Source: Glycomyces luteolus
GTDB lineage: Bacteria > Actinomycetota > Actinomycetes > Mycobacteriales > Micromonosporaceae
Direction: 5' to 3'
Assembly: GCF_027622875.1 (NCBI RefSeq)
Contig: NZ_JAPZVP010000015.1
Span: 1-64,000, forward strand
Length of the DNA stretch: 64,000 nt
Shown here: one piece after another, positions 1 to 64,000 of the stretch
How positions within the stretch are numbered: the first letter of the stretch is position 1
How the letters are laid out: the number at the start of each line of letters is the position of its first letter
Notes under the pieces: model-generated
What the model was told of the DNA's origin: nothing
What the model saw: the letters and a program-made list of their open reading frames with translations, nothing else
Database searches by the model: none
Program-made: the position numbers and the translations under genes

Positions 1-128
1 GAGTGGCTCATCGAGGGCCTTTCTGGCTTGGCGTGTCTTGTAGCGATTCACACCGAACCAGAAGGTCCTCTCCTCGTCTCAGCCCGACTCAGCTCGTGAG
101 GTGTTCACAACCTCCCGAGACAGAACAG

Positions 129-980
129 CTAGCGCTTCGACGCTCGACGACGTTCCCGATAGGCCTCCGCGAGGAGGCGTACCGCTTCGGGAACGTCGTC
201 CTTGAGGTATCGGCGGGCGAGGCGGCGGGGTTCGGAGAGCATCCGGAAGAGCCATTCGGTGCCGGTGCGCTGCATCCATTTGGGGGCGCGGCGGCGGTAC
301 CCGGCGATGAAGTCGATGCTCGCGCCGCAGCCGAGGAACCAGGCGTCGGGGGCGACGGCGCGGAGGCGCACCGTCACGTGCTCCTGTTTGGGGAAGCCGA
401 GGCCGACGTAGACGAGGTCGGGGGCGGCGGCCTCGACGCGTTCGACGAGGGCGCGCCACTGCGAGTCGTCCCGGTCGAAGCCCATGGGCGGGCACCAGGC
501 CCCGACCACCTTGAGGCCCGGGTAGCGGGCTTCGAGGAGGTCGGCGGCGCGTTCGGTGGGGCGCGCGGCGCCGTCCGGGGTGCCGCCCAGGAGGGCGATG
601 CGGAGGCCGCGGGTCGCGGCGGCCTCCGAGAGGGACCAGACGAGGTCCGAGCCCGCGACGCGGGCGGGCAGCGGCGTTCCGGCTACTTTGGATGCCCAGA
701 CGAGGGGCGCGCCGTCGGCGACCACGAGGTCGGAGGCGGCGATGATCGCCCGCAGCTCGCGGCTCCTGCGCGCGGCGGCGACGATGTCGACGTTCGGCGT
801 GACGATCTGGCCGCCGCGCCCCGCCTCGATGGCGTCGATCACGCGCGCCACCGCCTCGGCTTCGGTGACCGGGTCGATCGCGATGCCGCCCAAGGACACC
901 CGCTTCGCGGGGCGCGACTGCGGCCGAGGGGAAGACGCGCCGCTGCCGCGGTCCGCGCGCGAAGGGCCCAAACGCTCCAT
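129..980 (-). CDS. WecG/TagA/CpsF-family glycosyltransferase
   Basis: 283 aa. This family transfers N-acetylmannosamine or a related sugar onto lipid-linked intermediates at the inner face of the membrane during teichoic acid or exopolysaccharide assembly. Visible family features are TPNVD (about residue 61), VADGAPLVW (about 87-95), GLGFPKQE, and a C-terminal block with FIAGYRRRAPKW. The ATG at 980 was chosen because residues upstream do not resemble the family and the core begins about 27 residues in. It is divergent from the sulfotransferase gene, and together with the GT2 gene this suggests an exopolysaccharide or cell-surface glycan locus. Family assignment is firm; the exact sugar is unknown. 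Confidence 0.85.
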   Translation of the reverse strand: MERLGPSRADRGSGASSPRPQSRPAKRVSLGGIAIDPVTEAEAVARVIDAIEAGRGGQIVTPNVDIVAAARRSRELRAIIAASDLVVADGAPLVWASKVAGTPLPARVAGSDLVWSLSEAAATRGLRIALLGGTPDGAARPTERAADLLEARYPGLKVVGAWCPPMGFDRDDSQWRALVERVEAAAPDLVYVGLGFPKQEHVTVRLRAVAPDAWFLGCGASIDFIAGYRRRAPKWMQRTGTEWLFRMLSEPRRLARRYLKDDVPEAVRLLAEAYRERRRASKR

Positions 981-1057
981 GCGATCAGACGTTAGAGGTC
1001 CGCGTGCGATTTTCCCGGAATTTTGGCCACAGGGCGTGTCCCCAACCCCACCCCGAG

Positions 1058-1068
1058 TCGTTATACGA
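1058..1068. promoter_or_regulatory. Small palindrome in divergent promoter region
   Basis: The 174-bp gap between the two divergent surface-glycan genes holds the palindrome TCGTTATACGA. It overlaps TATACG, which could serve as a -10 element. It may be an operator or promoter for either gene. This rests on sequence shape only. Confidence 0.25.
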
Positions 1069-1154
1069 ATCATCAAGGGGCATCTGCAGGTTTCCGAGCC
1101 AAGCTCGGATCGCCGGCCCCGAAAGCAGTGGAGTACCAGGTGAGCGAGGGACCA

Positions 1155-2174
1155 GTGAGCGTGAAGATCGCCGACACGGCCGAGCAGTCCGAGCACCGCG
1201 TCAAGGTGGTCTTCATCGGAGGACTCGGACGCAGCGGCACGACGCTCCTCGAACGCCTGCTCGGACAGCTGCCCGGAGTGGTCCCGCTCGGCGAGATCAC
1301 CCACCTGTGGGAACGGGACCTGGTCGGCAACGAGATGTGCGCGTGCGGAGCCACGTTCTCGCACTGCGAGTTCTGGCAGCGGATCGGCCGGCGCGCCTTC
1401 GGCTCCTGGGACCAGGTGGACATCGAGCGGCTCAACGCCCTGAAGGCCACTGTGGACCGAACCCGGCACATCCCGGCGCTCGCGTCGAAGCGGCTCGCGC
1501 CCGCGCAGCACCAGCTCGTCACCGAGTACGCCGAGTACTTCGAGAAGATCTACACCGCCGCCGCCAAGGACACGCGGGCGCGGGTCGTGGTCGACTCCTC
1601 CAAGCACGCCTCGCTCGCGTACTGCCTGCGCTGGTCGCCGAAGATCGACCTGCGGGTGCTGCACGTCGTGCGCGACTCGAGGGGCGTCGCCTACTCGTGG
1701 ACGAAGAAGGTGGCCCGCCCCGAGTCCCCCACGGGCGACCAGATGACCCGCTACTCCCCCGCCAAGGCCGCGATGCTGTGGAACGCGCAGAACGCCGCGT
1801 TCAGCCTCCTCGCGCGGCGCGGCGTGCCGGTGCGGCGGGTCCGGTACGAGCGCGTCATCCAGCGCCCCCGGAAGGTGATCGCCTCGCTCGGCCGGTTCTG
1901 CGGGCTGGACCTGGCGGAGTCGGACTACAACTTCATCGGGGACGGCTGGGCCGACCTGGGCCCGAGCCACTCGGCGGCCGGCAACCCGATGCGGTTCACC
2001 GTGGGGCGCATCCCGATCTATCCCGACGAGGCCTGGACCGCGGACCTGCCCGACGGCACCCGGCGGATGGTCTCCACCCTGACCCGGCCCCTCCTGGGCC
2101 GCTACGGCTACCTCGACGACGAGGAGGCCCCTGTGGACGAACCCGTTCTGGAAGAGGTGACCGCCCGTGACTGA
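1155..2174 (+). CDS. PAPS-dependent sulfotransferase family protein
   Basis: 339 aa from the GTG at 1155. The protein should transfer sulfate from 3'-phosphoadenylyl sulfate to an acceptor, probably a glycan or lipid. The 5'-phosphosulfate loop is visible as GGLGRSGTT (residues 22-30), and the 3'-phosphate-binding segment as HVVRDSRGVAYSW, preceded by VDSSKHASLA. GTG 1155 was chosen because GAGGGA sits about 5 nt upstream. GTG 1140 and 1161 are alternatives, and a longer upstream extension lacks similarity. It overlaps the following GT2 gene by 8 nt, so the two are probably cotranscribed. CysD, CysN and CysQ are encoded about 32 kb away and could supply activated sulfate and remove PAP. Confidence 0.82.
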   Translation: MSVKIADTAEQSEHRVKVVFIGGLGRSGTTLLERLLGQLPGVVPLGEITHLWERDLVGNEMCACGATFSHCEFWQRIGRRAFGSWDQVDIERLNALKATVDRTRHIPALASKRLAPAQHQLVTEYAEYFEKIYTAAAKDTRARVVVDSSKHASLAYCLRWSPKIDLRVLHVVRDSRGVAYSWTKKVARPESPTGDQMTRYSPAKAAMLWNAQNAAFSLLARRGVPVRRVRYERVIQRPRKVIASLGRFCGLDLAESDYNFIGDGWADLGPSHSAAGNPMRFTVGRIPIYPDEAWTADLPDGTRRMVSTLTRPLLGRYGYLDDEEAPVDEPVLEEVTARD

Positions 2175-3072
2175 CTGGCCTTCGGTGGGCGTCGTGATCC
2201 CCACGCACAACCGCCCCCAGCAGGTGCGCGCCGCACTGCGCTCGGTGCTGACCCAGTTCTACCCCGGTGAACTCGAAGTGGTCGTGGTCTTCGACCGCGC
2301 CAAAGTGGACGAAGCGCTCGCGGCGGACGGCGGGCGGCCCGTGCGGGTGGTCAAGAACGACCGCACGCCCGGTCTCGCGGGGGCCCGGAACACCGGGATC
2401 ACCGCACTTCGCACCGATCTCGTGGCGTTCCTCGACGACGACGACGAATGGCTGCCCGGGAAGCTCGCGACGCAGGTCGCCGCGCTCGGCACCGAGGCCG
2501 AGCTGTGCACCACCGCGATCGAGGTCGACTACCGGGGCCGCCGGAACCCGCGCCTGGCGCAGAAGACCATGGTGCGGCATGTGGACCTGCTCAGGTCGCG
2601 CATGATGATGCTGCACTCCTCGACGTTCCTGTTCCGCCGCTCGGCACTGCTCGGCGGGCTCGGCCTCGTCGCGGAGGACGCGCCCGGGAGCCAGAACGAG
2701 GACTGGGACATGCTGCTGCGCGCCTCCAGGCGGCGTCCGATCGCTCACGTGGACGTGCCGTACGCGCTCGTCAACTGGGCCGGTTCGCACTTCGAGACCC
2801 GTTGGGACACCAAGATCTCCTCGCTGCGCTGGATCCTCGACCGGCACCCGGAGATCCACGGCAGCCCCGAGGGCGCCGCGCGCGTCTACGGCCAGATCGC
2901 CTGCTGGCACGCCGCCACGGGCGACCGCAAGGAGGCCCTGCGCTGGGCGGTCAGGGCGACGAAGGCGAACCCGGGCGAGCCGCGGGCGGCGGTCGCCGCC
3001 GCCGCGGCGGCGGGCATCGTCGGCGTCCCGGCGGTGATGGCCGCACTGCACCGGCGCGGCCGCGGCATCTGA
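2167..3072 (+). CDS. Family 2 glycosyltransferase
   Basis: 301 aa with a GT-A fold. The N-terminal VVIPTHNRP motif (about residue 9) begins the nucleotide-sugar domain, and the acidic FLDDDDEW (88-95) holds the DXD metal/nucleotide site. NEDWDM near residue 178 fits the GT2 catalytic-base region. There is no transmembrane segment, so the enzyme is likely cytosolic or peripheral. The C-terminus (about 235-300) is Ala-rich and helical, TPR-like in feel. The GTG start overlaps the sulfotransferase stop by 8 nt, suggesting translational coupling. It probably extends the glycan that the sulfotransferase modifies; this pairing is inference. Confidence 0.88.
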   Translation: MTDWPSVGVVIPTHNRPQQVRAALRSVLTQFYPGELEVVVVFDRAKVDEALAADGGRPVRVVKNDRTPGLAGARNTGITALRTDLVAFLDDDDEWLPGKLATQVAALGTEAELCTTAIEVDYRGRRNPRLAQKTMVRHVDLLRSRMMMLHSSTFLFRRSALLGGLGLVAEDAPGSQNEDWDMLLRASRRRPIAHVDVPYALVNWAGSHFETRWDTKISSLRWILDRHPEIHGSPEGAARVYGQIACWHAATGDRKEALRWAVRATKANPGEPRAAVAAAAAAGIVGVPAVMAALHRRGRGI

Positions 3073-3105
3073 GTCGGCAACGGGGCGTTCAGGAGTTGGA
3101 CGCCC

Positions 3106-3150
3106 TTTATTCACTTCTTAGCGGTGCCTTAACGCCCGCCGCCGTACCTT
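3106..3150 (+). promoter_or_regulatory. CTTA direct repeats (11-bp period) plus -10 element upstream of the DUF4956-VTC operon
   Basis: Half-sites TTTA (3106), CTTA (3117) and CTTA (3128) lie at exact 11-bp spacing. A TACCTT -10-like hexamer follows at 3145, 17 bp after the last half-site. The geometry matches OmpR/PmrA-family response-regulator boxes that overlap or replace the -35. An alternative promoter, TTGGAC (3096) with a 17-bp gap to TAGCGG (3119), overlaps the same site. The same array occurs upstream of the gene at 6844. Confidence 0.6.
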
Positions 3151-3205
3151 CTCCCAGACCGACTGAGCGAACACCGCTCCGGCGACGTCACCGAGGAGGA
3201 ACACC

Positions 3206-3802
3206 GTGGGTCTCGCACTCGCCCTGGCACTGCCCGTCAACCTGTTCGCCATCACCGTGCTCGCGTGCGCGATCTACTACCGGCGCCACCACCGCACCGA
3301 CCTGGCGCTCGCCTACGTGGCGCTGAACGTGGGGGTCTTCGCCGTCTCGGCGCTCATGCTCTCGCAGCAGGTGAGCCTCGGCCTGGCGTTCGGGCTCTTC
3401 GGGGTCCTCTCGATCTTGCGGCTGCGCTCCGACCAGATCTCGCAGCGGGACGTCGGCTACTACTTCACGGCACTCGCCCTGGGCCTCATCAACGGGATCG
3501 GGGCGTCGCGCCCGGCGGTGATGATCGGCCTCAGCGTGCTGCTGGTGCTCACCATGTACATCGCCGACCATCCGAGGCTCGCGAACCGGTCGCGGCACCG
3601 CCTGATCGTGCTCGACACCGTGCACCGCGACGAGACCGCGCTGCAGGCGGACCTCGAACGGCGCCTTGGCGGGACGGTGCGCAAGTTCGAGGTGATCGAC
3701 ACCGACTACGTGCGCGAGACGATGACCGTGGACGTGCGGTTCCGGCCTTCGGCCGAGACCCCCGCGAACCCTGACCGCACCTACCCGATCGCGAGGGTCT
3801 GA
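3206..3802 (+). CDS. DUF4956 family membrane protein
   Basis: 198 aa. An N-terminal membrane segment (about 3-22) is followed by two or three more (about 37-105), then a soluble C-terminal domain of about 80 residues. The RLRSDQISQRDVGYYF stretch is characteristic of DUF4956. Family members are regularly encoded beside VTC-domain proteins, as here, and are thought to act with them in membrane-associated polyphosphate or surface-polymer functions; the biochemistry is not settled. The GTG start has a strong GAGGAGGAA site 6 nt upstream. The stop overlaps the ATG of the VTC gene, so the two are translationally coupled. An 11-bp-period CTTA box lies about 70-100 bp upstream. Confidence 0.85.
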   Translation: MGLALALALPVNLFAITVLACAIYYRRHHRTDLALAYVALNVGVFAVSALMLSQQVSLGLAFGLFGVLSILRLRSDQISQRDVGYYFTALALGLINGIGASRPAVMIGLSVLLVLTMYIADHPRLANRSRHRLIVLDTVHRDETALQADLERRLGGTVRKFEVIDTDYVRETMTVDVRFRPSAETPANPDRTYPIARV

Positions 3803-4626
3803 TGATCACCCGAGACGGGCTGGACCTGTTCGCGCCCATCGACCTCGCCGCGGTGGTGGACGCCGCGAACCTGCAGACCCGCGTCGACTCCAAATACCTG
3901 CTCACGCCGGAGGCATACGGCCGCTTCCGCGACCGGCTCGCCCGGGTCGGCGACTGGCGGTGCCTGGAGATCGAGGGCCGCCGCCGGTTCGCGTACGAGT
4001 CGATCTACTTCGACACGCCGGAGCTGCTCACCTACCGGCAGCACCGCCAGGGGCGCCGGTTCCGGTTCAAGGTGCGCTCACGCACCTACGTCGACTCCGG
4101 AGCCTGCGCGTTCGAGGTCAAACTCAAAGGCGCTCGGGCGGACACGGTGAAGGAGCGCATGGACTACCGCGCCGCCGACGCCGGGCGGCTCGCGCCGGAC
4201 GCCGCCGACTTCCTCGCCGACACGCTGCATCGCGCCTACGGCATGGCGGTGCCGCTGGGAATGGCCCCGCGGGTGCGCACCGACTACCGCCGCCACACGC
4301 TCGTGGACCTGGAAGCGGCCGTTCGGATCACCTGCGACGAGGAGCTTCGCTTCAGCGGTTCAACGGGTTCGGCGGCGGCCCGGCCGCTGTGCCTGGTCGA
4401 GGTCAAGTCGGCGCAGGCGGGCGGGCCCGTCGACCGGATGCTGTGGCGTTCAGGGGCGCGGCCGGTGTCGGTCAGCAAGTACTGCCTCGCCGCCGCCGCG
4501 CTCTACCCGTGGCTCGGCGCGAACCCTTGGGCGCGTGCGTACAAGACGTGCTTCGGATCCGGGTCGGGTCTTGAACGGTGCCGTACGGAGCGGACGCGGC
4601 ACTCAGCACTCGCAGTCGACTCGTAG
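3802..4626 (+). CDS. VTC-domain protein (polyphosphate polymerase-like, triphosphate tunnel fold)
   Basis: 274 aa. The VTC domain is the catalytic tunnel of eukaryotic polyphosphate polymerase and belongs to the CYTH/triphosphate-tunnel superfamily. The sequence shows the expected pattern: RVDSKYLL near the N-terminus, YESIYFDTPELLTYRQHR with basic residues, RFRFKVRSRTY, FEVKLKG, RVRTDYRRHTL, and a late CLVEVKS followed by SKYCLAAAAL. Alternating basic and acidic tunnel residues are retained, so the protein is probably active, but its product is unproven. The last 35 residues after PWLGANPW do not look like the family and may be an extension. The start overlaps the DUF4956 stop. The gene faces the histidine kinase gene tail-to-tail. 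Confidence 0.85.
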   Translation: MITRDGLDLFAPIDLAAVVDAANLQTRVDSKYLLTPEAYGRFRDRLARVGDWRCLEIEGRRRFAYESIYFDTPELLTYRQHRQGRRFRFKVRSRTYVDSGACAFEVKLKGARADTVKERMDYRAADAGRLAPDAADFLADTLHRAYGMAVPLGMAPRVRTDYRRHTLVDLEAAVRITCDEELRFSGSTGSAAARPLCLVEVKSAQAGGPVDRMLWRSGARPVSVSKYCLAAAALYPWLGANPWARAYKTCFGSGSGLERCRTERTRHSALAVDS

Positions 4627-4773
4627 CGGATTCGCGGCGCGTCGCAGGCGGCGACGGATCGTCGCATGATCCGAAGCCTTCCGCGGCATGGCAACCCGAT
4701 TCTCGGCCCTCGCGAGATCCAGTGTCCGAGGGCCGCGGCTTGAGCGGCCGTCGCTGCGATGGCCGCTCCGTCT

Positions 4774-6042
4774 TCAGCCCAGTTCGAGTCTGATGAGCGC
4801 GCCCTTGCCGCCGTGGCCGGCGCCGAACACGAGCTGGCCGCCCGAGGCCGCGGCGGCGCGTCGTGCGATGTCCAGGCCCAGTCCGGTCGAGCCGCCGCCG
4901 GAACGGCCCCGTTCGAACACGGCTGCGTCCGGCAGGCCCGGTCCCTCGTCGGCGATGTCGATGATCGCGCCGCCGTCGGACGTGGCCCAGAGGCGGACCT
5001 CGAACGCGGTCCCGTCCGGGGTGTGTGCGAAGACGTTCGCCAGCAACGAATCCATCGCCGCCGCGAGGTCCTCGGCCGACACCTTCACCGGCAGCGGTCC
5101 CGGAGCCAGCGAGACGCTGCATGCGCGGTCGGTGTCCTCGGCCAGCGCCGACCAGAACGCAAAGCGCTCGGCCACGACGGCGACCGCGTCGCACTCGGAC
5201 GCCCCGCGACCGGGCTTGCGAGCGTCGCGGATCGCGGCGTTCACGGCCCGCTCGACCTCGCTCACCGCTTCGTCTACGGTGGCTCGTTCGGTCGGGTCCG
5301 TGATCGCCTCGGCTTCGAGGCGCAGGACGGTGAGCGGGGTGCGGAGGCGGTGCGAGAGGTCGGCGACGCGTTCGCGTTCGGCCTCGAGGAGATCGCGGAT
5401 GCGGTCGGCGAGGGCGTTGAGGGCGATGCCGACCCGTTCGATCTCCGCGGGTCCCGCGGCGCCCGCCCTCGCTTCGAGGTCGCCATCGGCGAGGCGGTTC
5501 GAGACCTCGGCGAGGTCGGCGAGCGGCACCAGCAGCACCTTGGCCAGGCGTGAGGCCAGGAGCAGGCCGACCCCCAGGAGCACCAGGGCGATCGCGCCGA
5601 GCAGGAGCCATGACCGGCCGACTCCGGCCGTCAGCGCCTCATCATCCACATAGGCCCTCACAACGGCGTAGCCGCCGTCGGGAATGCGGATGCTGTTGAG
5701 GATCTCCCGCCCGCCTTCGGTCGCCGCGGTGAGGGACCGGCCCTGGACGGCGGCGAGTTCCACCGCGGACGACCGGGGCGCCTCCGCGCCGAACACGGTG
5801 CCGTCGGGCCAGAACACCGTCACCGGGAACTGGAAGCCGGTGTTCATGTGCGCGACCGAGCTCTCCAGCTGGGCCTTGTCGGAGGTGGGCACGATCGCGG
5901 TCACCAGGTTCGCCTCCTGCTGCGCGAGCGAGACCGCGCGCTCGGCGGCGGCGTTGCGAAGCATGAGCGCCAGCGGGATCGAGAACGCCAGCAGCGTCAG
6001 GGTCGCGATCCCGGCCACCAGGATCGTCAGTCGGGCCCTCAT
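4774..6042 (-). CDS. Two-component sensor histidine kinase
   Basis: 422 aa, OmpR-partner type. A transmembrane segment (about 5-27) is followed by an extracytoplasmic sensor of about 120 residues, a second TM (about 144-166), HAMP (about 167-222) and HisKA with the phospho-acceptor His231 in LSHRLRTPLT. The ATPase domain has an N box around SLLANVFAHTP, a G1 box DIADEGPGLP and a G2 box GSTGLGLDIA. ATG 6042 was chosen because it overlaps the regulator stop by 4 nt (ATGA) and starts just before the first TM. It probably senses an envelope signal and phosphorylates the adjacent regulator. The DUF4956-VTC operon and the exported protein flanking it are likely targets. Confidence 0.9.
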   Translation of the reverse strand: MRARLTILVAGIATLTLLAFSIPLALMLRNAAAERAVSLAQQEANLVTAIVPTSDKAQLESSVAHMNTGFQFPVTVFWPDGTVFGAEAPRSSAVELAAVQGRSLTAATEGGREILNSIRIPDGGYAVVRAYVDDEALTAGVGRSWLLLGAIALVLLGVGLLLASRLAKVLLVPLADLAEVSNRLADGDLEARAGAAGPAEIERVGIALNALADRIRDLLEAERERVADLSHRLRTPLTVLRLEAEAITDPTERATVDEAVSEVERAVNAAIRDARKPGRGASECDAVAVVAERFAFWSALAEDTDRACSVSLAPGPLPVKVSAEDLAAAMDSLLANVFAHTPDGTAFEVRLWATSDGGAIIDIADEGPGLPDAAVFERGRSGGGSTGLGLDIARRAAAASGGQLVFGAGHGGKGALIRLELG

Positions 6043-6731
6043 TCGCCCTCCAGCGGGTCGACGAGCTTGACGCCCACCCCGCGAACGGTGTGCAGGAACC
6101 GCGGCGCCTGCGCAGTCTCGCCGAGCTTGCGGCGCAGCCACGCGAGATGCACGTCGACGGTCTTGTCGGCGCCGCCGAAGGGCAGGTCCCACACTTCGGT
6201 GAGCAACTGGCGCTTGGGGACGACCGCCCCGGCACGCGCGGCCAGGAAGTGCAGCAGGTCGAACTCCTTGGGGCTCAACTCCAAAGCCCTGCCTTCGAGG
6301 GCGGCGGTGCGGCCCTTCGGGTCGATGCGCAGCGGACCCACGACCACCGTCTCGTCAACGGGCGCTCCGGCACCGGTGCGGCGCAGCACCGCTTGGATGC
6401 GGGCGTCGAGCTGCTTCGCGGTGAACGGCTTGACCACGTAGTCGTCGGCGCCCGCGCCGAGGATGCGGACGATCTCGTTCTCGTCGTCGCGGGCGGTCGC
6501 CACGATCACCGGCACGTCGGAGACGCCGCGGAGCATCCGCAGCATCTCGCCGCCGTCGAGGTCGGGCAGCCCGAGGTCGAGCACGACCAGGTCGGGACGG
6601 TGGTCGACCGCCGCGCGCAACCCCCTCATCGCGTCGGGGGCCGGGGCGACCTGGTGTCCGAGGTCTCTGAGGGACCGCAGGAGCGCGGTGCGGACGCGTT
6701 CGTCGTCCTCGATCAGGAGCAGCTGGGCCAT
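6039..6731 (-). CDS. OmpR/PhoB-family response regulator
   Basis: 230 aa. The receiver domain (about 3-115) has the acidic pair EDD at 8-10, phospho-acceptor Asp52 in VVLDLGLPD, and the conserved Lys in YVVKPFTAKQL. A winged-helix DNA-binding domain follows (about 130-225) with ELSPKEFDLLHFLA and a recognition region near TVDVHLAWLRRKL. It is the first gene of the regulator-kinase operon and shares the 112-bp divergent region with the gene at 6844. Three CTTA half-sites with 11-bp period lie in that gap, so both autoregulation and control of the divergent gene are plausible. Confidence 0.92.
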   Translation of the reverse strand: MAQLLLIEDDERVRTALLRSLRDLGHQVAPAPDAMRGLRAAVDHRPDLVVLDLGLPDLDGGEMLRMLRGVSDVPVIVATARDDENEIVRILGAGADDYVVKPFTAKQLDARIQAVLRRTGAGAPVDETVVVGPLRIDPKGRTAALEGRALELSPKEFDLLHFLAARAGAVVPKRQLLTEVWDLPFGGADKTVDVHLAWLRRKLGETAQAPRFLHTVRGVGVKLVDPLEGE

Positions 6732-6791
6732 GCGGGCACTCTATGCGGGACAGCAACACGGGGACAAGTCACGTACGAGCCGCCGTGAAGG

Positions 6792-6836
6792 CTTAGACCG
6801 GCCTTATCGCGGCCTTAACGTTCCAGTCGGCAAACT
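6792..6836 (+). promoter_or_regulatory. Three CTTA half-sites, 11-bp period, in the regulator/exported-protein intergenic region
   Basis: CTTA begins at 6792, 6803 and 6814. The second and third 11-mers are nearly identical (CGGCCTTATCG and CGGCCTTAACG). CAAACT at 6831, 17 bp after the last half-site, resembles a -10. This is the same spacing as upstream of the DUF4956 gene. It is probably the binding site of the adjacent OmpR-type regulator. The transcription start predicted from the -10 lies within a base or two of the ATG at 6844. Confidence 0.6.
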
Positions 6837-6843
6837 GGCGAGC

Positions 6844-7326
6844 ATGAGAAGGAACCTGGTAGTCAGCGGCTGGGTGGCGGCCGCGGTGGTCGCCGTCGGC
6901 GCGGGTATCGGCGCGGTGGCGCTGGCCCAAGGCGGGACCCTCGCGCCCCCGACCGAGCCGATGTCCGAGGACAGTGTGCAGGCGCAGCTCGACAGTATCG
7001 GCACCGCGACCCCGAGCGAATCACCGACGGCGACCGACGACGAGTCCTCGCCCTCGAGCGAGCAGACGACCGCGGGCGAGGAGATCATCGCGACCGACGG
7101 CGGCACCGTCATCGCCCGGTGCAACGGCACGGAAGTCGAGCTCGTCTCGGTCTCCCCCGCCCAGGGCTGGCGCACCGTGGGCGTCGACGCCGGGCCCGCC
7201 GCGACCGCCGCGTTCGGCTTCACCGACGACGATGACGATGACGACGGCCTGCACTACAAGGTCACCTGCGCCGACGGCGTGCCCGCGGCGGCGCTCCAGA
7301 ACACCGACGACGACGCCGACGACTGA
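6844..7326 (+). CDS. Exported or membrane-anchored acidic protein of unknown function
   Basis: 160 aa, family not recognised. An uncleaved signal anchor or signal peptide (about 5-28, with two Arg before it) is followed by a Ser/Thr/Glu-rich linker (about 35-75), a short compact region with one Cys pair (CNGTEVELVSVSP ... VTCADG), and Asp-rich stretches (FTDDDDDDDG and the C-terminus DDDADD) that could bind divalent cations. It is divergent from the two-component genes and carries their putative box, so it may be a target or accessory sensor. There is no clear ribosome-binding site upstream of the ATG, and the predicted transcript start nearly coincides with it, suggesting leaderless translation. 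Confidence 0.7.
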   Translation: MRRNLVVSGWVAAAVVAVGAGIGAVALAQGGTLAPPTEPMSEDSVQAQLDSIGTATPSESPTATDDESSPSSEQTTAGEEIIATDGGTVIARCNGTEVELVSVSPAQGWRTVGVDAGPAATAAFGFTDDDDDDDGLHYKVTCADGVPAAALQNTDDDADD

Positions 7327-7340
7327 TCGCGGCAAAGCGA

Positions 7341-7371
7341 GCGGCCCGGCACCTCCCGGTCCCGGGGCCGC
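7341..7371. terminator. GC-rich hairpin between convergent genes
   Basis: Arms GCGGCCC and GGGCCGC (7 bp) lie in the 63-bp gap between the exported-protein gene and the PIN gene, which converge. There is no T-run. It may serve as a bidirectional terminator. Confidence 0.35.
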
Positions 7372-7389
7372 GACGTTCGAGCGAGCTGG

Positions 7390-7959
7390 TCATCGACTTC
7401 GGTGCGGGCCAAGGCCGTGCAGCCTGGCGAAGGCGGGGAACAGCCTTCCGTCGCAGGGCAGCCGCATTCCCGACCGGTGCAGGAGGTCGACGATCGCGCT
7501 GGCGCCCGCCTCGGTCAGCTTTCCTTCCCGCCAGATCTCCGCGAGCAGCCACAAGGTCCCGTGGACCACGACCGGGTAGCGGCTCGCGCCGTGGACCGCG
7601 GCGCGATCGTCGATCACCGCGGTGGCGTCGAATTCGTGGGCGACAGCGAGGACGCTGGCCTCGCCGAGGTTGCGGTCGCCCGCTCGCACGCGCTCGGACC
7701 ATTCAACGAACGCCAGCAGTCTGGCCTCCGTTTCGCCGACCTCCACCACTTGCATCCAGGCGAGTGTGAGGATCTGCTCCAGTTCGGGGTGGGTGCCGAC
7801 GCCGCGGCGGATCTCGTCCATCACGACGCTCGTGGTGAAGCAGGTACGGCCCAGCATCAGGTCGCTGAGCACATCGAGCCGGTCGGCTTTGGCGAAGTGG
7901 CTCAAACAGGTCGTGTCGAACACCAGCCGCTGCGCTCCGCCGCCTCCGGCGGCTACCAC
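7390..7959 (-). CDS. PIN-domain-like protein, probable toxin/nuclease partner
   Basis: 189 aa. The N-terminus reads LVFDTTCLSHF with Asp15 in the position of the first PIN acidic residue. DEIRRG (about 48) and a later Asp pair in VIDDRAAVHGA (about 115) would complete a Mg-dependent RNase site, and GEASVLAVA precedes it. PIN proteins of this kind (including DUF3368-like) act as RNases, often as toxins. The GTG start overlaps the stop of the upstream XRE/ImmA gene by 7 nt, so the two are translationally coupled as antitoxin then toxin. Only the operon structure and domain content support the toxin-antitoxin reading. It sits immediately downstream of the ATP synthase operon, where atpC would be expected. 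Confidence 0.75.
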   Translation of the reverse strand: MVAAGGGGAQRLVFDTTCLSHFAKADRLDVLSDLMLGRTCFTTSVVMDEIRRGVGTHPELEQILTLAWMQVVEVGETEARLLAFVEWSERVRAGDRNLGEASVLAVAHEFDATAVIDDRAAVHGASRYPVVVHGTLWLLAEIWREGKLTEAGASAIVDLLHRSGMRLPCDGRLFPAFARLHGLGPHRSR

Positions 7960-9044
7960 CCTTGGTCGCTTTCGAAATCCGGCAGCTCGGATTCGTCGAC
8001 GTGCCCCCGCATCAGCTCGGCCGCACGGGGTTTGGCTATCCAGCCCTCGCGGTAGGCGCGCATGATGGCGTGGGCGACGCTCGGCGGGACCCTGACCTTC
8101 TCCAGGTCCTGCTGCAACAGCCAGCCGATCGCGTCGCGAAGCTCGGCTTTCGTGGGCGTGGACGCCCCCCAGCGACGCGACTGCTTCGCGTCGATCAGGC
8201 CCGTGCGCTCAGCCTGCCGGAGCGCCAGCGACCATGAGACCTGGTATTCGGCGGAGAGCTTGACCAAATCGCCGCGTTCGAGGTGCGGGCCCCGCGCGGC
8301 CACCGCGTCCTCAGGCAGGAGCAGCTCGGCCGCGAAGGCGTCGATCGCCGCCTCCCGTTCCGCTTTCGAGGCGTGGATGTCCATGTCGCTGACGTATTCA
8401 TCGCCGAGCACCATGTGCCCCAGCTCGTGGGCCGCAGTGGACCGGCGCCGTACTACCGGCGCGGACAGGTTGATCACCGACACTGCCAGGTCGCCCTCGT
8501 GGATGCTGGCGCCTTCGCCGCCGTCCTCCAACTCGACGACCGTGAACAGCACGCCCGCCTGCTCGCCGATCTGCATGAGGCTGCCGAGCGGCTCATGGCC
8601 GAGCCCGAGCTGGCGGCGCAGCCAGCGGGCCGCGTCGCGCACATCGTCGGAAGAGGTTCGGGCGCTGGGGTACAGGAGGACCGGCTTGGGCTCGAACACG
8701 CCGATCTCGCAGAGCTGCTGCATATCGTTGAGCCAGGCCACCAGCGCCACGTCCAGGCGGAACGCCGCCGATTCTCCGACGGTGGTCTCCTCCGCCACGA
8801 TGCCGCTGCGCCGCGAGATCACCTCGGGCGGGTCGTAGAGGAACTGGCGCATCGGCATCCCGAGCGCACCGCTCAGCCGTGCCAGTTCCATGCCGTCGAT
8901 ACGGCGCGTGCCGGCCTCGATCTTGGCGATCATGGTGCGGTCGAGTCCGACTTCCCGACCGAGGTCCTCTTGGGAGAACCGCATGGCGGCGCGCGCTCGG
9001 CGCACACGCTCGCCGATCGCGGCCCAGCCTTCTTCGAGTTCCAT
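7953..9044 (-). CDS. XRE helix-turn-helix / ImmA-IrrE metallopeptidase fusion
   Basis: 363 aa. An N-terminal XRE HTH (about 10-65, FSQEDLGREVGLDRTMIAKIE) is followed by a linker of about 120 residues and a zinc-peptidase domain with HELGH at 206-210 and a downstream Glu-rich helix (EREAAIDAFAAELLLP). Proteins of this architecture regulate DNA-binding partners by proteolysis (ImmA of ICEBs1, IrrE/PprI) or serve as antitoxins. It is encoded just ahead of the overlapping PIN gene. ATG 9044 was chosen at the start of the HTH domain; the frame stays open upstream but is not family-like. It may autoregulate the pair and connect release of the PIN protein to stress; that role is inference. Confidence 0.85.
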   Translation of the reverse strand: MELEEGWAAIGERVRRARAAMRFSQEDLGREVGLDRTMIAKIEAGTRRIDGMELARLSGALGMPMRQFLYDPPEVISRRSGIVAEETTVGESAAFRLDVALVAWLNDMQQLCEIGVFEPKPVLLYPSARTSSDDVRDAARWLRRQLGLGHEPLGSLMQIGEQAGVLFTVVELEDGGEGASIHEGDLAVSVINLSAPVVRRRSTAAHELGHMVLGDEYVSDMDIHASKAEREAAIDAFAAELLLPEDAVAARGPHLERGDLVKLSAEYQVSWSLALRQAERTGLIDAKQSRRWGASTPTKAELRDAIGWLLQQDLEKVRVPPSVAHAIMRAYREGWIAKPRAAELMRGHVDESELPDFESDQGW

Positions 9045-9108
9045 GTTGCGATAATCGCACAATCGGTGCGACTTCCGCGACGGACACGCGCCGACCGATG
9101 CGCAATAT

Positions 9109-11552
<2,444 letters not shown>

Positions 11553-11554
11553 GG

Positions 11555-13189
11555 CTAACCCTTCTTGACGCGCTTGACGGTCTCGACGTCGACGTCGCCC
11601 TCAAGGGCGTCCTCGGCGGCGTCGGTCACGTGCAGGTCGTCGGCGTTGGCCTTGAACATCTGCTTGAACTTGGCGATGGCGCGCTTGAGGGTGTCCTCGA
11701 TGTCGCCGGCCACCTTGTCCTTGCCCGCGTTCAGCTGGGCGACGACGTCCTTGTGGTTGGCGCGCATGTAGGTGAGGAACTCTTCCTCGAAGCGGCGGAC
11801 CTCGCCGACCGGGATGTCGTCGAGCGAACCCGAGACGCCGGCCCAGATCGAGATGGTCTCCTCGCCCATCGGGAGCGGCGCGGCCACACCCTGCTTGAGC
11901 AGCTCGACCATGCGGAGACCGCGCTCCAGCTGCGCCTTCGACGCGGCGTCCAGGTCGGACGCGAAGGCCGCGAAGGCCTCCAGGTCGCGGTACTGGGCCA
12001 GGTCCAGACGAAGCGAACCGGCGACCGAGCGCATGCCCTTGGTCTGCGCGGCGCCACCGACACGGGAGACGGACGTACCGACGTTGATCGCCGGACGCAC
12101 ACCCGAGTTGAACAGGCCCTCTTCGAGGAAGACCTGGCCGTCGGTGATGGAGATGACGTTGGTCGGGATGAACTGCGAGATGTCGCCGGCCTTGGTCTCG
12201 ATGATCGGCAGACCGGTCAGCGAACCGCCGCCCAGCTCGTCCGAGAGCTTCGCGCAGCGCTCCAGCAGACGGGAGTGCAGGTAGAAGACGTCACCGGGGA
12301 AGGCCTCGCGGCCCGGGGGACGACGCAGCAGCAGCGACACCGTGCGGTAGGCCTCGGCCTGCTTCGACAGGTCGTCGAAGACGATGAGGACGTGCTTGCC
12401 GCCGTACATCCAGTGCTGGCCGATGGCCGAACCGGTGTAGGGCGCCAGGTACTTCAGGCCCGCGGGCTCGTCGGCGTTCGCCGCGACGATGGTGGTGTAC
12501 TCCATCGCGCCGTGCGCCTCGAGCATGCCCTTGATGCCGGCGACGGTGGAGCCCTTCTGGCCGACCGCGACGTAGATGCAGCGCAGCTGCTTGTTCGGGT
12601 CGCCGGACTCCCAGTTGGCGCGCTGGTTGATGATCGTGTCGATCGCGACCTGCGTCTTGCCGGTCTTGCGGTCGCCGATGATCAGCTGGCGCTGGCCGCG
12701 GCCGATGGGGGTCATCGAGTCGATGGCCTTGATACCGGTCTCGACCGGCTCGAACACCGACTGGCGGTTGATGACGTTCGGGGCCTGGGCCTCGAGCTCG
12801 CGCTCGCCCTCGGCCTCGATCTCGCCCAGGTCGTCGATGGGGTTGCCCAGGGCGTCGACGACGCGGCCCAGGAACTTGTCACCGACCGGCACGGAGAGGA
12901 CCTTGCCGGTGCGCTTGACGGTCTGGCCCTCGCCGACCTTGGTCGGGTCGCCCAGGAGGACGGCGCCGATCTCGCGGACGTCGAGGTTCAGGGCCAGGCC
13001 CATCACGCCGCCTTCGAACTCCAGGAGCTCGTTGGCCATGACGGAGGGCAGGCCCTCGACGACGGCGATGCCGTCGCCGGCGGAGGTGACGACACCGACC
13101 TCTTCGCGGGTGATCTCCGGCCGGTAGGACGAGACGTAGGCGTCGAGCGCACTACGAATCTCGTCTGAGGAGATGGTCAATTCAGCCAT
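11555..13189 (-). CDS. atpA: ATP synthase F1 subunit alpha
   Basis: 544 aa, regulatory nucleotide-binding subunit of the F1 hexamer. The Walker A motif is GDRKTGKT, and the conserved Arg finger region [14 protein letters not shown] is present. The C-terminal extension after residue 510 ([19 protein letters not shown]) is acidic, as in other actinobacteria. The ATG follows atpH by 34 bp. Confidence 0.97.
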
Positions 13190-13223
13190 CTGAACGTTTC
13201 CCTTTCTGTTGATACCGGCTGGA

Positions 13224-14045
13224 TCAGCGTCCGGCCAAGGCTTGGCGGGCTTCGTCGAGGCGGCGCGAGACGGTACCGTCCCACAGCTCCGAGCCGACTT
13301 GCACTCGGATGCCCCCGACGATCGCGGGGTCGACCGTGACCTTGAGCGCCACCGGGCGCCCGTAGACCAGGGTGAGCTTGGCCGCGAGCTGACGCTCTCC
13401 GGCCTCGTCGAGCGGGCGAGCCACGGTCACGTAGGCCACGGTCTCGTCGTGGGCCGCGGCGGCGGCCTCGACGAGGTAGGCCAACGAGGCGTGGAAGCTG
13501 CGGCCGCCGATGCCGAAGCACGCGGCGGACGCCAGCTTCACCGTCACCGGCTCGGCCTTGCCCTCGAGCAGGCGCTCGACGAGCTCGGCCCGGCCCTTCG
13601 GGTCGGTGCCCGAAGCGCCCAGGACCGAGGCCAGCTCGGCGTCGCCGTCGACAAGCTGTCCGAAACGGAACAGCTCGTCCTCGACGTTCGCCAGGCTGCC
13701 GTCCTTGGCCGCGGCGAGCAGCAGCGCCTTGACGGCGAGCTGCTCAGTGCCGCCGACCAGTTCGGACGGGCTGCCCCAGCGGCCGCGCACGAGCGAGGCC
13801 ACCACGGCTGCGGCGGTCTCGCCCACTTGGCCCGCGACGAGCCCGCGGATCAGGCCCTCCCGGTCGTCCGCCTCACGGGCGGGGTCGGACAGGGCGCGAC
13901 GCAGCCGAGGCTGGTCGACGAGGAAGCGCGTCACTCCCAGCAGCTGATCGCCGCACTCGGTGAGCTGCTCGGCCGACGCGCTGGAGGCGGCTGCCTCCAG
14001 CACGGCCCGGCCGGCCTCGATGCTTTCGCGTCCAGTCGTCGACAT
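13224..14045 (-). CDS. atpH: ATP synthase F1 subunit delta
   Basis: 273 aa, the peripheral-stalk connector between subunit b and the F1 crown. The C-terminal signature [21 protein letters not shown] matches the family. The length is typical of actinobacterial AtpH (about 270 aa), which is longer than the 180 aa of other bacteria because of an N-terminal b-like helical part. Its ATG shares one base with the atpF stop (TGATG), implying translational coupling. Confidence 0.95.
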
Positions 14046-14590
14046 CAGCGCGCTCCGCTCGTCTCGGCCGTGTCGTCGGCGATCTGGCTGAGGAACTGGT
14101 CCACAGTCGCCGCCGTGTCGGCGTCGCCGGCGAGGCGCTGGCCGATGATCTTCCCGGCCAGGTCAACGGCCAGGTTGCCGACCTCGCTGCGCAGCTCGCG
14201 AACGAGCTGCTGGCGAGAGGCCTCGATCTGCGCGTGACCGGCCGCGATGACGCGGTTGGCCTCTTCGCGGGCGGAGACGAGGATCTCCTCCTTGGCCGCC
14301 ACGGCGTCGGCACGAGCCTCGTCGCGAATCGCGGCGGCCTCTTCCTGCGCAGCGGCGAGCTTGCGGCGGTATTCCTCGAGCGTCTGATTGGCCTCTTCTT
14401 GAGCCCGCTCAGCCCGCTCGATGCCGCCTTCGATCGCGTCCACTCGTGCCTCGAAGGTCTTCTCCATCATGGGGAAGACGAACTTCATGAGCACGAAGCA
14501 GAGCAGACCGAAGGCGATGGCGCCGACGAGAATCTCTTGCCAAATCGGGAAGAGAATCTGCGCGCCTCCTTCTTCGGCGGCGAGAATCAT
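14045..14590 (-). CDS. atpF: ATP synthase Fo subunit b
   Basis: 181 aa. An N-terminal membrane anchor (about 18-40, IWQEILVGAIAFGLLCFVLM) is followed by a long Ala/Glu/Arg coiled coil to about residue 165, which forms the stator stalk. It lies 18 bp downstream of atpE and overlaps atpH by one base. Confidence 0.95.
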   Translation of the reverse strand: MILAAEEGGAQILFPIWQEILVGAIAFGLLCFVLMKFVFPMMEKTFEARVDAIEGGIERAERAQEEANQTLEEYRRKLAAAQEEAAAIRDEARADAVAAKEEILVSAREEANRVIAAGHAQIEASRQQLVRELRSEVGNLAVDLAGKIIGQRLAGDADTAATVDQFLSQIADDTAETSGAR

Positions 14591-14608
14591 GTTCGCTCCG
14601 TGAGGTGG

Positions 14609-14812
14609 CTAGTTGATGAAGGCGAGGACCAGGCCGAACAGGGCCAGCACCTCGACAAGGGCGAAGCCCATGAACAGCATCGGGCGGGTGATGCCGGCCG
14701 ACTCGGGCTGGCGCGCGGTGGCGGTGATCCACGCGGCGAAGATCAGGGCGACACCGATACCGGGGCCGATTGCGGCGAGGCCGTAACCAATGACGCTGAC
14801 GGAGCCTTCCAT
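14609..14812 (-). CDS. atpE: ATP synthase Fo subunit c
   Basis: 67 aa, the proton-carrying ring subunit. It forms two membrane helices joined by a polar loop with ARQPE (33-37). The proton-binding carboxylate is Glu54 in FALVEVLALFG, and the first helix has the glycine-rich GPGIGVAL packing motif. The protein is short compared with the usual 70-85 aa but complete. A 9-bp hairpin lies in the 89-bp gap after atpB. Confidence 0.96.
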   Translation of the reverse strand: MEGSVSVIGYGLAAIGPGIGVALIFAAWITATARQPESAGITRPMLFMGFALVEVLALFGLVLAFIN

Positions 14813-14834
14813 GGCGTTTTCTCCTAGGTGTCAG

Positions 14835-14857
14835 CGTGGCGTGTCCGTCACGCCACG
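14835..14857 (-). promoter_or_regulatory. Hairpin in the atpB-atpE intergenic mRNA
   Basis: Nine-bp perfect arms (CGTGGCGTG and CACGCCACG) with a 5-nt loop lie between the atpB stop and the atpE start. There is no T-run, so it is unlikely to be a full terminator. It could mark RNA processing or stabilise the atpE portion, which must be translated at several times the level of atpB. That role is inferred from known atp operon stoichiometry. Confidence 0.4.
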
Positions 14858-14901
14858 ATGTTCTTCAATTGCGAAACTTGGATGAGGGGCGAGAGCGGGG
14901 C

Positions 14902-15723
14902 TTAGTGCTCGTCCGCGAGGGACCCCTGGATGTACATGCCCGTGAGCAGAGTGAACACGTAGGCCTGCAGCAGGATGACGATCAGCTCGAACAGCGTCAT
15001 GGCGATGCCCATGGCGAAGGAGAAGACCGACAGACCCTGGATGAAGATGTTGCCCGAGTTGAGCATCTCGAATCCGCCGAGGATGAACACCAGCAGGATG
15101 AGGTGGCCGGCGAACATGTTGGCGAAGAGTCGCAGCGCCAAGGTGACCGGCCGCAGGATGAGGTTCTGCAGGAACTCGATCGGGATCAGCAGCGGGTAGA
15201 TGAACCACGGGGCGCCCGGCGGGACGCAGGTCAGCTTCAGGTAGCCGATGAAGCCGTGCTTCTTGATGCCGACGACGTTGTAGATGATCCAGGAGAGGAC
15301 ACCTAGGACGGCCGGGAATGCGATGTGGGACATCGGGGAGACCTGAACGCCGGGCACGATGGCCCAGAAGTTCATGATCAAGATGAAAAGGAACAGCGTC
15401 GCGAGGTAGGGCGCGAATTTCACGCCTTCCTTCTTGCCCATCTGGTCGATGGCGACGGTGTTGCGAATGAAGCCATAGGCGGATTCGGCGATCCACTGCT
15501 TCTTGGTGGGAACGATCTGGGGCTTGCGGTACGCCCACAGGAAGAACACGATGAGAATCGCGACAGAGGCCCACACCGCGAAGGTGATGGTGGTGAACAT
15601 GTGGGCAAGAGCCGTGTCGCTGAGCCCGGTGAACCAGTCCCGGAAATCAAAGCTGTGAATGCCGGGCGGGAAGTGGGATTCCCCTTCGGCCAGCACGATG
15701 GCTGAGTCGGTCACGCGAGTCAC
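14902..15723 (-). CDS. atpB: ATP synthase Fo subunit a
   Basis: 273 aa, the stator membrane subunit forming the proton half-channels. Five or six hydrophobic segments are visible. The essential Arg is in VTLALRLFANMFAGHLIL near residue 190, and the last helices contain ELIVILLQAYVFTLLTGMYI. The start is uncertain between GTG 15723 and GTG 15714: GAGAGG lies only one base before the first, but at a usable distance before the second. Confidence 0.95.
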   Translation of the reverse strand: MTRVTDSAIVLAEGESHFPPGIHSFDFRDWFTGLSDTALAHMFTTITFAVWASVAILIVFFLWAYRKPQIVPTKKQWIAESAYGFIRNTVAIDQMGKKEGVKFAPYLATLFLFILIMNFWAIVPGVQVSPMSHIAFPAVLGVLSWIIYNVVGIKKHGFIGYLKLTCVPPGAPWFIYPLLIPIEFLQNLILRPVTLALRLFANMFAGHLILLVFILGGFEMLNSGNIFIQGLSVFSFAMGIAMTLFELIVILLQAYVFTLLTGMYIQGSLADEH

Positions 15724-15747
15724 GCCTCTCAGTCAGTGTCGGTCAAG

Positions 15748-15966
15748 TTACGGCGACATCTGCTTGATCAGCAGGTAGATCCCTGCTGTAGCACCGACAA
15801 GCATCCCTACCAGGAGCCCGACTTTGGGCAGTTCGAGCCAAAGGTCGACCAGATATCCGAGACCACCCCAGAAGATGATCCCAGACAGCAGATATCCCAG
15901 CGCGCGCCAGCCCATGTCCGAACCGTCCGGCTGGGGCTTGCGATCGGGGGGTTCCATGTCGGCCAT
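15748..15966 (-). CDS. AtpZ/AtpI-type small membrane protein of the ATP synthase operon
   Basis: 72 aa. Two transmembrane segments (about 19-38 and 45-65) are joined by the loop DLWLELPKVG, preceded by a polar Pro/Asp-rich N-terminus. This matches the AtpZ-like group that accompanies AtpI and is implicated in Mg2+/Ca2+ handling or c-ring assembly. ATG 15966 (MADMEPP) was chosen because the extension upstream is not family-like; ATG 15957 is possible. It lies between the AtpI-like gene and atpB. Confidence 0.75.
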   Translation of the reverse strand: MADMEPPDRKPQPDGSDMGWRALGYLLSGIIFWGGLGYLVDLWLELPKVGLLVGMLVGATAGIYLLIKQMSP

Positions 15967-16092
15967 GTCGAGCTGAACTCTAACAGCTACTACACAGGAA
16001 CTGCCCAGCGGGTTCGCTGAGATGAGTGCCATCCGTGCGAGGTTGTCAACCTCCAAGAAACACCGTGTGTCGCGGCGGGCGTCAAGATTTCG

Positions 16093-16494
16093 TCAAGAAC
16101 GCTGATCGAACTCGACGTATGGGATTTTCGCCTTGTACACCCAGGCGACCTGGGTCGCGAGCCAGGCGACGGCTCCGCCGACCACGCCGTAGGCGAAGGG
16201 CAGCAGCGCGTCGGGCACGGCCGCCTTGACGATCGAGAGGACCGTCAGGACGAGCGCGAGTTTGATCGAATACGTGATCAACGCCATAGGCAGAGTGAGA
16301 CGCAGGTCAAAGGTTTCGGCCAGTGCGACCGCCGCCGCAGAACCCGCGAATCCCAAGGCCGCCAAGGCTACTCCCGCAGGGGCGGCCCACGCGGCGGTCC
16401 CGCCGGCTGTGATGCCGCCGACGAGGGCGGCGATGACGGCCGCGATCGCCGAGGCGAGGAGGCACGGCTTGAGGAAGCCCTTGATCTTGGTCAT
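16093..16494 (-). CDS. atpI: ATP synthase subunit I-like membrane protein
   Basis: 133 aa with four hydrophobic segments (about 10-30, 34-55, 68-90 and 98-120). It corresponds to the poorly conserved AtpI position that opens most atp operons and assists c-ring assembly. The ATG at 16494 overlaps the stop of the phosphatase gene by 4 nt (ATGA). Low sequence conservation means the name rests on position, size and topology. Confidence 0.7.
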   Translation of the reverse strand: MTKIKGFLKPCLLASAIAAVIAALVGGITAGGTAAWAAPAGVALAALGFAGSAAAVALAETFDLRLTLPMALITYSIKLALVLTVLSIVKAAVPDALLPFAYGVVGGAVAWLATQVAWVYKAKIPYVEFDQRS

Positions 16495-17042
16495 GAGCGC
16501 GGCTCCAACGCGGCCGCGACGGGCTTCAGCGCCGCTTCGAGCTGGTCGGCGATCTGCGCGTAGACGGCCTGGCTCATCCCCCACGGGTCGGCGAGGTCGA
16601 GCTCGTCGTAGTCGCCGCGCCGCGCGGAGGCGGCGTCGACGAGGGCCTTGCCGCGCACGGCGGTGTCGCCGTCGGGCAGCGAGTCGGCGAGGTCGGCGGC
16701 CATGGGCCCGAACGAGCGGACGAGGAAGGTGCGCCCGAAGGCCTCGGGAAAGCGCTCGGCGATGTACTCCAGGTGCCCGATCGTGGCCACGAGGATGAGG
16801 TCCGAGGCCTCCACGTGCTCGCGCAGGAGGTGCCGCGCCCGGTGGCCGTCGTAGTCGTAGCCGCGCGATTCGAGCTCGTCCATCGCGGGGTGCTGCATGT
16901 TCTCGCCCTCGTGGAAGGCCGAGATGCCCGCGCCGTGGTTGAACACGTCCTCGCCGGTGAGCCCGGCGAGGATGCGCTCGGACATGGGCGACCGGCAGAT
17001 GTTGCCGGTGCACACGTGCAGCACGGAGAACGGCGAGGTCAC
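16491..17042 (-). CDS. Low-molecular-weight protein-tyrosine phosphatase family protein
   Basis: 183 aa. The N-terminal catalytic loop CTGNICRS (residues about 11-18) fits CX5R(S/T), and the general-acid Asp is likely in LADPWGMS near residue 158. These enzymes dephosphorylate tyrosine on proteins, often bacterial tyrosine kinases controlling polysaccharide export; arsenate reductases share the fold. The GTG overlaps the tsaC stop by 4 nt. In many actinobacteria this slot between tsaC and the atp genes holds rfe/wecA, so its presence here is a lineage-specific substitution or insertion. Confidence 0.85.
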   Translation of the reverse strand: MTSPFSVLHVCTGNICRSPMSERILAGLTGEDVFNHGAGISAFHEGENMQHPAMDELESRGYDYDGHRARHLLREHVEASDLILVATIGHLEYIAERFPEAFGRTFLVRSFGPMAADLADSLPDGDTAVRGKALVDAASARRGDYDELDLADPWGMSQAVYAQIADQLEAALKPVAAALEPRS

Positions 17043-17803
17043 GCTGAGGCCTCGTCGGCCTTCGGTTCGGCGGTCTCGTCGGCTTCCGCTTCCGCTTCCG
17101 CGGCTTCGGCCTCGTCCGCTTCCGGCTCGTCGTCCTCGGGTCCTTGGCCGGGGCCGTAGCCGTCGCGGTCGAGGGTCTCGGGCACGATCTTGCGGATCTG
17201 CTCCAGGCTCAGAGCGCCTTCGCGGAGGATCTGCGGCGGGTGCGCCACGCAGTCGATGATCGTCGACGGCAGGTTGTCCTCACTGGGCCCGGCCTCGAGG
17301 TACACGGAGACGTCGGAGCCGAGCTGGGCCTTGGCATCGCCGGCGGTCTCGGCCGGGGGCTGCCCGGTCTTGTTGGCCGAGGAGACGGCCATCGGACCGG
17401 TCTCCTTGAGCAGTTCCAGCGCGAGCGGGTGCAGGGGCATGCGCACCGCGACCGTGCCGTCGGTGTCACCGAGGTCCCAGGTCAGGGACGGGGTGTAGGG
17501 CACCACGATGGTGAGCGGCCCGGGCCAGAACGCCTCGATGAGCTCCTTGGCGGAGTCGGGGATGTCAGAGGCGATGCCGTCGAGCGCCCGCTTCGAGCCG
17601 ATGAGGACCGGCGGCGCCATATCGCGCCCGCGGCCCTTCGCGGCGAGCAGGGCCCTGACAGCCGTGGGATTGAACGCGTCGCAGCCGATGCCGTAGACGG
17701 TGTCGGTGGGGATGACGACGAGACGACCGCCGGTCACGGCCCTGGTGGCCGACTTCAGCCCGGTCGCTCGGTCCTTGATCTTCCTGCAATTGAACAGCCT
17801 CAC
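17039..17803 (-). CDS. tsaC: L-threonylcarbamoyladenylate synthase (Sua5/YrdC/TsaC family)
   Basis: 254 aa. It makes threonylcarbamoyl-AMP from Thr, bicarbonate and ATP for the t6A37 modification of ANN-decoding tRNAs. The YrdC core is visible: RLVVIPTDTVYGIGCDA, a KGRGRDMAPPVLIGS nucleotide-binding stretch, FWPGPLTIVVP, VAVRMPLHPLAL and SSANKTGQPPAETA. After the core (about residue 205) comes a tail of about 45 residues made almost only of Glu, Ala and Asp. GTG 17803 lies 5 nt after the prmC stop; an upstream extension overlapping prmC is not family-like. Confidence 0.93.
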   Translation of the reverse strand: MRLFNCRKIKDRATGLKSATRAVTGGRLVVIPTDTVYGIGCDAFNPTAVRALLAAKGRGRDMAPPVLIGSKRALDGIASDIPDSAKELIEAFWPGPLTIVVPYTPSLTWDLGDTDGTVAVRMPLHPLALELLKETGPMAVSSANKTGQPPAETAGDAKAQLGSDVSVYLEAGPSEDNLPSTIIDCVAHPPQILREGALSLEQIRKIVPETLDRDGYGPGQGPEDDEPEADEAEAAEAEAEADETAEPKADEASA

Positions 17804-17808
17804 GGCGA

Positions 17809-18633
17809 CTAGCCTAGCCTTCCCGTCGCGAACCTCGGGCGGCCCGCCAGGTCGTCGTGGTCCTCGGTCGCGGTGAAACCGCTGACGCCCAGGATCTCCG
17901 GCGCGGCCTTCCCGTGCGTGTCGTCGTGCTCGAAGCCGAACCAGCCTCCCGGCTTGAGCCAGGACGCGGCGCGCACGGCCAGCGGCTGGATCACGGCGAG
18001 GCCCGCTTCGGCGGCGTAGACCGCGCCCGACGGGTCGAAATCGACCTCGGGCGCGACCTCGATCGCGAAGGGCACGTACGGCGGATTCGCGGTGACGAGG
18101 TCCACGGTCCCGTCGAGTTCGTTCAGCGTCGAGGCCGCGGTCGCGTCGGCCAGGACCGGGGTCGCCCCGGTGCCGTCGAGGTTCGATTCGAGCCATTCGA
18201 AGGCGTCAGGGTCGATCTCCACGGCCCACACGGTCGCGTCGGGCCGCTCGGTCGCGATGGCGTGCGCGACCGCGCCGGAACCGGAGCATGCGTCGATCAC
18301 GATGCCGCCCTTGGGAAGATGCGCGAGCGCCCAATCGACGAGCAGCTCGGTCTCGGGCCGGGGCACGAACACCCCGGGGCCGACCGCGAGCTCGCCGTAG
18401 CGGAACGCGGCCGAACCGGTCAGGTGCTGCAGCGGTTCACGGGTGGCGCGGCGCGCGATGAGCGCATCGAACACCGCGAGCTGCGCGGCGGTGGGCGCGT
18501 CCGCGATGAGCAGCTGCGCCCGCTTAAGCCCCGAGACGTGAGCGGCCAGCAGCTCGGCGTCGTTCCGCGGGGAATGGACGCCGGCGGATTCGAGCCGCTT
18601 CGCCGCCAAGGCGATGGCCTGGGGCCAGATCAC
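17809..18633 (-). CDS. prmC: Peptide chain release factor N5-glutamine methyltransferase
   Basis: 274 aa. It methylates the Gln of the GGQ motif in release factors using SAM. The SAM site is [15 protein letters not shown] and the catalytic motif is NPPY in [11 protein letters not shown]. Before these, [13 protein letters not shown] marks the hinge between the helical N-terminal domain and the methyltransferase domain. It overlaps prfA, its substrate gene, by 4 nt, the usual arrangement. Confidence 0.95.
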
Positions 18634-19715
18634 TCGGTCCCTCTTGCCATGCGCTCGGCCCGGTCGGCTGCCGCGAGGGCGTCGAGGACCTCGTCGAGCG
18701 CGCCGTCCATGACCTGGTCGAGGTTGTAGGCGGTGAAGCCGATCCGGTGGTCGGTCAGCCGGTTCTGCGGGAAGTTGTACGTGCGGATGCGCTCGGAGCG
18801 GTCGGCGGTGCGCACCTGCGAGAGGCGGGCGGCACCGGCCGCGGCCGCGGCCTCCTCCTGCTGCTTGGCGAGCAGGCGGGCGCGGAGGACCTTGATCGCC
18901 GCTTCCTTGTTCTGCAGCTGGCTCTTCTCGTTCTGGCTGGTCACGACCACGCCCGTGGGCACGTGCGTGAGGCGCACGGCGGAGTCGGTGGTGTTGACCG
19001 ACTGGCCGCCGGGACCGGAGGAGCGGTAGACGTCGACCCGCACGTCGTTCATGTTCAGCTCGAAGTCGACCTCTTCGGCCTCGGGCATCACCACGACCGC
19101 CGCGGCGGAGGTGTGCACCCGGCCCTGCGACTCGGTCACGGGCACGCGCTGCACGCGGTGCACGCCGCCCTCGAACTTCAGCCGCGACCAGACGCCGTTG
19201 CCGCCCTCGGGCGTGCCCTTGGTCCGCACGGCGATCGAGGAGTCCTTGATGCCGCCGAGGTCGGTCGGCACCATCTCCAGGGTCTCGACGGCATAGCCCA
19301 TGCGCTCGAAGTAGCGCAGGTACATGCGCATGAGGTCCCCGGCGAACAGGCCCGACTCCTCGCCGCCCGCGCCGGCCTTGATCTCGATGATCACGTCCTT
19401 CGCGTCGTCGGGGTCGCGCGGGACGAGCAGCTCGGCGAGCTTCGACTCGAGTTCGGGGATGCGCTTCTTGATCTGCTCGGCCTCGGTGGCGAAATCCGAG
19501 TCCTCCTTGGCGAGCTCCTCGGCGGTCGCGAGGTCGTCCTTCGCGGCCGCGATGTCCTCGGCGGTCTTCGCGATCGGCGACAGCTCGGCGTAGCGGCGGC
19601 CGACCCTCCGGGCCTGGGCCTGGTCGGCGTGCAGCGCGGGGTCGCCCATCTGGACTTCCAGGTCGCGGAACTCGGCGAGGAGGGATTCCAGGCGGTTGTC
19701 GGCAGCGGTCGTCAT
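18630..19715 (-). CDS. prfA: Peptide chain release factor 1
   Basis: 361 aa, recognises UAA and UAG stop codons. The GGQ hydrolysis motif appears in [18 protein letters not shown]. The anticodon-like loop region precedes it. The C-terminal part ([18 protein letters not shown]) matches RF1. The upstream gap of about 45 bp separates it from the rpmE terminator. Confidence 0.97.
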
Positions 19716-19759
19716 TGCGGTTCCTTAAAGAGAGCAGTGCCTAGAAGAGTTTCGGTACG

Positions 19760-19799
19760 AAAAAAACGCAGCGCCCGCGTCATACGACACGAGCGCTGC
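19760..19799 (-). terminator. Intrinsic terminator after rpmE
   Basis: Read on the minus strand, GCAGCGC pairs with GCGCTGC around an 18-nt loop and is followed by a run of seven T (positions 19766 down to 19760). It lies 42 bp past the rpmE stop, ahead of prfA. Confidence 0.8.
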
Positions 19800-19810
19800 A
19801 GGGCACATTT

Positions 19811-19830
19811 ACAGCTCGCAAGCTCGCCGA
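19811..19830 (+). repeat. Dispersed intergenic 20-nt repeat, copy A
   Basis: ACAGCTCGCAAGCTCGCCGA resembles copies at 54242, 56751 and (inverted) 29193. The consensus is about ACGGCTCGCAAGCTTCGCCG. It sits between the rpmE stop and its terminator, the same relative place as the copy after rpsI. Confidence 0.45.
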
Positions 19831-19840
19831 GCCTGCAAAG

Positions 19841-20074
19841 CTACTTACCGGCCTGGGCAGCCTTCTCCTGGGTCTTGGCGTAGCGGGCCTTGAACTTGGC
19901 CACGCGACCGCCGGTGTCGAGGATGCGCTGCTTACCGGTGTAGAACGGGTGGCACTTGTTGCAGGTCGCAGCCTGGATCTTGCCACTGGCCACCGTCGAC
20001 CGGGTGGTGAAGGCGTTCCCGCAGGAACAGGTCACCTCGGTGACGACGTACTGAGGGTGGATCCCGTCTTTCAT
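19841..20074 (-). CDS. rpmE: 50S ribosomal protein L31 (zinc-binding form)
   Basis: 77 aa. Cysteines in VTCSCGNAF and [10 protein letters not shown] mark the C+ zinc-binding paralogue, which is replaced by a C- form under zinc limitation in many actinobacteria. The start MKDGIHPQY is canonical. It lies between rho and prfA with its own intrinsic terminator. Confidence 0.96.
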
Positions 20075-20197
20075 GACTTCCCTTTCATGCGGCCGCCGGG
20101 TCGGCCGCCGAAGCGGCCGTGAACCGGAACCGGTTAGGGCCCCGAAGGGCTCAGTGGTCAGGGTGCGCGACCTGCGCACCAGCTCTCAATGGTAAGG

Positions 20198-20230
20198 CGT
20201 GAGGCCGCTCTCAACCAGGGCGGCCTCACG
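20198..20230 (-). terminator. Probable terminator after rho
   Basis: Eleven-bp perfect arms (CGTGAGGCCGC / GCGGCCTCACG) with an 11-nt loop begin about 10 bp past the rho stop. A second hairpin (GGTGCGC / GCGCACC, 20162-20180) follows. Only a weak T-rich stretch is present. Confidence 0.5.
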
Positions 20231-20240
20231 TCTCAAGGAC

Positions 20241-22211
20241 TTACTCGCCGGGCGTGTTCTTGACGATCTGCATCAGGAACTCGGCGTTCGTCTGCGTCTT
20301 CTTCAACCGGTCGATCAGCAGGTCGATCGCCTGCTGCGGGTCCAGCGAGGACAGGACCCGGCGGAGCTTCAGCATCACTGCCTGCTCCTCGGGGCTCATC
20401 ATGAGCTCGTCCTTGCGGGTGCTCGACTGGTGGACGTCGATCGCGGGCCACGTGCGCTTCTCGGCGATCTTGCGGTCGAGCTTGAGCTCGGCGTTACCCG
20501 TGCCCTTGAACTCTTCGAAGATCACCGTGTCGCCCATGGAGCCGGTCTCGACCAGCGCCGTGCCGATGATGGTCAGCGACCCGCCGTGCTCGATGTTCCG
20601 CGCAGCGCCGAGGAAGCGCTTCGGCGGGTACAGCGCCGTCGAGTCGATACCACCGGACAGGATGCGCCCGGAGGCCGGCGACGAGTTGTTGTACGCGCGG
20701 CCCAGTCGGGTGATCGAGTCGAGCAGCACGACCACGTCGTGGCCGAGTTCGACCAGGCGCTTGGCGCGCTCGATCGCGAGCTCGGCGACGGTGGTGTGGT
20801 CCGACGGCGGGCGGTCGAAGGTCGAGGCGATGACCTCGCCCTTGACCGAGCGCTGCATGTCGGTGACCTCTTCGGGCCGCTCGTCCGCGAGGACCACCAT
20901 GAGGTGGCACTCGGGGTTGTTCGTGGTGATCGCGTTGGCGATCGCCTGCAGCACCATCGTCTTACCGGCCTTCGGCGGGGAGACGATGAGGGCGCGCTGG
21001 CCCTTGCCGATCGGGGCAACGAGGTCTATCACCCTCGTCGTGATCGCGTTCGGCTCGGTCTCCAGGCGCAGGCGCTCCTGCGGGTACAGCGGCGTGAGCT
21101 TGTAGAACTCGTCGCGCTTCTTCGCGTCGTCGGGGCTCATCCCGTTGACGGTGTCGAGGCGCACCAGCGGGTTGTACTTCTCGCGGCGCTGCTGCTGCTT
21201 GCCGCCCTGGCCGTTCGGCTCCTCGCCGCCACCGCGGCTGGGCTTCACGGCGCCGGTGATGGCGTCGCCGCGGCGCAGCCGGTACTTGCGGACCTGCGAC
21301 ATCGAGACATAGACGTCGTCAGGGCCGGCGAGGTAGCCGGTGGTGCGGATGAACGCGTAGTTGTCGAGGATGTCGAGGATCCCCGCGACGGGCACGAGCT
21401 GCTCGTCGTTCTGGACGCTGCCGCCCGCGGTGCCGCGCTCGGGGGCCTCGTCGCGGCCGCCGCGCTGGCGGCGGTCGGAGCGGTCACGGCGCTTGCGGCG
21501 GCGGTTGTCGCCCTCGCCGTCGCGCGGGCCGCGGTCGTCGTAGCCGTCGTCCTCGTTCCGGCGCTCGCGGGTCTCGGTGCGGGCCTCGGACTGCTCGGCG
21601 CGCTCGGAACGCTCGCTGCGCTCGACACGCTCCGGGCGCTCGTCGCGGCGGCCGTTCTCGCGGCCGCCTTCGCGGCTCTCGCGCCCGCTCTCACGGGAGC
21701 GGCGGCGGCGCTGCGGTCGGTCCTCATCGGACTCGATCACGGCGACACTCGATTGGCCTTCGGGCTCAACGGCTTCGGTCTGACGCTCTTCACGGCGGCG
21801 CGGCTGCGGAGGACCGGCCGGGCGGGTCGCCCGGCGGGCGGCGGTGCCGCCCTTGGCCTCTGCACTCTCGGAGCCGTTCTCGGCGGGAGCGGCGTCGACT
21901 GTGGTCGACGGGGCTTCGGCGATGGGCGTTTGGTCAGAGTCAGGCACTGGCGGGGCCTCCTTTTCCGCGCTGGCACCGCCGGGCTGCGAGCCCGCATCCT
22001 GCCGTTCCTGGATGGCGGCGATCAGCTCGCTCTTGCGCATCCGGCCAACGCCGGTGATGCCGAGCGATTGCGCCATCTGCTGGAGCTCGGGCATCAGCAT
22101 AGAGGCCAGACCGGTTCCTGCCCGACGGCGCTTCTTGGCTTCCGGAATCTCTTCCGAATCCGACGCCTCATCGATCATCCGGTCCGACGTCGTGCCGGTG
22201 GTGTCGCTCAA
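20241..22211 (-). CDS. rho: Transcription termination factor Rho
   Basis: 656 aa, hexameric RNA helicase that terminates unneeded transcripts. An N-terminal Rho_N helical domain (about 35-75) is followed by a long Arg/Gly/Glu-rich disordered insert (about 75-275) typical of high-GC actinobacteria. Then come the cold-shock-like RNA-binding domain (GILDILDNYAFIRTTGYL) and the ATPase core with Walker A PPKAGKTM, Q-loop and R-loop regions. The TTG start at 22211 was chosen over ATG 22178 because GGGAAGGA lies about 6 nt upstream. It is preceded by a 572-bp gap that may hold an autoregulated leader. Confidence 0.96.
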   Translation of the reverse strand: MSDTTGTTSDRMIDEASDSEEIPEAKKRRRAGTGLASMLMPELQQMAQSLGITGVGRMRKSELIAAIQERQDAGSQPGGASAEKEAPPVPDSDQTPIAEAPSTTVDAAPAENGSESAEAKGGTAARRATRPAGPPQPRRREERQTEAVEPEGQSSVAVIESDEDRPQRRRRSRESGRESREGGRENGRRDERPERVERSERSERAEQSEARTETRERRNEDDGYDDRGPRDGEGDNRRRKRRDRSDRRQRGGRDEAPERGTAGGSVQNDEQLVPVAGILDILDNYAFIRTTGYLAGPDDVYVSMSQVRKYRLRRGDAITGAVKPSRGGGEEPNGQGGKQQQRREKYNPLVRLDTVNGMSPDDAKKRDEFYKLTPLYPQERLRLETEPNAITTRVIDLVAPIGKGQRALIVSPPKAGKTMVLQAIANAITTNNPECHLMVVLADERPEEVTDMQRSVKGEVIASTFDRPPSDHTTVAELAIERAKRLVELGHDVVVLLDSITRLGRAYNNSSPASGRILSGGIDSTALYPPKRFLGAARNIEHGGSLTIIGTALVETGSMGDTVIFEEFKGTGNAELKLDRKIAEKRTWPAIDVHQSSTRKDELMMSPEEQAVMLKLRRVLSSLDPQQAIDLLIDRLKKTQTNAEFLMQIVKNTPGE

Positions 22212-22783
22212 TGGATTCCTTCCCTGGCGGAACTTCGAAGTGGATTCGAGGAGTTTCCGCGTCTTTCAAATAGCCGCAATGCCGATGTTCTGGTCTGCGT
22301 CCCGCCATCGCTTCGGCCGCTTTCGGTCAAGCTGTGACCTAGGCGGTTGGAAGACGACGGTTGACACTGGGTGCAACACCCCTGGGCTGTCCGCTGAGCA
22401 GACGGTCCTGATCGTGGTGAGCAGCCTCTGGGCCTGCGACTGGACAGCTTGCGATGAATGATCGTGCACGTTGAGACACGTGATTCCGATCTCCGCTGAT
22501 TGCGATCCTCGCCTTTGCGATCCGATCCGGGCGGAGGCCCGGCGCCACAAGCGGACAGCGACTGTTCCTTGGTCGAAACCGTGCCATGCCACGCTAGAGC
22601 TATGCAAAGTCACAAATCCATGGTTGAGGGTGATGACCCAAACAAGAGATCAGGCGTGCGCTGGATGCGCCGCAGCTGTTGTGACCACAAGCATAAGCAA
22701 GGCTTCGAGCAGTCACGACACCGGGTGGTCGTCTAACTGGAATGGTAGCGCACTCTCGCCATTCGCAACAACGGACCCGAGGA
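22212..22783. other. 572-bp intergenic region, probable rho leader/promoter
   Basis: No convincing gene is seen here: open frames are short, atypical in codon use and lack ribosome-binding sites. The base composition is visibly less GC-rich than the neighbours. Since rho is commonly autoregulated through a long untranslated leader, that is the likely content. No hairpin or -35/-10 pair was strong enough to call. Confidence 0.4.
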
Positions 22784-23686
22784 TCACTCGTTCGGGGAGG
22801 TCGCGACCTGGACGGCACCGTCGGCGACATCCAAGCGCAACGCCTCGAAGCCCGCGGGGGCTTCGGGGACGCGAGCGTCGTCCACCGTCAGGGCGAGCAC
22901 GGTCGGACCCGCACCGGAGATCGCGGCTGCGATTCCGGCGGAGCGCAATGCCCTCAGCAAATGGGTGCTCTCCGGCATTCCCTTCGCCCGGTACGACTGG
23001 TGGAGCCGATCGTCGGTGGCCTCGAAGAGGCGCGAGGGATGATGCGTGATCGCGGCGGCGAGCAGCGCCGACCGGGAGAGGTTGAACACCGCGTCGGTGT
23101 GCGGGACCTTCTCGGGAAGGGCCGCGCGGGCGACCGAGGTCAGGCCCTTCGACTGCGGCACGAACACCCACGGGTGGACGCGCGGCGACGGGTCGAGGCT
23201 GATGGCCTTCGCACCGTCCTCAGTGGTGTAGGCGATGGTGAAGCCGCCGAGGAGGCACGGGGCCACGTTGTCCGGGTGGCCCTCGATCTCACTGGCCAGG
23301 GCCAGTTTCTGCGAGCGGGTCATGCCGGCTCCGGCGAGCGCGTCGGCGAGCATGATGCCCGAGACGATGGCCGCGGAGGAGGAGCCGAGTCCGCGCGCGT
23401 GCGGGATCCGGTTGCGGCACTGGACCTTCAGGCCCGGGGCCGAGAGACCGAGGTGCTTGAAGGTGCGAAGCATCGTGGCGGCCACGAGGTGGCGCTCGTC
23501 GAGGGGCACGGTGCCCTCGCCTTCGCCCTGGACTTCGACGGTCACGGCGGTGCCGCTCGTGGCCTCCGCGGTGACCTCGTCGCAGAGGTCGAGGGCGAGG
23601 CCCAGGGAGTCGAAGCCGGGGCCGAGGTTGGCTGAGGTGGCCGGGACCCGCACGGTGGCGCGCGGCCCGGTCCGGAAGGCCTCCAA
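22784..23686 (-). CDS. thrB: Homoserine kinase
   Basis: 300 aa, GHMP-kinase fold, phosphorylates homoserine for threonine synthesis. Motif 1 is VPATSANLGPGFDSLGLAL, motif 2 (phosphate loop) is ARGLGSSSAAIVSG, and motif 3 is ISGAGPTVLAL near the end. The TTG start directly follows the thrC stop (no gap), with GGGG about 6 nt upstream inside thrC; no better start precedes the conserved core. It is the last gene of the argS-lysA-hom-thrC-thrB run. Confidence 0.95.
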   Translation of the reverse strand: MEAFRTGPRATVRVPATSANLGPGFDSLGLALDLCDEVTAEATSGTAVTVEVQGEGEGTVPLDERHLVAATMLRTFKHLGLSAPGLKVQCRNRIPHARGLGSSSAAIVSGIMLADALAGAGMTRSQKLALASEIEGHPDNVAPCLLGGFTIAYTTEDGAKAISLDPSPRVHPWVFVPQSKGLTSVARAALPEKVPHTDAVFNLSRSALLAAAITHHPSRLFEATDDRLHQSYRAKGMPESTHLLRALRSAGIAAAISGAGPTVLALTVDDARVPEAPAGFEALRLDVADGAVQVATSPNE

Positions 23687-24757
23687 CTAAAGCCCCAGGG
23701 CTTTGGCGGTCATGAGGACGTCGACCGGGACGGTCTGCGGCTGCGGCGCGGTGGAGACGGCCCAGTCGGGGTCCTTGAGGCCGTTGCCGGTGACGGTGCA
23801 GACGATCGTCTGTCCTTTATCGACCCATCCGGCTTCGGCCTGCTTGAGGAGCCCCGCGACCGAGGCGGCGGAGCCGAGCTCGACGAAGACGCCCTCGGAG
23901 CGGGCGAGCAGCATGTAGGCGGCGTGGATCTCGCGGTCGGTGACGGCGATGATCTTCCCGCCGGACTCCTTCTCGGCGTCCAGCGCCTTGGCCCAGGACG
24001 CGGGGTTGCCGATGCGGATCGCCGTGGCGATGGTCTGCGGGTGCTCCACGACGTGGCCGTTGACGATCGGGGCGGCCCCCGCGGCCTGGACGCCGAGCAT
24101 CCGGGGGCGCTTGGTGGCGTTGCCCTCCTCGGCGTCCTCGGAGTAGCCCATCCAGTAGGCGGAGATGTTCCCGGCGTTGCCCACGGGCAGCACATGCAGG
24201 TCGGGGGCGTCACCGAGGACCTGGACGATCTCGAACGCGGCGGTCTTCTGGCCCTGGAGGCGCACCGGGTTGATCGAGTTGACGAGCGCGACCGGGTAGT
24301 CCTGGGAGAGCTTGTCGGCGACCATGAGGCAGTCGTCGAAGTTGCCTTCGAGCTGGATCAGCTTCGCGCCGTGGACGAGGGCCTGCGCGAGCTTGCCGAG
24401 GGCGATCTTCCCGGCCGGGACGAGCACGGCGCAGGTGATCCCGGCGCGCGCGGCGTACGCGGCGGCCGAAGCGGAGGTGTTGCCGGTGGAGGCGCAGATG
24501 ACGGCCTTGGAGCCCTCCTCCACGGCCTTCGAGACCGCGAGCGTCATGCCGCGGTCCTTGAAGGAGCCGGTCGGGTTGAGGCCTTCGACCTTGAGGAAGA
24601 CGTCGCAGCCGGTCCTCGCGGAGAGGACCGGGGCGGGCAGCAGGGGAGTGCCGCCCTCCTGCAGAGTGACGACGGGGGTGGCGTCGGAGACCGGGAGCCG
24701 GTCCCGGAACTCTTCGATCAGGCCGCGCCACCCCGGGCGCATGGCGGATGCGGACAT
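23687..24757 (-). CDS. thrC: Threonine synthase
   Basis: 356 aa, PLP enzyme converting O-phosphohomoserine to threonine. The PLP lysine is in [13 protein letters not shown] near residue 66. The phosphate-binding glycine loop is [13 protein letters not shown], and VTGNGLKDP lies near the C-terminus. It is the short bacterial form without the N-terminal lid extension of the yeast type. It starts 6 nt after hom and abuts thrB. Confidence 0.95.
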
Positions 24758-24763
24758 GTTGTC

Positions 24764-26041
24764 CTATTCTCCTTCGACGCGCATGACCGAGGCGACTTGG
24801 TGCACCGAGGTCAGTTGCGACAGTTCCTCTACGGTGTCCGACAACTGCTTGTCGGCGGCCGTGTGGGTCACGACCACGAGCCGGGCCTCATCGCCCTGGC
24901 CGGATTGGTGGACGGTGGCGAGGCTGACGCCGTGGTGGGCGAAGGTGGCCGCCACGCGCGCGAGCACGCCGGGCTCGTCGACCACGTCGAGGCTGACGTG
25001 GTACCTGGTGCGGGCCTCGCCGATGGGTTTCACCGGGAGGTCCTGGTAGGCGGCCTCGGGCGGGAAGGCGGTGATCCCGCCGCGCTTGTTGCGCGCCACG
25101 GCCACGATATCGCCGAGCACCGCCGAAGCGGTCTCGGTGCCGCCCGCTCCCGCTCCGTAGAACATGAGCCGGCCGGCGGACTCGGCCTCGACGAACACCG
25201 CGTTGTACGCGCCGTTGACGTTCGCGAGCGGATGGGTCGCCGGGATCATCGCCGGGTGGACGCGCACGGACACGCCGTCGGCCTCCCGGGTGGCGATGCA
25301 AAGGGGCTTCACGACGCGGCCCTGGGCGGCGGCCGACGCGATGTCCGCGGCGGAGACGTCCCGGATGCCCTCGCGGTAGACCTCGCCCAGGTCGATGTGG
25401 GTGTGGAACGCGAGCGAGGCGATGAGCGCGGCCTTCGCGGCGGCGTCGTAGTTGTCGACGTCGGCGGTCGGGTCGGCCTCGGCGTACCCCAGCTCGGTGG
25501 CCTCGCTCAGGGCCTCCTCGAACGCGGCGCCGGTCTGCGACATCTGGCTGAGGATGTAGTTCGTGGTGCCGTTGACGATCCCGAGCACGCGGTTGATCGT
25601 GTCGCCGTGCAGCGACTCGCGCAGCGGGCGCATCAGCGGGATCGCGGCAGCGGCGGCGGCCTCGTAGTACAGGTCCGCGCCGCCCGCCTTCGCGGCGGCC
25701 GACAGGGCCGGGCCGTCCTCGGCGAGCAGTGCCTTGTTCGCGGTCACGACCGACTTGCCCTCGGCCAGCGCGGTGGTGATCCAGGTGCGGGCGGGCTCGA
25801 TGCCTCCGGCGACCTCGACCACGATGTCCACGTCAGGGCGCTTGACGAGGCCGAGCGCGTCGGTGGTGAAGAGTTCCTTCGGGACGGGCAGGTGCGAGCG
25901 GTCGCGGTCGAGGCGGCGCACCGCGATCCCGACGATTTCGACCGGCTCGCCCACCCGGGACGCCAGCTCCTCCCCGCGCGTTCGCATGAGGCGCACGACT
26001 TCACTGCCGACGTTGCCGCATCCGAGTAGCGCGAGTTTCAT
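24764..26041 (-). CDS. hom: Homoserine dehydrogenase
   Basis: 425 aa. The NAD(P)-binding motif LLGCGNVGSEV opens the protein (about 4-14). The catalytic domain has the signature Lys/Asp region ALAEGKSVVTANKALLA and GIVNGTTNYIL. A C-terminal ACT domain (about 350-425) gives threonine feedback control. ATG 26041 was chosen because AGGAA lies about 9 nt upstream and it precedes the Rossmann motif directly. It lies 37 bp after lysA. Confidence 0.95.
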   Translation of the reverse strand: MKLALLGCGNVGSEVVRLMRTRGEELASRVGEPVEIVGIAVRRLDRDRSHLPVPKELFTTDALGLVKRPDVDIVVEVAGGIEPARTWITTALAEGKSVVTANKALLAEDGPALSAAAKAGGADLYYEAAAAAAIPLMRPLRESLHGDTINRVLGIVNGTTNYILSQMSQTGAAFEEALSEATELGYAEADPTADVDNYDAAAKAALIASLAFHTHIDLGEVYREGIRDVSAADIASAAAQGRVVKPLCIATREADGVSVRVHPAMIPATHPLANVNGAYNAVFVEAESAGRLMFYGAGAGGTETASAVLGDIVAVARNKRGGITAFPPEAAYQDLPVKPIGEARTRYHVSLDVVDEPGVLARVAATFAHHGVSLATVHQSGQGDEARLVVVTHTAADKQLSDTVEELSQLTSVHQVASVMRVEGE

Positions 26042-26078
26042 CGCTGGTGTTCCTCTTCCTTGTGGTTTGGAGCCGTGT

Positions 26079-27482
26079 CTAGCCGACGTCGAGCCGGAGC
26101 AGGTCGTCGACGGTCTCACGCGCCAGGATCACACGGGCCTCGCCGTTCCGGACGGCTACGACCGGAGGGCGGGGCACGTGGTTGTAGTTCGAGCCCATGG
26201 AGCGGCAGTAGGCGCCGGTTCCCGGGACCGCGATCAGGTCGCCCGGCACGACGTCGGCCGGGAGGAACTCATCTTTAACAACAATGTCGCCCGCTTCGCA
26301 ATGCTTTCCCACTACTCGGGCCAGCGCGGGCGTGGCGCTGGACGAGCGCGAGGCGAGCGTCGCCGAGTAGGTGGCGTCGTAGAGCGCGGTGCGGATGTTG
26401 TCGCTGATGCCGCCGTCGACCGAGACGTAGAGGCGCGCGGCGTCCCCGGCGAGGGTGACGGGCTTGACGGTGCCGACCTCGTAGAGGGTGAACATGGTGG
26501 GGCCGATGAGGCTGCGCCCGGGTTCGATGGAGAGGCGCGGGACGTCGATGCCCGCGGCGGTGCATTCCTCGTCGACGATCTTGCGCAGGGACGCGGCGAT
26601 GTCCGCGGGCGGCTGCGGGTCGTCCTGGCTGGTGTAGGCCATGCCGAAGCCGCCGCCGAGGTCCATCTCCGGGATCTGGACGCCGAAGTCGGTCTGGAGC
26701 TTCGCGTGGAGGCGGGCGACGCGGGCGGCGGAGATCTCGAACGCGGCGGTGTCGAAGATCTGGGAGCCGATGTGCGAGTGCAGGCCGAGGAGTTCGAGGT
26801 GCTCGGCGGCGATGACGCGGCGGGCTGCCTCGTAGGCGGCGCCTCCGGCGAGGGAGAAGCCGAACTTCTGGTCCTCGTGGGCGGTCGCGATGAACTCGTG
26901 CGTGTGGGCTTCGACGCCGACGTTGACGCGGATCATCACGTTGGGGCGCCTGCCGAGTTCGGCGGCGATGGCTTCGATGCGTTCGATCTCGGTGAAGGAG
27001 TCGGCGACGATGCGGCCGACGCCGATCTCGACGGCCTGGCGCAGTTCGGCGAGCGACTTGTTGTTGCCGTGGAGGCCGAGCCGGGCGGGGTCGAGCCCGG
27101 CGGCGAGCGCGATGGCGAGTTCGCCGGCGGTGCAGACGTCGACGAAGAGGCCTTCTTCGGAGGCGGCGCGGAGCACGGCCTTGGAGCAGAAGGCCTTGGA
27201 GGCGTAGAAGACGTCGGCGCCTTCGAAGGCCTCGGTCCAGGCGCGGCAGCGGGCCCGGAAGTCGTCCTCGTCGAAGATGTACGCGGGCGTGCCGAACTCG
27301 GCGGCGAGCTGCTCGACGGAGAGGCCGCCGATGTGGAGGACGCCGTCGTCGGCGCGTTCCACGTTCGAGGCCCACAGCTGCGGCAGGAGCGTGTTGACGT
27401 CCTTGGGCACGCCGAGCCAGCCGGGGCGCAGCGCGGAGTAGTCGAAGTCGCCGTGCAGTGCGCCGGCTTCGTGGGTCCGCAT
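26079..27482 (-). CDS. lysA: Diaminopimelate decarboxylase
   Basis: 467 aa, PLP alanine-racemase fold, final step of lysine synthesis from meso-DAP. The PLP Lys is in DVFYASKAFCSKAV, SHIGSQIFD and the GGGFGMAY glycine motif follow, and CRSMGSNYNHVPRP near the C-terminus holds the active-site Cys. The ATG shares one base with the argS stop (TAATG), so the two are translationally coupled. Confidence 0.95.
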   Translation of the reverse strand: MRTHEAGALHGDFDYSALRPGWLGVPKDVNTLLPQLWASNVERADDGVLHIGGLSVEQLAAEFGTPAYIFDEDDFRARCRAWTEAFEGADVFYASKAFCSKAVLRAASEEGLFVDVCTAGELAIALAAGLDPARLGLHGNNKSLAELRQAVEIGVGRIVADSFTEIERIEAIAAELGRRPNVMIRVNVGVEAHTHEFIATAHEDQKFGFSLAGGAAYEAARRVIAAEHLELLGLHSHIGSQIFDTAAFEISAARVARLHAKLQTDFGVQIPEMDLGGGFGMAYTSQDDPQPPADIAASLRKIVDEECTAAGIDVPRLSIEPGRSLIGPTMFTLYEVGTVKPVTLAGDAARLYVSVDGGISDNIRTALYDATYSATLASRSSSATPALARVVGKHCEAGDIVVKDEFLPADVVPGDLIAVPGTGAYCRSMGSNYNHVPRPPVVAVRNGEARVILARETVDDLLRLDVG

Positions 27483-29131
27483 TACATCCGCTCCGGGGCC
27501 GAGACGCCGAGCAGGCCGAGCGCGTTGGCGAGGACGACGCGGGTGGCGTCGACGACCCAGAGGCGGGCCTGGTTGACCGGGGTGGTCTCCTCGTCGGGGA
27601 AGGGCAGGACGCGGCAGTCGTGCTGGAAGCGGTGGTAGGCAGCGGCGAGCTCTTCGGCGTACCGGGCGACCCGGTGGGGCTCGCGCAGCTCGGCGGCGGT
27701 GGCGACCACGGCCGGGAACTCGGCGAGGGCCTTGAGCAGGTCCGATTCGCGCGGGTGGGTGAGGAGGGCGGCGTCGTAGGACTCGCCCTTCTCCACGCCG
27801 CGCTCGACGGCGTTGCGCAGCACGCCGGAGGTCCGGGCGTGCGCGTACTGCACGTAGTAGACCGGGTTCTCGTTGCCGTGCTTGGTCCACAGATCGATGT
27901 CGAGGTCGATCGTCGAGTCGGCCGAGTACCGGGTGAGCGCATACCGGGCCGCGTCGACGCCGACGGCCTCGACCACGTCGTTCAGGGTGATCATGTTCCC
28001 GGCCCGCTTCGAGAGCCGGATCGGCTCGCCGTTCTTGAGCAGGTTCACGAACTGGCCGATCAGGATCTCGAGGGTCCCCGGCTCGTCGCCGAACGCCTGG
28101 CTGATCGCCTGCATACGGCCGACGTAGCCGTGGTGGTCGGCGCCGAGCATGAGCACGAGCTTCTCGAAGCCGCGTTCGCGCTTGTCGAGGTAGTAGGCGC
28201 AGTCGGAGGCGAAGTAGGTCCAGCCGCCCTTGGAGTTCTTGAGGACCCGGTCCTTGTCGTCACCGAACTCGGTGGTGCGCAGCCAGAGCGCGCCATCGGC
28301 CTCGAAGACGTGACCGAGTTCGGTCAGCCGATCGACGGCCTTGTCGAGTTCGCCGCGCTCATGCAGGCCCTTCTCGCTGAAGAACACGTCGAAGTGCGTG
28401 CCGAAATCGGCCAGGGTTCCCTTGATCTCCTCGAGCATCAGCTCGAGTCCGACCGAACGGAACACATCGAGCGGGTTCTCGGCGCTGAGCGCGTCGGGGC
28501 GGCGCTTGAGCACATCCGCCGCGATGTCGTCGATGTAGGCGCCGACATAGCCGTTCTCCGGAGTCGGCTCGCCCTTGGCGCGGGCCAGCAGCGAACCGGC
28601 GAAGTGCTCGATCTGGGCGCCCGCGTCGTTGACGTAGTACTCGGCGGTGAGCTTCGCGCCGGAGGCGCGCATGACCCGCGCGAGCGAGTCGCCCATGGCC
28701 GCCCAGCGGGTGCCGCCCGCGTGGATCGGACCGGTCGGGTTCGCTGACACGAACTCGAGGTTGGCGAACACGCCTTCCATGGAGTTGTTGGTGCCGTACG
28801 CGGATCCGGCGGCGACGATCTTCCCGGCGATCTCCCCCGCGGCGGCCGCGTCCAGGGTGATGTTGAGGAAGCCGGGCCCGGCGATGTCGACCTTGGCGAC
28901 ACCGGCGTGGGCGGCGAGGTTCTCGGCGATCTTCTCCGCGAGCGCGCGCGGGTTCGTGCCGGCCTTCTTGGCGGTCTGCAGCGCGATGTTGGAGGCGTAG
29001 TCGCCGTGCTTGGGGTCCCTGGGTCGCTCTACCGCCGTCTGGGTGGGCAGTACGGCAGCGTCGAGGCCAAGGGTCTCGAACGCGGTGCGCGTAGCGGACA
29101 GCACTTTCTCTGCGAGCGTCTCAGGAGTCAC
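27482..29131 (-). CDS. argS: Arginyl-tRNA synthetase
   Basis: 549 aa, class I synthetase. An N-terminal Arg-tRNA synthetase N domain (about 1-85) is followed by the HIGH-type motif as HAGG in NPTGPIHAGGTRW, the tunnel of the Rossmann fold, RLSKRAGN in place of KMSKS, and the C-terminal DALR anticodon-binding domain. GTG 29131 is taken as the start; the 40 extra residues upstream are Arg/Lys/Cys-rich and not family-like. It heads the lysA-hom-thrC-thrB operon. Confidence 0.95.
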   Translation of the reverse strand: MTPETLAEKVLSATRTAFETLGLDAAVLPTQTAVERPRDPKHGDYASNIALQTAKKAGTNPRALAEKIAENLAAHAGVAKVDIAGPGFLNITLDAAAAGEIAGKIVAAGSAYGTNNSMEGVFANLEFVSANPTGPIHAGGTRWAAMGDSLARVMRASGAKLTAEYYVNDAGAQIEHFAGSLLARAKGEPTPENGYVGAYIDDIAADVLKRRPDALSAENPLDVFRSVGLELMLEEIKGTLADFGTHFDVFFSEKGLHERGELDKAVDRLTELGHVFEADGALWLRTTEFGDDKDRVLKNSKGGWTYFASDCAYYLDKRERGFEKLVLMLGADHHGYVGRMQAISQAFGDEPGTLEILIGQFVNLLKNGEPIRLSKRAGNMITLNDVVEAVGVDAARYALTRYSADSTIDLDIDLWTKHGNENPVYYVQYAHARTSGVLRNAVERGVEKGESYDAALLTHPRESDLLKALAEFPAVVATAAELREPHRVARYAEELAAAYHRFQHDCRVLPFPDEETTPVNQARLWVVDATRVVLANALGLLGVSAPERM

Positions 29132-29192
29132 CCGGTAATCGTAGACGCCGCGCTTCGCGGCCCGCGAGTGATAAACGCCCTTGTGGCGCCCA

Positions 29193-29212
29193 CGGCGTCG
29201 CTTGCAAGCCGT
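29193..29212 (-). repeat. Dispersed intergenic 20-nt repeat, copy D (inverted)
   Basis: The complement reads ACGGCTTGCAAGCGACGCCG, close to the copies at 54242 and 56751. It lies in the divergent gap between argS and the DUF3105 lipoprotein gene. Confidence 0.4.
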
Positions 29213-29268
29213 ACATGTGCGCTGCCCGGTAGGTTGCTTCTGTGCAACCACGACGGAAGGCCTCGAAC

Positions 29269-29964
29269 ATGCGCCCGCTTCGCAACCGCTGGACCGCCCT
29301 CGCCGCCGCTCTCGCGCTCAGCGCGCTCGCCGGATGCACCGCTGCGGAGGGAGGGAACGCCGGGGACGACTCGTCCGCGGCCGATCCGACCACCGCGGTC
29401 GCGCAGGCCGAGATGGAAGGCGTCGAGAGCTTCTACGGCGAGTACGGCGACTACGTCACGGTGACGACGGCGATCCAGAACGGAGAGGCCACGGCCGAGG
29501 ACCTCGAATACCCGTTCGTGGCGCAGCAGGAGCACCTGGACACGCTGAACACCTGGGACGGCCAGAATCCCGTGTACGAGCTGCGCCCGCCCGCGGGCGG
29601 GAACCACCTGTCCGCGTGGCAGATGTGCACCGGCTCGGTGTACGACGGGCCGATCGCGGACGGCAACGCGGTCCACTCGATGGAGCACGGCGCGGTGTGG
29701 CTGACGTACGACCCGGAACTGGTCGAGCAGGCCGACATCGACGCGCTGGCGCTGCTGATCAGCGCCCGCGACTACAGCCTGATGAGCCCGTACCCGGGCC
29801 AGGGGGTCGCGGTCTCGCTGCAGTCGTGGGGGAACCGGTACCAGACCGAGGACCCGTCCGATCCGAAGATCGGCGAGTACCTGGACACGTACGTCCTGAA
29901 CGAGCGCTTCAACCCGGAGCCGAACGCGACCTGCGCGGGCGGTGTGACGGCGACCGCGTCCTAG
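29269..29964 (+). CDS. DUF3105 family lipoprotein
   Basis: 231 aa. A signal peptide with lipobox ALAGC (Cys23) implies attachment to the outer face of the membrane. The DUF3105 domain (about 50-225) carries the signatures RPPAGGNHLSAWQMC and NAVHSMEHGAVWLTY, whose His/Glu/Cys residues could bind a metal. ATG 29269 was chosen because GGAAGG lies 8 nt upstream. It is the first of two tandem DUF3105 genes followed by a DUF305 gene. The family has no assigned function; links to copper or redox handling are inference from neighbours. Confidence 0.85.
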   Translation: MRPLRNRWTALAAALALSALAGCTAAEGGNAGDDSSAADPTTAVAQAEMEGVESFYGEYGDYVTVTTAIQNGEATAEDLEYPFVAQQEHLDTLNTWDGQNPVYELRPPAGGNHLSAWQMCTGSVYDGPIADGNAVHSMEHGAVWLTYDPELVEQADIDALALLISARDYSLMSPYPGQGVAVSLQSWGNRYQTEDPSDPKIGEYLDTYVLNERFNPEPNATCAGGVTATAS

Positions 29965-30115
29965 GCGGGTCGCCTTTGCCGGTTTCGGGGCGCGCTCTAA
30001 AGGAGTGTCCTGGACCGACCAGGTAAGGTGGCGTACGCGAGTGGATTTCATGCCGGGCCCTCCCGGTGCCGCTCCGGCTCATCCCGACCTCGACGAATAA
30101 GGCTCTCCCCGCGAT

Positions 30116-30961
30116 ATGGCATCGAAGAAGCAGACCGCCAGCAAGGGCTCCGGCAAGAGCACCGGCAAAGGCGCAGTCGTTGAAAAAGGCCCGGCCGGCA
30201 AGAAAGACGCAGGCACGGGCGACAGCAAGGGCCTGAGCAAGTCCTCGGCGCCCGCCGCCCCCCGGAAGGGCCGCGCCGTCCAGGTCAAGCAGCCGAAGCC
30301 TTGGGGCCTCATCCTGACGTTCACGGGCGTCGGCGTCGTCGCGCTCGGCCTGATCGGGGCCGCCGTGTTCGTCGTCTGGGACCGGAGCCAGCCGCCGTCG
30401 GGCGTCACCGACTTCTACGGCGAGTACTCGAACTACTCCGAGGTCACCGAGGCGCTCCAGGACGGTGACATCAAGGAGGACGACCTCGAGAACCCCTGGG
30501 TCGTCCAGCAGACCCACATCGACGGCGAGGACCCGGCCGCGGTCCCCGAGTACGAGATCACCCCGCCCGCCGGCGGCGACCACCTCTCGCAGTGGCAGAC
30601 CTGCACCGGCTCGGTCTACGACGCGCAGATCATGGACGGCAACGCCGTCCACTCCCTCGAGCACGGCGCGGTCTGGCTGACCTACGACCCGGCGCTCGTC
30701 GACGGCGACGGCATCGCGCAGCTCGCCTCGAAGGTCGAAGGCCGCGACTTCTCGTTCATGAGCCCGTACCCCGAGATGGGCATCGAGGTCTCGGTCCAGG
30801 CCTGGGGCGTGCAGTACAAGACCGACGACATCAACGACCCGAAGATCGACGAGTTCATGGACTTCTACATCCAGAACGGCGACAACGCGGCCGAACCGGG
30901 AGCCCAGTGCGCCAACGGTCTGACCACGACCACCGCCGACCAGCAGATGCCCACCGGCTGA
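30116..30961 (+). CDS. DUF3105 family membrane-anchored protein
   Basis: 281 aa, paralogue of the preceding gene. A Lys/Gly/Ser-rich cytoplasmic tail (1-60) leads to one transmembrane segment (about 64-86), then the external DUF3105 domain with PPAGGDHLSQWQTC and NAVHSLEHGAVWLTY. The two proteins thus present the same domain by different anchors, lipid and helix. The basic N-terminus could contact membrane phospholipid heads or nucleic acid. The function is unknown. Confidence 0.85.
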   Translation: MASKKQTASKGSGKSTGKGAVVEKGPAGKKDAGTGDSKGLSKSSAPAAPRKGRAVQVKQPKPWGLILTFTGVGVVALGLIGAAVFVVWDRSQPPSGVTDFYGEYSNYSEVTEALQDGDIKEDDLENPWVVQQTHIDGEDPAAVPEYEITPPAGGDHLSQWQTCTGSVYDAQIMDGNAVHSLEHGAVWLTYDPALVDGDGIAQLASKVEGRDFSFMSPYPEMGIEVSVQAWGVQYKTDDINDPKIDEFMDFYIQNGDNAAEPGAQCANGLTTTTADQQMPTG

Positions 30962-31005
30962 CGCACGCGAACTTTTCGAGCCGACGCTCGTTAGGCAAGT
31001 GAGAC

Positions 31006-31033
31006 ACGGGCGCTCCCGATCGGGAGCGCCCGT
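31006..31033. repeat. 28-nt perfect palindrome before the DUF305 gene
   Basis: The segment is fully self-complementary about a central GATC (ACGGGCGCTCCCGA and its complement). It lies 45 bp past the DUF3105 stop and 17 bp before the DUF305 ATG, with no T-run. It may act as a transcript-end hairpin, an operator for a dimeric regulator, or both. Confidence 0.6.
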
Positions 31034-31049
31034 CAAGAGAGGACGACGA

Positions 31050-31670
31050 ATGAGCCGCTTGTGGCGCAGGCCCGCAGTGCTGATCGCGATCACCGCGGTG
31101 CTCATGCTCGCCGCGGGCCTCGCGGTCGGCTGGGTGGCGGGCACCTCCGCCCCCGGCAACGACTCGGTCGAGGCCGGGTTCGCACGCGACATGCAGACGC
31201 ACCACCAGCAGGCCGTCGAGATGGCCATGTACGAGTGGCAGAACGGCTCCGACCCGGCGATGACCACGGTCGCCTACGACATCGCCACGACGCAGAGCAC
31301 CGAGATCGGCATGTACCGCACGTGGCTGCGCGACTGGGGCGTCCAGCTCTCCTCGGGCGAGCCGATGGCGTGGGCGGGCGACGAGCACGCGCACGACAGC
31401 GAGGACACCGGCGGGCTCATGCCGGGCATGGCCACTGACGAGCAGATGGCCGAGTTCAAGACCCTCACGGGCGCCGAAGCGGACGTCATGTTCGCCGACC
31501 TGATGATCGCCCACCACATCGGCGGCGTCGACATGGCCAAGGCCGCGCTTGAGCGCACCGACAACGAACTCGTGGCCACCGCCGCCCGGCGCACCATCAG
31601 CAACCAGCAGGCCGAGATCGAGAACCTCGAGAACCACCGCGACAACATCCTGAACGCCGTCGAAGAGTAG
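31050..31670 (+). CDS. DUF305 family exported protein
   Basis: 206 aa. A signal anchor (about 9-29) is followed by a ferritin-like-sized helical DUF305 domain with FARDMQTHHQQAVEMA and MIAHHIGGVDMA, the His/Met-rich pairs that define the family. DUF305 proteins often accompany copper-resistance genes, and the paired His are plausible metal ligands. ATG 31050 was chosen because AGAGGACG precedes it; an extension upstream would begin inside the palindrome. It belongs with the two DUF3105 genes as an envelope cassette. Confidence 0.88.
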   Translation: MSRLWRRPAVLIAITAVLMLAAGLAVGWVAGTSAPGNDSVEAGFARDMQTHHQQAVEMAMYEWQNGSDPAMTTVAYDIATTQSTEIGMYRTWLRDWGVQLSSGEPMAWAGDEHAHDSEDTGGLMPGMATDEQMAEFKTLTGAEADVMFADLMIAHHIGGVDMAKAALERTDNELVATAARRTISNQQAEIENLENHRDNILNAVEE

Positions 31671-31680
31671 GGATACCGCT

Positions 31681-32433
31681 GTGAGCCAGGACCAGTGGGG
31701 ACCTCGATACGGCGACCCGGCGCACCCGACCACGGGGGAACTCCCCCGGGTCGGCGATGGCCGCACGGACGAGCAGCGCACCATCCAGGTCGACACCGTC
31801 GCCGATGCGCCGCCCCGCAGCGAGTCGCGCTCGCGATACCGCTACAGCTGGGAGACCTCCGCGCCGCGTGAGTCGGAGACGTCCGGCGGCTTCTCGCAGC
31901 CGCGCCAAGGATTCTCCGAACCCCGTTACGACGCTTCGGAACCGCAGGGCCAATCGCAGCCGCGCGGCGAAGGCTCGGCCCCCGAGTCAGGCTTCATCAA
32001 CTGGTCGGTGCCCCGCGTCGGCCGCGAAAGCTCGGCCTCCGGCCTCACCGGTGAGCACTCCCGCCCCAGCCTCAGCGGCTACCGCCCCGGCGACACCGCC
32101 CAGTTCGCCCGCGTCGGCGACGGCGTGCGCGGCTCTGTCGGCCCGGTCTCCGTGCAGGTCGATCACGTCCGCATCGACAACGGCGTCAACGGCGACACGC
32201 AGCTCCTCGACATCGCCAACTTCAGGCGCCCGCAGCCGGCCGACATTCCGCCCGCCGAGCAAGCGCCGCAACCGGAACCGGGCACCGGCTCCATGCCCGC
32301 CATGCGCCACCAGATCGGCCCCGACTGGACCCAGACCCCGCTGCGCCTCCTCGCCGCGGCCGTCGTCGCCACCGCCGTCCTCGGCGCCTCCGCCGCCAGC
32401 CTCATCATGATCGGCAACTGGATCAACCCCTGA
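31681..32433 (+). CDS. Hypothetical protein with C-terminal membrane anchor
   Basis: 250 aa, not recognised. Residues 1-210 are polar and low-complexity, rich in Ser, Pro, Gln, Arg and Glu, with repeats of the type SQPR/SEPR around residues 75-105, suggesting disorder. One hydrophobic segment (about 220-245, LRLLAAAVVATAVLGASAASLIMI) anchors the C-terminus. The GTG start is 10 nt after DUF305 and may be coupled to it. Confidence 0.6.
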   Translation: MSQDQWGPRYGDPAHPTTGELPRVGDGRTDEQRTIQVDTVADAPPRSESRSRYRYSWETSAPRESETSGGFSQPRQGFSEPRYDASEPQGQSQPRGEGSAPESGFINWSVPRVGRESSASGLTGEHSRPSLSGYRPGDTAQFARVGDGVRGSVGPVSVQVDHVRIDNGVNGDTQLLDIANFRRPQPADIPPAEQAPQPEPGTGSMPAMRHQIGPDWTQTPLRLLAAAVVATAVLGASAASLIMIGNWINP

Positions 32434-32489
32434 GATTTCCCCCGATGTCGCACCCGTGCGGGACAATCGTGACGACGAAAGGGGCCGAA

Positions 32490-32834
32490 ATGCCGACCTG
32501 GGACGACGTAGTGGCCATCGCGACCCGCCTGCCCGAAGTCGAAGTAACGACCAGCTGGCAGACCCCCTCCCTCAAGGTCAAGGGCAAGTTCTTCGCCCGC
32601 CTCCGCACCGAGGCCGAAGGCGGCCTCGCGATCGTCTGCGAACCCGGCGAGAAGGCCGCCCTCCTCGCCTCAGCGGACCCGGCCTTCTACACCACGCCGC
32701 ACTACGATGGCTACGCCATGATCCTCGTCGACCTCGAGCGCATCGACGAGCAGCGCCTCACTGAGATGATCGAGGACGCCTGGCACCTCAAAGCCCCGGT
32801 CAGAGTCCGCAAAGCCTACGAACAGCAGCAATGA
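32490..32834 (+). CDS. MmcQ/YjbR family protein
   Basis: 114 aa. The fold is the DNA-binding-like alpha/beta YjbR domain: WDDVVAIATRLPEVEVTTSW at the N-terminus, LKVKGKFFARL in the middle, and DPAFYTTPHYDGYAMILVDL. It is often annotated as MmcQ/YjbR without known function. ATG 32490 was chosen since AAAGGGG lies 6-7 nt upstream. It converges on the Rpn-type stub, with a shared hairpin terminator between them. Confidence 0.8.
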   Translation: MPTWDDVVAIATRLPEVEVTTSWQTPSLKVKGKFFARLRTEAEGGLAIVCEPGEKAALLASADPAFYTTPHYDGYAMILVDLERIDEQRLTEMIEDAWHLKAPVRVRKAYEQQQ

Positions 32835-32835
32835 G

Positions 32836-32866
32836 AAAAGGCCCGAGCCGCAAAGCGGCTCGGGCC
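32836..32866 (-). terminator. Intrinsic terminator, minus-strand polarity
   Basis: Arms of 12 bp (GGCCCGAGCCGC / GCGGCTCGGGCC) with an AAA loop. On the minus strand TTTT follows, so it terminates the small gene at 32889. It may also end the convergent YjbR transcript. Confidence 0.75.
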
Positions 32867-32888
32867 AGTCAACGTCAACGGCGCACGC

Positions 32889-33128
32889 TCAGTCGAAGAT
32901 CTCCTCAACCCGGGAAGCGCTGAAAGCGCTGGTGAACCAGCGGTCCGCCTCTTCCGGATCGGTGCAGGCCAGTATCCGCTCGCGTTCCGCATCCCGCACC
33001 TCGAGGCCCCTCATTTCAAGCAGCTCGAGCACCGACTTGGCCCGGCCGCGTGCCTCGCCGCGTGCCTCGCCCTTGAGCTCAAGCTGACCGGCATAGCTCT
33101 CGCGGTACTCCTGATACGTCATGCTCAT
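32889..33128 (-). CDS. Small protein resembling the C-terminus of Rpn/PD-(D/E)XK transposase-like proteins
   Basis: 79 aa. The EARGEARGRAKSVLELLEMRGLEVRDAERERILACTDPEE pattern (spaced Gly/Arg/Glu repeat, then a helical end) is the usual tail of Rpn-type putative nucleases, but the nuclease domain is missing. ATG 33128 has an excellent GGAGGA 5 nt upstream, so the stub is probably translated. It may be a remnant of a mobile element or a small regulator kept after loss of the catalytic domain. Confidence 0.55.
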   Translation of the reverse strand: MSMTYQEYRESYAGQLELKGEARGEARGRAKSVLELLEMRGLEVRDAERERILACTDPEEADRWFTSAFSASRVEEIFD

Positions 33129-33303
33129 GTGGTCCTCCAGAATCTCGCAGGCGGGTATTGCTCGGGGCGGCCGACCCTGAAACGGCCGGATAGGGATCTC
33201 ATGCGAATGGGTGACCATGACATGAAACGGTATTGGAGCTCACCACGCGATTCGTGTTTCGACACTCCAAGATGAATCCGCATCGATGTGACCGCTGACA
33301 CCT

Positions 33304-33363
33304 AGCGACACAACGAATCCGGGCCTGGCCGCGAACGGCCAGGCCCGGATTCGTTGTGTCGCT
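33304..33363 (-). repeat. 27-bp perfect inverted repeat overlapping the cysN stop
   Basis: Two 27-nt arms (33304-33330 and 33337-33363) are exactly complementary, separated by the 6-nt loop GCGAAC. The right arm ends on the first base of the cysN stop. It probably ends the cysQDN transcript, but the stem is far longer than a normal terminator and no T-run follows. Confidence 0.75.
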
Positions 33364-34640
33364 TAGACGATGATGCCGGCGCCAACAGTCCGGTTGTCGG
33401 CTTCGTCGATGATGATGAAGCCGCCGGTGGCGCGGTTGCGGCGGTAGTCGTCGCACAGGAGCGGCTTGGTCGTGCGGAGCGTGACGCGGCCGATCTCGTT
33501 GAGCTTCAACTCGGTGGCGGACTCGTCGCGGTGGAGCGTGTTGATGTCCAGCTGGTACTGCACGTCCTTGACGATGGCGCGCACGTCAGAAGTGGTGTGC
33601 TTGACTGCGTACTTGCCGCGCAGTTTGAGCGGGCGGGCCTCGTCCATCCAGCAGACCATCGCCTCGATGTCCTGCGAGACCCGGGCCTGGTTGCCCGGGC
33701 GGCACAGCATGTCGCCGCGGGAGACGTCGAGCTCGTCCTCAAGACGAACGGTGACGCTCAAGGGCGGGAAGGCCTCGTCCAGCGGCCCGTCGGCGGTCTC
33801 GATCGAGGCGATGCGGGACGTGAAGCCGCTGGGCAGCACCATGACCTCGTCGCCGGGCTTCATGACGCCGGAGGCGATCTGGCCCGCATAACCGCGGAAG
33901 TCGTGGTTGTCGTTGGAGTGCGGCCGGATCACGTGCTGGACCGGGAAGCGCACGTCCACGAGGTTGCGGTCCGAGGCGATGTGGACCTTCTCCAGGTGGT
34001 GGAGCAGGCTCGGGCCCTGGAACCAGGGCATGTTCTCGGAGCGGTTGACCACGTTGTCGCCCTTGAGGGCGGACACCGGGATCACCGTCAGGTCCGGCAC
34101 CTCGAGCTTGGTGGCGAAGGCCGCGAACTCGTTCTCGATCTTCTTGAAGACGGCCTCGTCGTAGTCGACCAGGTCCATCTTGTTGACGCACAGGACGATG
34201 TGCGGCACGCGCAGCAGCGAGCACAGGAACGCGTGGCGGCGGGACTGCTCCACGAGGCCCTTGCGGGCGTCGACCAGGATCAGCGCGAGGTCGGCGGTCG
34301 AGGCGCCGGTGACCATGTTGCGGGTGTACTGGATGTGGCCGGGCGTGTCCGCGATGATGAACTTGCGCTCGGGCGTGGAGAAGTAGCGGTACGCGACGTC
34401 GATGGTGATGCCCTGCTCGCGTTCCGAGCGGAGCCCGTCGGTGAGCAGCGCGAGGTCGGTGTACTCGTCACCGCGACCGGCGCTGACGGCCTCGACGGCG
34501 TCCCACTGATCGTCGAAGAGCGCCTTCGAGTCGAACAGAAGGCGGCCGATGAGGGTCGACTTGCCGTCGTCCACCGAACCGGCCGTGGCGAAGCGCAGCA
34601 GCTCGTGCGTGTCCTCGCGGGAGGTCAAGGTGTCCGTCAT
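33363..34640 (-). CDS. cysN: Sulfate adenylyltransferase subunit 1 (GTPase)
   Basis: 425 aa, EF-Tu-like GTPase that drives APS synthesis with CysD. G1 is GSVDDGKS (21-28), G3 is DTPGH, and G4 is NKMD. It ends after the beta-barrel domains with no APS-kinase (CysC) fusion, in contrast to the fused form of many actinobacteria. No cysC lies nearby, so PAPS production needs a kinase elsewhere. The ATG shares one base with the cysD stop (TAATG). Confidence 0.94.
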   Translation of the reverse strand: MTDTLTSREDTHELLRFATAGSVDDGKSTLIGRLLFDSKALFDDQWDAVEAVSAGRGDEYTDLALLTDGLRSEREQGITIDVAYRYFSTPERKFIIADTPGHIQYTRNMVTGASTADLALILVDARKGLVEQSRRHAFLCSLLRVPHIVLCVNKMDLVDYDEAVFKKIENEFAAFATKLEVPDLTVIPVSALKGDNVVNRSENMPWFQGPSLLHHLEKVHIASDRNLVDVRFPVQHVIRPHSNDNHDFRGYAGQIASGVMKPGDEVMVLPSGFTSRIASIETADGPLDEAFPPLSVTVRLEDELDVSRGDMLCRPGNQARVSQDIEAMVCWMDEARPLKLRGKYAVKHTTSDVRAIVKDVQYQLDINTLHRDESATELKLNEIGRVTLRTTKPLLCDDYRRNRATGGFIIIDEADNRTVGAGIIV

Positions 34641-35542
34641 TAGAAGTAGCCTTCCCGTTTCCGGTCTTCCATCGCGGCCTCGGAGGTCTTGTCGTCGCCG
34701 CGGGTCGCGCCGCGCTCGGTGATGCGGGTGACCTCGACTTCGGCGATGATCTCGTCGATCGTGGTCGCCTCCGAGCGCACGCCGGCGGTCAGGTTCGCGT
34801 CGCCGACGGTGCGGTAGCGGATCTTCTCGTAGAAGACCTCCTCGCCCTCGCGCGGCTTGATGAACTCGTTGACGGCGTAGAGCATGCCGCCGCGGTCCAC
34901 GACCTGGCGCTCGGCGGAGAAGTACACCTCGGGAAGCGGGATGTCCTCGGAGCCGATGTAGCGCCAGACGTCGAGCTCGGTCCAGTTCGACAGCGGGAAC
35001 ACGCGGATCTGCTCGCCCGGGTGGACCCGGCCGTTGTACAGGTTCCACAGCTCGGGGCGCTGGTTCTTGGGGTCCCACTGGCCGAAGTCGTCGCGGAAGG
35101 AGAACACGCGCTCCTTGGCGCGGGCCTTCTCCTCGTCGCGGCGGGCGCCGCCGAAGAGGGCGTCGAACTGGTACTTCTCGGCGGCTTCCAGGAGCACGGG
35201 GGTCTGGATGCGGTTGCGGGTGCCGTCCGGCGGTTCGACGACCATGCCGCGGTCGATCGCGTCCTGGACGGAGGCGACGATGAGCTGGACGCCGGCCTCG
35301 GCCACGCGGCGGTCGCGGTAGTCGATGACCTCGGCGAAGTTCTGGCCGGTGTCGACGTGCATGACCGGGAACGGGATCGGCGCGGGCGCGAAGGCCTTCT
35401 GCGCCAGGTGCAGCATGACGATGGAGTCCTTGCCGCCGGAGAAGAGCAGCACGGGTCGCTGACAGGTGGCCGCGACCTCACGGAAGATGAAGATCGCCTC
35501 GGCCTCCAGCGCGGCGATGTGGCTGATGCGGTAGTCGCTCAC
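34640..35542 (-). CDS. cysD: Sulfate adenylyltransferase subunit 2
   Basis: 300 aa, ATP pyrophosphatase fold. The PP-loop is LFSGGKDSIVMLHLA near residue 33. Other conserved parts are HVDTGQNF, GGARRDEEKARAKER, and WTELDVWRYI with PLPEVYFS. With CysN it activates sulfate to APS. The GTG at 35542 has GAGAGGAG about 10 nt upstream. It follows cysQ by 75 bp in the same operon. Confidence 0.95.
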   Translation of the reverse strand: MSDYRISHIAALEAEAIFIFREVAATCQRPVLLFSGGKDSIVMLHLAQKAFAPAPIPFPVMHVDTGQNFAEVIDYRDRRVAEAGVQLIVASVQDAIDRGMVVEPPDGTRNRIQTPVLLEAAEKYQFDALFGGARRDEEKARAKERVFSFRDDFGQWDPKNQRPELWNLYNGRVHPGEQIRVFPLSNWTELDVWRYIGSEDIPLPEVYFSAERQVVDRGGMLYAVNEFIKPREGEEVFYEKIRYRTVGDANLTAGVRSEATTIDEIIAEVEVTRITERGATRGDDKTSEAAMEDRKREGYF

Positions 35543-35617
35543 CGGCGCAATGCTCCTCTCGGCAGACCCCGTTCGGGGGTGTTCGGTTGTCGTCGGGTCC
35601 GGTCGGGGACCGGGTGG

Positions 35618-36442
35618 TCAGTTCGTCCCTTTGATGGCCTCGAGCGCGGGCCCGGCCAGGTCGGGGCGGCAGACCAGCAGATCCGGCAGGTACGGGTCGG
35701 CGTTGTTGTACTGCAGCGGGGCGCCATCGATCCGCGTCGCGTGCCAGCCGGAGGCGAGGGCCACCGCTACGGGGGCGGCGGAGTCCCATTCGAACTGCCC
35801 GCCGGCGTGCACATAAGCGTCAACTGTACCGGCGACCACGGCCATGACCTTGGCACCGGCGGAGCCCATCGGCACGAGTTCCGCGCCGAGCGCGGCGGCG
35901 ACCGCTTCGGCTTCGGCCGGTGGTCTGGTGCGGGACACCGCGATCAGGGGCTTGCCCTCGCGAAGCGCCGGGACCGCGTAGGTCTCATCGGTGCGCAACG
36001 TCACAGCCTGCGCAGGGAGCGCGACTGCGGAAGCGGTAAGCCCGAGGCCTCGCTCCCAGAGAGCGACGTGCACGGCCCAGTCGTCACGCCCGGCCTCGGA
36101 GTACTCACGAGTCCCATCGAGTGGATCGATGATCCACACTCGGTCCGCCCCGAGCCGCTCGGTACCGACACGACCGGTCTCGCCCTTGCCTTCCTCGGAA
36201 AGCACGGCGTCGCCGGAACGTTCGGCAGCGAGACGCCCGAGCAGGTAGTCATTCGCTTCTTTGTCCCCGGCGGCCTTGAGCGCTTTGGGGTCGGCGAACC
36301 CCAACTCGGCCCTGAGCTTCAGGAGCAGCTCCCCCGCGCCACTGGCCAGTTCAGCCGCGAACGCGACATCAGCCGCCGAAGCGGCCTCGGGCGTGGCGGT
36401 GGGAACTCCGGTCACCCAAGCGGAGTCAGGGGCGTCATGCAT
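35618..36442 (-). CDS. cysQ: 3'(2'),5'-bisphosphate nucleotidase, inositol-monophosphatase fold
   Basis: 274 aa. The metal-binding signature DPLDGT lies at 106-111, with the upstream Glu pair in VLSEEGKGE (81-87), and [19 protein letters not shown] is the second conserved block. It dephosphorylates PAP, the inhibitory product of sulfotransferases, and can hydrolyse PAPS. ATG 36442 was chosen as the nearest start ahead of the fold. Its place before cysD and cysN ties it to sulfate activation. Confidence 0.88.
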
Positions 36443-36542
36443 GCGCGCCAGTCTACGCTGCACCCCAACCCCGCCCAAATATTGGGCCACCCAATCCCGC
36501 TATCCGGAACCCCCTCGCATTTCCCCAACCGCTGCGGAACGG

Positions 36543-37110
36543 TCACCTCTGATTGAAATCCGCATATGGATCGGATCGGATGTCAAACCCCGAGCCATCG
36601 CTGAAGGTGATCCGGTCATAGGCCCACGAGCGGGGCCCCTTGAACCTCAGAGAGAGCTGCCGGAGGACTCCCGGCTCGAAACGGAACTGGCCCGGTGCCA
36701 GTTCAAGTTCGGTTCGGCAGACCACCGGCTCCGGAGGTAGCTGCTTGCACCGTTCCAGGCTCAACTCAATGCCGTGGTGCAACTCGACTGCACTCGCTCT
36801 CTCGGTCTCCACAAGCCGCGAACTGAACCTGACTCTCGCAAATCGCTGATCGGTGAGGATCCAAGCGCCTGACTCAACCTCGAGATTCATCGAACCAACA
36901 TGAGCGGCAGCATCAGCAGGTTGAGCAAGAAGGTGCCGACAACCGTCCACGGAGTCTGAGCATCTCCAGCCGACAAAGCCCTCTGACCTGGTAATAATCG
37001 ACGCCCCCAAGGGCCATCAACACGAGCCGCTCACCCGGCCTGAGCCAACCTGCGGACAACACGCCCAGGGCATCGGTCTCCGCATGGAACTCCCGATATC
37101 TCTGTCTCAT
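36543..37110 (-). pseudogene. Frameshifted copy of the neighbouring PH-like protein gene
   Basis: Pieces in three frames align with successive parts of the gene at 37127-37732. The frame from ATG 37110 to about 36970 gives LRPGERLVLMALGG. A second frame (to a stop at 36887) encodes the hydrophobic segment TPWTVVGTFLLNLLMLPLM. A third (ATG 36890 to 36543, 115 aa) gives ESGAWILTDQRFARVRF and SDGSGFDI. A frameshift near 36970 breaks it. The second junction is an ATGA overlap and could be a genuine coupled start. It could also be a sequencing error, or a real split gene. Confidence 0.55.
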
Positions 37111-37126
37111 GACCCCCGCCAACGCC

Positions 37127-37732
37127 TCAGCTCTGCGCTATGGACATGGCACCTGGGGCGATCTCGAAGCCCGAGCCGTCTGGGAGAAGAATCCGGTGGT
37201 AGGTACCCACCCGAGGCCTGAACTTCCTGGAGAATCGACGCTCAATGTTGGGTTGGAAGCGAATCTGTTCAGCGAGAATCTCGAAGTCGACACGGAACCG
37301 CCCCGACTCGAAGGTCGCGGCCACGATCCGATGATTGGTCAGCATCCAAACTCCGTGGATCCCGGCGTCGAACGAGGGCCTTGAACGAAAGACCGCCATG
37401 CACTTGGGGCTCTCACCGAAGACGAGAACCGCAGGCTGGCTCTTCTTCCGCGGGAAGTCCGAGAAATCGAAATCGGAGAGGCACGCGAAGAAATCCACAA
37501 TACGGATGAATGCAATCCAGACCATTTTGAACGGAAATCCCAGGACACGCAGCCAAACCGGCCAAGGACGAGCAGGCTTCCCGTTCTCCCGCAATCCCGC
37601 CACGAAGTACGACTCCGCAGCCTGAGGAGCCGACCATCTGATAACCTCTCCCGGCTCCAGGTACTGCTCCTTCACCAAGTCGACTCCGTAGGCGCTTGAA
37701 TAGAAGGGTCCGTACTCCCCTGCGGCCACCAT
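37127..37732 (-). CDS. PH-like or unknown-domain membrane protein, type VII locus
   Basis: 201 aa. An N-terminal part (1-45, EQYLEPGEVIRWSAPQ) leads to a membrane segment (about 62-82) and a C-terminal domain with GVWMLTNHRIVAATFESGRFRVDFEI, similar to bacterial PH-domain openings, and LLPDGSGFEIAPG. Only this resemblance supports the PH idea. The ATG shares one base with the stop of the EspC-like gene; TTG 37735 is an alternative. The broken paralogue follows 16 bp downstream. Confidence 0.6.
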   Translation of the reverse strand: MVAAGEYGPFYSSAYGVDLVKEQYLEPGEVIRWSAPQAAESYFVAGLRENGKPARPWPVWLRVLGFPFKMVWIAFIRIVDFFACLSDFDFSDFPRKKSQPAVLVFGESPKCMAVFRSRPSFDAGIHGVWMLTNHRIVAATFESGRFRVDFEILAEQIRFQPNIERRFSRKFRPRVGTYHRILLPDGSGFEIAPGAMSIAQS

Positions 37733-38037
37733 CAACCACCGATTTCTGCCGCGGCACCATCGAGATCGCTCTGAGAGTCCGCATCGGCAAGCTCATAGGA
37801 GTCCGCGGAGTCGCGGAGTTTCGAAGCTCCTCCACGGATCGCCTCGGCAAGACTGTCGATTTGCTCGACCAACGTCGTGCACCCCTCCGCGTAGGGCTGC
37901 TCGAAGAAGAAGCCCGTCATGCCCCAAGTCATCTCAGCAGCGCCGGCTTCAGAGGCCGTCTCCTCGACATGACCATCGCCGTCGAGCTTCGCCCGGCTCA
38001 GCAGCGGAAAGTTCGAATACCTGGAGTCCCAGGTCAA
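37732..38037 (-). CDS. EspC/WXG100-like small type VII secretion target
   Basis: 101 aa. The C-terminal half (LVEQIDSLAEAIRGGASKLRDSADSYELADADS) matches EspC/DUF2580-type proteins, ending in YxxxD (YELAD), the export signal of type VII substrates. The N-terminus is short and atypical: the TTG at 38037 lies inside the upstream gene, and the first 30 residues may not be original. It forms an operon with the YbaB-like and PH-like genes. Confidence 0.6.
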   Translation of the reverse strand: MTWDSRYSNFPLLSRAKLDGDGHVEETASEAGAAEMTWGMTGFFFEQPYAEGCTTLVEQIDSLAEAIRGGASKLRDSADSYELADADSQSDLDGAAAEIGG

Positions 38038-38191
38038 TCTTGTGAATTTGGCCGCCAGGCCCGGCGATGACTCGGACTGCTCCGTCTTCTGCGACGACTT
38101 CGGCTTCGATTTCAGTGATGGCCTGCTGGAGGCGGGCGGACTTGTCGGCGAGGCCGAGGAAGTCGTTGTCCGACACGGGGACTGGCTCCAT
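37949..38191 (-). CDS. YbaB/EbfC-like protein of a type VII locus
   Basis: 80 aa. ARLQQAITEIEAEVVAEDGAVRVIAGPGGQIHKIDL resembles the helix-then-sheet pattern of YbaB/EbfC nucleoid-associated proteins, which in actinobacteria often precede EspC-like genes in ESX-type loci. The C-terminal 20 residues are Arg/Trp-rich and unlike the family, where a FELSxAELG helix would continue, so the 3' end may be frameshifted. It overlaps the EspC-like gene by 89 nt. Confidence 0.5.
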   Translation of the reverse strand: MEPVPVSDNDFLGLADKSARLQQAITEIEAEVVAEDGAVRVIAGPGGQIHKIDLGLQVFELSAAEPGEARRRWSCRGDGL

Positions 38192-38350
38192 TCAGGGAGT
38201 CGGTGATCAGGTGTTCACGAGAACGGTATCGGAGCGCTTCCGGTTTGTGGGTACATGTCTTGCATCACGGGAATCGAAAGGGTTTGGGGTGCAACAGGAA
38301 TCATTGTCAGCCTCGCGAGGCGACGATGTGCACCCGTCGCGATCCGCCCG

Positions 38351-39064
38351 TTACGACCGTGGGCCGGTCGGTCCGCTGGGCCAAGACGTTTGCTGGTTCG
38401 GCTGAGGTTGCGGCGGGCCGTAGCCCGCTTGCGGTGCGTATCCCGGCTGTGGGGCAAATCCCTGCGGACTGTTGAAGGTCGGGGGTTGCGGCGGTCCCGG
38501 AACGGCGGTTTGCTTTGGTGCCCACTGGCGGACGCGGCGGGTGAAGATCAGGATGAAGACGATCAGGGCGGCGAGGAAGGCGATTGGACCGGCGATTGCG
38601 TTAAGCATGATCGGGTCTATCGGGCCGAGGAAGTATTGCTTGGTTCCGGTGGGAGTAGGGACGGTCTTCCACAGGATTACTGCGCCGGTCCCCCAGGCGG
38701 CCAAGGGGAGCAGCATGATGCCGACCCAGACCGCGGTGAGCACTCGAGCCCAGCGGCGCCGTTTGTGAAGCCCGATCGCTGAGAGGATCGCCAGGACCGC
38801 CAGCAGGATCGGGAGGCCGATCACGGTCACGAGCGCGTACAGGAACTCACCGGTGGCAAGACTCTCCGGCGTATCCCCAGGCTCGTTCAAATCCCACATC
38901 TCGCGATCTGCCATCAGCCCTACCAGCCGTTGCATGAGCATGAAATAGAGCGCTGGTGTGGCGATTGCGATTAGGAAGACCGCTACCTGGATAACTCCGA
39001 CCGCAGCCGGTTTCCGATCGGGCGGCGCTGGCGAGCTGGGGGCGAGTCGCGGGTCGTAGGTCAT
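38351..39064 (-). CDS. Four-TM membrane protein with Pro/Gln-rich tail
   Basis: 237 aa, not recognised. Four hydrophobic segments (about 22-45, 75-95, 107-128 and 150-172) are followed by a cytosolic tail rich in Pro, Gly, Tyr and Gln (FAPQPGYAPQAGYGPPQP), common in actinobacterial membrane proteins near type VII loci. It sits between the WXG-substrate gene and the EspC-like genes on the same strand, 158 bp ahead of the YbaB-like gene. Confidence 0.65.
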   Translation of the reverse strand: MTYDPRLAPSSPAPPDRKPAAVGVIQVAVFLIAIATPALYFMLMQRLVGLMADREMWDLNEPGDTPESLATGEFLYALVTVIGLPILLAVLAILSAIGLHKRRRWARVLTAVWVGIMLLPLAAWGTGAVILWKTVPTPTGTKQYFLGPIDPIMLNAIAGPIAFLAALIVFILIFTRRVRQWAPKQTAVPGPPQPPTFNSPQGFAPQPGYAPQAGYGPPQPQPNQQTSWPSGPTGPRS

Positions 39065-39194
39065 TCGTCCTCCTGAGATTCGGTCACGCGGGGTCGAGAT
39101 CGAGTTTCGAACGCACTGATAGCTATATCCGTATGGAGCGGGTTTGGGGTGGAGCTCGGCGTGCGCGAGTCTGATTGAGGGCGTGGAAAGTTCA

Positions 39195-39225
39195 GGCCGC
39201 CGGGGAGAATGTCTCCCCGGCGGCC
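39195..39225 (-). terminator. Probable terminator after the large WXG-type gene
   Basis: Perfect 14-bp arms (GGCCGCCGGGGAGA / TCTCCCCGGCGGCC) with an ATG loop begin 29 bp after the stop of the 39254 gene. Only a weak T-rich tail follows. Confidence 0.65.
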
Positions 39226-39253
39226 GGGTTGTGTGACCTTGCGGGCCTTGGGG

Positions 39254-40996
39254 TTAGGCGAGCGGGTCGTTTTCGTCGTTGAAGCGGGCGAGGCCCCAGA
39301 CGTCTTCGTCTTCGGTGAGCCAGGTGCCGGTGTTGGCGTCCTCGTCTTCACCGAGGCCGCCGGCGCCGCGGCCGCCGCCCATCATGCCTCCGGCGCCAGC
39401 CTTGCCGCCTGCGCCCATGCCGCCCTTACCGCCGGCTCCGGCGGTCTTGCCGAAGAGGCCCTGACCCTTGCCCATGCCACCCGCACCGGCACCGCGGCCA
39501 GCGCCGCTTCCACCCGCCATGCCGGTCATGCTTCCCGAACCGCCAGCGGCAGGACCGAACAGACCCGAACCCGGGCCGAGGCCACCGCCGCCCGCGCCCA
39601 TGCCGCCACCGGAGGTGCCGAGGCTCGGGCCGGTCAGCGTGCCGGCGCCGGACCCAAGGCCGCCACCTGAGGCGAGACCACCGGAGGTCTCATCATCGTC
39701 GTTGCCGGAGGACTCCCACGGGTTCAGACTGGTGTCTGTTCCAGTGTTCGAGCCTCCCGTGAGGTTGCCGCCTGAGCCGAACGTGCTGGTGTTGCTCGGG
39801 GAGTTCAGGCCGCTGGTGCCGGAGCTGGAGAGGTCGGTGTTGAAGTTCCCACCGCCGGGAGGGGAGTAGGCGGCGCTATCAAGGTCGCCAGCGGAGTCGC
39901 GGAACGTGGTGTCCCTGGAGGTCTCGACGGTCGGGCTGAAGCTGGAGGCGGAGGTTTCGGCGTCGGTCCAGCGAGCGACGACGGTCTCATTCTGCTCGGT
40001 GGCGCGGGCCTGGTAGTCCTGGTCGGCCGCTTCGTAATCCTGGGCTGCACGGTTATTGGCGTCTTCAGTGGCCAGACGTTCGGCCTCGGCCCTGATCGAA
40101 GACTCCTGCTCAGGCGTCAGCTGCACGTCCTCGGTGGAGTCGGCGGGCTTGGCGGCCTCGGACGCCTGCAGCTGCTCGGCCTTCAAGCGCGTGTAGTGGT
40201 ACTCGGTCTGGTCGGTCATGTACTGGTTCAGCTCGCCGGTGTACTCGCTGTCGAACCCGCCCAGTTCCATGGCCTGCTCGGCGTCGCCGTCGCCGAACAT
40301 GCATCCTTCGGCGACCTCGCAGTCTCCGGGTTTGAACGGGGCACGCACGTGCACCTTCGGGTTCGAGAAAAGCCCGCCCTTGTCCTCCACCCAGTACTGC
40401 GGGGCGGGGTAGGGCAACTCACCGGAGGCGGCGCCCTGGAGGCTGAAGATCTCGGAAGCCTTTTGCTCCAAGAGGCCCGCCATGCCGGTGGTGTCGGTCC
40501 CGATGTCAGCGGCGATCTGCTCGCAGTTAGCGAAAACCACCTCCATCTGCTCAGCGAAGGCGTCGAAATCGTCGCCCTGCCACCCGTTGGACATCTCGGT
40601 CAGCTTCGACCGCAGGACGGGCGCGACGGCAGTCTCGGGGTTTTGGGCGAAGTCGTTGTTGAACTTCAGCCATTTGTATGAGATCTCGCGCAGCGCATAG
40701 TTGTTGGGATCTTCAGGTCGGATCTGAGAGACCAGCGACTGAACCTCATCGGGAGACGGCGCAGCGGTGCCCTGGGCGACGCACTTGAGGTTCTGGACCT
40801 GGTCTGCGATTGGGATCGCAGAGACCAGTTTCACCCAGGCCTCTTCCGCAGGGTTCTCTCTGTTTTCGCAGTCGCCGTTCGAGCAAGCCGCACCGTTGAG
40901 GAATGAGGTGTTGGCGGTCGTCTGGGACTCCGATCCCGCCGACCAGCTGTCCATGGACTGGTAGGACTCAGTCCCGAACTGGATGTCATCGCCCAT
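39254..40996 (-). CDS. Large WXG-domain protein, probable type VII secretion substrate
   Basis: 580 aa. A helical N-terminal domain carries the WXG turn as WQG (139-141) within SNGWQGDDFDAFAEQM, the ESAT-6/PPE hallmark. The middle (about 290-350) is coiled-coil-like. The rest (about 370-565) is Gly/Ser/Met-rich low complexity. The end is an acidic TWLTEDEDVWGLARFNDENDPLA, a tail pattern common to large ESX-associated actinobacterial proteins. It starts 2 nt after the lipoprotein gene. No secretion-apparatus gene (EccC, EccD, MycP) is in the window. Confidence 0.7.
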   Translation of the reverse strand: MGDDIQFGTESYQSMDSWSAGSESQTTANTSFLNGAACSNGDCENRENPAEEAWVKLVSAIPIADQVQNLKCVAQGTAAPSPDEVQSLVSQIRPEDPNNYALREISYKWLKFNNDFAQNPETAVAPVLRSKLTEMSNGWQGDDFDAFAEQMEVVFANCEQIAADIGTDTTGMAGLLEQKASEIFSLQGAASGELPYPAPQYWVEDKGGLFSNPKVHVRAPFKPGDCEVAEGCMFGDGDAEQAMELGGFDSEYTGELNQYMTDQTEYHYTRLKAEQLQASEAAKPADSTEDVQLTPEQESSIRAEAERLATEDANNRAAQDYEAADQDYQARATEQNETVVARWTDAETSASSFSPTVETSRDTTFRDSAGDLDSAAYSPPGGGNFNTDLSSSGTSGLNSPSNTSTFGSGGNLTGGSNTGTDTSLNPWESSGNDDDETSGGLASGGGLGSGAGTLTGPSLGTSGGGMGAGGGGLGPGSGLFGPAAGGSGSMTGMAGGSGAGRGAGAGGMGKGQGLFGKTAGAGGKGGMGAGGKAGAGGMMGGGRGAGGLGEDEDANTGTWLTEDEDVWGLARFNDENDPLA

Positions 40997-40998
40997 GA

Positions 40999-41703
40999 CT
41001 ACTGGACCTCCGCGATCTTGTCGTTAACGATCTGGTTAACCTCTGGCAAGTATGTGTCGATGAGCCACTGATGCAGCTCGTCTTCCGTGAACGCCAACGC
41101 AGGCTCTCCACGGTTCTCAAGTCCGTAGTCAAGAGTGTGGTCGAGATCGAACGTGAAGACCCATTGGCCGTCTCGTGCGACTATCTGAGTATTCGGCGAC
41201 TCTCCGCCACCGCTCCATGTGTAGAGGAAGCCCTCATCCCACGGGCCGCTGATCGAGGTTTCTTGGAAGTCCGTGCCGCCTGAACCGGCGGCGTTGGCGT
41301 TCGCAGTTCGTTCCTCGAAGAGGGTGGAGGCGGCGTCTTCGCTTTCGGCAGGTGCGATGGCGACTCCAAGCTCACCGCCAGCACCAGTCCAGTCGTTCTC
41401 GCCCAGATAGATCAGATTCCCGCACCCGATGGAATCGGGATACCAGGTGGAGTCGTATTCGCGAGTCTGGGGCTCCCCGCCTGCAGCGGTGCTGGAACCC
41501 CATCCTTCGATACCCATGAAATCGGTGATGGGCTGGAGGTTGTCCAGGACCTCGCAGGCGTCCCAGGTCTTCATTGCGGCGAAGACCGGATCTTCACCGC
41601 CGTCTCCGTTGCCGCCGTTGCTACCTGCGTCTTCGGAGCAAGCAGCAAGGGCGAGGAGGAGCGCAGCAGCAGCGGTGGCGGTCTTGGCGGCGGCGAATTT
41701 CAT
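40999..41703 (-). CDS. DUF3558-like lipoprotein
   Basis: 234 aa. A signal peptide with lipobox ALAAC (Cys22) is followed by an Asp/Gly linker and a domain beginning KTWDACEVLDNLQPITDFMG, with conserved-looking WYPDSIGCGNLIY and VFTFDLDHT. This resembles the DUF3558 lipoproteins that accompany type VII secretion genes. Its ATG overlaps the stop of the 41700 gene by 4 nt, and it precedes the large WXG gene by 2 nt. Confidence 0.7.
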   Translation of the reverse strand: MKFAAAKTATAAAALLLALAACSEDAGSNGGNGDGGEDPVFAAMKTWDACEVLDNLQPITDFMGIEGWGSSTAAGGEPQTREYDSTWYPDSIGCGNLIYLGENDWTGAGGELGVAIAPAESEDAASTLFEERTANANAAGSGGTDFQETSISGPWDEGFLYTWSGGGESPNTQIVARDGQWVFTFDLDHTLDYGLENRGEPALAFTEDELHQWLIDTYLPEVNQIVNDKIAEVQ

Positions 41704-42035
41704 GCGGTGCCCTCGGTGTCGGAGCCGGCGAGGTTCATCTCGACGATGTTGAGTTCCTCGGCGTCGGTGTGCAGACCGAGGGATTCGTTGATCGTCACAA
41801 TCGCGCCGTACAGATCGGCACGAAGCTTCTGCAGGTTGTTCCAGGTCTCCTCGTGTGCGCCCGCGTACTGCGTGCGGGCATCCGCCGAAGAGTCGAGCAG
41901 GCCGAAACCGGGCTCGTATCCCAACTCATTGCCGGGCACCATCTTCTGAGTCAGCTCGGTGACGAAGTTGAGACGAGCGACCAACTCATCTCGAAACGCT
42001 TCGAGGTATTCAGGATCGAGCACACGTTGAGCCAC
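41700..42035 (-). CDS. Small helical protein, possible WXG100-like
   Basis: 111 aa, almost all helical. RTQYAGAHEETWNNLQKLRADLYGAIVTINE resembles WXG100-family helix 2, but no WXG turn is seen. The GTG at 42035 has a weak upstream site. It heads the three-gene operon with the lipoprotein and the WXG-type gene, which points to a chaperone or co-substrate role. It is not otherwise recognised. Confidence 0.55.
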   Translation of the reverse strand: MAQRVLDPEYLEAFRDELVARLNFVTELTQKMVPGNELGYEPGFGLLDSSADARTQYAGAHEETWNNLQKLRADLYGAIVTINESLGLHTDAEELNIVEMNLAGSDTEGTA

Positions 42036-42341
42036 GGCGGGGACCTCCGGGGGTTATTGGGTGAAACGACTGCAAAACCATCTTGATTTTAACGGTCCGC
42101 TGCCACACCGTGTGACCGCGGCGTTGTCGCGCAATCGCCCGAGCGGATGTAGACCTCTCGGCGTGTCGCGTTGCCGGGGAGGGACATAGCGTGTCATCGG
42201 CAAACGTCGCGCAACGAGTGTTCTACGCGCACAACTGACTCAGCCACACCGGCTGGACGGCAGTCCGGCCCGTTGCCGAAGGGCTGGTGGAGGAGCGCCT
42301 CACCTGGTCGTTGACCGGGCGAGGCGCTGACTAGCCCCGTT
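42036..42341. other. 306-bp intergenic region
   Basis: No gene is seen. It should hold the promoter of the type VII operon. Near the other side, arms AGCGCCTC and GAGGCGCT with an inner CCTGGTC/GACCGGG stem (42294-42328) form a strong hairpin 13 bp past the stop of the 42342 gene, a likely terminator without a T-run. Confidence 0.5.
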
Positions 42342-43847
42342 TCAGTATGCGCCTTGCGGGCGCAGGATCGCGGTCACCGTGCGCAGGAGGATGACGAAGT
42401 CCAGTGAGAGGTTCCAGTGCTCGACGTACCGGAGGTCGAGGCGGACGGCCTCTTCCCAAGGCAGGTCGGAGCGGCCGGAGACCTGCCAGAGGCCGGTCAT
42501 GCCGGGCTTGACGGCGAGGCGGCGGCGCATGTCGGATTCGTAGGCGGCGACTTCGATGGCGAGTGGCGGGCGGGGCCCGACGAGGCTCATGTCGCCGCGG
42601 AGGACGTTGACGAGCTGGGGGAACTCGTCGATGGAGAAGCGGCGCAGGTACTTGCCGACGGTAGTGATGCGCGGGTCGTCCTTCATCTTGAAGAGGACGC
42701 CGTCGCCTTCGTTGAGGTGCACGATCTCCGCGAGGCGCCGTTCGGCGTCCGTGTGCATGGTGCGGAACTTCCAGATCGTGAACGGCTGGCCGTCCTTGCC
42801 GATGCGCTCCTGTTTGAACAAGGCCGGACCGGGCGAGGTGCAGCGGATGAGGAAGGCGGCGCTGAGGAGGAGCGGCGCGAGCGCGAGCAGCAGGAGGGCC
42901 GCGCCGACGCGGTCGACGGCTTCCTTGGCGAGGCGGCGGACGCCGGTGAGGCGGGCGTGGTCGAGGTGGAGCATGGGGAGGCCGTCGACGGGGCGGACGG
43001 TGGTGCGGTCACCGGCGACGTCGACGAGGGCGGAGGCGACGATGAGGTCGACTTCACTGCGTTCGAGCTTCCAGGCGAGCCGACGCAGGGCCTGGCCGTC
43101 GATTTCGGGGCAGCCGAGGACGATCACGGTGTCGGCGCGTTCGGCGGCGACGGCTTCGGCTATGCGGTCGAAGCTGCCGCGGACGCGGGTGTCGAAGTCC
43201 AGTAGCGCACCTTGGGGTTTTTCGGTGGGCAGACAGGCCGCTACGACGTTGAGGCCGTGGTAGTGCTCGCGGCGGAGCTGGACGATAAGCGCCGCGACGG
43301 AGGACTCGTGGCCGACCAGGACGACGCGCTTCATGCAGCGTCCGTCGCGGCGCATGTGGTGCAGCCATTTGCGCCAGCCGAAGCGGGCGACGATGGAACA
43401 GGTTGCGGCGGTGGGGATCGCTATCAGGACGAAGACTCGGGAGGTCGGCAGTTCGAGTCCATAGGAGACCATGGCGACGGCGGCGGTGAGGGCCACGGCG
43501 GCGTGCACGATCCGCTGGTACTCCTCGGTGCCGACGAAGAGGTACCGCTTCTCGAAGGCGCGGGAGAGGCCCAGCACCGCGAGCCACACTGCGGGCAGGG
43601 CGATCAGGGCGAGAACGTAGACGCGGGTGCCGTCGTTGACCTGGCCGAAGCGGGCGAAGAAGGCCAGCGCCGCGCCGATGATCCCGGCGGCGATGTCGGA
43701 GCCGATGATGCCCGCGAAGTACTTGCGCTGCCAGGCAGGCGGGCCGCCGTACGGTCGGGTCGCTTGAGGTCCTATGGAATAGACGCGCCCTCTAGCGGGG
43801 CTGTCATGCAGGCCTTCAAAAGCCGTCGAGTCCGCAACCACTGTCAT
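42342..43847 (-). CDS. Exopolysaccharide polyprenyl glycosylphosphotransferase
   Basis: 501 aa. Four to five N-terminal membrane segments (about 25-175) are followed by a Rossmann-like CoA-binding domain (about 180-290), then the catalytic sugar transferase domain from about 305: a membrane-reentrant helix (AVDRVGAALLLLALAPLLL), FKQERIGKDGQPFTIWKFRTM, SLVGPRPPL, and MTGLWQVSGRSDLPWEE. It transfers a sugar-1-phosphate to undecaprenyl phosphate, starting exopolysaccharide synthesis. It stands alone here and may serve the surface-glycan genes at the left end. Confidence 0.92.
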   Translation of the reverse strand: MTVVADSTAFEGLHDSPARGRVYSIGPQATRPYGGPPAWQRKYFAGIIGSDIAAGIIGAALAFFARFGQVNDGTRVYVLALIALPAVWLAVLGLSRAFEKRYLFVGTEEYQRIVHAAVALTAAVAMVSYGLELPTSRVFVLIAIPTAATCSIVARFGWRKWLHHMRRDGRCMKRVVLVGHESSVAALIVQLRREHYHGLNVVAACLPTEKPQGALLDFDTRVRGSFDRIAEAVAAERADTVIVLGCPEIDGQALRRLAWKLERSEVDLIVASALVDVAGDRTTVRPVDGLPMLHLDHARLTGVRRLAKEAVDRVGAALLLLALAPLLLSAAFLIRCTSPGPALFKQERIGKDGQPFTIWKFRTMHTDAERRLAEIVHLNEGDGVLFKMKDDPRITTVGKYLRRFSIDEFPQLVNVLRGDMSLVGPRPPLAIEVAAYESDMRRRLAVKPGMTGLWQVSGRSDLPWEEAVRLDLRYVEHWNLSLDFVILLRTVTAILRPQGAY

Positions 43848-43977
43848 GATCGGATAACGAACGACTCGACATGGAGTGACGGGGTTGTCACACTATGGAG
43901 TAGATGAGATTTAGTCCACTATGGGCGCCGAAGGACACCCTATGCGGCAGGCGCGTTGCCGAGCGTCGGTTTCGACT

Positions 43978-44565
43978 TCACTTCGGTGCGTTGAACTGGT
44001 TCTGCGCCATCACGAAGCCCTTTTCGATGATCGCCTCGACCGCGTCGGCGGCGAGTTCGATGTTCAGGTCCGCTTCGGGGCGTTCGGCCTTGGCGAAGTC
44101 CTTGAGGACGAAGTCGGCCGCGTCCTGGCGGCCGGGCGGCCGGCCGACGCCGAAGCGCACCCGGGCGTAGTCCTTGGTGCCCAGCACCTTCGTGAGCGAG
44201 CGGAGGCCGTTGTGGCCGCCCTCGCCGCCGCCGCGTTTGAGGCGCAGTTCGCCGAACGGGACGTCGAGTTCGTCGTGAACCGCGATCACCGATTCGGGTG
44301 CGACCCCGAAGTACTGGGCGAGCGGGCCGACGGCCTCGCCGGAGAGGTTCATGAACGTCAAGGGTTTGACGAGTATGACGCGAGGCCCGCCTACCCCCAA
44401 GCGGGCCTCGCAGACTTCGGCGCGGGCCTTGCGGGCCACGGCGAAACGACCGCCGACGCGTCGGGCGAGCGCGTCGACGACCATGAAACCGACATTGTGG
44501 CGGTTCGCGGCGTATTTCGGCCCAGGGTTGCCCAGGCCGACCACGAGCGTCGGGGCGTCGGTCAT
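43978..44565 (-). CDS. pth: Peptidyl-tRNA hydrolase
   Basis: 195 aa. It recycles peptidyl-tRNA. [11 protein letters not shown] opens the fold, the catalytic His23 is in [16 protein letters not shown] carries the conserved Asn, and [10 protein letters not shown] with GGHNGLRS completes the site. ATG 44565 is 13 nt past the rplY stop, the common actinobacterial rplY-pth order. Confidence 0.96.
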
Positions 44566-44578
44566 GTGGTTCTCGGTG

Positions 44579-45190
44579 TTACTCGGCAGCAGCGGCGGCC
44601 GGGGCTTCTTCACCCTCGGCGGCCTCTTCCTCGGCCGGGGCCTCGCCGCGCGGCTCGGAAACGGAGGCGAGCACCAGGTCGCCGTCCGAGAGGATGACGA
44701 TGCCCTCGGGGACCTCGACGTCGCGCACGTAGCGCTGCGAGCCGATGGCCAGGCCCTCGATGCTGACCTCGATGGACTCGGGAATGTGGGTCGCCTCGGC
44801 CTCAACGGTCAGGGTGTTGAGGTCGTGCACGACCAGGCCGCCCTTCTCCGCCTCGCCGACGAAGTTGACCGGGATGTCGGTCGTGATGGTCTCGCCGCGG
44901 CGGACGATCAGCAGGTCGGCGTGGACGATCTCGTCACGCAGCGGGTCGCGCTGGATGTCCTTGGGGATCACCAGCTCGCGGGTACCGTCAGTGACCTCGA
45001 TGGCGATGAGCTGGTTGGCGCCGCCCTTGCGGATGGCGGCGGCGAGCTCAAGCGAGGGAAGGGAAATGTGGAGCGGCTTCTCGCCGTGGCCGTAGACCAC
45101 CGCGGGAACCTTTCCAGCCCGGCGCGTACGGCGGGCACCGCCCTTCCCGAAGTCAGTGCGAGGCTCGGCGCTGATACGAACTTCGGACAC
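44579..45190 (-). CDS. rplY: 50S ribosomal protein L25/general stress protein Ctc
   Basis: 203 aa. It is the long form with an N-terminal L25 domain binding 5S rRNA ([24 protein letters not shown]) and a C-terminal TL5-like beta domain. A tail of about 20 residues is Glu/Ala-rich. The GTG at 45190 has GGGGAG upstream. It precedes pth. Confidence 0.95.
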
Positions 45191-45272
45191 GGAAATACTC
45201 CCCTGTTTTTTAGCAACATTTCATGCGGCGCTCGACGCTCACGTCGGCATTCAGAAGGGCACACGAGCCCTG

Positions 45273-45294
45273 AAAAAGACCTACGCCTTTGCGT
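45273..45294 (-). terminator. Weak terminator-like hairpin after prs
   Basis: Minus strand: ACGC / GCGT stem, then a short A/G spacer and five T. It lies within 120 bp after prs. The stem is short, so confidence is low. Confidence 0.3.
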
Positions 45295-45392
45295 CGATTA
45301 CGGCGCCCTCTGGAGGACACCCTCGCCGTCGGCAACCCCACCAGAGTACTACGCGCATCAGATCAGGCTTGACACGGGCGTCGATATGTGAC

Positions 45393-46376
45393 TTACGAGA
45401 GACCGCCGAAGAGCGTGGTGACGGAGCCGTCGTTGAAGACCTCCCAGATGGCCTTCGCGACGAGCGGCGCGATGGACAGGGTGGTGATCTTCTCGAGGTC
45501 CTGGGCTTCCTTGGGGAGGGGGAGCGTATTGGTGACGATCACTTCGCTGACGGGCGCCTTCGCGAGGCGCTCGACGGCGGGGCCGGACATGATCGCGTGG
45601 GTGGAGGCGATGACGATGTCCTCGACGCCGGACTCCTTGAGCATCTCGGCGGCCGAGCAGATGGTGCCGGCGGTGTCGATCATGTCGTCGATGAGGAGGC
45701 AGGTGCGGCCTTCGACGTCGCCGACGACCTTGTGCGCGACGACCTGGTTGGGCTTGAGGGGGTCGCGGGTCTTGTGCACGAACGCGATGGGGCAGCCGCC
45801 TAGCCGGTCGGACCAGCGCTCGGCGAGGCGGACGCGGCCGGTGTCGGGCGAGACGACGGCCATCTGGCGGTCGGCGTACTTCTCCTCGACGTAGCGGGCG
45901 AGCGTGCCCATGGCGAAGAGGTGGTCGACGGGGCCGTCGAAGAAGCCCTGGATCTGGGCGGTGTGGAGGTCCACGGTGAGGATGCGGTCGGCGCCGGCGG
46001 TCTTGAGGAGGTCGGCCATGAGGCGTGCGGAGATGGGCTCGCGGCCGCGGTGCTTCTTGTCCTGGCGCGCGTACGGGTAGAACGGGAGCACGACGGTGAT
46101 CCGCTTGGCCGAGCCGCGCTTGAGCGCGTCGATCATGATGAGGGTCTCCATGACCCACTCGTTGATCGGCGCGGGCATGGACTGCACGACGAAGGCGTCG
46201 CAGCCGCGGACGGACTCCTGGTAGCGCACGAAGAGCTCGCCGTTGGCGAAGGAGTAGGCGCTCATCGGGGTCGGCGCGACCCCGAGGTGCTTGCCGATCT
46301 CCTCGGCCAGCTCCGGGTAGGCACGCCCGGAGAACAGCATGAGCATCTTGGAGTTGACAGCGGACATGCTCGCCAT
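45393..46376 (-). CDS. prs: Ribose-phosphate pyrophosphokinase
   Basis: 327 aa. It makes PRPP for nucleotide, His and Trp synthesis. FSGRAYPELAEEI opens the protein, RQDKKHRGREPISARLMADLL is the ATP flexible region, VDLHTAQIQGFF is the divalent-cation block, and LLIDDMIDTAGT is the PRPP-binding loop. ATG 46376 was chosen because GGGGGAG lies 9 nt upstream; ATG 46367 is also possible. It follows glmU by about 100 bp, a usual pairing. Confidence 0.95.
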   Translation of the reverse strand: MASMSAVNSKMLMLFSGRAYPELAEEIGKHLGVAPTPMSAYSFANGELFVRYQESVRGCDAFVVQSMPAPINEWVMETLIMIDALKRGSAKRITVVLPFYPYARQDKKHRGREPISARLMADLLKTAGADRILTVDLHTAQIQGFFDGPVDHLFAMGTLARYVEEKYADRQMAVVSPDTGRVRLAERWSDRLGGCPIAFVHKTRDPLKPNQVVAHKVVGDVEGRTCLLIDDMIDTAGTICSAAEMLKESGVEDIVIASTHAIMSGPAVERLAKAPVSEVIVTNTLPLPKEAQDLEKITTLSIAPLVAKAIWEVFNDGSVTTLFGGLS

Positions 46377-46478
46377 GACGTGGGCTCCCCCAGTAGGTCG
46401 TCTCACCTGAACCTCGACGGTTCCAGTGTCCCCTGCCCTGCGCCGAAGCGCGAGGGGACCGGGGGGTTTAGTGTCCCG

Positions 46479-47918
46479 TCACGCTTCGGACACTCCCGCC
46501 TCACCCTTCGCACGCCTCGCTGCTTTATCCGAGACGGTGCCCGGGCGCTTCTTGGCGACCCAGCCGGTGAGCACGGCCTGGCGGGCGCGGGCGACGCCGA
46601 GGTCGCCGGGTTCGACGTCCTTGACGATGGTGGACCCGGCGGCGACGTAGGCGCCGTCGCCGACGCTGACGGGGGCGACCAGCACGGTGTCGCAGCCGAT
46701 GAACGCGGCCTCGCCGATCTCGGTGCGGTGCTTGTGGACGCCGTCGTAGTTGGCGGTGATGACGCCGCAGCCGATGTTGGCCTTGGCGCCGACGGTGGCG
46801 TCGCCGAGGTAGGCGAGGTGGTTGGCCTTCGCGCCGGGGCCGATCTCGGCATTCTTGGTCTCGACGAACGCGCCGATCTGGGACTGCTCGGCGAGCTTCG
46901 AAGCGGGGCGCAGGTGCGCGAACGGGCCGACGTGGGCGCCCTCACCGATGTGGGACTGGTCGGCGTGGCTGCGGACGACGACGGCGCCCGCGCCGACGAT
47001 CGTGTCGGTGAGCGTCGTGTCCGGGCCGATCTCGGCGCCGGAGTCGACGGCCGTGGCGCCCTTGAGCTGCACGCCGGGGCGGATGAGCACGTCGGGGGCG
47101 ACCTTGGCGGTGGCGTCGATCCAGGTGGTCTCGGGGTCCTCGAGGGTGACGCCCGACTTCATCAGCTCGGTGTTGATGCGCTGCTGCATGATGCGGCGCA
47201 GCCCGGCGAGCTGTGCCCGGTCGTTGCAGGCCAGGACCTCGGTGGGGTCGTCGACGACGACGGCGCCGATGGGGTGCCCGGCTTCGCGGGCGAGTTCGAG
47301 CACGTCGGTGAGGTAGAGCTCGCCTTGGTCGTTGGCAGAGGTGAGCTTGGACAGCTGCTCGCGCAGGACCTGCACGTCGAAGGCGTAGGTGCCGGAGTTG
47401 ATCTCGCGGATGGCGAGTTCGTCGAGTTCGGCGTCGCGGTGCTCGACGTTGCGGAGGACGTTGCCCTCGCCGTCGCGCACGATGCGTCCGAACCCGGTGG
47501 GGTCGTCGACTTCGGCGGTGAGGACGGTGACGGCGTGGCGGGCCTTCTCGTGGACCTCGACCAGTTCGGTCAGGGTGCTGCGGCGCATGAGGGGGGCGTC
47601 GCCGCAGAGGACGACGACGGTGCCCTCGAGGTCGGGGTAGGCCTCCAGCGCGGTGCGCACGGCGTGGCCGGTGCCGAGCTGCTCGGTCTGGAGCACGGTC
47701 TCGGCGTCGGGGGCGGCCTTGTCGAGGAACGCGGTGACCTGGTCGGCCGCGGCGCCGACGACCACGATGCGGTGGTCGGGCTGGAAGGACTTGGTGCTGC
47801 GGAGGACGTGCCCCAGCAGGGTCCGGCCCAGGAGTTCATGAAGGACCTTGGGTTTCGCCGACTTCATGCGGGTGCCCAGGCCAGCGGCCAGGATGATCGC
47901 CGAACGCTCACTGCTCAT
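46479..47918 (-). CDS. glmU: Bifunctional UDP-N-acetylglucosamine diphosphorylase / glucosamine-1-phosphate N-acetyltransferase
   Basis: 479 aa. The uridyltransferase domain (about 1-235) starts with LAAGLGTRMKSAKPKVLH. The C-terminal left-handed beta-helix (about 255-460) is a run of hexapeptide repeats (such as IGCGVITANYDGVHK). The product UDP-GlcNAc feeds peptidoglycan and the surface glycans. ATG 47918 was chosen ahead of the nucleotide motif; it has no strong ribosome-binding site. It is divergent from the sugar ABC operon. Confidence 0.95.
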   Translation of the reverse strand: MSSERSAIILAAGLGTRMKSAKPKVLHELLGRTLLGHVLRSTKSFQPDHRIVVVGAAADQVTAFLDKAAPDAETVLQTEQLGTGHAVRTALEAYPDLEGTVVVLCGDAPLMRRSTLTELVEVHEKARHAVTVLTAEVDDPTGFGRIVRDGEGNVLRNVEHRDAELDELAIREINSGTYAFDVQVLREQLSKLTSANDQGELYLTDVLELAREAGHPIGAVVVDDPTEVLACNDRAQLAGLRRIMQQRINTELMKSGVTLEDPETTWIDATAKVAPDVLIRPGVQLKGATAVDSGAEIGPDTTLTDTIVGAGAVVVRSHADQSHIGEGAHVGPFAHLRPASKLAEQSQIGAFVETKNAEIGPGAKANHLAYLGDATVGAKANIGCGVITANYDGVHKHRTEIGEAAFIGCDTVLVAPVSVGDGAYVAAGSTIVKDVEPGDLGVARARQAVLTGWVAKKRPGTVSDKAARRAKGEAGVSEA

Positions 47919-48049
47919 GATGGGCCATGGTAGTCGGTGGCCGAGCGGTGAACGGCCCGACCCGGGGACCCGCGCCGTCACCGAATCGTTACGAATGGAA
48001 GACGTTCTCCATCGCCCTGACACTTGTGCGAGCTGCGTCACTCATCATA

Positions 48050-48063
48050 TGTTGCAGACAACA
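48050..48063. promoter_or_regulatory. Candidate operator for the sugar ABC operon
   Basis: An inverted repeat TGTTG-CAGA-CAACA lies 23 bp before the binding-protein ATG. ROK-family repressors often bind AT-rich inverted repeats there, so the ROK protein at 51223 is the plausible ligand. This is inferred from symmetry and position. Confidence 0.4.
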
Positions 48064-48085
48064 ACAAACCTCGGAGGTACCTCTC

Positions 48086-49183
48086 ATGCACCTTCTCAGC
48101 AGCTCCCGCCCTCGAATCGCATTGGCCGCCGCCACCGGCGCGGTCCTCGCCCTGACCCTCACCGCCTGCGGGCAAGACGGCGGCGGAGGCGGGGACGACG
48201 CCCCCCTCATCGGCGTCATCCTCCCCGACTCGGCCTCCTCGGACCGGTGGGAGACCGCCGACCGCAAATACCTCGAAGCCGCATTCGAAGCGGCCGGCGT
48301 CGAATACGACATCCAGAACGCCCAAGGCAGCCGCGAGGACTTCCAGACCATCGCCGACCAGATGCTCACCAAGGGCGCCGACGTGCTGGTGACTGTGAAC
48401 CTCGACTCGGGTACCGGCAAGACCGTCATCGAGAAGGCCAAATCCCAGGGTGTGGCCACCATCGACTACGACCGGCTCACCGAGGACGGCGGCGCCGACT
48501 ACTACGTGAGCTTCGACAACGAGCAGGTCGGCGTGCTCCAGGGCGAGGGCCTCGTCTCCTGCCTCGAAGGCGTCGCCAATCCGCTTGTGGCCGAACTCAA
48601 CGGGTCCCCCACCGACAACAACGCGACCCTGTTCAAGGCCGGGTACGACTCCGTGCTCCAGCCGCTCTACGACGCCGGCACCTTCACCAAGGGCCCCGAC
48701 GAATGGGTGCCCGACTGGGACAACGCCCAGGGCGGCACGCTCTTCGAGCAGATGCTCACCGACACCGGCACCGAGGTCGACGGCGTGCTCGCCGCGAACG
48801 ACGGCCTGGCGCACGCGGTCATCACGGTGCTCGAGCGCAACAACCTCAACGGGACCGTCCCGGTGACCGGGCAGGACGCCACCATCCAGGGCCTGCAGAA
48901 CATCCTCACCGGCGACCAGTGCATGACCGTCTACAAGGCGATCGAGGAGGAGGCGAACGCCGCCGCCGAACTCGCCGTGGCCCTTGCGAACGGCGAGAAG
49001 CCCGAGACGGACGCCAGCGTCACCGACCCCGTGAGCGGGGCCGAGGTGCCCTCCGTGCTGCTCGAACCCGTCGCCATCACCATCGAGAACATCCAGACGG
49101 TCGTCGACGACGGCTTCGCCGACCCGGCGGAGCTGTGCGCCGGCGAGTACGCGGCGCTCTGCACCGAGCACGGGATCGGATAG
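48086..49183 (+). CDS. Sugar ABC transporter substrate-binding lipoprotein (XylF-like)
   Basis: 365 aa. The signal peptide ends with lipobox LTAC (Cys28). The mature part is a type-I periplasmic-binding fold: IGVILPDSASSDRWETAD, GADVLVTVNLDS, DYDRLTEDGGADYYVSFDN and AANDGLAHAVI. The D-xylose-binding branch is the best guess; ribose or other pentoses are possible. ATG 48086 has GGAGG 7 nt upstream. It starts the operon with ATPase and permease. Confidence 0.88.
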   Translation: MHLLSSSRPRIALAAATGAVLALTLTACGQDGGGGGDDAPLIGVILPDSASSDRWETADRKYLEAAFEAAGVEYDIQNAQGSREDFQTIADQMLTKGADVLVTVNLDSGTGKTVIEKAKSQGVATIDYDRLTEDGGADYYVSFDNEQVGVLQGEGLVSCLEGVANPLVAELNGSPTDNNATLFKAGYDSVLQPLYDAGTFTKGPDEWVPDWDNAQGGTLFEQMLTDTGTEVDGVLAANDGLAHAVITVLERNNLNGTVPVTGQDATIQGLQNILTGDQCMTVYKAIEEEANAAAELAVALANGEKPETDASVTDPVSGAEVPSVLLEPVAITIENIQTVVDDGFADPAELCAGEYAALCTEHGIG

Positions 49184-49189
49184 AGCACC

Positions 49190-49960
49190 GTGTTCCTAGA
49201 GCTCACCGGACTCTCGAAGCGCTTCGGACCGGTCGAGGTCCTCTCCGACGTCGATCTCGCGATCGACGCCGGAGAGGTCTGCGCCCTCGTCGGCGACAAC
49301 GGCGCCGGAAAGTCCACACTGGTCAAATGCGTGGCCGGGATCCACGCCATCGACGGCGGCGCCATCACCGTCGACGGCGAGACCCGCACCATCTCCGGGC
49401 CGCGCGACGCCGCGGCCCTCGGCATCGAGGTCGTCTACCAGGACCTCGCCCTCTGCGACAACCTCGACGTCGTCGAGAACCTGTTCCTCGGCAGGGAAAA
49501 GGTCCGCGGCATGGTCCTCGACGACGACGCCATGGAGCACCTGGCGGCGGAGACGCTGTCGTCGCTCGCGGTGCGCACCATCCGGAACCTGCGACAGCCC
49601 GTGGCGAGCCTCTCGGGAGGCCAGCGCCAGACCGTGGCCATCGCCAAAGCGGTGCTGTGGAACTCGCGGCTGGTCATCCTCGACGAGCCGACCGCCGCGC
49701 TCGGCGTGGCCCAGACCCGGCAGGTGCTCGAACTCATCCGGCGCCTCGCCGACCAGGGCCTGGCCGTCCTCTACATCTCCCATAACCTCAACGACGTCTT
49801 CGCCGTGGCCGACCGGATCGCCGCCCTGTACCTGGGCCGGATGGCGGCGGTGCTCGACGCCGCCGACGCCACCCAGTCGCAGGTGGTCGAACTCATCACC
49901 AGCGGCCGGTCCGGATCGCTCGGACTCGGCGCCGCCGACACGAATGGAGCCCGGCCGTGA
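49190..49960 (+). CDS. Sugar ABC transporter ATP-binding protein (single domain)
   Basis: 256 aa. Walker A is GDNGAGKS, the signature LSGGQRQ, Walker B VILDEPTAAL, and the switch His is in YISHNLNDVF. Unlike RbsA or XylG of enterics there is only one nucleotide-binding domain, so it should work as a homodimer; this is the usual actinobacterial form. The GTG at 49190 follows the binding protein by 6 nt. Its stop overlaps the permease start. Confidence 0.9.
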   Translation: MFLELTGLSKRFGPVEVLSDVDLAIDAGEVCALVGDNGAGKSTLVKCVAGIHAIDGGAITVDGETRTISGPRDAAALGIEVVYQDLALCDNLDVVENLFLGREKVRGMVLDDDAMEHLAAETLSSLAVRTIRNLRQPVASLSGGQRQTVAIAKAVLWNSRLVILDEPTAALGVAQTRQVLELIRRLADQGLAVLYISHNLNDVFAVADRIAALYLGRMAAVLDAADATQSQVVELITSGRSGSLGLGAADTNGARP

Positions 49961-51219
49961 GCACTCAAGTCGAATCCCGGCCCGAGGCCGGGACCGAGCC
50001 GGGCGCGGTGCGCGCCGTCGCCGACCACGTCAAGGGCTACTGGGCGGAGGTCCGATCCGGCGAGGTGGGGGCGCTGCCGGCCGTCGCCGGGATCATCGCG
50101 CTGTGCGTGTTCTTCGGGATCTCGCAGCCGGTGTTCCTCTCGGTGGGGAACCTCGCGAACCTCTTCGGGCAGGGCGCGGCCGTCGCATGCATCGCCATGG
50201 GGCTCGTGTTCGTGCTGGTCATCGGCGAGATCGACCTTTCAGCGGGGTTCGCCTCGGGCGTGTGCGCGGCGATCATGGCGGTGATCCTCACGAACTGGGG
50301 GATGCCGTGGCCGCTCGCGATCGGCGCGGCCATCGCCACGGGCGTGGTGATCGGGCTGCTGCTGGGGACGCTGGTGGTGAAGCTCGGCATCCCGTCGTTC
50401 GTGGTGACGCTCGCGGCGTTCCTGGCGTTCCAGGGCATCGTGCTCATGATCCTCGAAGAGGGCAGCAACATCACCATCCACAACGAGACGGTGAAGGCCG
50501 TCGCGGGCGGGAACCTGGAGCGCTGGCAGGGCTGGACGCTGCTGGTGCTCACGATCGCCGCCTACGGTGCGCTGCAGATGAACCGGTGGCGGCGGCGGGT
50601 GGCGCGATCGCTCGTGCACGAGCCGCTCGCGGTCGTGGCGGCGCGGATCGCGTCGCTCGGGGCGCTGCTGACGGCGACGGTGTTCCTGCTCAACCTGGAG
50701 CGCTCGGCCAATCCGCAGATCATCTCCCTCACCGGCGTGCCGGTGGTGGTCGTGATCCTCGGGGCGCTGTTCGCGGTGTGGACGTTCGTGCTGCACCGCA
50801 CCAGGTTCGGGCGGCATCTCTATGCGGTGGGCGGGAACCGGGAGGCGGCGGTGCGCGCGGGCGTGAACGTCGACCGGGTGCGCATCGCGGCGTTCGTGAT
50901 CTGCTCGGGGATGGCCGCGATCGGCGGGATCGTCGCGGCTTCGCGCGCGGCCTCGGTGGACCCCAACACGGGCGGGTCCAATGTGCTCCTGCTTTCTGTG
51001 GGGGCGGCGGTCATCGGCGGTGCTAGCCTCTTCGGTGGCAAGGGCACGGTGCGGGCGGCCCTGCTGGGAGGAGCGGTCGTGGCGATCATCAACAACGGCA
51101 TGGGCCTGATGGGGTTGAGCGCCGGGGTGCGGTTCGGCGTGACCGGCGCGGTGCTGCTGCTCGCGGCGGGCGTCGACGCCATGTCCCGGGGCCGGGGCAA
51201 GCTCTTCGGCAGGCACTGA
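49957..51219 (+). CDS. Sugar ABC transporter permease (XylH-like)
   Basis: 420 aa with about ten membrane segments. EIDLSAGFASGVCAAIMAVILT is the conserved cytoplasmic loop/helix of sugar permeases, and YAVGGNREAAVRAGVNVDRVR the ATPase-coupling EAA-like loop. The GTG overlaps the ATPase stop by 4 nt (GTGA). The protein is longer than RbsC (about 320 aa), as in XylH. Confidence 0.9.
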   Translation: MSTQVESRPEAGTEPGAVRAVADHVKGYWAEVRSGEVGALPAVAGIIALCVFFGISQPVFLSVGNLANLFGQGAAVACIAMGLVFVLVIGEIDLSAGFASGVCAAIMAVILTNWGMPWPLAIGAAIATGVVIGLLLGTLVVKLGIPSFVVTLAAFLAFQGIVLMILEEGSNITIHNETVKAVAGGNLERWQGWTLLVLTIAAYGALQMNRWRRRVARSLVHEPLAVVAARIASLGALLTATVFLLNLERSANPQIISLTGVPVVVVILGALFAVWTFVLHRTRFGRHLYAVGGNREAAVRAGVNVDRVRIAAFVICSGMAAIGGIVAASRAASVDPNTGGSNVLLLSVGAAVIGGASLFGGKGTVRAALLGGAVVAIINNGMGLMGLSAGVRFGVTGAVLLLAAGVDAMSRGRGKLFGRH

Positions 51220-51222
51220 CCG

Positions 51223-52311
51223 GTGGCCCTGCCTCCGGCCGTGGAGCTGCGGCGGCGCAACCGCGCGGCACTGCTCGAGCAGCTCCACCGGCACGGCCCC
51301 CAGACCCGCGCCGCGCTCACGGAGGCGTTGGAGCTCAACCGGTCCACGATCGGCGCGCTGGCGACCGACCTCGCCGAATCGGGGCACTTGCAGGAGACGA
51401 CGGGGCAGTCGACCGGCTCGGCCGGTCGGCCCTCGACGCTCGTCGCGTGCGTGCCGCAGTCGATCACGGTGGCGGCGGTCGAGATCCGCGCCGACCGGCT
51501 GCGGTTCGCGCTGGTCGGGCTCGGCGGCGAGGTGCTGGAGCGGTCGGAGACGGCGCTCGAGGACGGCGACGACCCGGTGTCGGCCGTCGCGGTGATCACC
51601 GGCGGCAAGGCCGGGGACGCGGTCGACGCGGTCGCGGCGATGCCCGGCCTGGTCGACGAGGGCACGGTCGCGCATTCGACGGAGCTGGGCTGGGTCGACC
51701 GGGATGTGGCCGCGGATCTGGAGGCGGCGACCGGCCGGGAGTGGCAGGTCGTCGACACGGCGACCGCCGCGGCGGTCGGCGAATGGTCGCGCGGGGACGC
51801 GCACGAGGCCCGGAAACTGCTCTACCTGCACGGCGGGCGAGGCCTGACGGCCGGGCTCGTGATCGAGGGCCGCTCGCAGCGCGGCGGGTCGATCCAGTTG
51901 GGGCACATCGTGGTCGAGCCGGGCGGGCGCGAATGCGCCTGCGGGTTGCGCGGGTGTCTGGAGGCGGAGATGGAGGCCTTCGTATTCGCGGAGGACATCG
52001 AGAACGCCACGCTCGCCGCGGGCATGGGCGACGCGGCGGCCCGCGACCGGCTGCGTCGCTCGGGCGAGGACCTGGGCCGGGCGCTGGGCGCGGTCGTGAC
52101 GGCGACGGGACCTGATGAGATCCTGTTCGGCGGCTGGCTGCGGGAGCTGTACCTGTCGACGGCCGCGCCGGTGCGTTCGGCGCTGGCGGAGACGACGCTG
52201 CCGCATCTGCGTTCCAAACTGCGACTGCGCACGCCGGTGCTGGGCGACGAGGGCGCGCTCATGGGCGCTGCCGAGACGGGCTTCGCGGCGGTCTTCGACC
52301 GGATGCGCTGA
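51223..52311 (+). CDS. ROK-family transcriptional regulator
   Basis: 362 aa. An N-terminal winged helix (about 15-65, TRAALTEALELNRSTIGALATDL) is followed by the ROK sugar-binding domain. The zinc-like motif CACGLRGCLE is at about 243-252. There is no obvious intact kinase DGxGTG Asp, in line with a repressor. It starts 3 nt after the permease, so it is in the operon it probably controls, responding to the transported sugar (XylR-type). Confidence 0.9.
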   Translation: MALPPAVELRRRNRAALLEQLHRHGPQTRAALTEALELNRSTIGALATDLAESGHLQETTGQSTGSAGRPSTLVACVPQSITVAAVEIRADRLRFALVGLGGEVLERSETALEDGDDPVSAVAVITGGKAGDAVDAVAAMPGLVDEGTVAHSTELGWVDRDVAADLEAATGREWQVVDTATAAAVGEWSRGDAHEARKLLYLHGGRGLTAGLVIEGRSQRGGSIQLGHIVVEPGGRECACGLRGCLEAEMEAFVFAEDIENATLAAGMGDAAARDRLRRSGEDLGRALGAVVTATGPDEILFGGWLRELYLSTAAPVRSALAETTLPHLRSKLRLRTPVLGDEGALMGAAETGFAAVFDRMR

Positions 52312-52418
52312 GCGCTCGCGTCTTGTTCGAAACGCGCAGTGTCATACCCGCGCGGGAGGATTGATTTTCGGGGGTCCCCCGATGGTCCGATTTGACCGGA
52401 TTCATGTTGGGGGTGGGT

Positions 52419-52493
52419 TGGCTGGCCCGCCAGGACTCGAACCTGAAATGACTGAACCAAAATCAGTAGTGTTGCCAATTACACCACGGGCCA
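52419..52493 (-). tRNA. tRNA-Gln (UUG)
   Basis: Read on the minus strand: 7-bp acceptor TGGCCCG/CGGGCCA, anticodon stem ACTGA/TCAGT around loop TTTTGGT (anticodon TTG), T arm with GGTTCGAGTCC. Discriminator G and an encoded CCA (52419-52421) complete the 3' end. It stands alone between the ROK gene and the paralogous membrane-protein genes. Confidence 0.95.
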
Positions 52494-52685
52494 TCGCGGG
52501 CGACACCTGTCGGCGGCCCGCGCGCAGCCATTCTAGCAGTCGGGACGCGCACCTCCCCCGCCCTCCGAGGCCGCCCGCCCTGCCAGGGCGGTAGGCGAAC
52601 CGGAACTCGGGTCAGGGGCGGGCGATTCACAGGTGGGCGGGGCAGCCCTAGCGTTTTCCCGTGCGGTGCAATCCGGGCGACTCGG

Positions 52686-53372
52686 CTACGGACCCGACCA
52701 CACGTGCTTCGGCACCTGGGCGAGCACCTGGTGCAGGAACTCCGCGTAGTAGAAGACCTCCTGCGGGTCGAGCCGACCCGGCCGGAAGGTCATCAGCCAC
52801 GCGCCCTCGAAACGCCAGCGGATCGTGTGCGCTCGAGGATCCGCGAGCATCCACTCCATCGTGCGCGGGTGGATCACGTCGTGGGCGAACCGCGGGCTCG
52901 GCGAAACGATCTTGAACTTGTCGTTGAAAGCCTGGTGCTCGAATTCGAGGTCCTTGTCGAACCGCCGCGTCAGCGCGTTCTCATGCGCTATGTCGAGCAG
53001 CGGCCGCATCGCGGGCAGGCTGATCGCGACCACCTGGTAGTCGTGGGTGCTCTGCGAGTCGCCGCTGCTGACGCGGTACCTGAGCTGGAAGCAGTGCAGG
53101 TGCACGTCCCGGAACGTGCCGCGCAGGACGTCGAGCGCTTCGTGGCCGCTGCCGGTCGTGAACGGCGCCTGCCGCGAGAGCCCCAGCGCGGACTGGTCCT
53201 TCGGCCAGTACTGGAAGCCGTGCAGGGCGGCCCAGGCCGTGAGCCGGGCGATGTGCCGCTGCCGCGCCCGCCTCGTGTGGACGATCGCGAACCCGACGGC
53301 CAGGCCGGGTATGCCGACGCACAGCGACAGCAGGACGGAAGCGATCATCGCGCCGGTGACGGCCTCGGTCAC
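52686..53372 (-). CDS. Membrane-anchored protein of unknown function, paralogue 1
   Basis: 228 aa. One N-terminal membrane helix (about 8-31) is followed by Arg-rich RRARQRH and a soluble domain with FQYWPKDQSALGLS, RRFDKDLEFEHQAFNDKFKI, RTMEWML, WRFEGAWLMTF and a final LAQVPKHVW. These blocks are shared with the next gene upstream (53513-54202). The GTG at 53372 has AAGGAGG 5 nt before it. Family not recognised. Confidence 0.8.
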   Translation of the reverse strand: MTEAVTGAMIASVLLSLCVGIPGLAVGFAIVHTRRARQRHIARLTAWAALHGFQYWPKDQSALGLSRQAPFTTGSGHEALDVLRGTFRDVHLHCFQLRYRVSSGDSQSTHDYQVVAISLPAMRPLLDIAHENALTRRFDKDLEFEHQAFNDKFKIVSPSPRFAHDVIHPRTMEWMLADPRAHTIRWRFEGAWLMTFRPGRLDPQEVFYYAEFLHQVLAQVPKHVWSGP

Positions 53373-53407
53373 AGCCCCTCCTTCGCCCCCGCTGGGCGGA
53401 ACGCCGC

Positions 53408-53507
53408 CGGGGGGCGGGGGGGGGGGCGGGCCCCCGGGGCGGGGGGGGGGGGGGCCCCCCGGGGGGGCTCACCCCCCGGGGCCCTCGTGTTCCCCCCCCC
53501 CCCGGCG
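53408..53507. other. Homopolymeric G/C tract
   Basis: This 100-bp stretch between the two paralogous genes is almost only G and C in long runs, including 14 G (53441-53454) and 12 C (53492-53503). No gene or ordinary terminator is visible. It could form quadruplexes, but it also looks like low-quality or poly-G sequencing sequence. Confidence 0.7.
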
Positions 53508-53512
53508 GGTCG

Positions 53513-54202
53513 TCAGTGGTTGGCCCAAACGTGTTTGGGCACCTGAGCGAGGATGTCGATCAGGAAGTCCGCGTAGAAGAAGACCTCTTCGAGCTTGAGC
53601 GCTCCCGACCGGAAGGTCATGAGCCAAGGCCCTTCGAAACGCCACGGGTAGGAGCGGGCGCGCTGGTCCTGCAGCATCCACTCCATGGTGCGGGCGTGGA
53701 TGATGTCGTACGCGAACCGGCGGTTCGGCGACTTGATCCGGAAGAAGTCGTTGAACGCCTGGTTCTCGAAGTCGATGTCCTTCGCGAACCGCTTGGTCAG
53801 GAAGTTCTCCTGGCCGATGTCCAGCAGCGGCCGCGCGGTCGGCAGACCGATCGCCACCACCTGGTGGTTGAACGTCTTCCTCTCCTTGCCGCTGCCGGTC
53901 GAGTACTGGTACTGGAAGAACACGATGTGCACGTTCTTGTACATGCCGCGGAAGACGTCGATGCCCTTGCGCGAGTGGCCCTCGTTGAAGGGGTCTTCAG
54001 TGGACAGCCCGGTCACCGAGTTGTCGCTGGGCTCGTAGTGGAAGCCGTACTGGGCCGCCCAGGCCCGGTACATCGCGATCTTCTTCTGCCTGGCGCGCCA
54101 GGCGAAGTACGCGCCGGCGCCGACCACGAGCAGGCACAGAACGTAAGCCCACCAAGGCATGTCGCCGCTGCTGCTGCTCGAGGCGAGCAGTGTCTCGTTC
54201 AC
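53513..54202 (-). CDS. Membrane-anchored protein of unknown function, paralogue 2
   Basis: 229 aa. One N-terminal membrane helix (about 17-36) after a Ser-rich start is followed by RARQKK and a domain matching its neighbour: YEPSDNSVTGLS, RRFAKDIDFENQAFNDFF (Phe/Asp-rich), RTMEWML, WRFEGPWLMTF, LAQVPKHVWANH. The two are a tandem duplication about as diverged as ordinary paralogues. The C-terminus is very close to the G/C tract at 53408-53507. Function unknown. Confidence 0.82.
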   Translation of the reverse strand: MNETLLASSSSSGDMPWWAYVLCLLVVGAGAYFAWRARQKKIAMYRAWAAQYGFHYEPSDNSVTGLSTEDPFNEGHSRKGIDVFRGMYKNVHIVFFQYQYSTGSGKERKTFNHQVVAIGLPTARPLLDIGQENFLTKRFAKDIDFENQAFNDFFRIKSPNRRFAYDIIHARTMEWMLQDQRARSYPWRFEGPWLMTFRSGALKLEEVFFYADFLIDILAQVPKHVWANH

Positions 54203-54241
54203 TGGGGTGGTTCCTTCTTACGGGCTTTTCAGGGCTGTTTC

Positions 54242-54261
54242 ACGGCTCGCAAGCGTCGCCG
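54242..54261 (+). repeat. Dispersed intergenic 20-nt repeat, copy B
   Basis: ACGGCTCGCAAGCGTCGCCG differs by one base from the copy at 56751. It lies in the gap between the lemA stop and the start of the paralogue 2 gene. A partial second copy follows at about 54276. Confidence 0.5.
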
Positions 54262-54355
54262 AGGGTGATGATTTGCGGCTCCCAAGCTTCCGCGAAGCGC
54301 GCTGATGCACGCCTCACGTGCGTCGGCGAACGGGAATCGAGTCGGGGGCGGCGTA

Positions 54356-55231
54356 CTACCGGCCGTAGGGCTGCTGGCCGTATCCGGGCTGCTGCGGCTG
54401 CTGGGGCTGCTGCGGGTAGCCCGGCTGGGGCTGGCCGTAGCCGGGCTGCGGGGCGCCGTAACCGGGCTGGGGCTGCTGCCCGTAGCCGGGCTGCGGGGCG
54501 GGCTGGCCGTAGCCGGGCTGCTGCGGAGGCTGCTGCTGGTAGCCGACCTGCTGCGGCTGGCCGTAAGGCATCTGGCCGGGCGCGGGCTGCGGCGGCATCT
54601 GCTGTTGCTGCTGAGCCGGGGGCTGCTGCATGTAGGCGGGCTGGCCCATGTCGCGCATCTTCGGGGCCGTGCGGGCCGCCGGGTTGTCCAGCTCGAAGTA
54701 CTCCTCGGGCTTGAAGCCGCCCATCTTCGCCGAGATGGACCCGGGGAAGACCTGCAACGCGGTGTTGTACTCGCGCACGTTCGCGTTGTAGAACCGGCGC
54801 GGGGCCGCGATGCGGTTCTCGGTCTCGGTGATCTCCTGCTGGAGCTGGAGGAAGTTCTGGTTGGTCTGCAGGGCCGGGTACGACTCCTGCATGTGGATCA
54901 CGCCGCGGATGGCGTTTCCGAGCTGGCCTTCGGCCGCGCCCTGCTGGGCGTGGCCCGCGTTCGGGTCCTGCCGGGTCTGCATCGCCATCGCGCGCGCCTC
55001 GGCGACCTGCCGCAGCGTGGCGTTCTCGGAGCCCGCGGCCTGCTGCACCACGTACATGAGGTTGTCCAGCAGGTCGTACCGGCGCTGGAGCTCGACATCG
55101 ATCTGCGCCCAAGACTCCTGGGTGATGTTGCGCATTCGCACCAGTTTGTTGCGGCCGCCGAGGGCGGCGAACACCAGGATCAGGCCGATCAACAACAGGA
55201 GGATCAGGATCCAGACGATTGGGTTGTCCAT
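54356..55231 (-). CDS. LemA family protein with PGYGQP-type repeat tail
   Basis: 291 aa. An N-terminal membrane anchor (about 4-24) is followed by the LemA helical bundle (about 25-185) with RRYDLLDNLMYVVQ, AEGQLGNAIRG and FYNANVREYNTALQVFPGS. The tail (about 200-291) is tandem PGYGQPQ/PQQP repeats, low complexity. LemA proteins are of unknown function in the membrane. ATG 55231 was chosen at the TM start. It follows glmM by 80 bp. Confidence 0.88.
   Translation of the reverse strand: MDNPIVWILILLLLIGLILVFAALGGRNKLVRMRNITQESWAQIDVELQRRYDLLDNLMYVVQQAAGSENATLRQVAEARAMAMQTRQDPNAGHAQQGAAEGQLGNAIRGVIHMQESYPALQTNQNFLQLQQEITETENRIAAPRRFYNANVREYNTALQVFPGSISAKMGGFKPEEYFELDNPAARTAPKMRDMGQPAYMQQPPAQQQQQMPPQPAPGQMPYGQPQQVGYQQQPPQQPGYGQPAPQPGYGQQPQPGYGAPQPGYGQPQPGYPQQPQQPQQPGYGQQPYGR
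54370..54560 (-). repeat. In-frame tandem repeat encoding PGYGQPQ-type units in lemA
   Basis: The coding sequence repeats a CCGTAGCCGGGCTG-like unit (plus strand) of about 21-27 nt. It is coding low complexity, not a CRISPR. Copy number may vary between strains. Confidence 0.7.
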
Positions 55232-55259
55232 AGAGCGTGAGCTTAGTGCATCTATGCCA

Positions 55260-55290
55260 ACGGGAGGGCACCGCTCAGGAGCCCTCCCGT
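55260..55290 (-). terminator. Hairpin after glmM
   Basis: Arms ACGGGAGGGC / GCCCTCCCGT (10 bp) with an 11-nt loop begin 21 bp past the glmM stop, ahead of lemA. No T-run, so it may attenuate rather than fully stop transcription. Confidence 0.5.
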
Positions 55291-55311
55291 CGCGCAAGAA
55301 TATGGTCGAAA

Positions 55312-56640
55312 TCAGCCCATGGCGTGCTCGACGACCGCCACGAGCTCGGCCGCCACCGTCTGCGCCACCGGCTCCTCGGAAGCCTCCACCATGACCCGCA
55401 CGAGCGGTTCGGTGCCGGAGGGTCGCAACAGGACCCGGCCGTCAGAGCCGAGCTTCGCCTGCCACAGCGCCACCGCGCTGCGCACGTCCGCATGGTCGAT
55501 CACGGACTTGTCCGCGACCCGAACGTTCACCAGCACCTGCGGCGCGGGCGTGAAGACCGAGGCGAGCTCCGCCAGGGATTTTCCGGTGGCGGCCATGCGC
55601 GCGAGGAGCATGATCGCCGTGAGCGTCCCGTCGCCCGTGGTCGCGTGATCGGAGATGATGATGTGCCCCGACTGCTCGCCGCCGAGCGAATAGCCGCCCT
55701 CGCCGATCCGCTCGAGCACATAGCGGTCGCCGACCCCGGTGACCTCGAGCTTGATCCCGGCCGCGCCCATCGCCTGGTGCAGACCGAGATTGCTCATCAC
55801 GGTCGTGACGAGCGTGTCGCCGCGCAGCTGCCCGGCCTCGCGCATCGCGAGCGCCAGGATCGCCATGATCGCGTCGCCGTCCACGTCCCCGCCGTTCGCG
55901 TCCACCGCGAGGCAGCGGTCCGCGTCGCCGTCGAGCGCGATCCCGGCGTGCGCGCCGTGCTCGATCACGGCCGCGCGCAGGCCGCCCATGTGGGTGGACC
56001 CGCAGTTCTCGTTGATGTTCAGCCCGTCGGGGTCCGCGTTGATGGTGATGACCTCGGCGCCCGCGCGGCGCAGGGCCTCGGGGGCCGCGCCGGTGGCCGC
56101 GCCGTTCGCGGGGTCGAGCACGACCTTGATGCCTTCGAGCGGGTGCGGGCAGGCCGCGACCAGGTGCTCGATGTACGCCTCGACCGGGTCGACCGAGCGG
56201 GCGATGCGCCCCACCCCGTCGCCCTGCGGCAGCGGCGTGTCGTCGCTCATGGCCGCCTCGATGGCGTCCTCGACCTCGTCAGGGAGCTTGCGGCCGCCGG
56301 CCGCGAAGAACTTGATGCCGTTGTCCGGCATGGGATTGTGCGAGGCCGAGACCATGACGCCGAAGTCGGCGCCCGTCAGGGCCGTGAGGTGGGCGACCGC
56401 GGGCGTGGGAAGGATTCCCAGGTCGATGACCTTCACGCCGGCCGCGGCGAGGCCTGCGGCGCTGGCGGCGGCGAGCATCTCACCAGAGGCGCGGGGATCG
56501 CGGCCGATGACGGCGACGGCGCGGCGGTCAGACGCTCCGAGTACGCGCGCGGCGGCGATGTTGAGGCGGAGTGCCAGGTCGGGCGTGAGGTCGGCGTTCG
56601 CCCGCCCTCGTACGCCGTCGGTCCCGAACAGTCGTGACAC
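55312..56640 (-). CDS. glmM: Phosphoglucosamine mutase
   Basis: 442 aa. It converts glucosamine-6-P to glucosamine-1-P, the substrate of Glm[10 protein letters not shown] opens the protein; the phospho-serine is Ser100 in [15 protein letters not shown], and LDGDADR is the metal loop. GTG 56640 was chosen because GGGAAG lies 7 nt upstream and the family begins just before RLFGTDG. ATG 56667 would abut the T-run of the rpsI terminator, and ATG 56655 has no site. Confidence 0.93.
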
Positions 56641-56667
56641 GGTGTGGCTTCCCATCGTTTTCGGCAT

Positions 56668-56709
56668 AAAAAACGGGGGCCGCCGAGGATGTCCTCCTCG
56701 GCAGCCCCG
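56668..56709 (-). terminator. Intrinsic terminator after rpsI
   Basis: Minus strand: CGGGG...CCGAGGA pairs with TCCTCGG...CCCCG, with one bulge and one mismatch, followed by TTTTTT (56673-56668). It lies about 80 bp past rpsI and just before the glmM start. Confidence 0.85.
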
Positions 56710-56750
56710 TCGCTTGTGCAGACTAGCGCGTTCCCCGCTCCACGAAACTG

Positions 56751-56770
56751 ACGGCTCGCAAGCTTCGCCG
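56751..56770 (+). repeat. Dispersed intergenic 20-nt repeat, copy C
   Basis: ACGGCTCGCAAGCTTCGCCG, the best match to the four-copy consensus, lies between the rpsI stop and its terminator. Its outer CGGC/GCCG arms make an imperfect palindrome, as in REP elements. Confidence 0.5.
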
Positions 56771-56787
56771 TGGGCGGGGAAGGCGTG

Positions 56788-57357
56788 CTAGCGCTTCGAG
56801 TACTGCGGTGCCTTGCGGGCCTTCTTGAGGCCGTACTTCTTCGATTCCTTCTCGCGGGCGTCGCGGGTCAGGAAGCCGGCGGCCTTGAGGGCCGGGCGGG
56901 TGTTCGGGTCGATCTCGACCAGAGCCCGGGCGATGCCGAGGCGGAGCGCGCCGGCCTGGCCGGTGGCGCCGCCGCCGTGGATGTTCACCAGGACGTCGAA
57001 GTTGTCGCCGGCCTCGACGGTCACGAAGGGCTCCGCGACGGTCTGCTGGTGGACCTTGCTCGGGAAGTAGTCCTCGAGGGTCTTGCCGTTGACGACGTAC
57101 TTGCCGGTGCCGGACACCAGTCGGACGCGGGCGATCGCGCGCTTGCGGCGGCCCACGGTCTGGATCGCGCGGTCGACGGGCACCACGGGGATGCTCGGCA
57201 CGGACGGCGCGGCGGCGACGTCGGCGGGGACCTCGACAGGAACCTCGGGCACCTCGACGGGGGCTTCGACAGCCTCGGTCTCGACGGCTTCGGGGGCTTC
57301 GGTCTCGGCGACCTCGGCGGCTTCGGTGGCCTCGGTGGCCTGGATCTCGTCACTCAT
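56788..57357 (-). CDS. rpsI: 30S ribosomal protein S9 with acidic N-terminal extension
   Basis: 189 aa. The S9 core begins at about residue 65 ([13 protein letters not shown]) and ends in the conserved [12 protein letters not shown], whose basic tail contacts P-site tRNA. The first 60 residues are Glu/Ala/Val/Pro-rich and low-complexity; actinobacterial S9 often has such an extension, but this is a long one. It starts 24 bp after rplM. Confidence 0.96.
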
Positions 57358-57381
57358 GTGAATGCTCCTCTACGCCCGCGC

Positions 57382-57825
57382 CTACTGCGCGATCTTCTTG
57401 ATCTCGTACGGCTTCGGCTGCTGGGCGGCGTGCGGGTGGCCGGGACCCGCGTAGACCTTCAGCTTCTTGGACACGGCGCGGCCGAGCTTGTTCTTCGGCA
57501 GCATGCCGAAGACGGCCTTCTCGACCACCTTGTGGGGGGCCTTCTCCATGAACTCGGCGTAGGACTTCTCCTTGAGACCGCCGGGGAAGCCGGAGTGGCG
57601 GTAGGCCTTCTTGGTCTGGAGCTTGTTCCGCGTCAGCACGATCTTCTCGGCGTTCACGATGATGACGTAGTCACCCGTGTCCGCGTTCGGTGCGAAGGTC
57701 GGCTTGTGCTTGCCGCGGAGCAGATCGGCAGCGTGCGTCGCGAGCCGGCCCAACACCACGTCGGTCGCGTCGATCACGAGCCACTGCGGGTCAATGTCAC
57801 CCGGCTTAGGGCTGTACGTGCGCAC
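57382..57825 (-). CDS. rplM: 50S ribosomal protein L13
   Basis: 147 aa. [19 protein letters not shown] and [19 protein letters not shown] are conserved, as is [21 protein letters not shown]. It forms the usual rplM-rpsI operon. The GTG start is weakly supported by AGGT upstream. A long leader lies before it. Confidence 0.97.
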
Positions 57826-58194
57826 AGGTTTACCTAGCTTTCGTTGTCGGTGTGGAACGAATCCCGCAGATGAGAGCGGGACCGCCTGAATCCCCGGGGC
57901 CGGTATCGGCGCGCTCGGCGGCGAAGCCGTCGGCGTGGGATTCGTTGGACAGCGTCTCCGCGTGGAACTGCGAGCCGTCAGTCGGCTCAGTGCGGAGGCA
58001 CTCGAACAACAGGTACCGAGTCTACGCGGTGGTGGCGGCCCCCCTGAAGGCGGCCGCCGTGACCTCGACTACAGCCCGGACGCGGGCTCCGTACAACGTA
58101 CGCCGCGCCTTGCGCGTCGCACTCCGTACCTCGTACACCGTACCGGGTACACCGTTCCCGGTACTTCGTACTCAGTACTCCGTACGTCGTACGG
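57826..58194. other. 369-bp region between rplM and thiC
   Basis: No gene is seen. The right third is the heptanucleotide array. The left part should hold the rplM promoter and leader, and includes a GGCGGCC/GGCCGCC inverted repeat near 58035-58055. Confidence 0.45.

Positions 58195-58195
<1 letters not shown>
58091..58195. repeat. Degenerate 7-bp tandem array, GTAC-NNN x 15
   Basis: Fifteen heptamers lie in exact register. GTAC starts at 58091, 58098, 58126, 58133, 58140, 58147, 58161, 58168, 58175, 58182 and 58189. The four remaining slots read GCGC (58105), GCGC (58112), GCAC (58119) and GTTC (58154), all one or two substitutions from GTAC. The three spacer bases vary. The array ends on the first base of the thiC stop. 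No known element of this form is recalled for actinomycetes. Confidence 0.85.
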
Positions 58196-62070
<3,875 letters not shown>

Positions 62071-62074
<4 letters not shown>

Positions 62075-63588
62075 GAGTCGGCCTCCTCGTGGGTGGATGT
62101 GTCATCGGCCGCTTCATGACCGTTTTCGTCCCCGCGGGACTCGGTCTTGTCGGACCCCGCGGGCACCCTGGATTCAGGGGCACTTGCGGACGGCGCAGCG
62201 GAGCGCTGGCCGCTGCCCGGAATCGGGTCCGCGCAAGGCGCTCCGGGCTGAACGAGCCGCGACGAACCGTCTGAAAGCGGGTTCTCAGGACGCTGCCGCC
62301 GAGTCACGTCATTCGGTCGCTGCCTTGCAAACGGCCCGAAGCGGAGTGGGTCGAAGGCTGCTGGGATCGCCTTGTCGTCTCCGGCCAGCAGGGCGGCGAC
62401 TCCGGTGGCAGTGGCCGGGATGAGGGCGATGCCGTTGCGGTAGTGGCCGGTCGCGGCCACGGTCCGGCTGTCGAGGCGGCCGATGAGCGGGAGGTTGTCG
62501 GGCGTGCCCGGGCGGAAGCCGACGCTCACCTCGTCGAGGTGGTATTCGGCGATCTCGGGCACGAGTTCGATCGCTCGGCGGAGCAGGTCGTGCACCACTC
62601 CGGCGGTGCCGGTGCGTCGGTCGAAGCCGCGTTCGTCGCTCGATGCTCCTACGACGATTTCGCCGCTTTCGCGGGTCACGATGTAGATCGGGTGGCCTTT
62701 GACATAGCCGCGCACGGTAGTTCGGGGCAGCGGCTGGTCGCCGACGGTTCGAAGCCGCAGGACTGCGCCGCGCACTGGTCGCACCGGCAGTGTCCAGCGG
62801 GCGCCCTCGGAGGCGGCTTCATCGCGCCCCCTGAGGCGGCCATCTGCTGTGGCCGCATCCGAGTGTTCGCTGCGCGCCGCGAGGCAGCCTTCGTCAGTGG
62901 CGGTTCCCGCGTAGTCGCGGTGCCGCTCGGGGAAGTCCGGGCCAGAGCCGGGATCGGAGGCGGCACCGTCATTCGCGCCGCCCGCACCGCCCGCACCAAC
63001 GAAGCTCGCCGATCCGCATCCGGCCGCGATGACCACCTGGTCGGCGTCGAGCTCGGCGAGGTCGTCGATGCGTTCCGCCCGCAGCTCGACTCCGGCCCGC
63101 TCGGCGGCTATCAGTAGTGCGTCATGTACTACTCGCGGATCGACCGCGCGGTCCTCTGGTGCGAGCACGCCGCCGCGCACGCGATGGCTGAGCAGAGGCT
63201 CGACCTTGCGCGCGGCGCGCGCCGTCAGCGTCTCGACGTTCCTTGCGGTCAGCCGGTACAGCTCGGCCTGCCGGTCGATCTCGGCCCTGTCGCCGTCTTC
63301 GACGCCGACGACGAGGGTGGGCACGTCGCGGAACCCGATCGCGAGCCCGGACGCCGCTTCGAGGTCGCGGGCGAGGCCGGGCCAGGCGTCGGCGGAGGCG
63401 GCCATGAACGGGCCGAGGGCCGCTTCGCCGTAATGGGATTCGGTGACGGGCGCGATCATTCCGGCGGCCACGCGTGAAGCGCCCGAACCCGGGTCGGGGT
63501 CGTGCACGACGACCTCGGCGCCGGACTGGGCGGCCCGCCAAGCGACGGCGAGCCCGATCGACCCGGCACCGACGATGGCGATGCGCAT
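62071..63588 (-). CDS. thiO: Glycine oxidase with an internal insertion and extended tail
   Basis: 505 aa; typical ThiO is about 370. FAD-binding IVGAGSIGLAVAW opens it, AAGMIAPVTE and RPVRGAVLRL follow, YVKGHPIYIVTR and FRPGTPDNLPLIG and GHYRNGIALIPATA complete the DAO fold. Two oddities appear: a low-complexity insertion (about 198-263, Gly/Ala/Asp/Arg) placed right before RWTLPVRPVRG, and about 75 polar residues after the FAD domain. It makes the glycine imine for ThiG. It shares one base with the thiE stop. Confidence 0.9.
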
Positions 63589-64000
63589 CAGGCTTCGCCC
63601 GCCACTCGCAGGAGGCCGGGATCGGGAGCTGCGCCGGTCCCGCGCGGGCCCGCGTCGGGTCCGCTTCGCCCCGTGCCTACTCCGCGCCACTCCCCCGGGC
63701 TTTCTCCCAGGGCTTCAAGGAGTTCCGCCGTCGCACGGCGCGGGTCGGCAGCGGCCGAGACCGCGCCGACCACCGCCGCGCCATGGGCTCCGGCCTCGCG
63801 GCAGAGCGCCGCGCGTTCGGCGGTGATGCCGCCGATGGCGATCACCGGGAGGTCGACCGCTTCGCAGACGGCGGCCAGGCCGTCGAGTCCGATCGGTTGC
63901 GGCAGACCGGCTTTGGTGGTCGTGCCCCAGACCGGGCCGACGCCGAGATAGGTGGCCCCGGCGCGGCGTGCCGCTCGCGCCGATTCCGGGTCGCGGGCGG
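63588..64000 (-). CDS. thiE: Thiamine-phosphate synthase (3' part, cut by window edge)
   Basis: The C-terminal part of the barrel is seen: GATYLGVGPVWGTTTKAG and LPVIAIGGITAERAALCREAGAHGAAVVGAV, matching the phosphate-binding end of ThiE, which joins HMP-PP and thiazole phosphate. After the last helix is a tail of about 35 residues rich in Gly, Pro and Arg (63588-63707), unlike the family. The start lies outside the window. It is the first visible gene of thiE-thiO-thiS-thiG-thiD. Confidence 0.9.
   Translation of the reverse strand, partial: ARDPESARAARRAGATYLGVGPVWGTTTKAGLPQPIGLDGLAAVCEAVDLPVIAIGGITAERAALCREAGAHGAAVVGAVSAAADPRRATAELLEALGESPGEWRGVGTGRSGPDAGPRGTGAAPDPGLLRVAGEA

Follow-up and report, generated by a model that had tools for sequence, protein, structure and literature searches.

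A two-component system that very probably controls a DUF4956-VTC operon and a divergent exported-protein gene through a shared 11-bp array in Glycomyces

The comparisons presented here make it very probable that in Glycomyces luteolus a kinase-regulator pair controls a DUF4956-VTC operon together with the gene of an exported protein, through a predicted array of half-sites with an 11-bp period that the two promoters share. The window, by which we mean the whole 64-kb stretch of DNA analysed, comes from contig NZ_JAPZVP010000015.1 of assembly GCF_027622875.1 (5.74 Mb in 49 contigs), and we hold with good confidence the full explanation in which the two-component system acts on both promoters through these arrays. 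The mechanism is of the textbook OmpR/PhoB type; what is new is the target and its recurrent pairing. By position in the window, the features are:

3095-3098, plus strand: GTTG, perhaps a fourth, degenerate slot lying one 11-bp period before the DUF4956 array
3106-3131, plus strand: putative operator array of the DUF4956-VTC operon, TTTA-N7-CTTA-N7-CTTA, kept in all 11 Glycomyces genomes that have the operon and in L132, L153 and L156
3145-3150, plus strand: -10-like hexamer TACCTT, 39 bp from the start of the first half-site
3206-3802, plus strand: DUF4956 protein, 198 aa (Pfam PF16316, E 5.5e-60, 202.4 bits against a cut-off of 30.6)
3802-4626, plus strand: VTC-domain protein, polyphosphate-polymerase-like (Pfam PF09359, E 7.2e-28, 98.2 bits against a cut-off of 23)
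4774-6042, minus strand: sensor histidine kinase, 422 aa, with sensor region, HAMP, HisKA and HATPase
6039-6731, minus strand: OmpR/PhoB-type response regulator, 230 aa, Response_reg and Trans_reg_C
6738-6743, minus strand: candidate -10 of the regulator gene, TAGAGT, read by eye 6 nt before its ATG
6792-6817, plus strand: putative operator array of the exported gene, CTTA-N7-CTTA-N7-CTTA
6831-6836, plus strand: -10-like hexamer CAAACT, 7 nt before the exported-gene ATG
6844-7326, plus strand: exported or anchored Asp-rich protein, 160 aa, with an N-terminal hydrophobic helix and a C-terminal beta domain

The start of the VTC gene overlaps the DUF4956 stop at 3802. The sensor region of the kinase is modelled at pLDDT 92 and gives CACHE/PAS-like matches (best E 5.2e-4), and the regulator consists of a receiver (PF00072, E 2.8e-24) and a winged-helix Trans_reg_C domain (PF00486, E 1.4e-23). 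Its gene is divergent from the exported gene, with the array at 6792-6817 in between. Half-sites stand at 3106-3109 (TTTA), 3117-3120 and 3128-3131 (both CTTA) before DUF4956 and at 6792-6795, 6803-6806 and 6814-6817 (all CTTA) before the exported gene, all six at the exact 11-bp spacing described in the sequence-only reading, and the two -10-like hexamers are likewise where that reading placed them, each beginning 17 bp past the start of the last CTTA. Given the position of its hexamer so close to the ATG, the exported-gene transcript may be leaderless. Alignment of the Glycomyces promoters shows TTG-TCCG at the position of the possible fourth slot. Autoregulation had also been suggested; the regulator gene has no array of its own, and the shared array begins 61 bp from its start codon.

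With at most two mismatches, CTTA-N7-CTTA-N7-CTTA matches twice in the window, where 100 shuffles average 0.07 matches, and the genome scan proposed earlier, run with at most one mismatch, returned these two promoters and nothing else in the 5.74 Mb. Since the reversed pattern likewise matches twice there, the raw count does not exceed chance; we therefore dropped the plain genome count as proof of the array and take placement and conservation as the evidence.

Of 22 Glycomyces genomes, 12 have the exact array, and precisely these carry the regulator (E 1e-70 or better), whose matches in the 11 other Glycomyces genomes are 87-91% identical. G. harbinensis is one of the species with the locus. 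A refined pattern gave 23 matches in the 22 genomes, 23/23 of them at these two promoters (reversed control, 3): two in each of the 11 genomes with the DUF4956-VTC operon, one in the genome without it, and zero in the 10 genomes that lack the regulator, each of which has 50 to 80 first-look candidates for this regulator type. Glycomyces G004 keeps the regulator and the exported-gene array, while this DUF4956-VTC operon and its array are absent together. A -10-like [TC]AnnnT, found at 0.8% of plus-strand positions in the window, occupies the fixed offset in 12/12 exported-gene and 11/11 DUF4956 promoters of the genus. In 9 of 11 genomes the DUF4956 promoter has TTTA as its distal half-site, with CTTA in one and GTTA in one. 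Its spacers are conserved like its half-sites (mean 1.81 vs 1.78 bits), which leaves the exported-gene promoter and the copies outside the genus as the main basis for half-site identity. The arrays, their spacing and conservation, their co-occurrence with the regulator, and the joint absence of one array and its operon come directly from these computations.

Comparison with relatives, another check put forward beforehand, found both upstream arrays conserved in Glycomyces and beyond the genus. A second genus of the GTDB family (G034) keeps both arrays, with a DUF4956 protein 60% identical and an array of four half-sites. Both are also present in Allosalinactinospora (L153); a MAG (L156) has the DUF4956 array on a contig that ends before the other promoter, and Streptomyces monomycini (L212) is without the triple array. 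At out-of-genus triple-array promoters a -10-like [TCG]AnnnT lies at the fixed offset in 5/5. Among the best 80 of at least 521 confirmed relatives, a triple [CGT]TTA of period 11 precedes DUF4956 at 10/11 loci with this regulator and at 0/69 others, and at periods 8 to 15 other than 11 it occurs at none of the 80, the units for these counts having been chosen after viewing the same promoters; in 14 further DUF4956 regions the triple TTA array is seen in that of G034 only. A variant pattern with the -10 set one base off, run on 8 genomes, matched the two promoters of G034, each with one mismatch, and a further G034 sequence present in three copies. In the L153 genome it matched the DUF4956 promoter only, and in the six remaining genomes nothing, that of L156 included despite its real array; we drew no count from it. 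The regulon first proposed from the window is thus upheld as regards the shared array, its co-occurrence with the regulator in 12/22 genomes and the presence of both arrays in G034 and Allosalinactinospora.

Other genera of the GTDB family likewise have the regulator, kinase and divergent exported protein as a group. The wider-family set comprised 30 loci (12 Glycomyces and 18 others), and in 14 of the 18 the divergent exported gene is preceded by an NTTA-N7-NTTA pair; NTTA follows 22 bp after the pair start in 0/14, and C/GTTA 33 bp after it in 7/14, so the wider-family array differs. A family-level site pattern was found in 15/81 genomes, with 10 of its 16 matches before the divergent exported gene, the others before other exported proteins and never before DUF4956. 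A closely similar pattern precedes PepSY proteins in 3/3 tested, and a kinase related to the window's kinase occurs in two of six stretches with a similar pattern, suggesting that other regulators probably share this site type in the wider family. We cannot maintain the earlier idea of a dedicated VTC sensor, since the system and its exported partner are spread more widely than the VTC target and are found without it, and since G004 keeps regulator and array without this DUF4956-VTC operon.

Regulator binding, activation, feedback and enzyme activity are steps that we infer. The kinase (4774-6042) would sense an envelope condition via its extracytoplasmic sensor and phosphorylate the regulator (6039-6731), which would occupy three (C/T)TTA half-sites in head-to-tail order, spaced by one helical turn. 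These would cover the place of the -35, with the last half-site starting 17 bp before the -10, and the bound regulator would recruit RNA polymerase to the DUF4956-VTC and divergent exported-gene promoters. The likely part played by the exported protein is to modulate the kinase or the envelope, in a feedback role like that of CseA, and the likely part of DUF4956-VTC is to synthesise or transport a phosphate polymer at the membrane. The C-terminal beta domain of the exported protein has two invariant Cys (alignment of 20) and is modelled confidently; the protein matches no Pfam family at E 0.1 and its model no PDB fold with E < 0.001, so we propose no function from fold.

Phosphate control is one competing account, which takes the DUF4956-VTC array for a PHO box, or for sequence overlapping one, bound by PhoP, and has the adjacent system control the exported gene only. 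PHO boxes are 11-nt GTTCACC-like repeats bound by the phosphate regulator PhoP, and by eye most Glycomyces DUF4956 promoters have GTTCACC-, GTCCGCC- or ATTCACG-like 11-nt cores in register with CTTA; a polyphosphate-polymerase-like gene under phosphate control would also make sense. However, TTCAC-like units were not seen by eye in G034, where the CTTA array is kept, nor in the exported-gene promoter, and the TTA array tracks the adjacent regulator. We therefore consider this account unlikely; co-regulation of DUF4956-VTC by PhoP and the adjacent regulator may occur. It is equally improbable that the adjacent regulator acts as a repressor from the two arrays: half-sites overlapping the -35 region would suit repression too, but the 17-bp step to the -10 is fixed in 23/23 Glycomyces and 5/5 out-of-genus triple-array promoters and no -35 was recognised by eye at the array, and a 17-bp step to the -10 without a -35 is the layout of PhoB-type activated promoters. 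Binding of the arrays by another OmpR-type regulator of this clade, encoded elsewhere, is very unlikely; the similar sites before other exported proteins of the family (PepSY in the cases tested), with a related kinase in some, would fit it, but the array is absent from the 10 regulator-less Glycomyces genomes despite their many candidate regulators. To chance or neutral sequence we give practically no credence, for the equal genome count of the reversed pattern is outweighed by cross-genus conservation with a fixed -10 offset and by the finding of no triple at any other tested period.

Returning to control by the adjacent system, its regulator stays below the cut-off of every family among the 25 NCBIfam matches listed (of 99): PmrA 137.6 bits against 330 (NF007928), CseB 177.4 against 350 (NF041733) and MtrA 171.5 against 300 (NF040689), with QseB also far below. 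In the CseA-CseBC system of Streptomyces an exported protein, CseA, is encoded beside the kinase-regulator pair and has a feedback role; CseB is the regulator's top NCBIfam match, and our locus shares this layout, although the exported protein here lacks the Pfam and fold matches noted above. In BceRS-BceAB modules, too, a kinase-regulator pair adjoins the membrane module it controls, there an ABC transporter and here DUF4956-VTC. The likeness to PmrA/QseB CTTAA boxes drawn in the sequence-only reading stands for the OmpR/PhoB type and otherwise as analogy, given these scores far below cut-offs. Passages of PMC3973317 give the PmrA box as half-sites CTTAAT and CCTAAG, that is, tandem head-to-tail half-sites for a winged-helix OmpR-type regulator with the CTTA core in one of them. 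Here there are instead three half-sites (four in G034) rather than two, and the host is an actinobacterium. CutRS of Streptomyces is also an actinobacterial kinase-regulator pair with few conserved targets; the CutR site as quoted in PMC12802291, TAWATAAA, is in neither array, and a CutR regulon is set apart by site alone. Groups of CotH, polyphosphate polymerase and DUF4956 genes near pel clusters are described in parts of PMC7112168 for streptococci and clostridia, and also bifidobacteria; they too place DUF4956 beside a polyphosphate-polymerase-type gene, but come with CotH and Pel genes, and those parts leave two-component control unmentioned.

DUF4956-VTC pairs are frequent in actinobacteria, and at E 1e-30 DUF4956 matches occur in 43/121 genomes of the GTDB family. 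In the passages of the literature that name it, DUF4956 appears as a gene-neighbourhood or expression-table entry, with neither role nor control stated there. A VTC profile of 12 relatives matches yeast Vtc4 (3g3q, E 1.2e-4), with KY and RxRxY motifs aligned and the alignment stopping before the last motifs. The genome of the window also carries a PPK1-type polyphosphate kinase, which makes it unlikely that the VTC pair merely supplies housekeeping polyphosphate. A precise putative operator, a predicted regulon of two promoters and an identified kinase offer a direct route to the function of the pair, and the condition that fires the kinase, once found, would frame what the pair does under it.

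Two-component systems of at least three kinds stand beside DUF4956-VTC, suggesting that envelope-signal control is part of its biology. By tblastn the 80 loci divide into 11 with this regulator (type A), 45 adjoined by a second kind (type B) and 24 with neither, and because these are the loci nearest to a query alignment of Glycomyces and relatives, such proportions do not reflect those in nature. Nonomuraea is one of the genera with the second kind. At 19/45 type B loci the TCA unit, likewise picked from the promoters themselves, forms a strict triple repeat of 11 bp; some start codons were guessed and a few upstream windows look misplaced (L158, L165 and L171 among them), and all 80 were counted. 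A generic three-unit repeat score was dropped in favour of these unit-specific counts, as it gave poor separation of type A (period-11 mean 4.09 vs 3.05-3.55 at nine other periods; scores of at least 4.5 at period 11 in 2/11). Type B separated better, with that level reached by 26/45 at period 11 vs 0-3 at other periods, and among neither-type loci it was reached by 7/24 at period 11 but by 4 at period 10 as well. Certain antibiotic-sensing kinases monitor how their own transporter is working. That DUF4956-VTC is likewise a signalling-coupled envelope module, to which kinases were attached several times since they read its product or activity, is a speculative and rather doubtful proposal; if true, the operon would be both target and sensor part, and bacterial VTC function could be found through these kinases. 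The third kind stands at this genome's second VTC locus, where a CotH gene is present; none was seen beside the window's pair. L202, counted as neither, has the second kind's kinase at its contig end, and L165, a record titled Glycomyces fuscus, has the second kind of two-component system.

Taken together, our sequence comparisons suggest with high confidence that the two-component system encoded beside the DUF4956-VTC operon of Glycomyces luteolus controls the promoters of this operon and of a neighboring exported gene through putative operator arrays, and the mechanism thus proposed is of the ordinary OmpR/PhoB type. The genes concerned, of which the first lies 3' of sulfotransferase-like and glycosyltransferase-like genes, are as follows.

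3206-3802, plus strand: DUF4956 gene
3802-4626, plus strand: VTC gene, following DUF4956
4774-6042, minus strand: sensor histidine kinase gene
6039-6731, minus strand: regulator gene
6844-7326, plus strand: gene for an Asp-rich, exported acidic protein, divergent from the regulator

The sequence-only reading had placed arrays of three (C/T)TTA half-sites at 11-bp steps 5' of DUF4956 (3106-3131) and in the regulator/exported-gene intergenic stretch (6792-6817), and we find both in the window as described. With at most one mismatch these two promoters are the only matches in the whole genome; since the reversed array pattern, scanned with one mismatch, also yields two, the raw count is weak proof. 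Across the genus, the exact triple array is present in 12 of 22 Glycomyces genomes, and the regulator (87-100% identity) is found in the same 12, so that array and regulator are conserved together in relatives. A refined pattern, YTTA-N7-CTTA-NC-N5-CTTAAC, run on the 22 genomes with one mismatch allowed, gave 23 matches, every one at a DUF4956 or exported-gene promoter (11 genomes have two apiece, the Glycomyces genome G004 has one and the other 10 have none), and its reversed control gave 3; as the pattern was derived from the same promoters that it then matched, its weight lies in the lack of matches elsewhere. This co-occurrence and confinement support the regulon that had been proposed from the window alone.

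Gene order round the locus is conserved among the regulator-bearing Glycomyces, 11 of 12 of which carry DUF4956 at 79-99% identity, and the glycosyltransferase-DUF4956 gap is longer in two genomes (2013 bp in G010, 1102 bp in G006). In G004 (L059) no DUF4956-VTC operon separates the glycosyltransferase gene from the kinase gene, the two meeting end to end, and the operon's array is missing as well. The exported-gene array is retained along with the genes for the kinase, the regulator and the exported protein, and a more distant DUF4956-VTC pair sits at another genome position.

The Glycomyces promoters share a [TC]AnnnT hexamer at a fixed offset, 39 bp from the start of the first half-site and 17 bp from that of the last, in 12/12 exported-gene and 11/11 DUF4956 promoters, against a background of 0.8% of plus-strand positions in the window. 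By eye the usual -35 position, which would sit between half-sites two and three, has no -35-like hexamer. At the exported gene the half-sites are invariant (2.00 bits, spacers 1.71 bits); at DUF4956 they are not singled out by within-genus conservation, because the spacers there are also conserved (1.78 bits for half-sites, 1.81 for spacers). The exported-gene ATG follows 6 or 7 nt past the -10, and this short distance suggests a leaderless mRNA; a similar candidate -10 is seen by eye ahead of the regulator ATG. Upstream of DUF4956 (L057-L067), most Glycomyces also carry TTCAC-like units that keep the 11-nt register of the CTTA sites, and a PHO box possibly overlaps here.

Beyond the genus, a genome from another genus of the same GTDB family (G034) has a locus in the same gene order, with DUF4956 (60% identity), VTC, kinase, regulator (72%) and exported protein; its DUF4956 promoter carries four half-sites and its exported-gene promoter three. 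Among the 14 DUF4956 regions examined alongside it, none besides G034 showed a triple TTA array. Both arrays are present in Allosalinactinospora lopnorensis (L153), and the DUF4956 array in a MAG (L156) whose contig stops short of the other promoter. In Streptomyces monomycini (L212), where related genes are present, the triple array was not found; its DUF4956 promoter has a single GTTAA site 17 bp ahead of TAGCGT, and its regulator one CTTA-N7-GTTA pair without a -10-like hexamer at 17-bp distance.

A match to the regulator with E 1e-70 or better, counting paralogues, occurs in 183 of the 200 genomes of the wider GTDB family. We surveyed the first 160 bp upstream of the regulator in the 18 loci kept from outside Glycomyces, and 14 have an NTTA-N7-NTTA pair, with [CG]ATAGT exactly 50 bp from the pair start in 11 of the 14; G034 is one of the four without a pair, its array sitting further out. 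None of the 14 has NTTA 22 bp from the pair start and 7 have C/GTTA at 33 bp, so that family-level arrays miss one slot. A divergent exported protein is readable in 15 of the 18 loci, and its C-terminal pattern is common with that of the window's protein. The family-level pattern STTAACC-N4-CTTAGNGT matched at 16 sites, spread over 15 of 81 genomes, against 1 for its reversed control. Of these sites 10 lie in the regulator/exported-protein intergenic stretch and 6 ahead of other exported-looking proteins, with PepSY in 3 of 3 of the latter tested. Stretches with a closely similar (C/G)TTAACC-N4-CTTAG site before such other proteins are L240, L245, L250, L238, L247 and L248, and two of the six also hold a related kinase. 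The site type thus seems common to a clade of regulators, and we read the exported gene as the older target, with DUF4956-VTC recruited or lost along some branches.

DUF4956-VTC also stands beside other two-component systems. The best 80 of at least 521 confirmed DUF4956 relatives, 79 of which have VTC matched within the sequence retrieved, divide into 11 loci with the window's kind of regulator, 45 with a second OmpR-type regulator and 24 with neither; these loci, from named genomes, are the nearest relatives of the chosen query, and the shares are not natural frequencies. The second kind, whose reference sequence is 38% identical to the window's regulator, is accompanied by its kinase in 44 of 45 loci, the regulator lying at a median of 105 bp from DUF4956 (range 73-4248); it occurs in Nocardiopsis, Nonomuraea, Amycolatopsis, Actinomadura, Kribbella and Dactylosporangium (e.g. 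L160, L166, L207). Within 160 bp 5' of DUF4956, a [CGT]TTA triple of period 11 occurs in 10/11 loci of the window's kind, 0/45 of the second and 0/24 with neither, and a [CT]TCA triple of the same period in 0/11, 19/45 and 7/24, respectively, the strict TCA triple being missing in 26/45 second-kind loci; at other periods from 8 to 15 neither triple was found in any of the three groups. The second VTC locus of the window's own genome, on contig 9 (L234:4586-10235), encodes in one direction an OmpR-type regulator (39% identity to the window's), a kinase, VTC, DUF4956 and CotH, all above Pfam cut-offs, with a direct repeat, GAGTTCAC, in copies 11 bp apart 5' of VTC. The regulator-kinase pair found there next to VTC is of a third kind.

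As to the proteins themselves, yeast Vtc4 is a weak match for the VTC profile, though one that falls at the expected motifs. The exported Asp-rich protein, whose family is also encoded beside the regulator in GTDB-family genera other than Glycomyces, is modeled with a helix at its N-terminus followed by a beta domain of seven strands, predicted confidently. Two Cys are invariant in the family alignment, and for the beta domain no PDB entry matched at E below 0.001. For the kinase, the modeled sensor region (pLDDT 92) resembles sensor domains of the CACHE/PAS-like type (best E 5.2e-4), one of these matches being 3cwf, the PhoR sensor of Bacillus subtilis, at E 1.8e-3. A PPK1-type kinase is also encoded in the genome.

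Among the open-literature matches listed, none was seen to report two-component control of VTC or DUF4956. DUF4956 is described together with CotH and a polyphosphate polymerase, both in bifidobacteria and in the neighborhood of pel genes (PMC7112168); expression tables include a DUF4956 gene of Bacteroides thetaiotaomicron, for iron (PMC10434189), and one of Bifidobacterium adolescentis, for xylo-oligosaccharide (PMC6848847); and VTC-domain genes of a Clostridium perfringens locus appear without assignment to any two-component system (PMC4983038, PMC2879425). New here are the proposed regulon target and the repeated occurrence of DUF4956-VTC beside two-component systems of differing kinds, as counted among the query's nearest relatives.

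A possible toxin-antitoxin pair, made up of a PIN-like and an XRE-like gene, lies further along the window (7390-9045); the PIN-like gene matches DUF3368 at 24 bits, under the cut-off of 27.3, and a PIN-like relative occupies differing places of the locus in the Glycomyces genomes G008 and G010.
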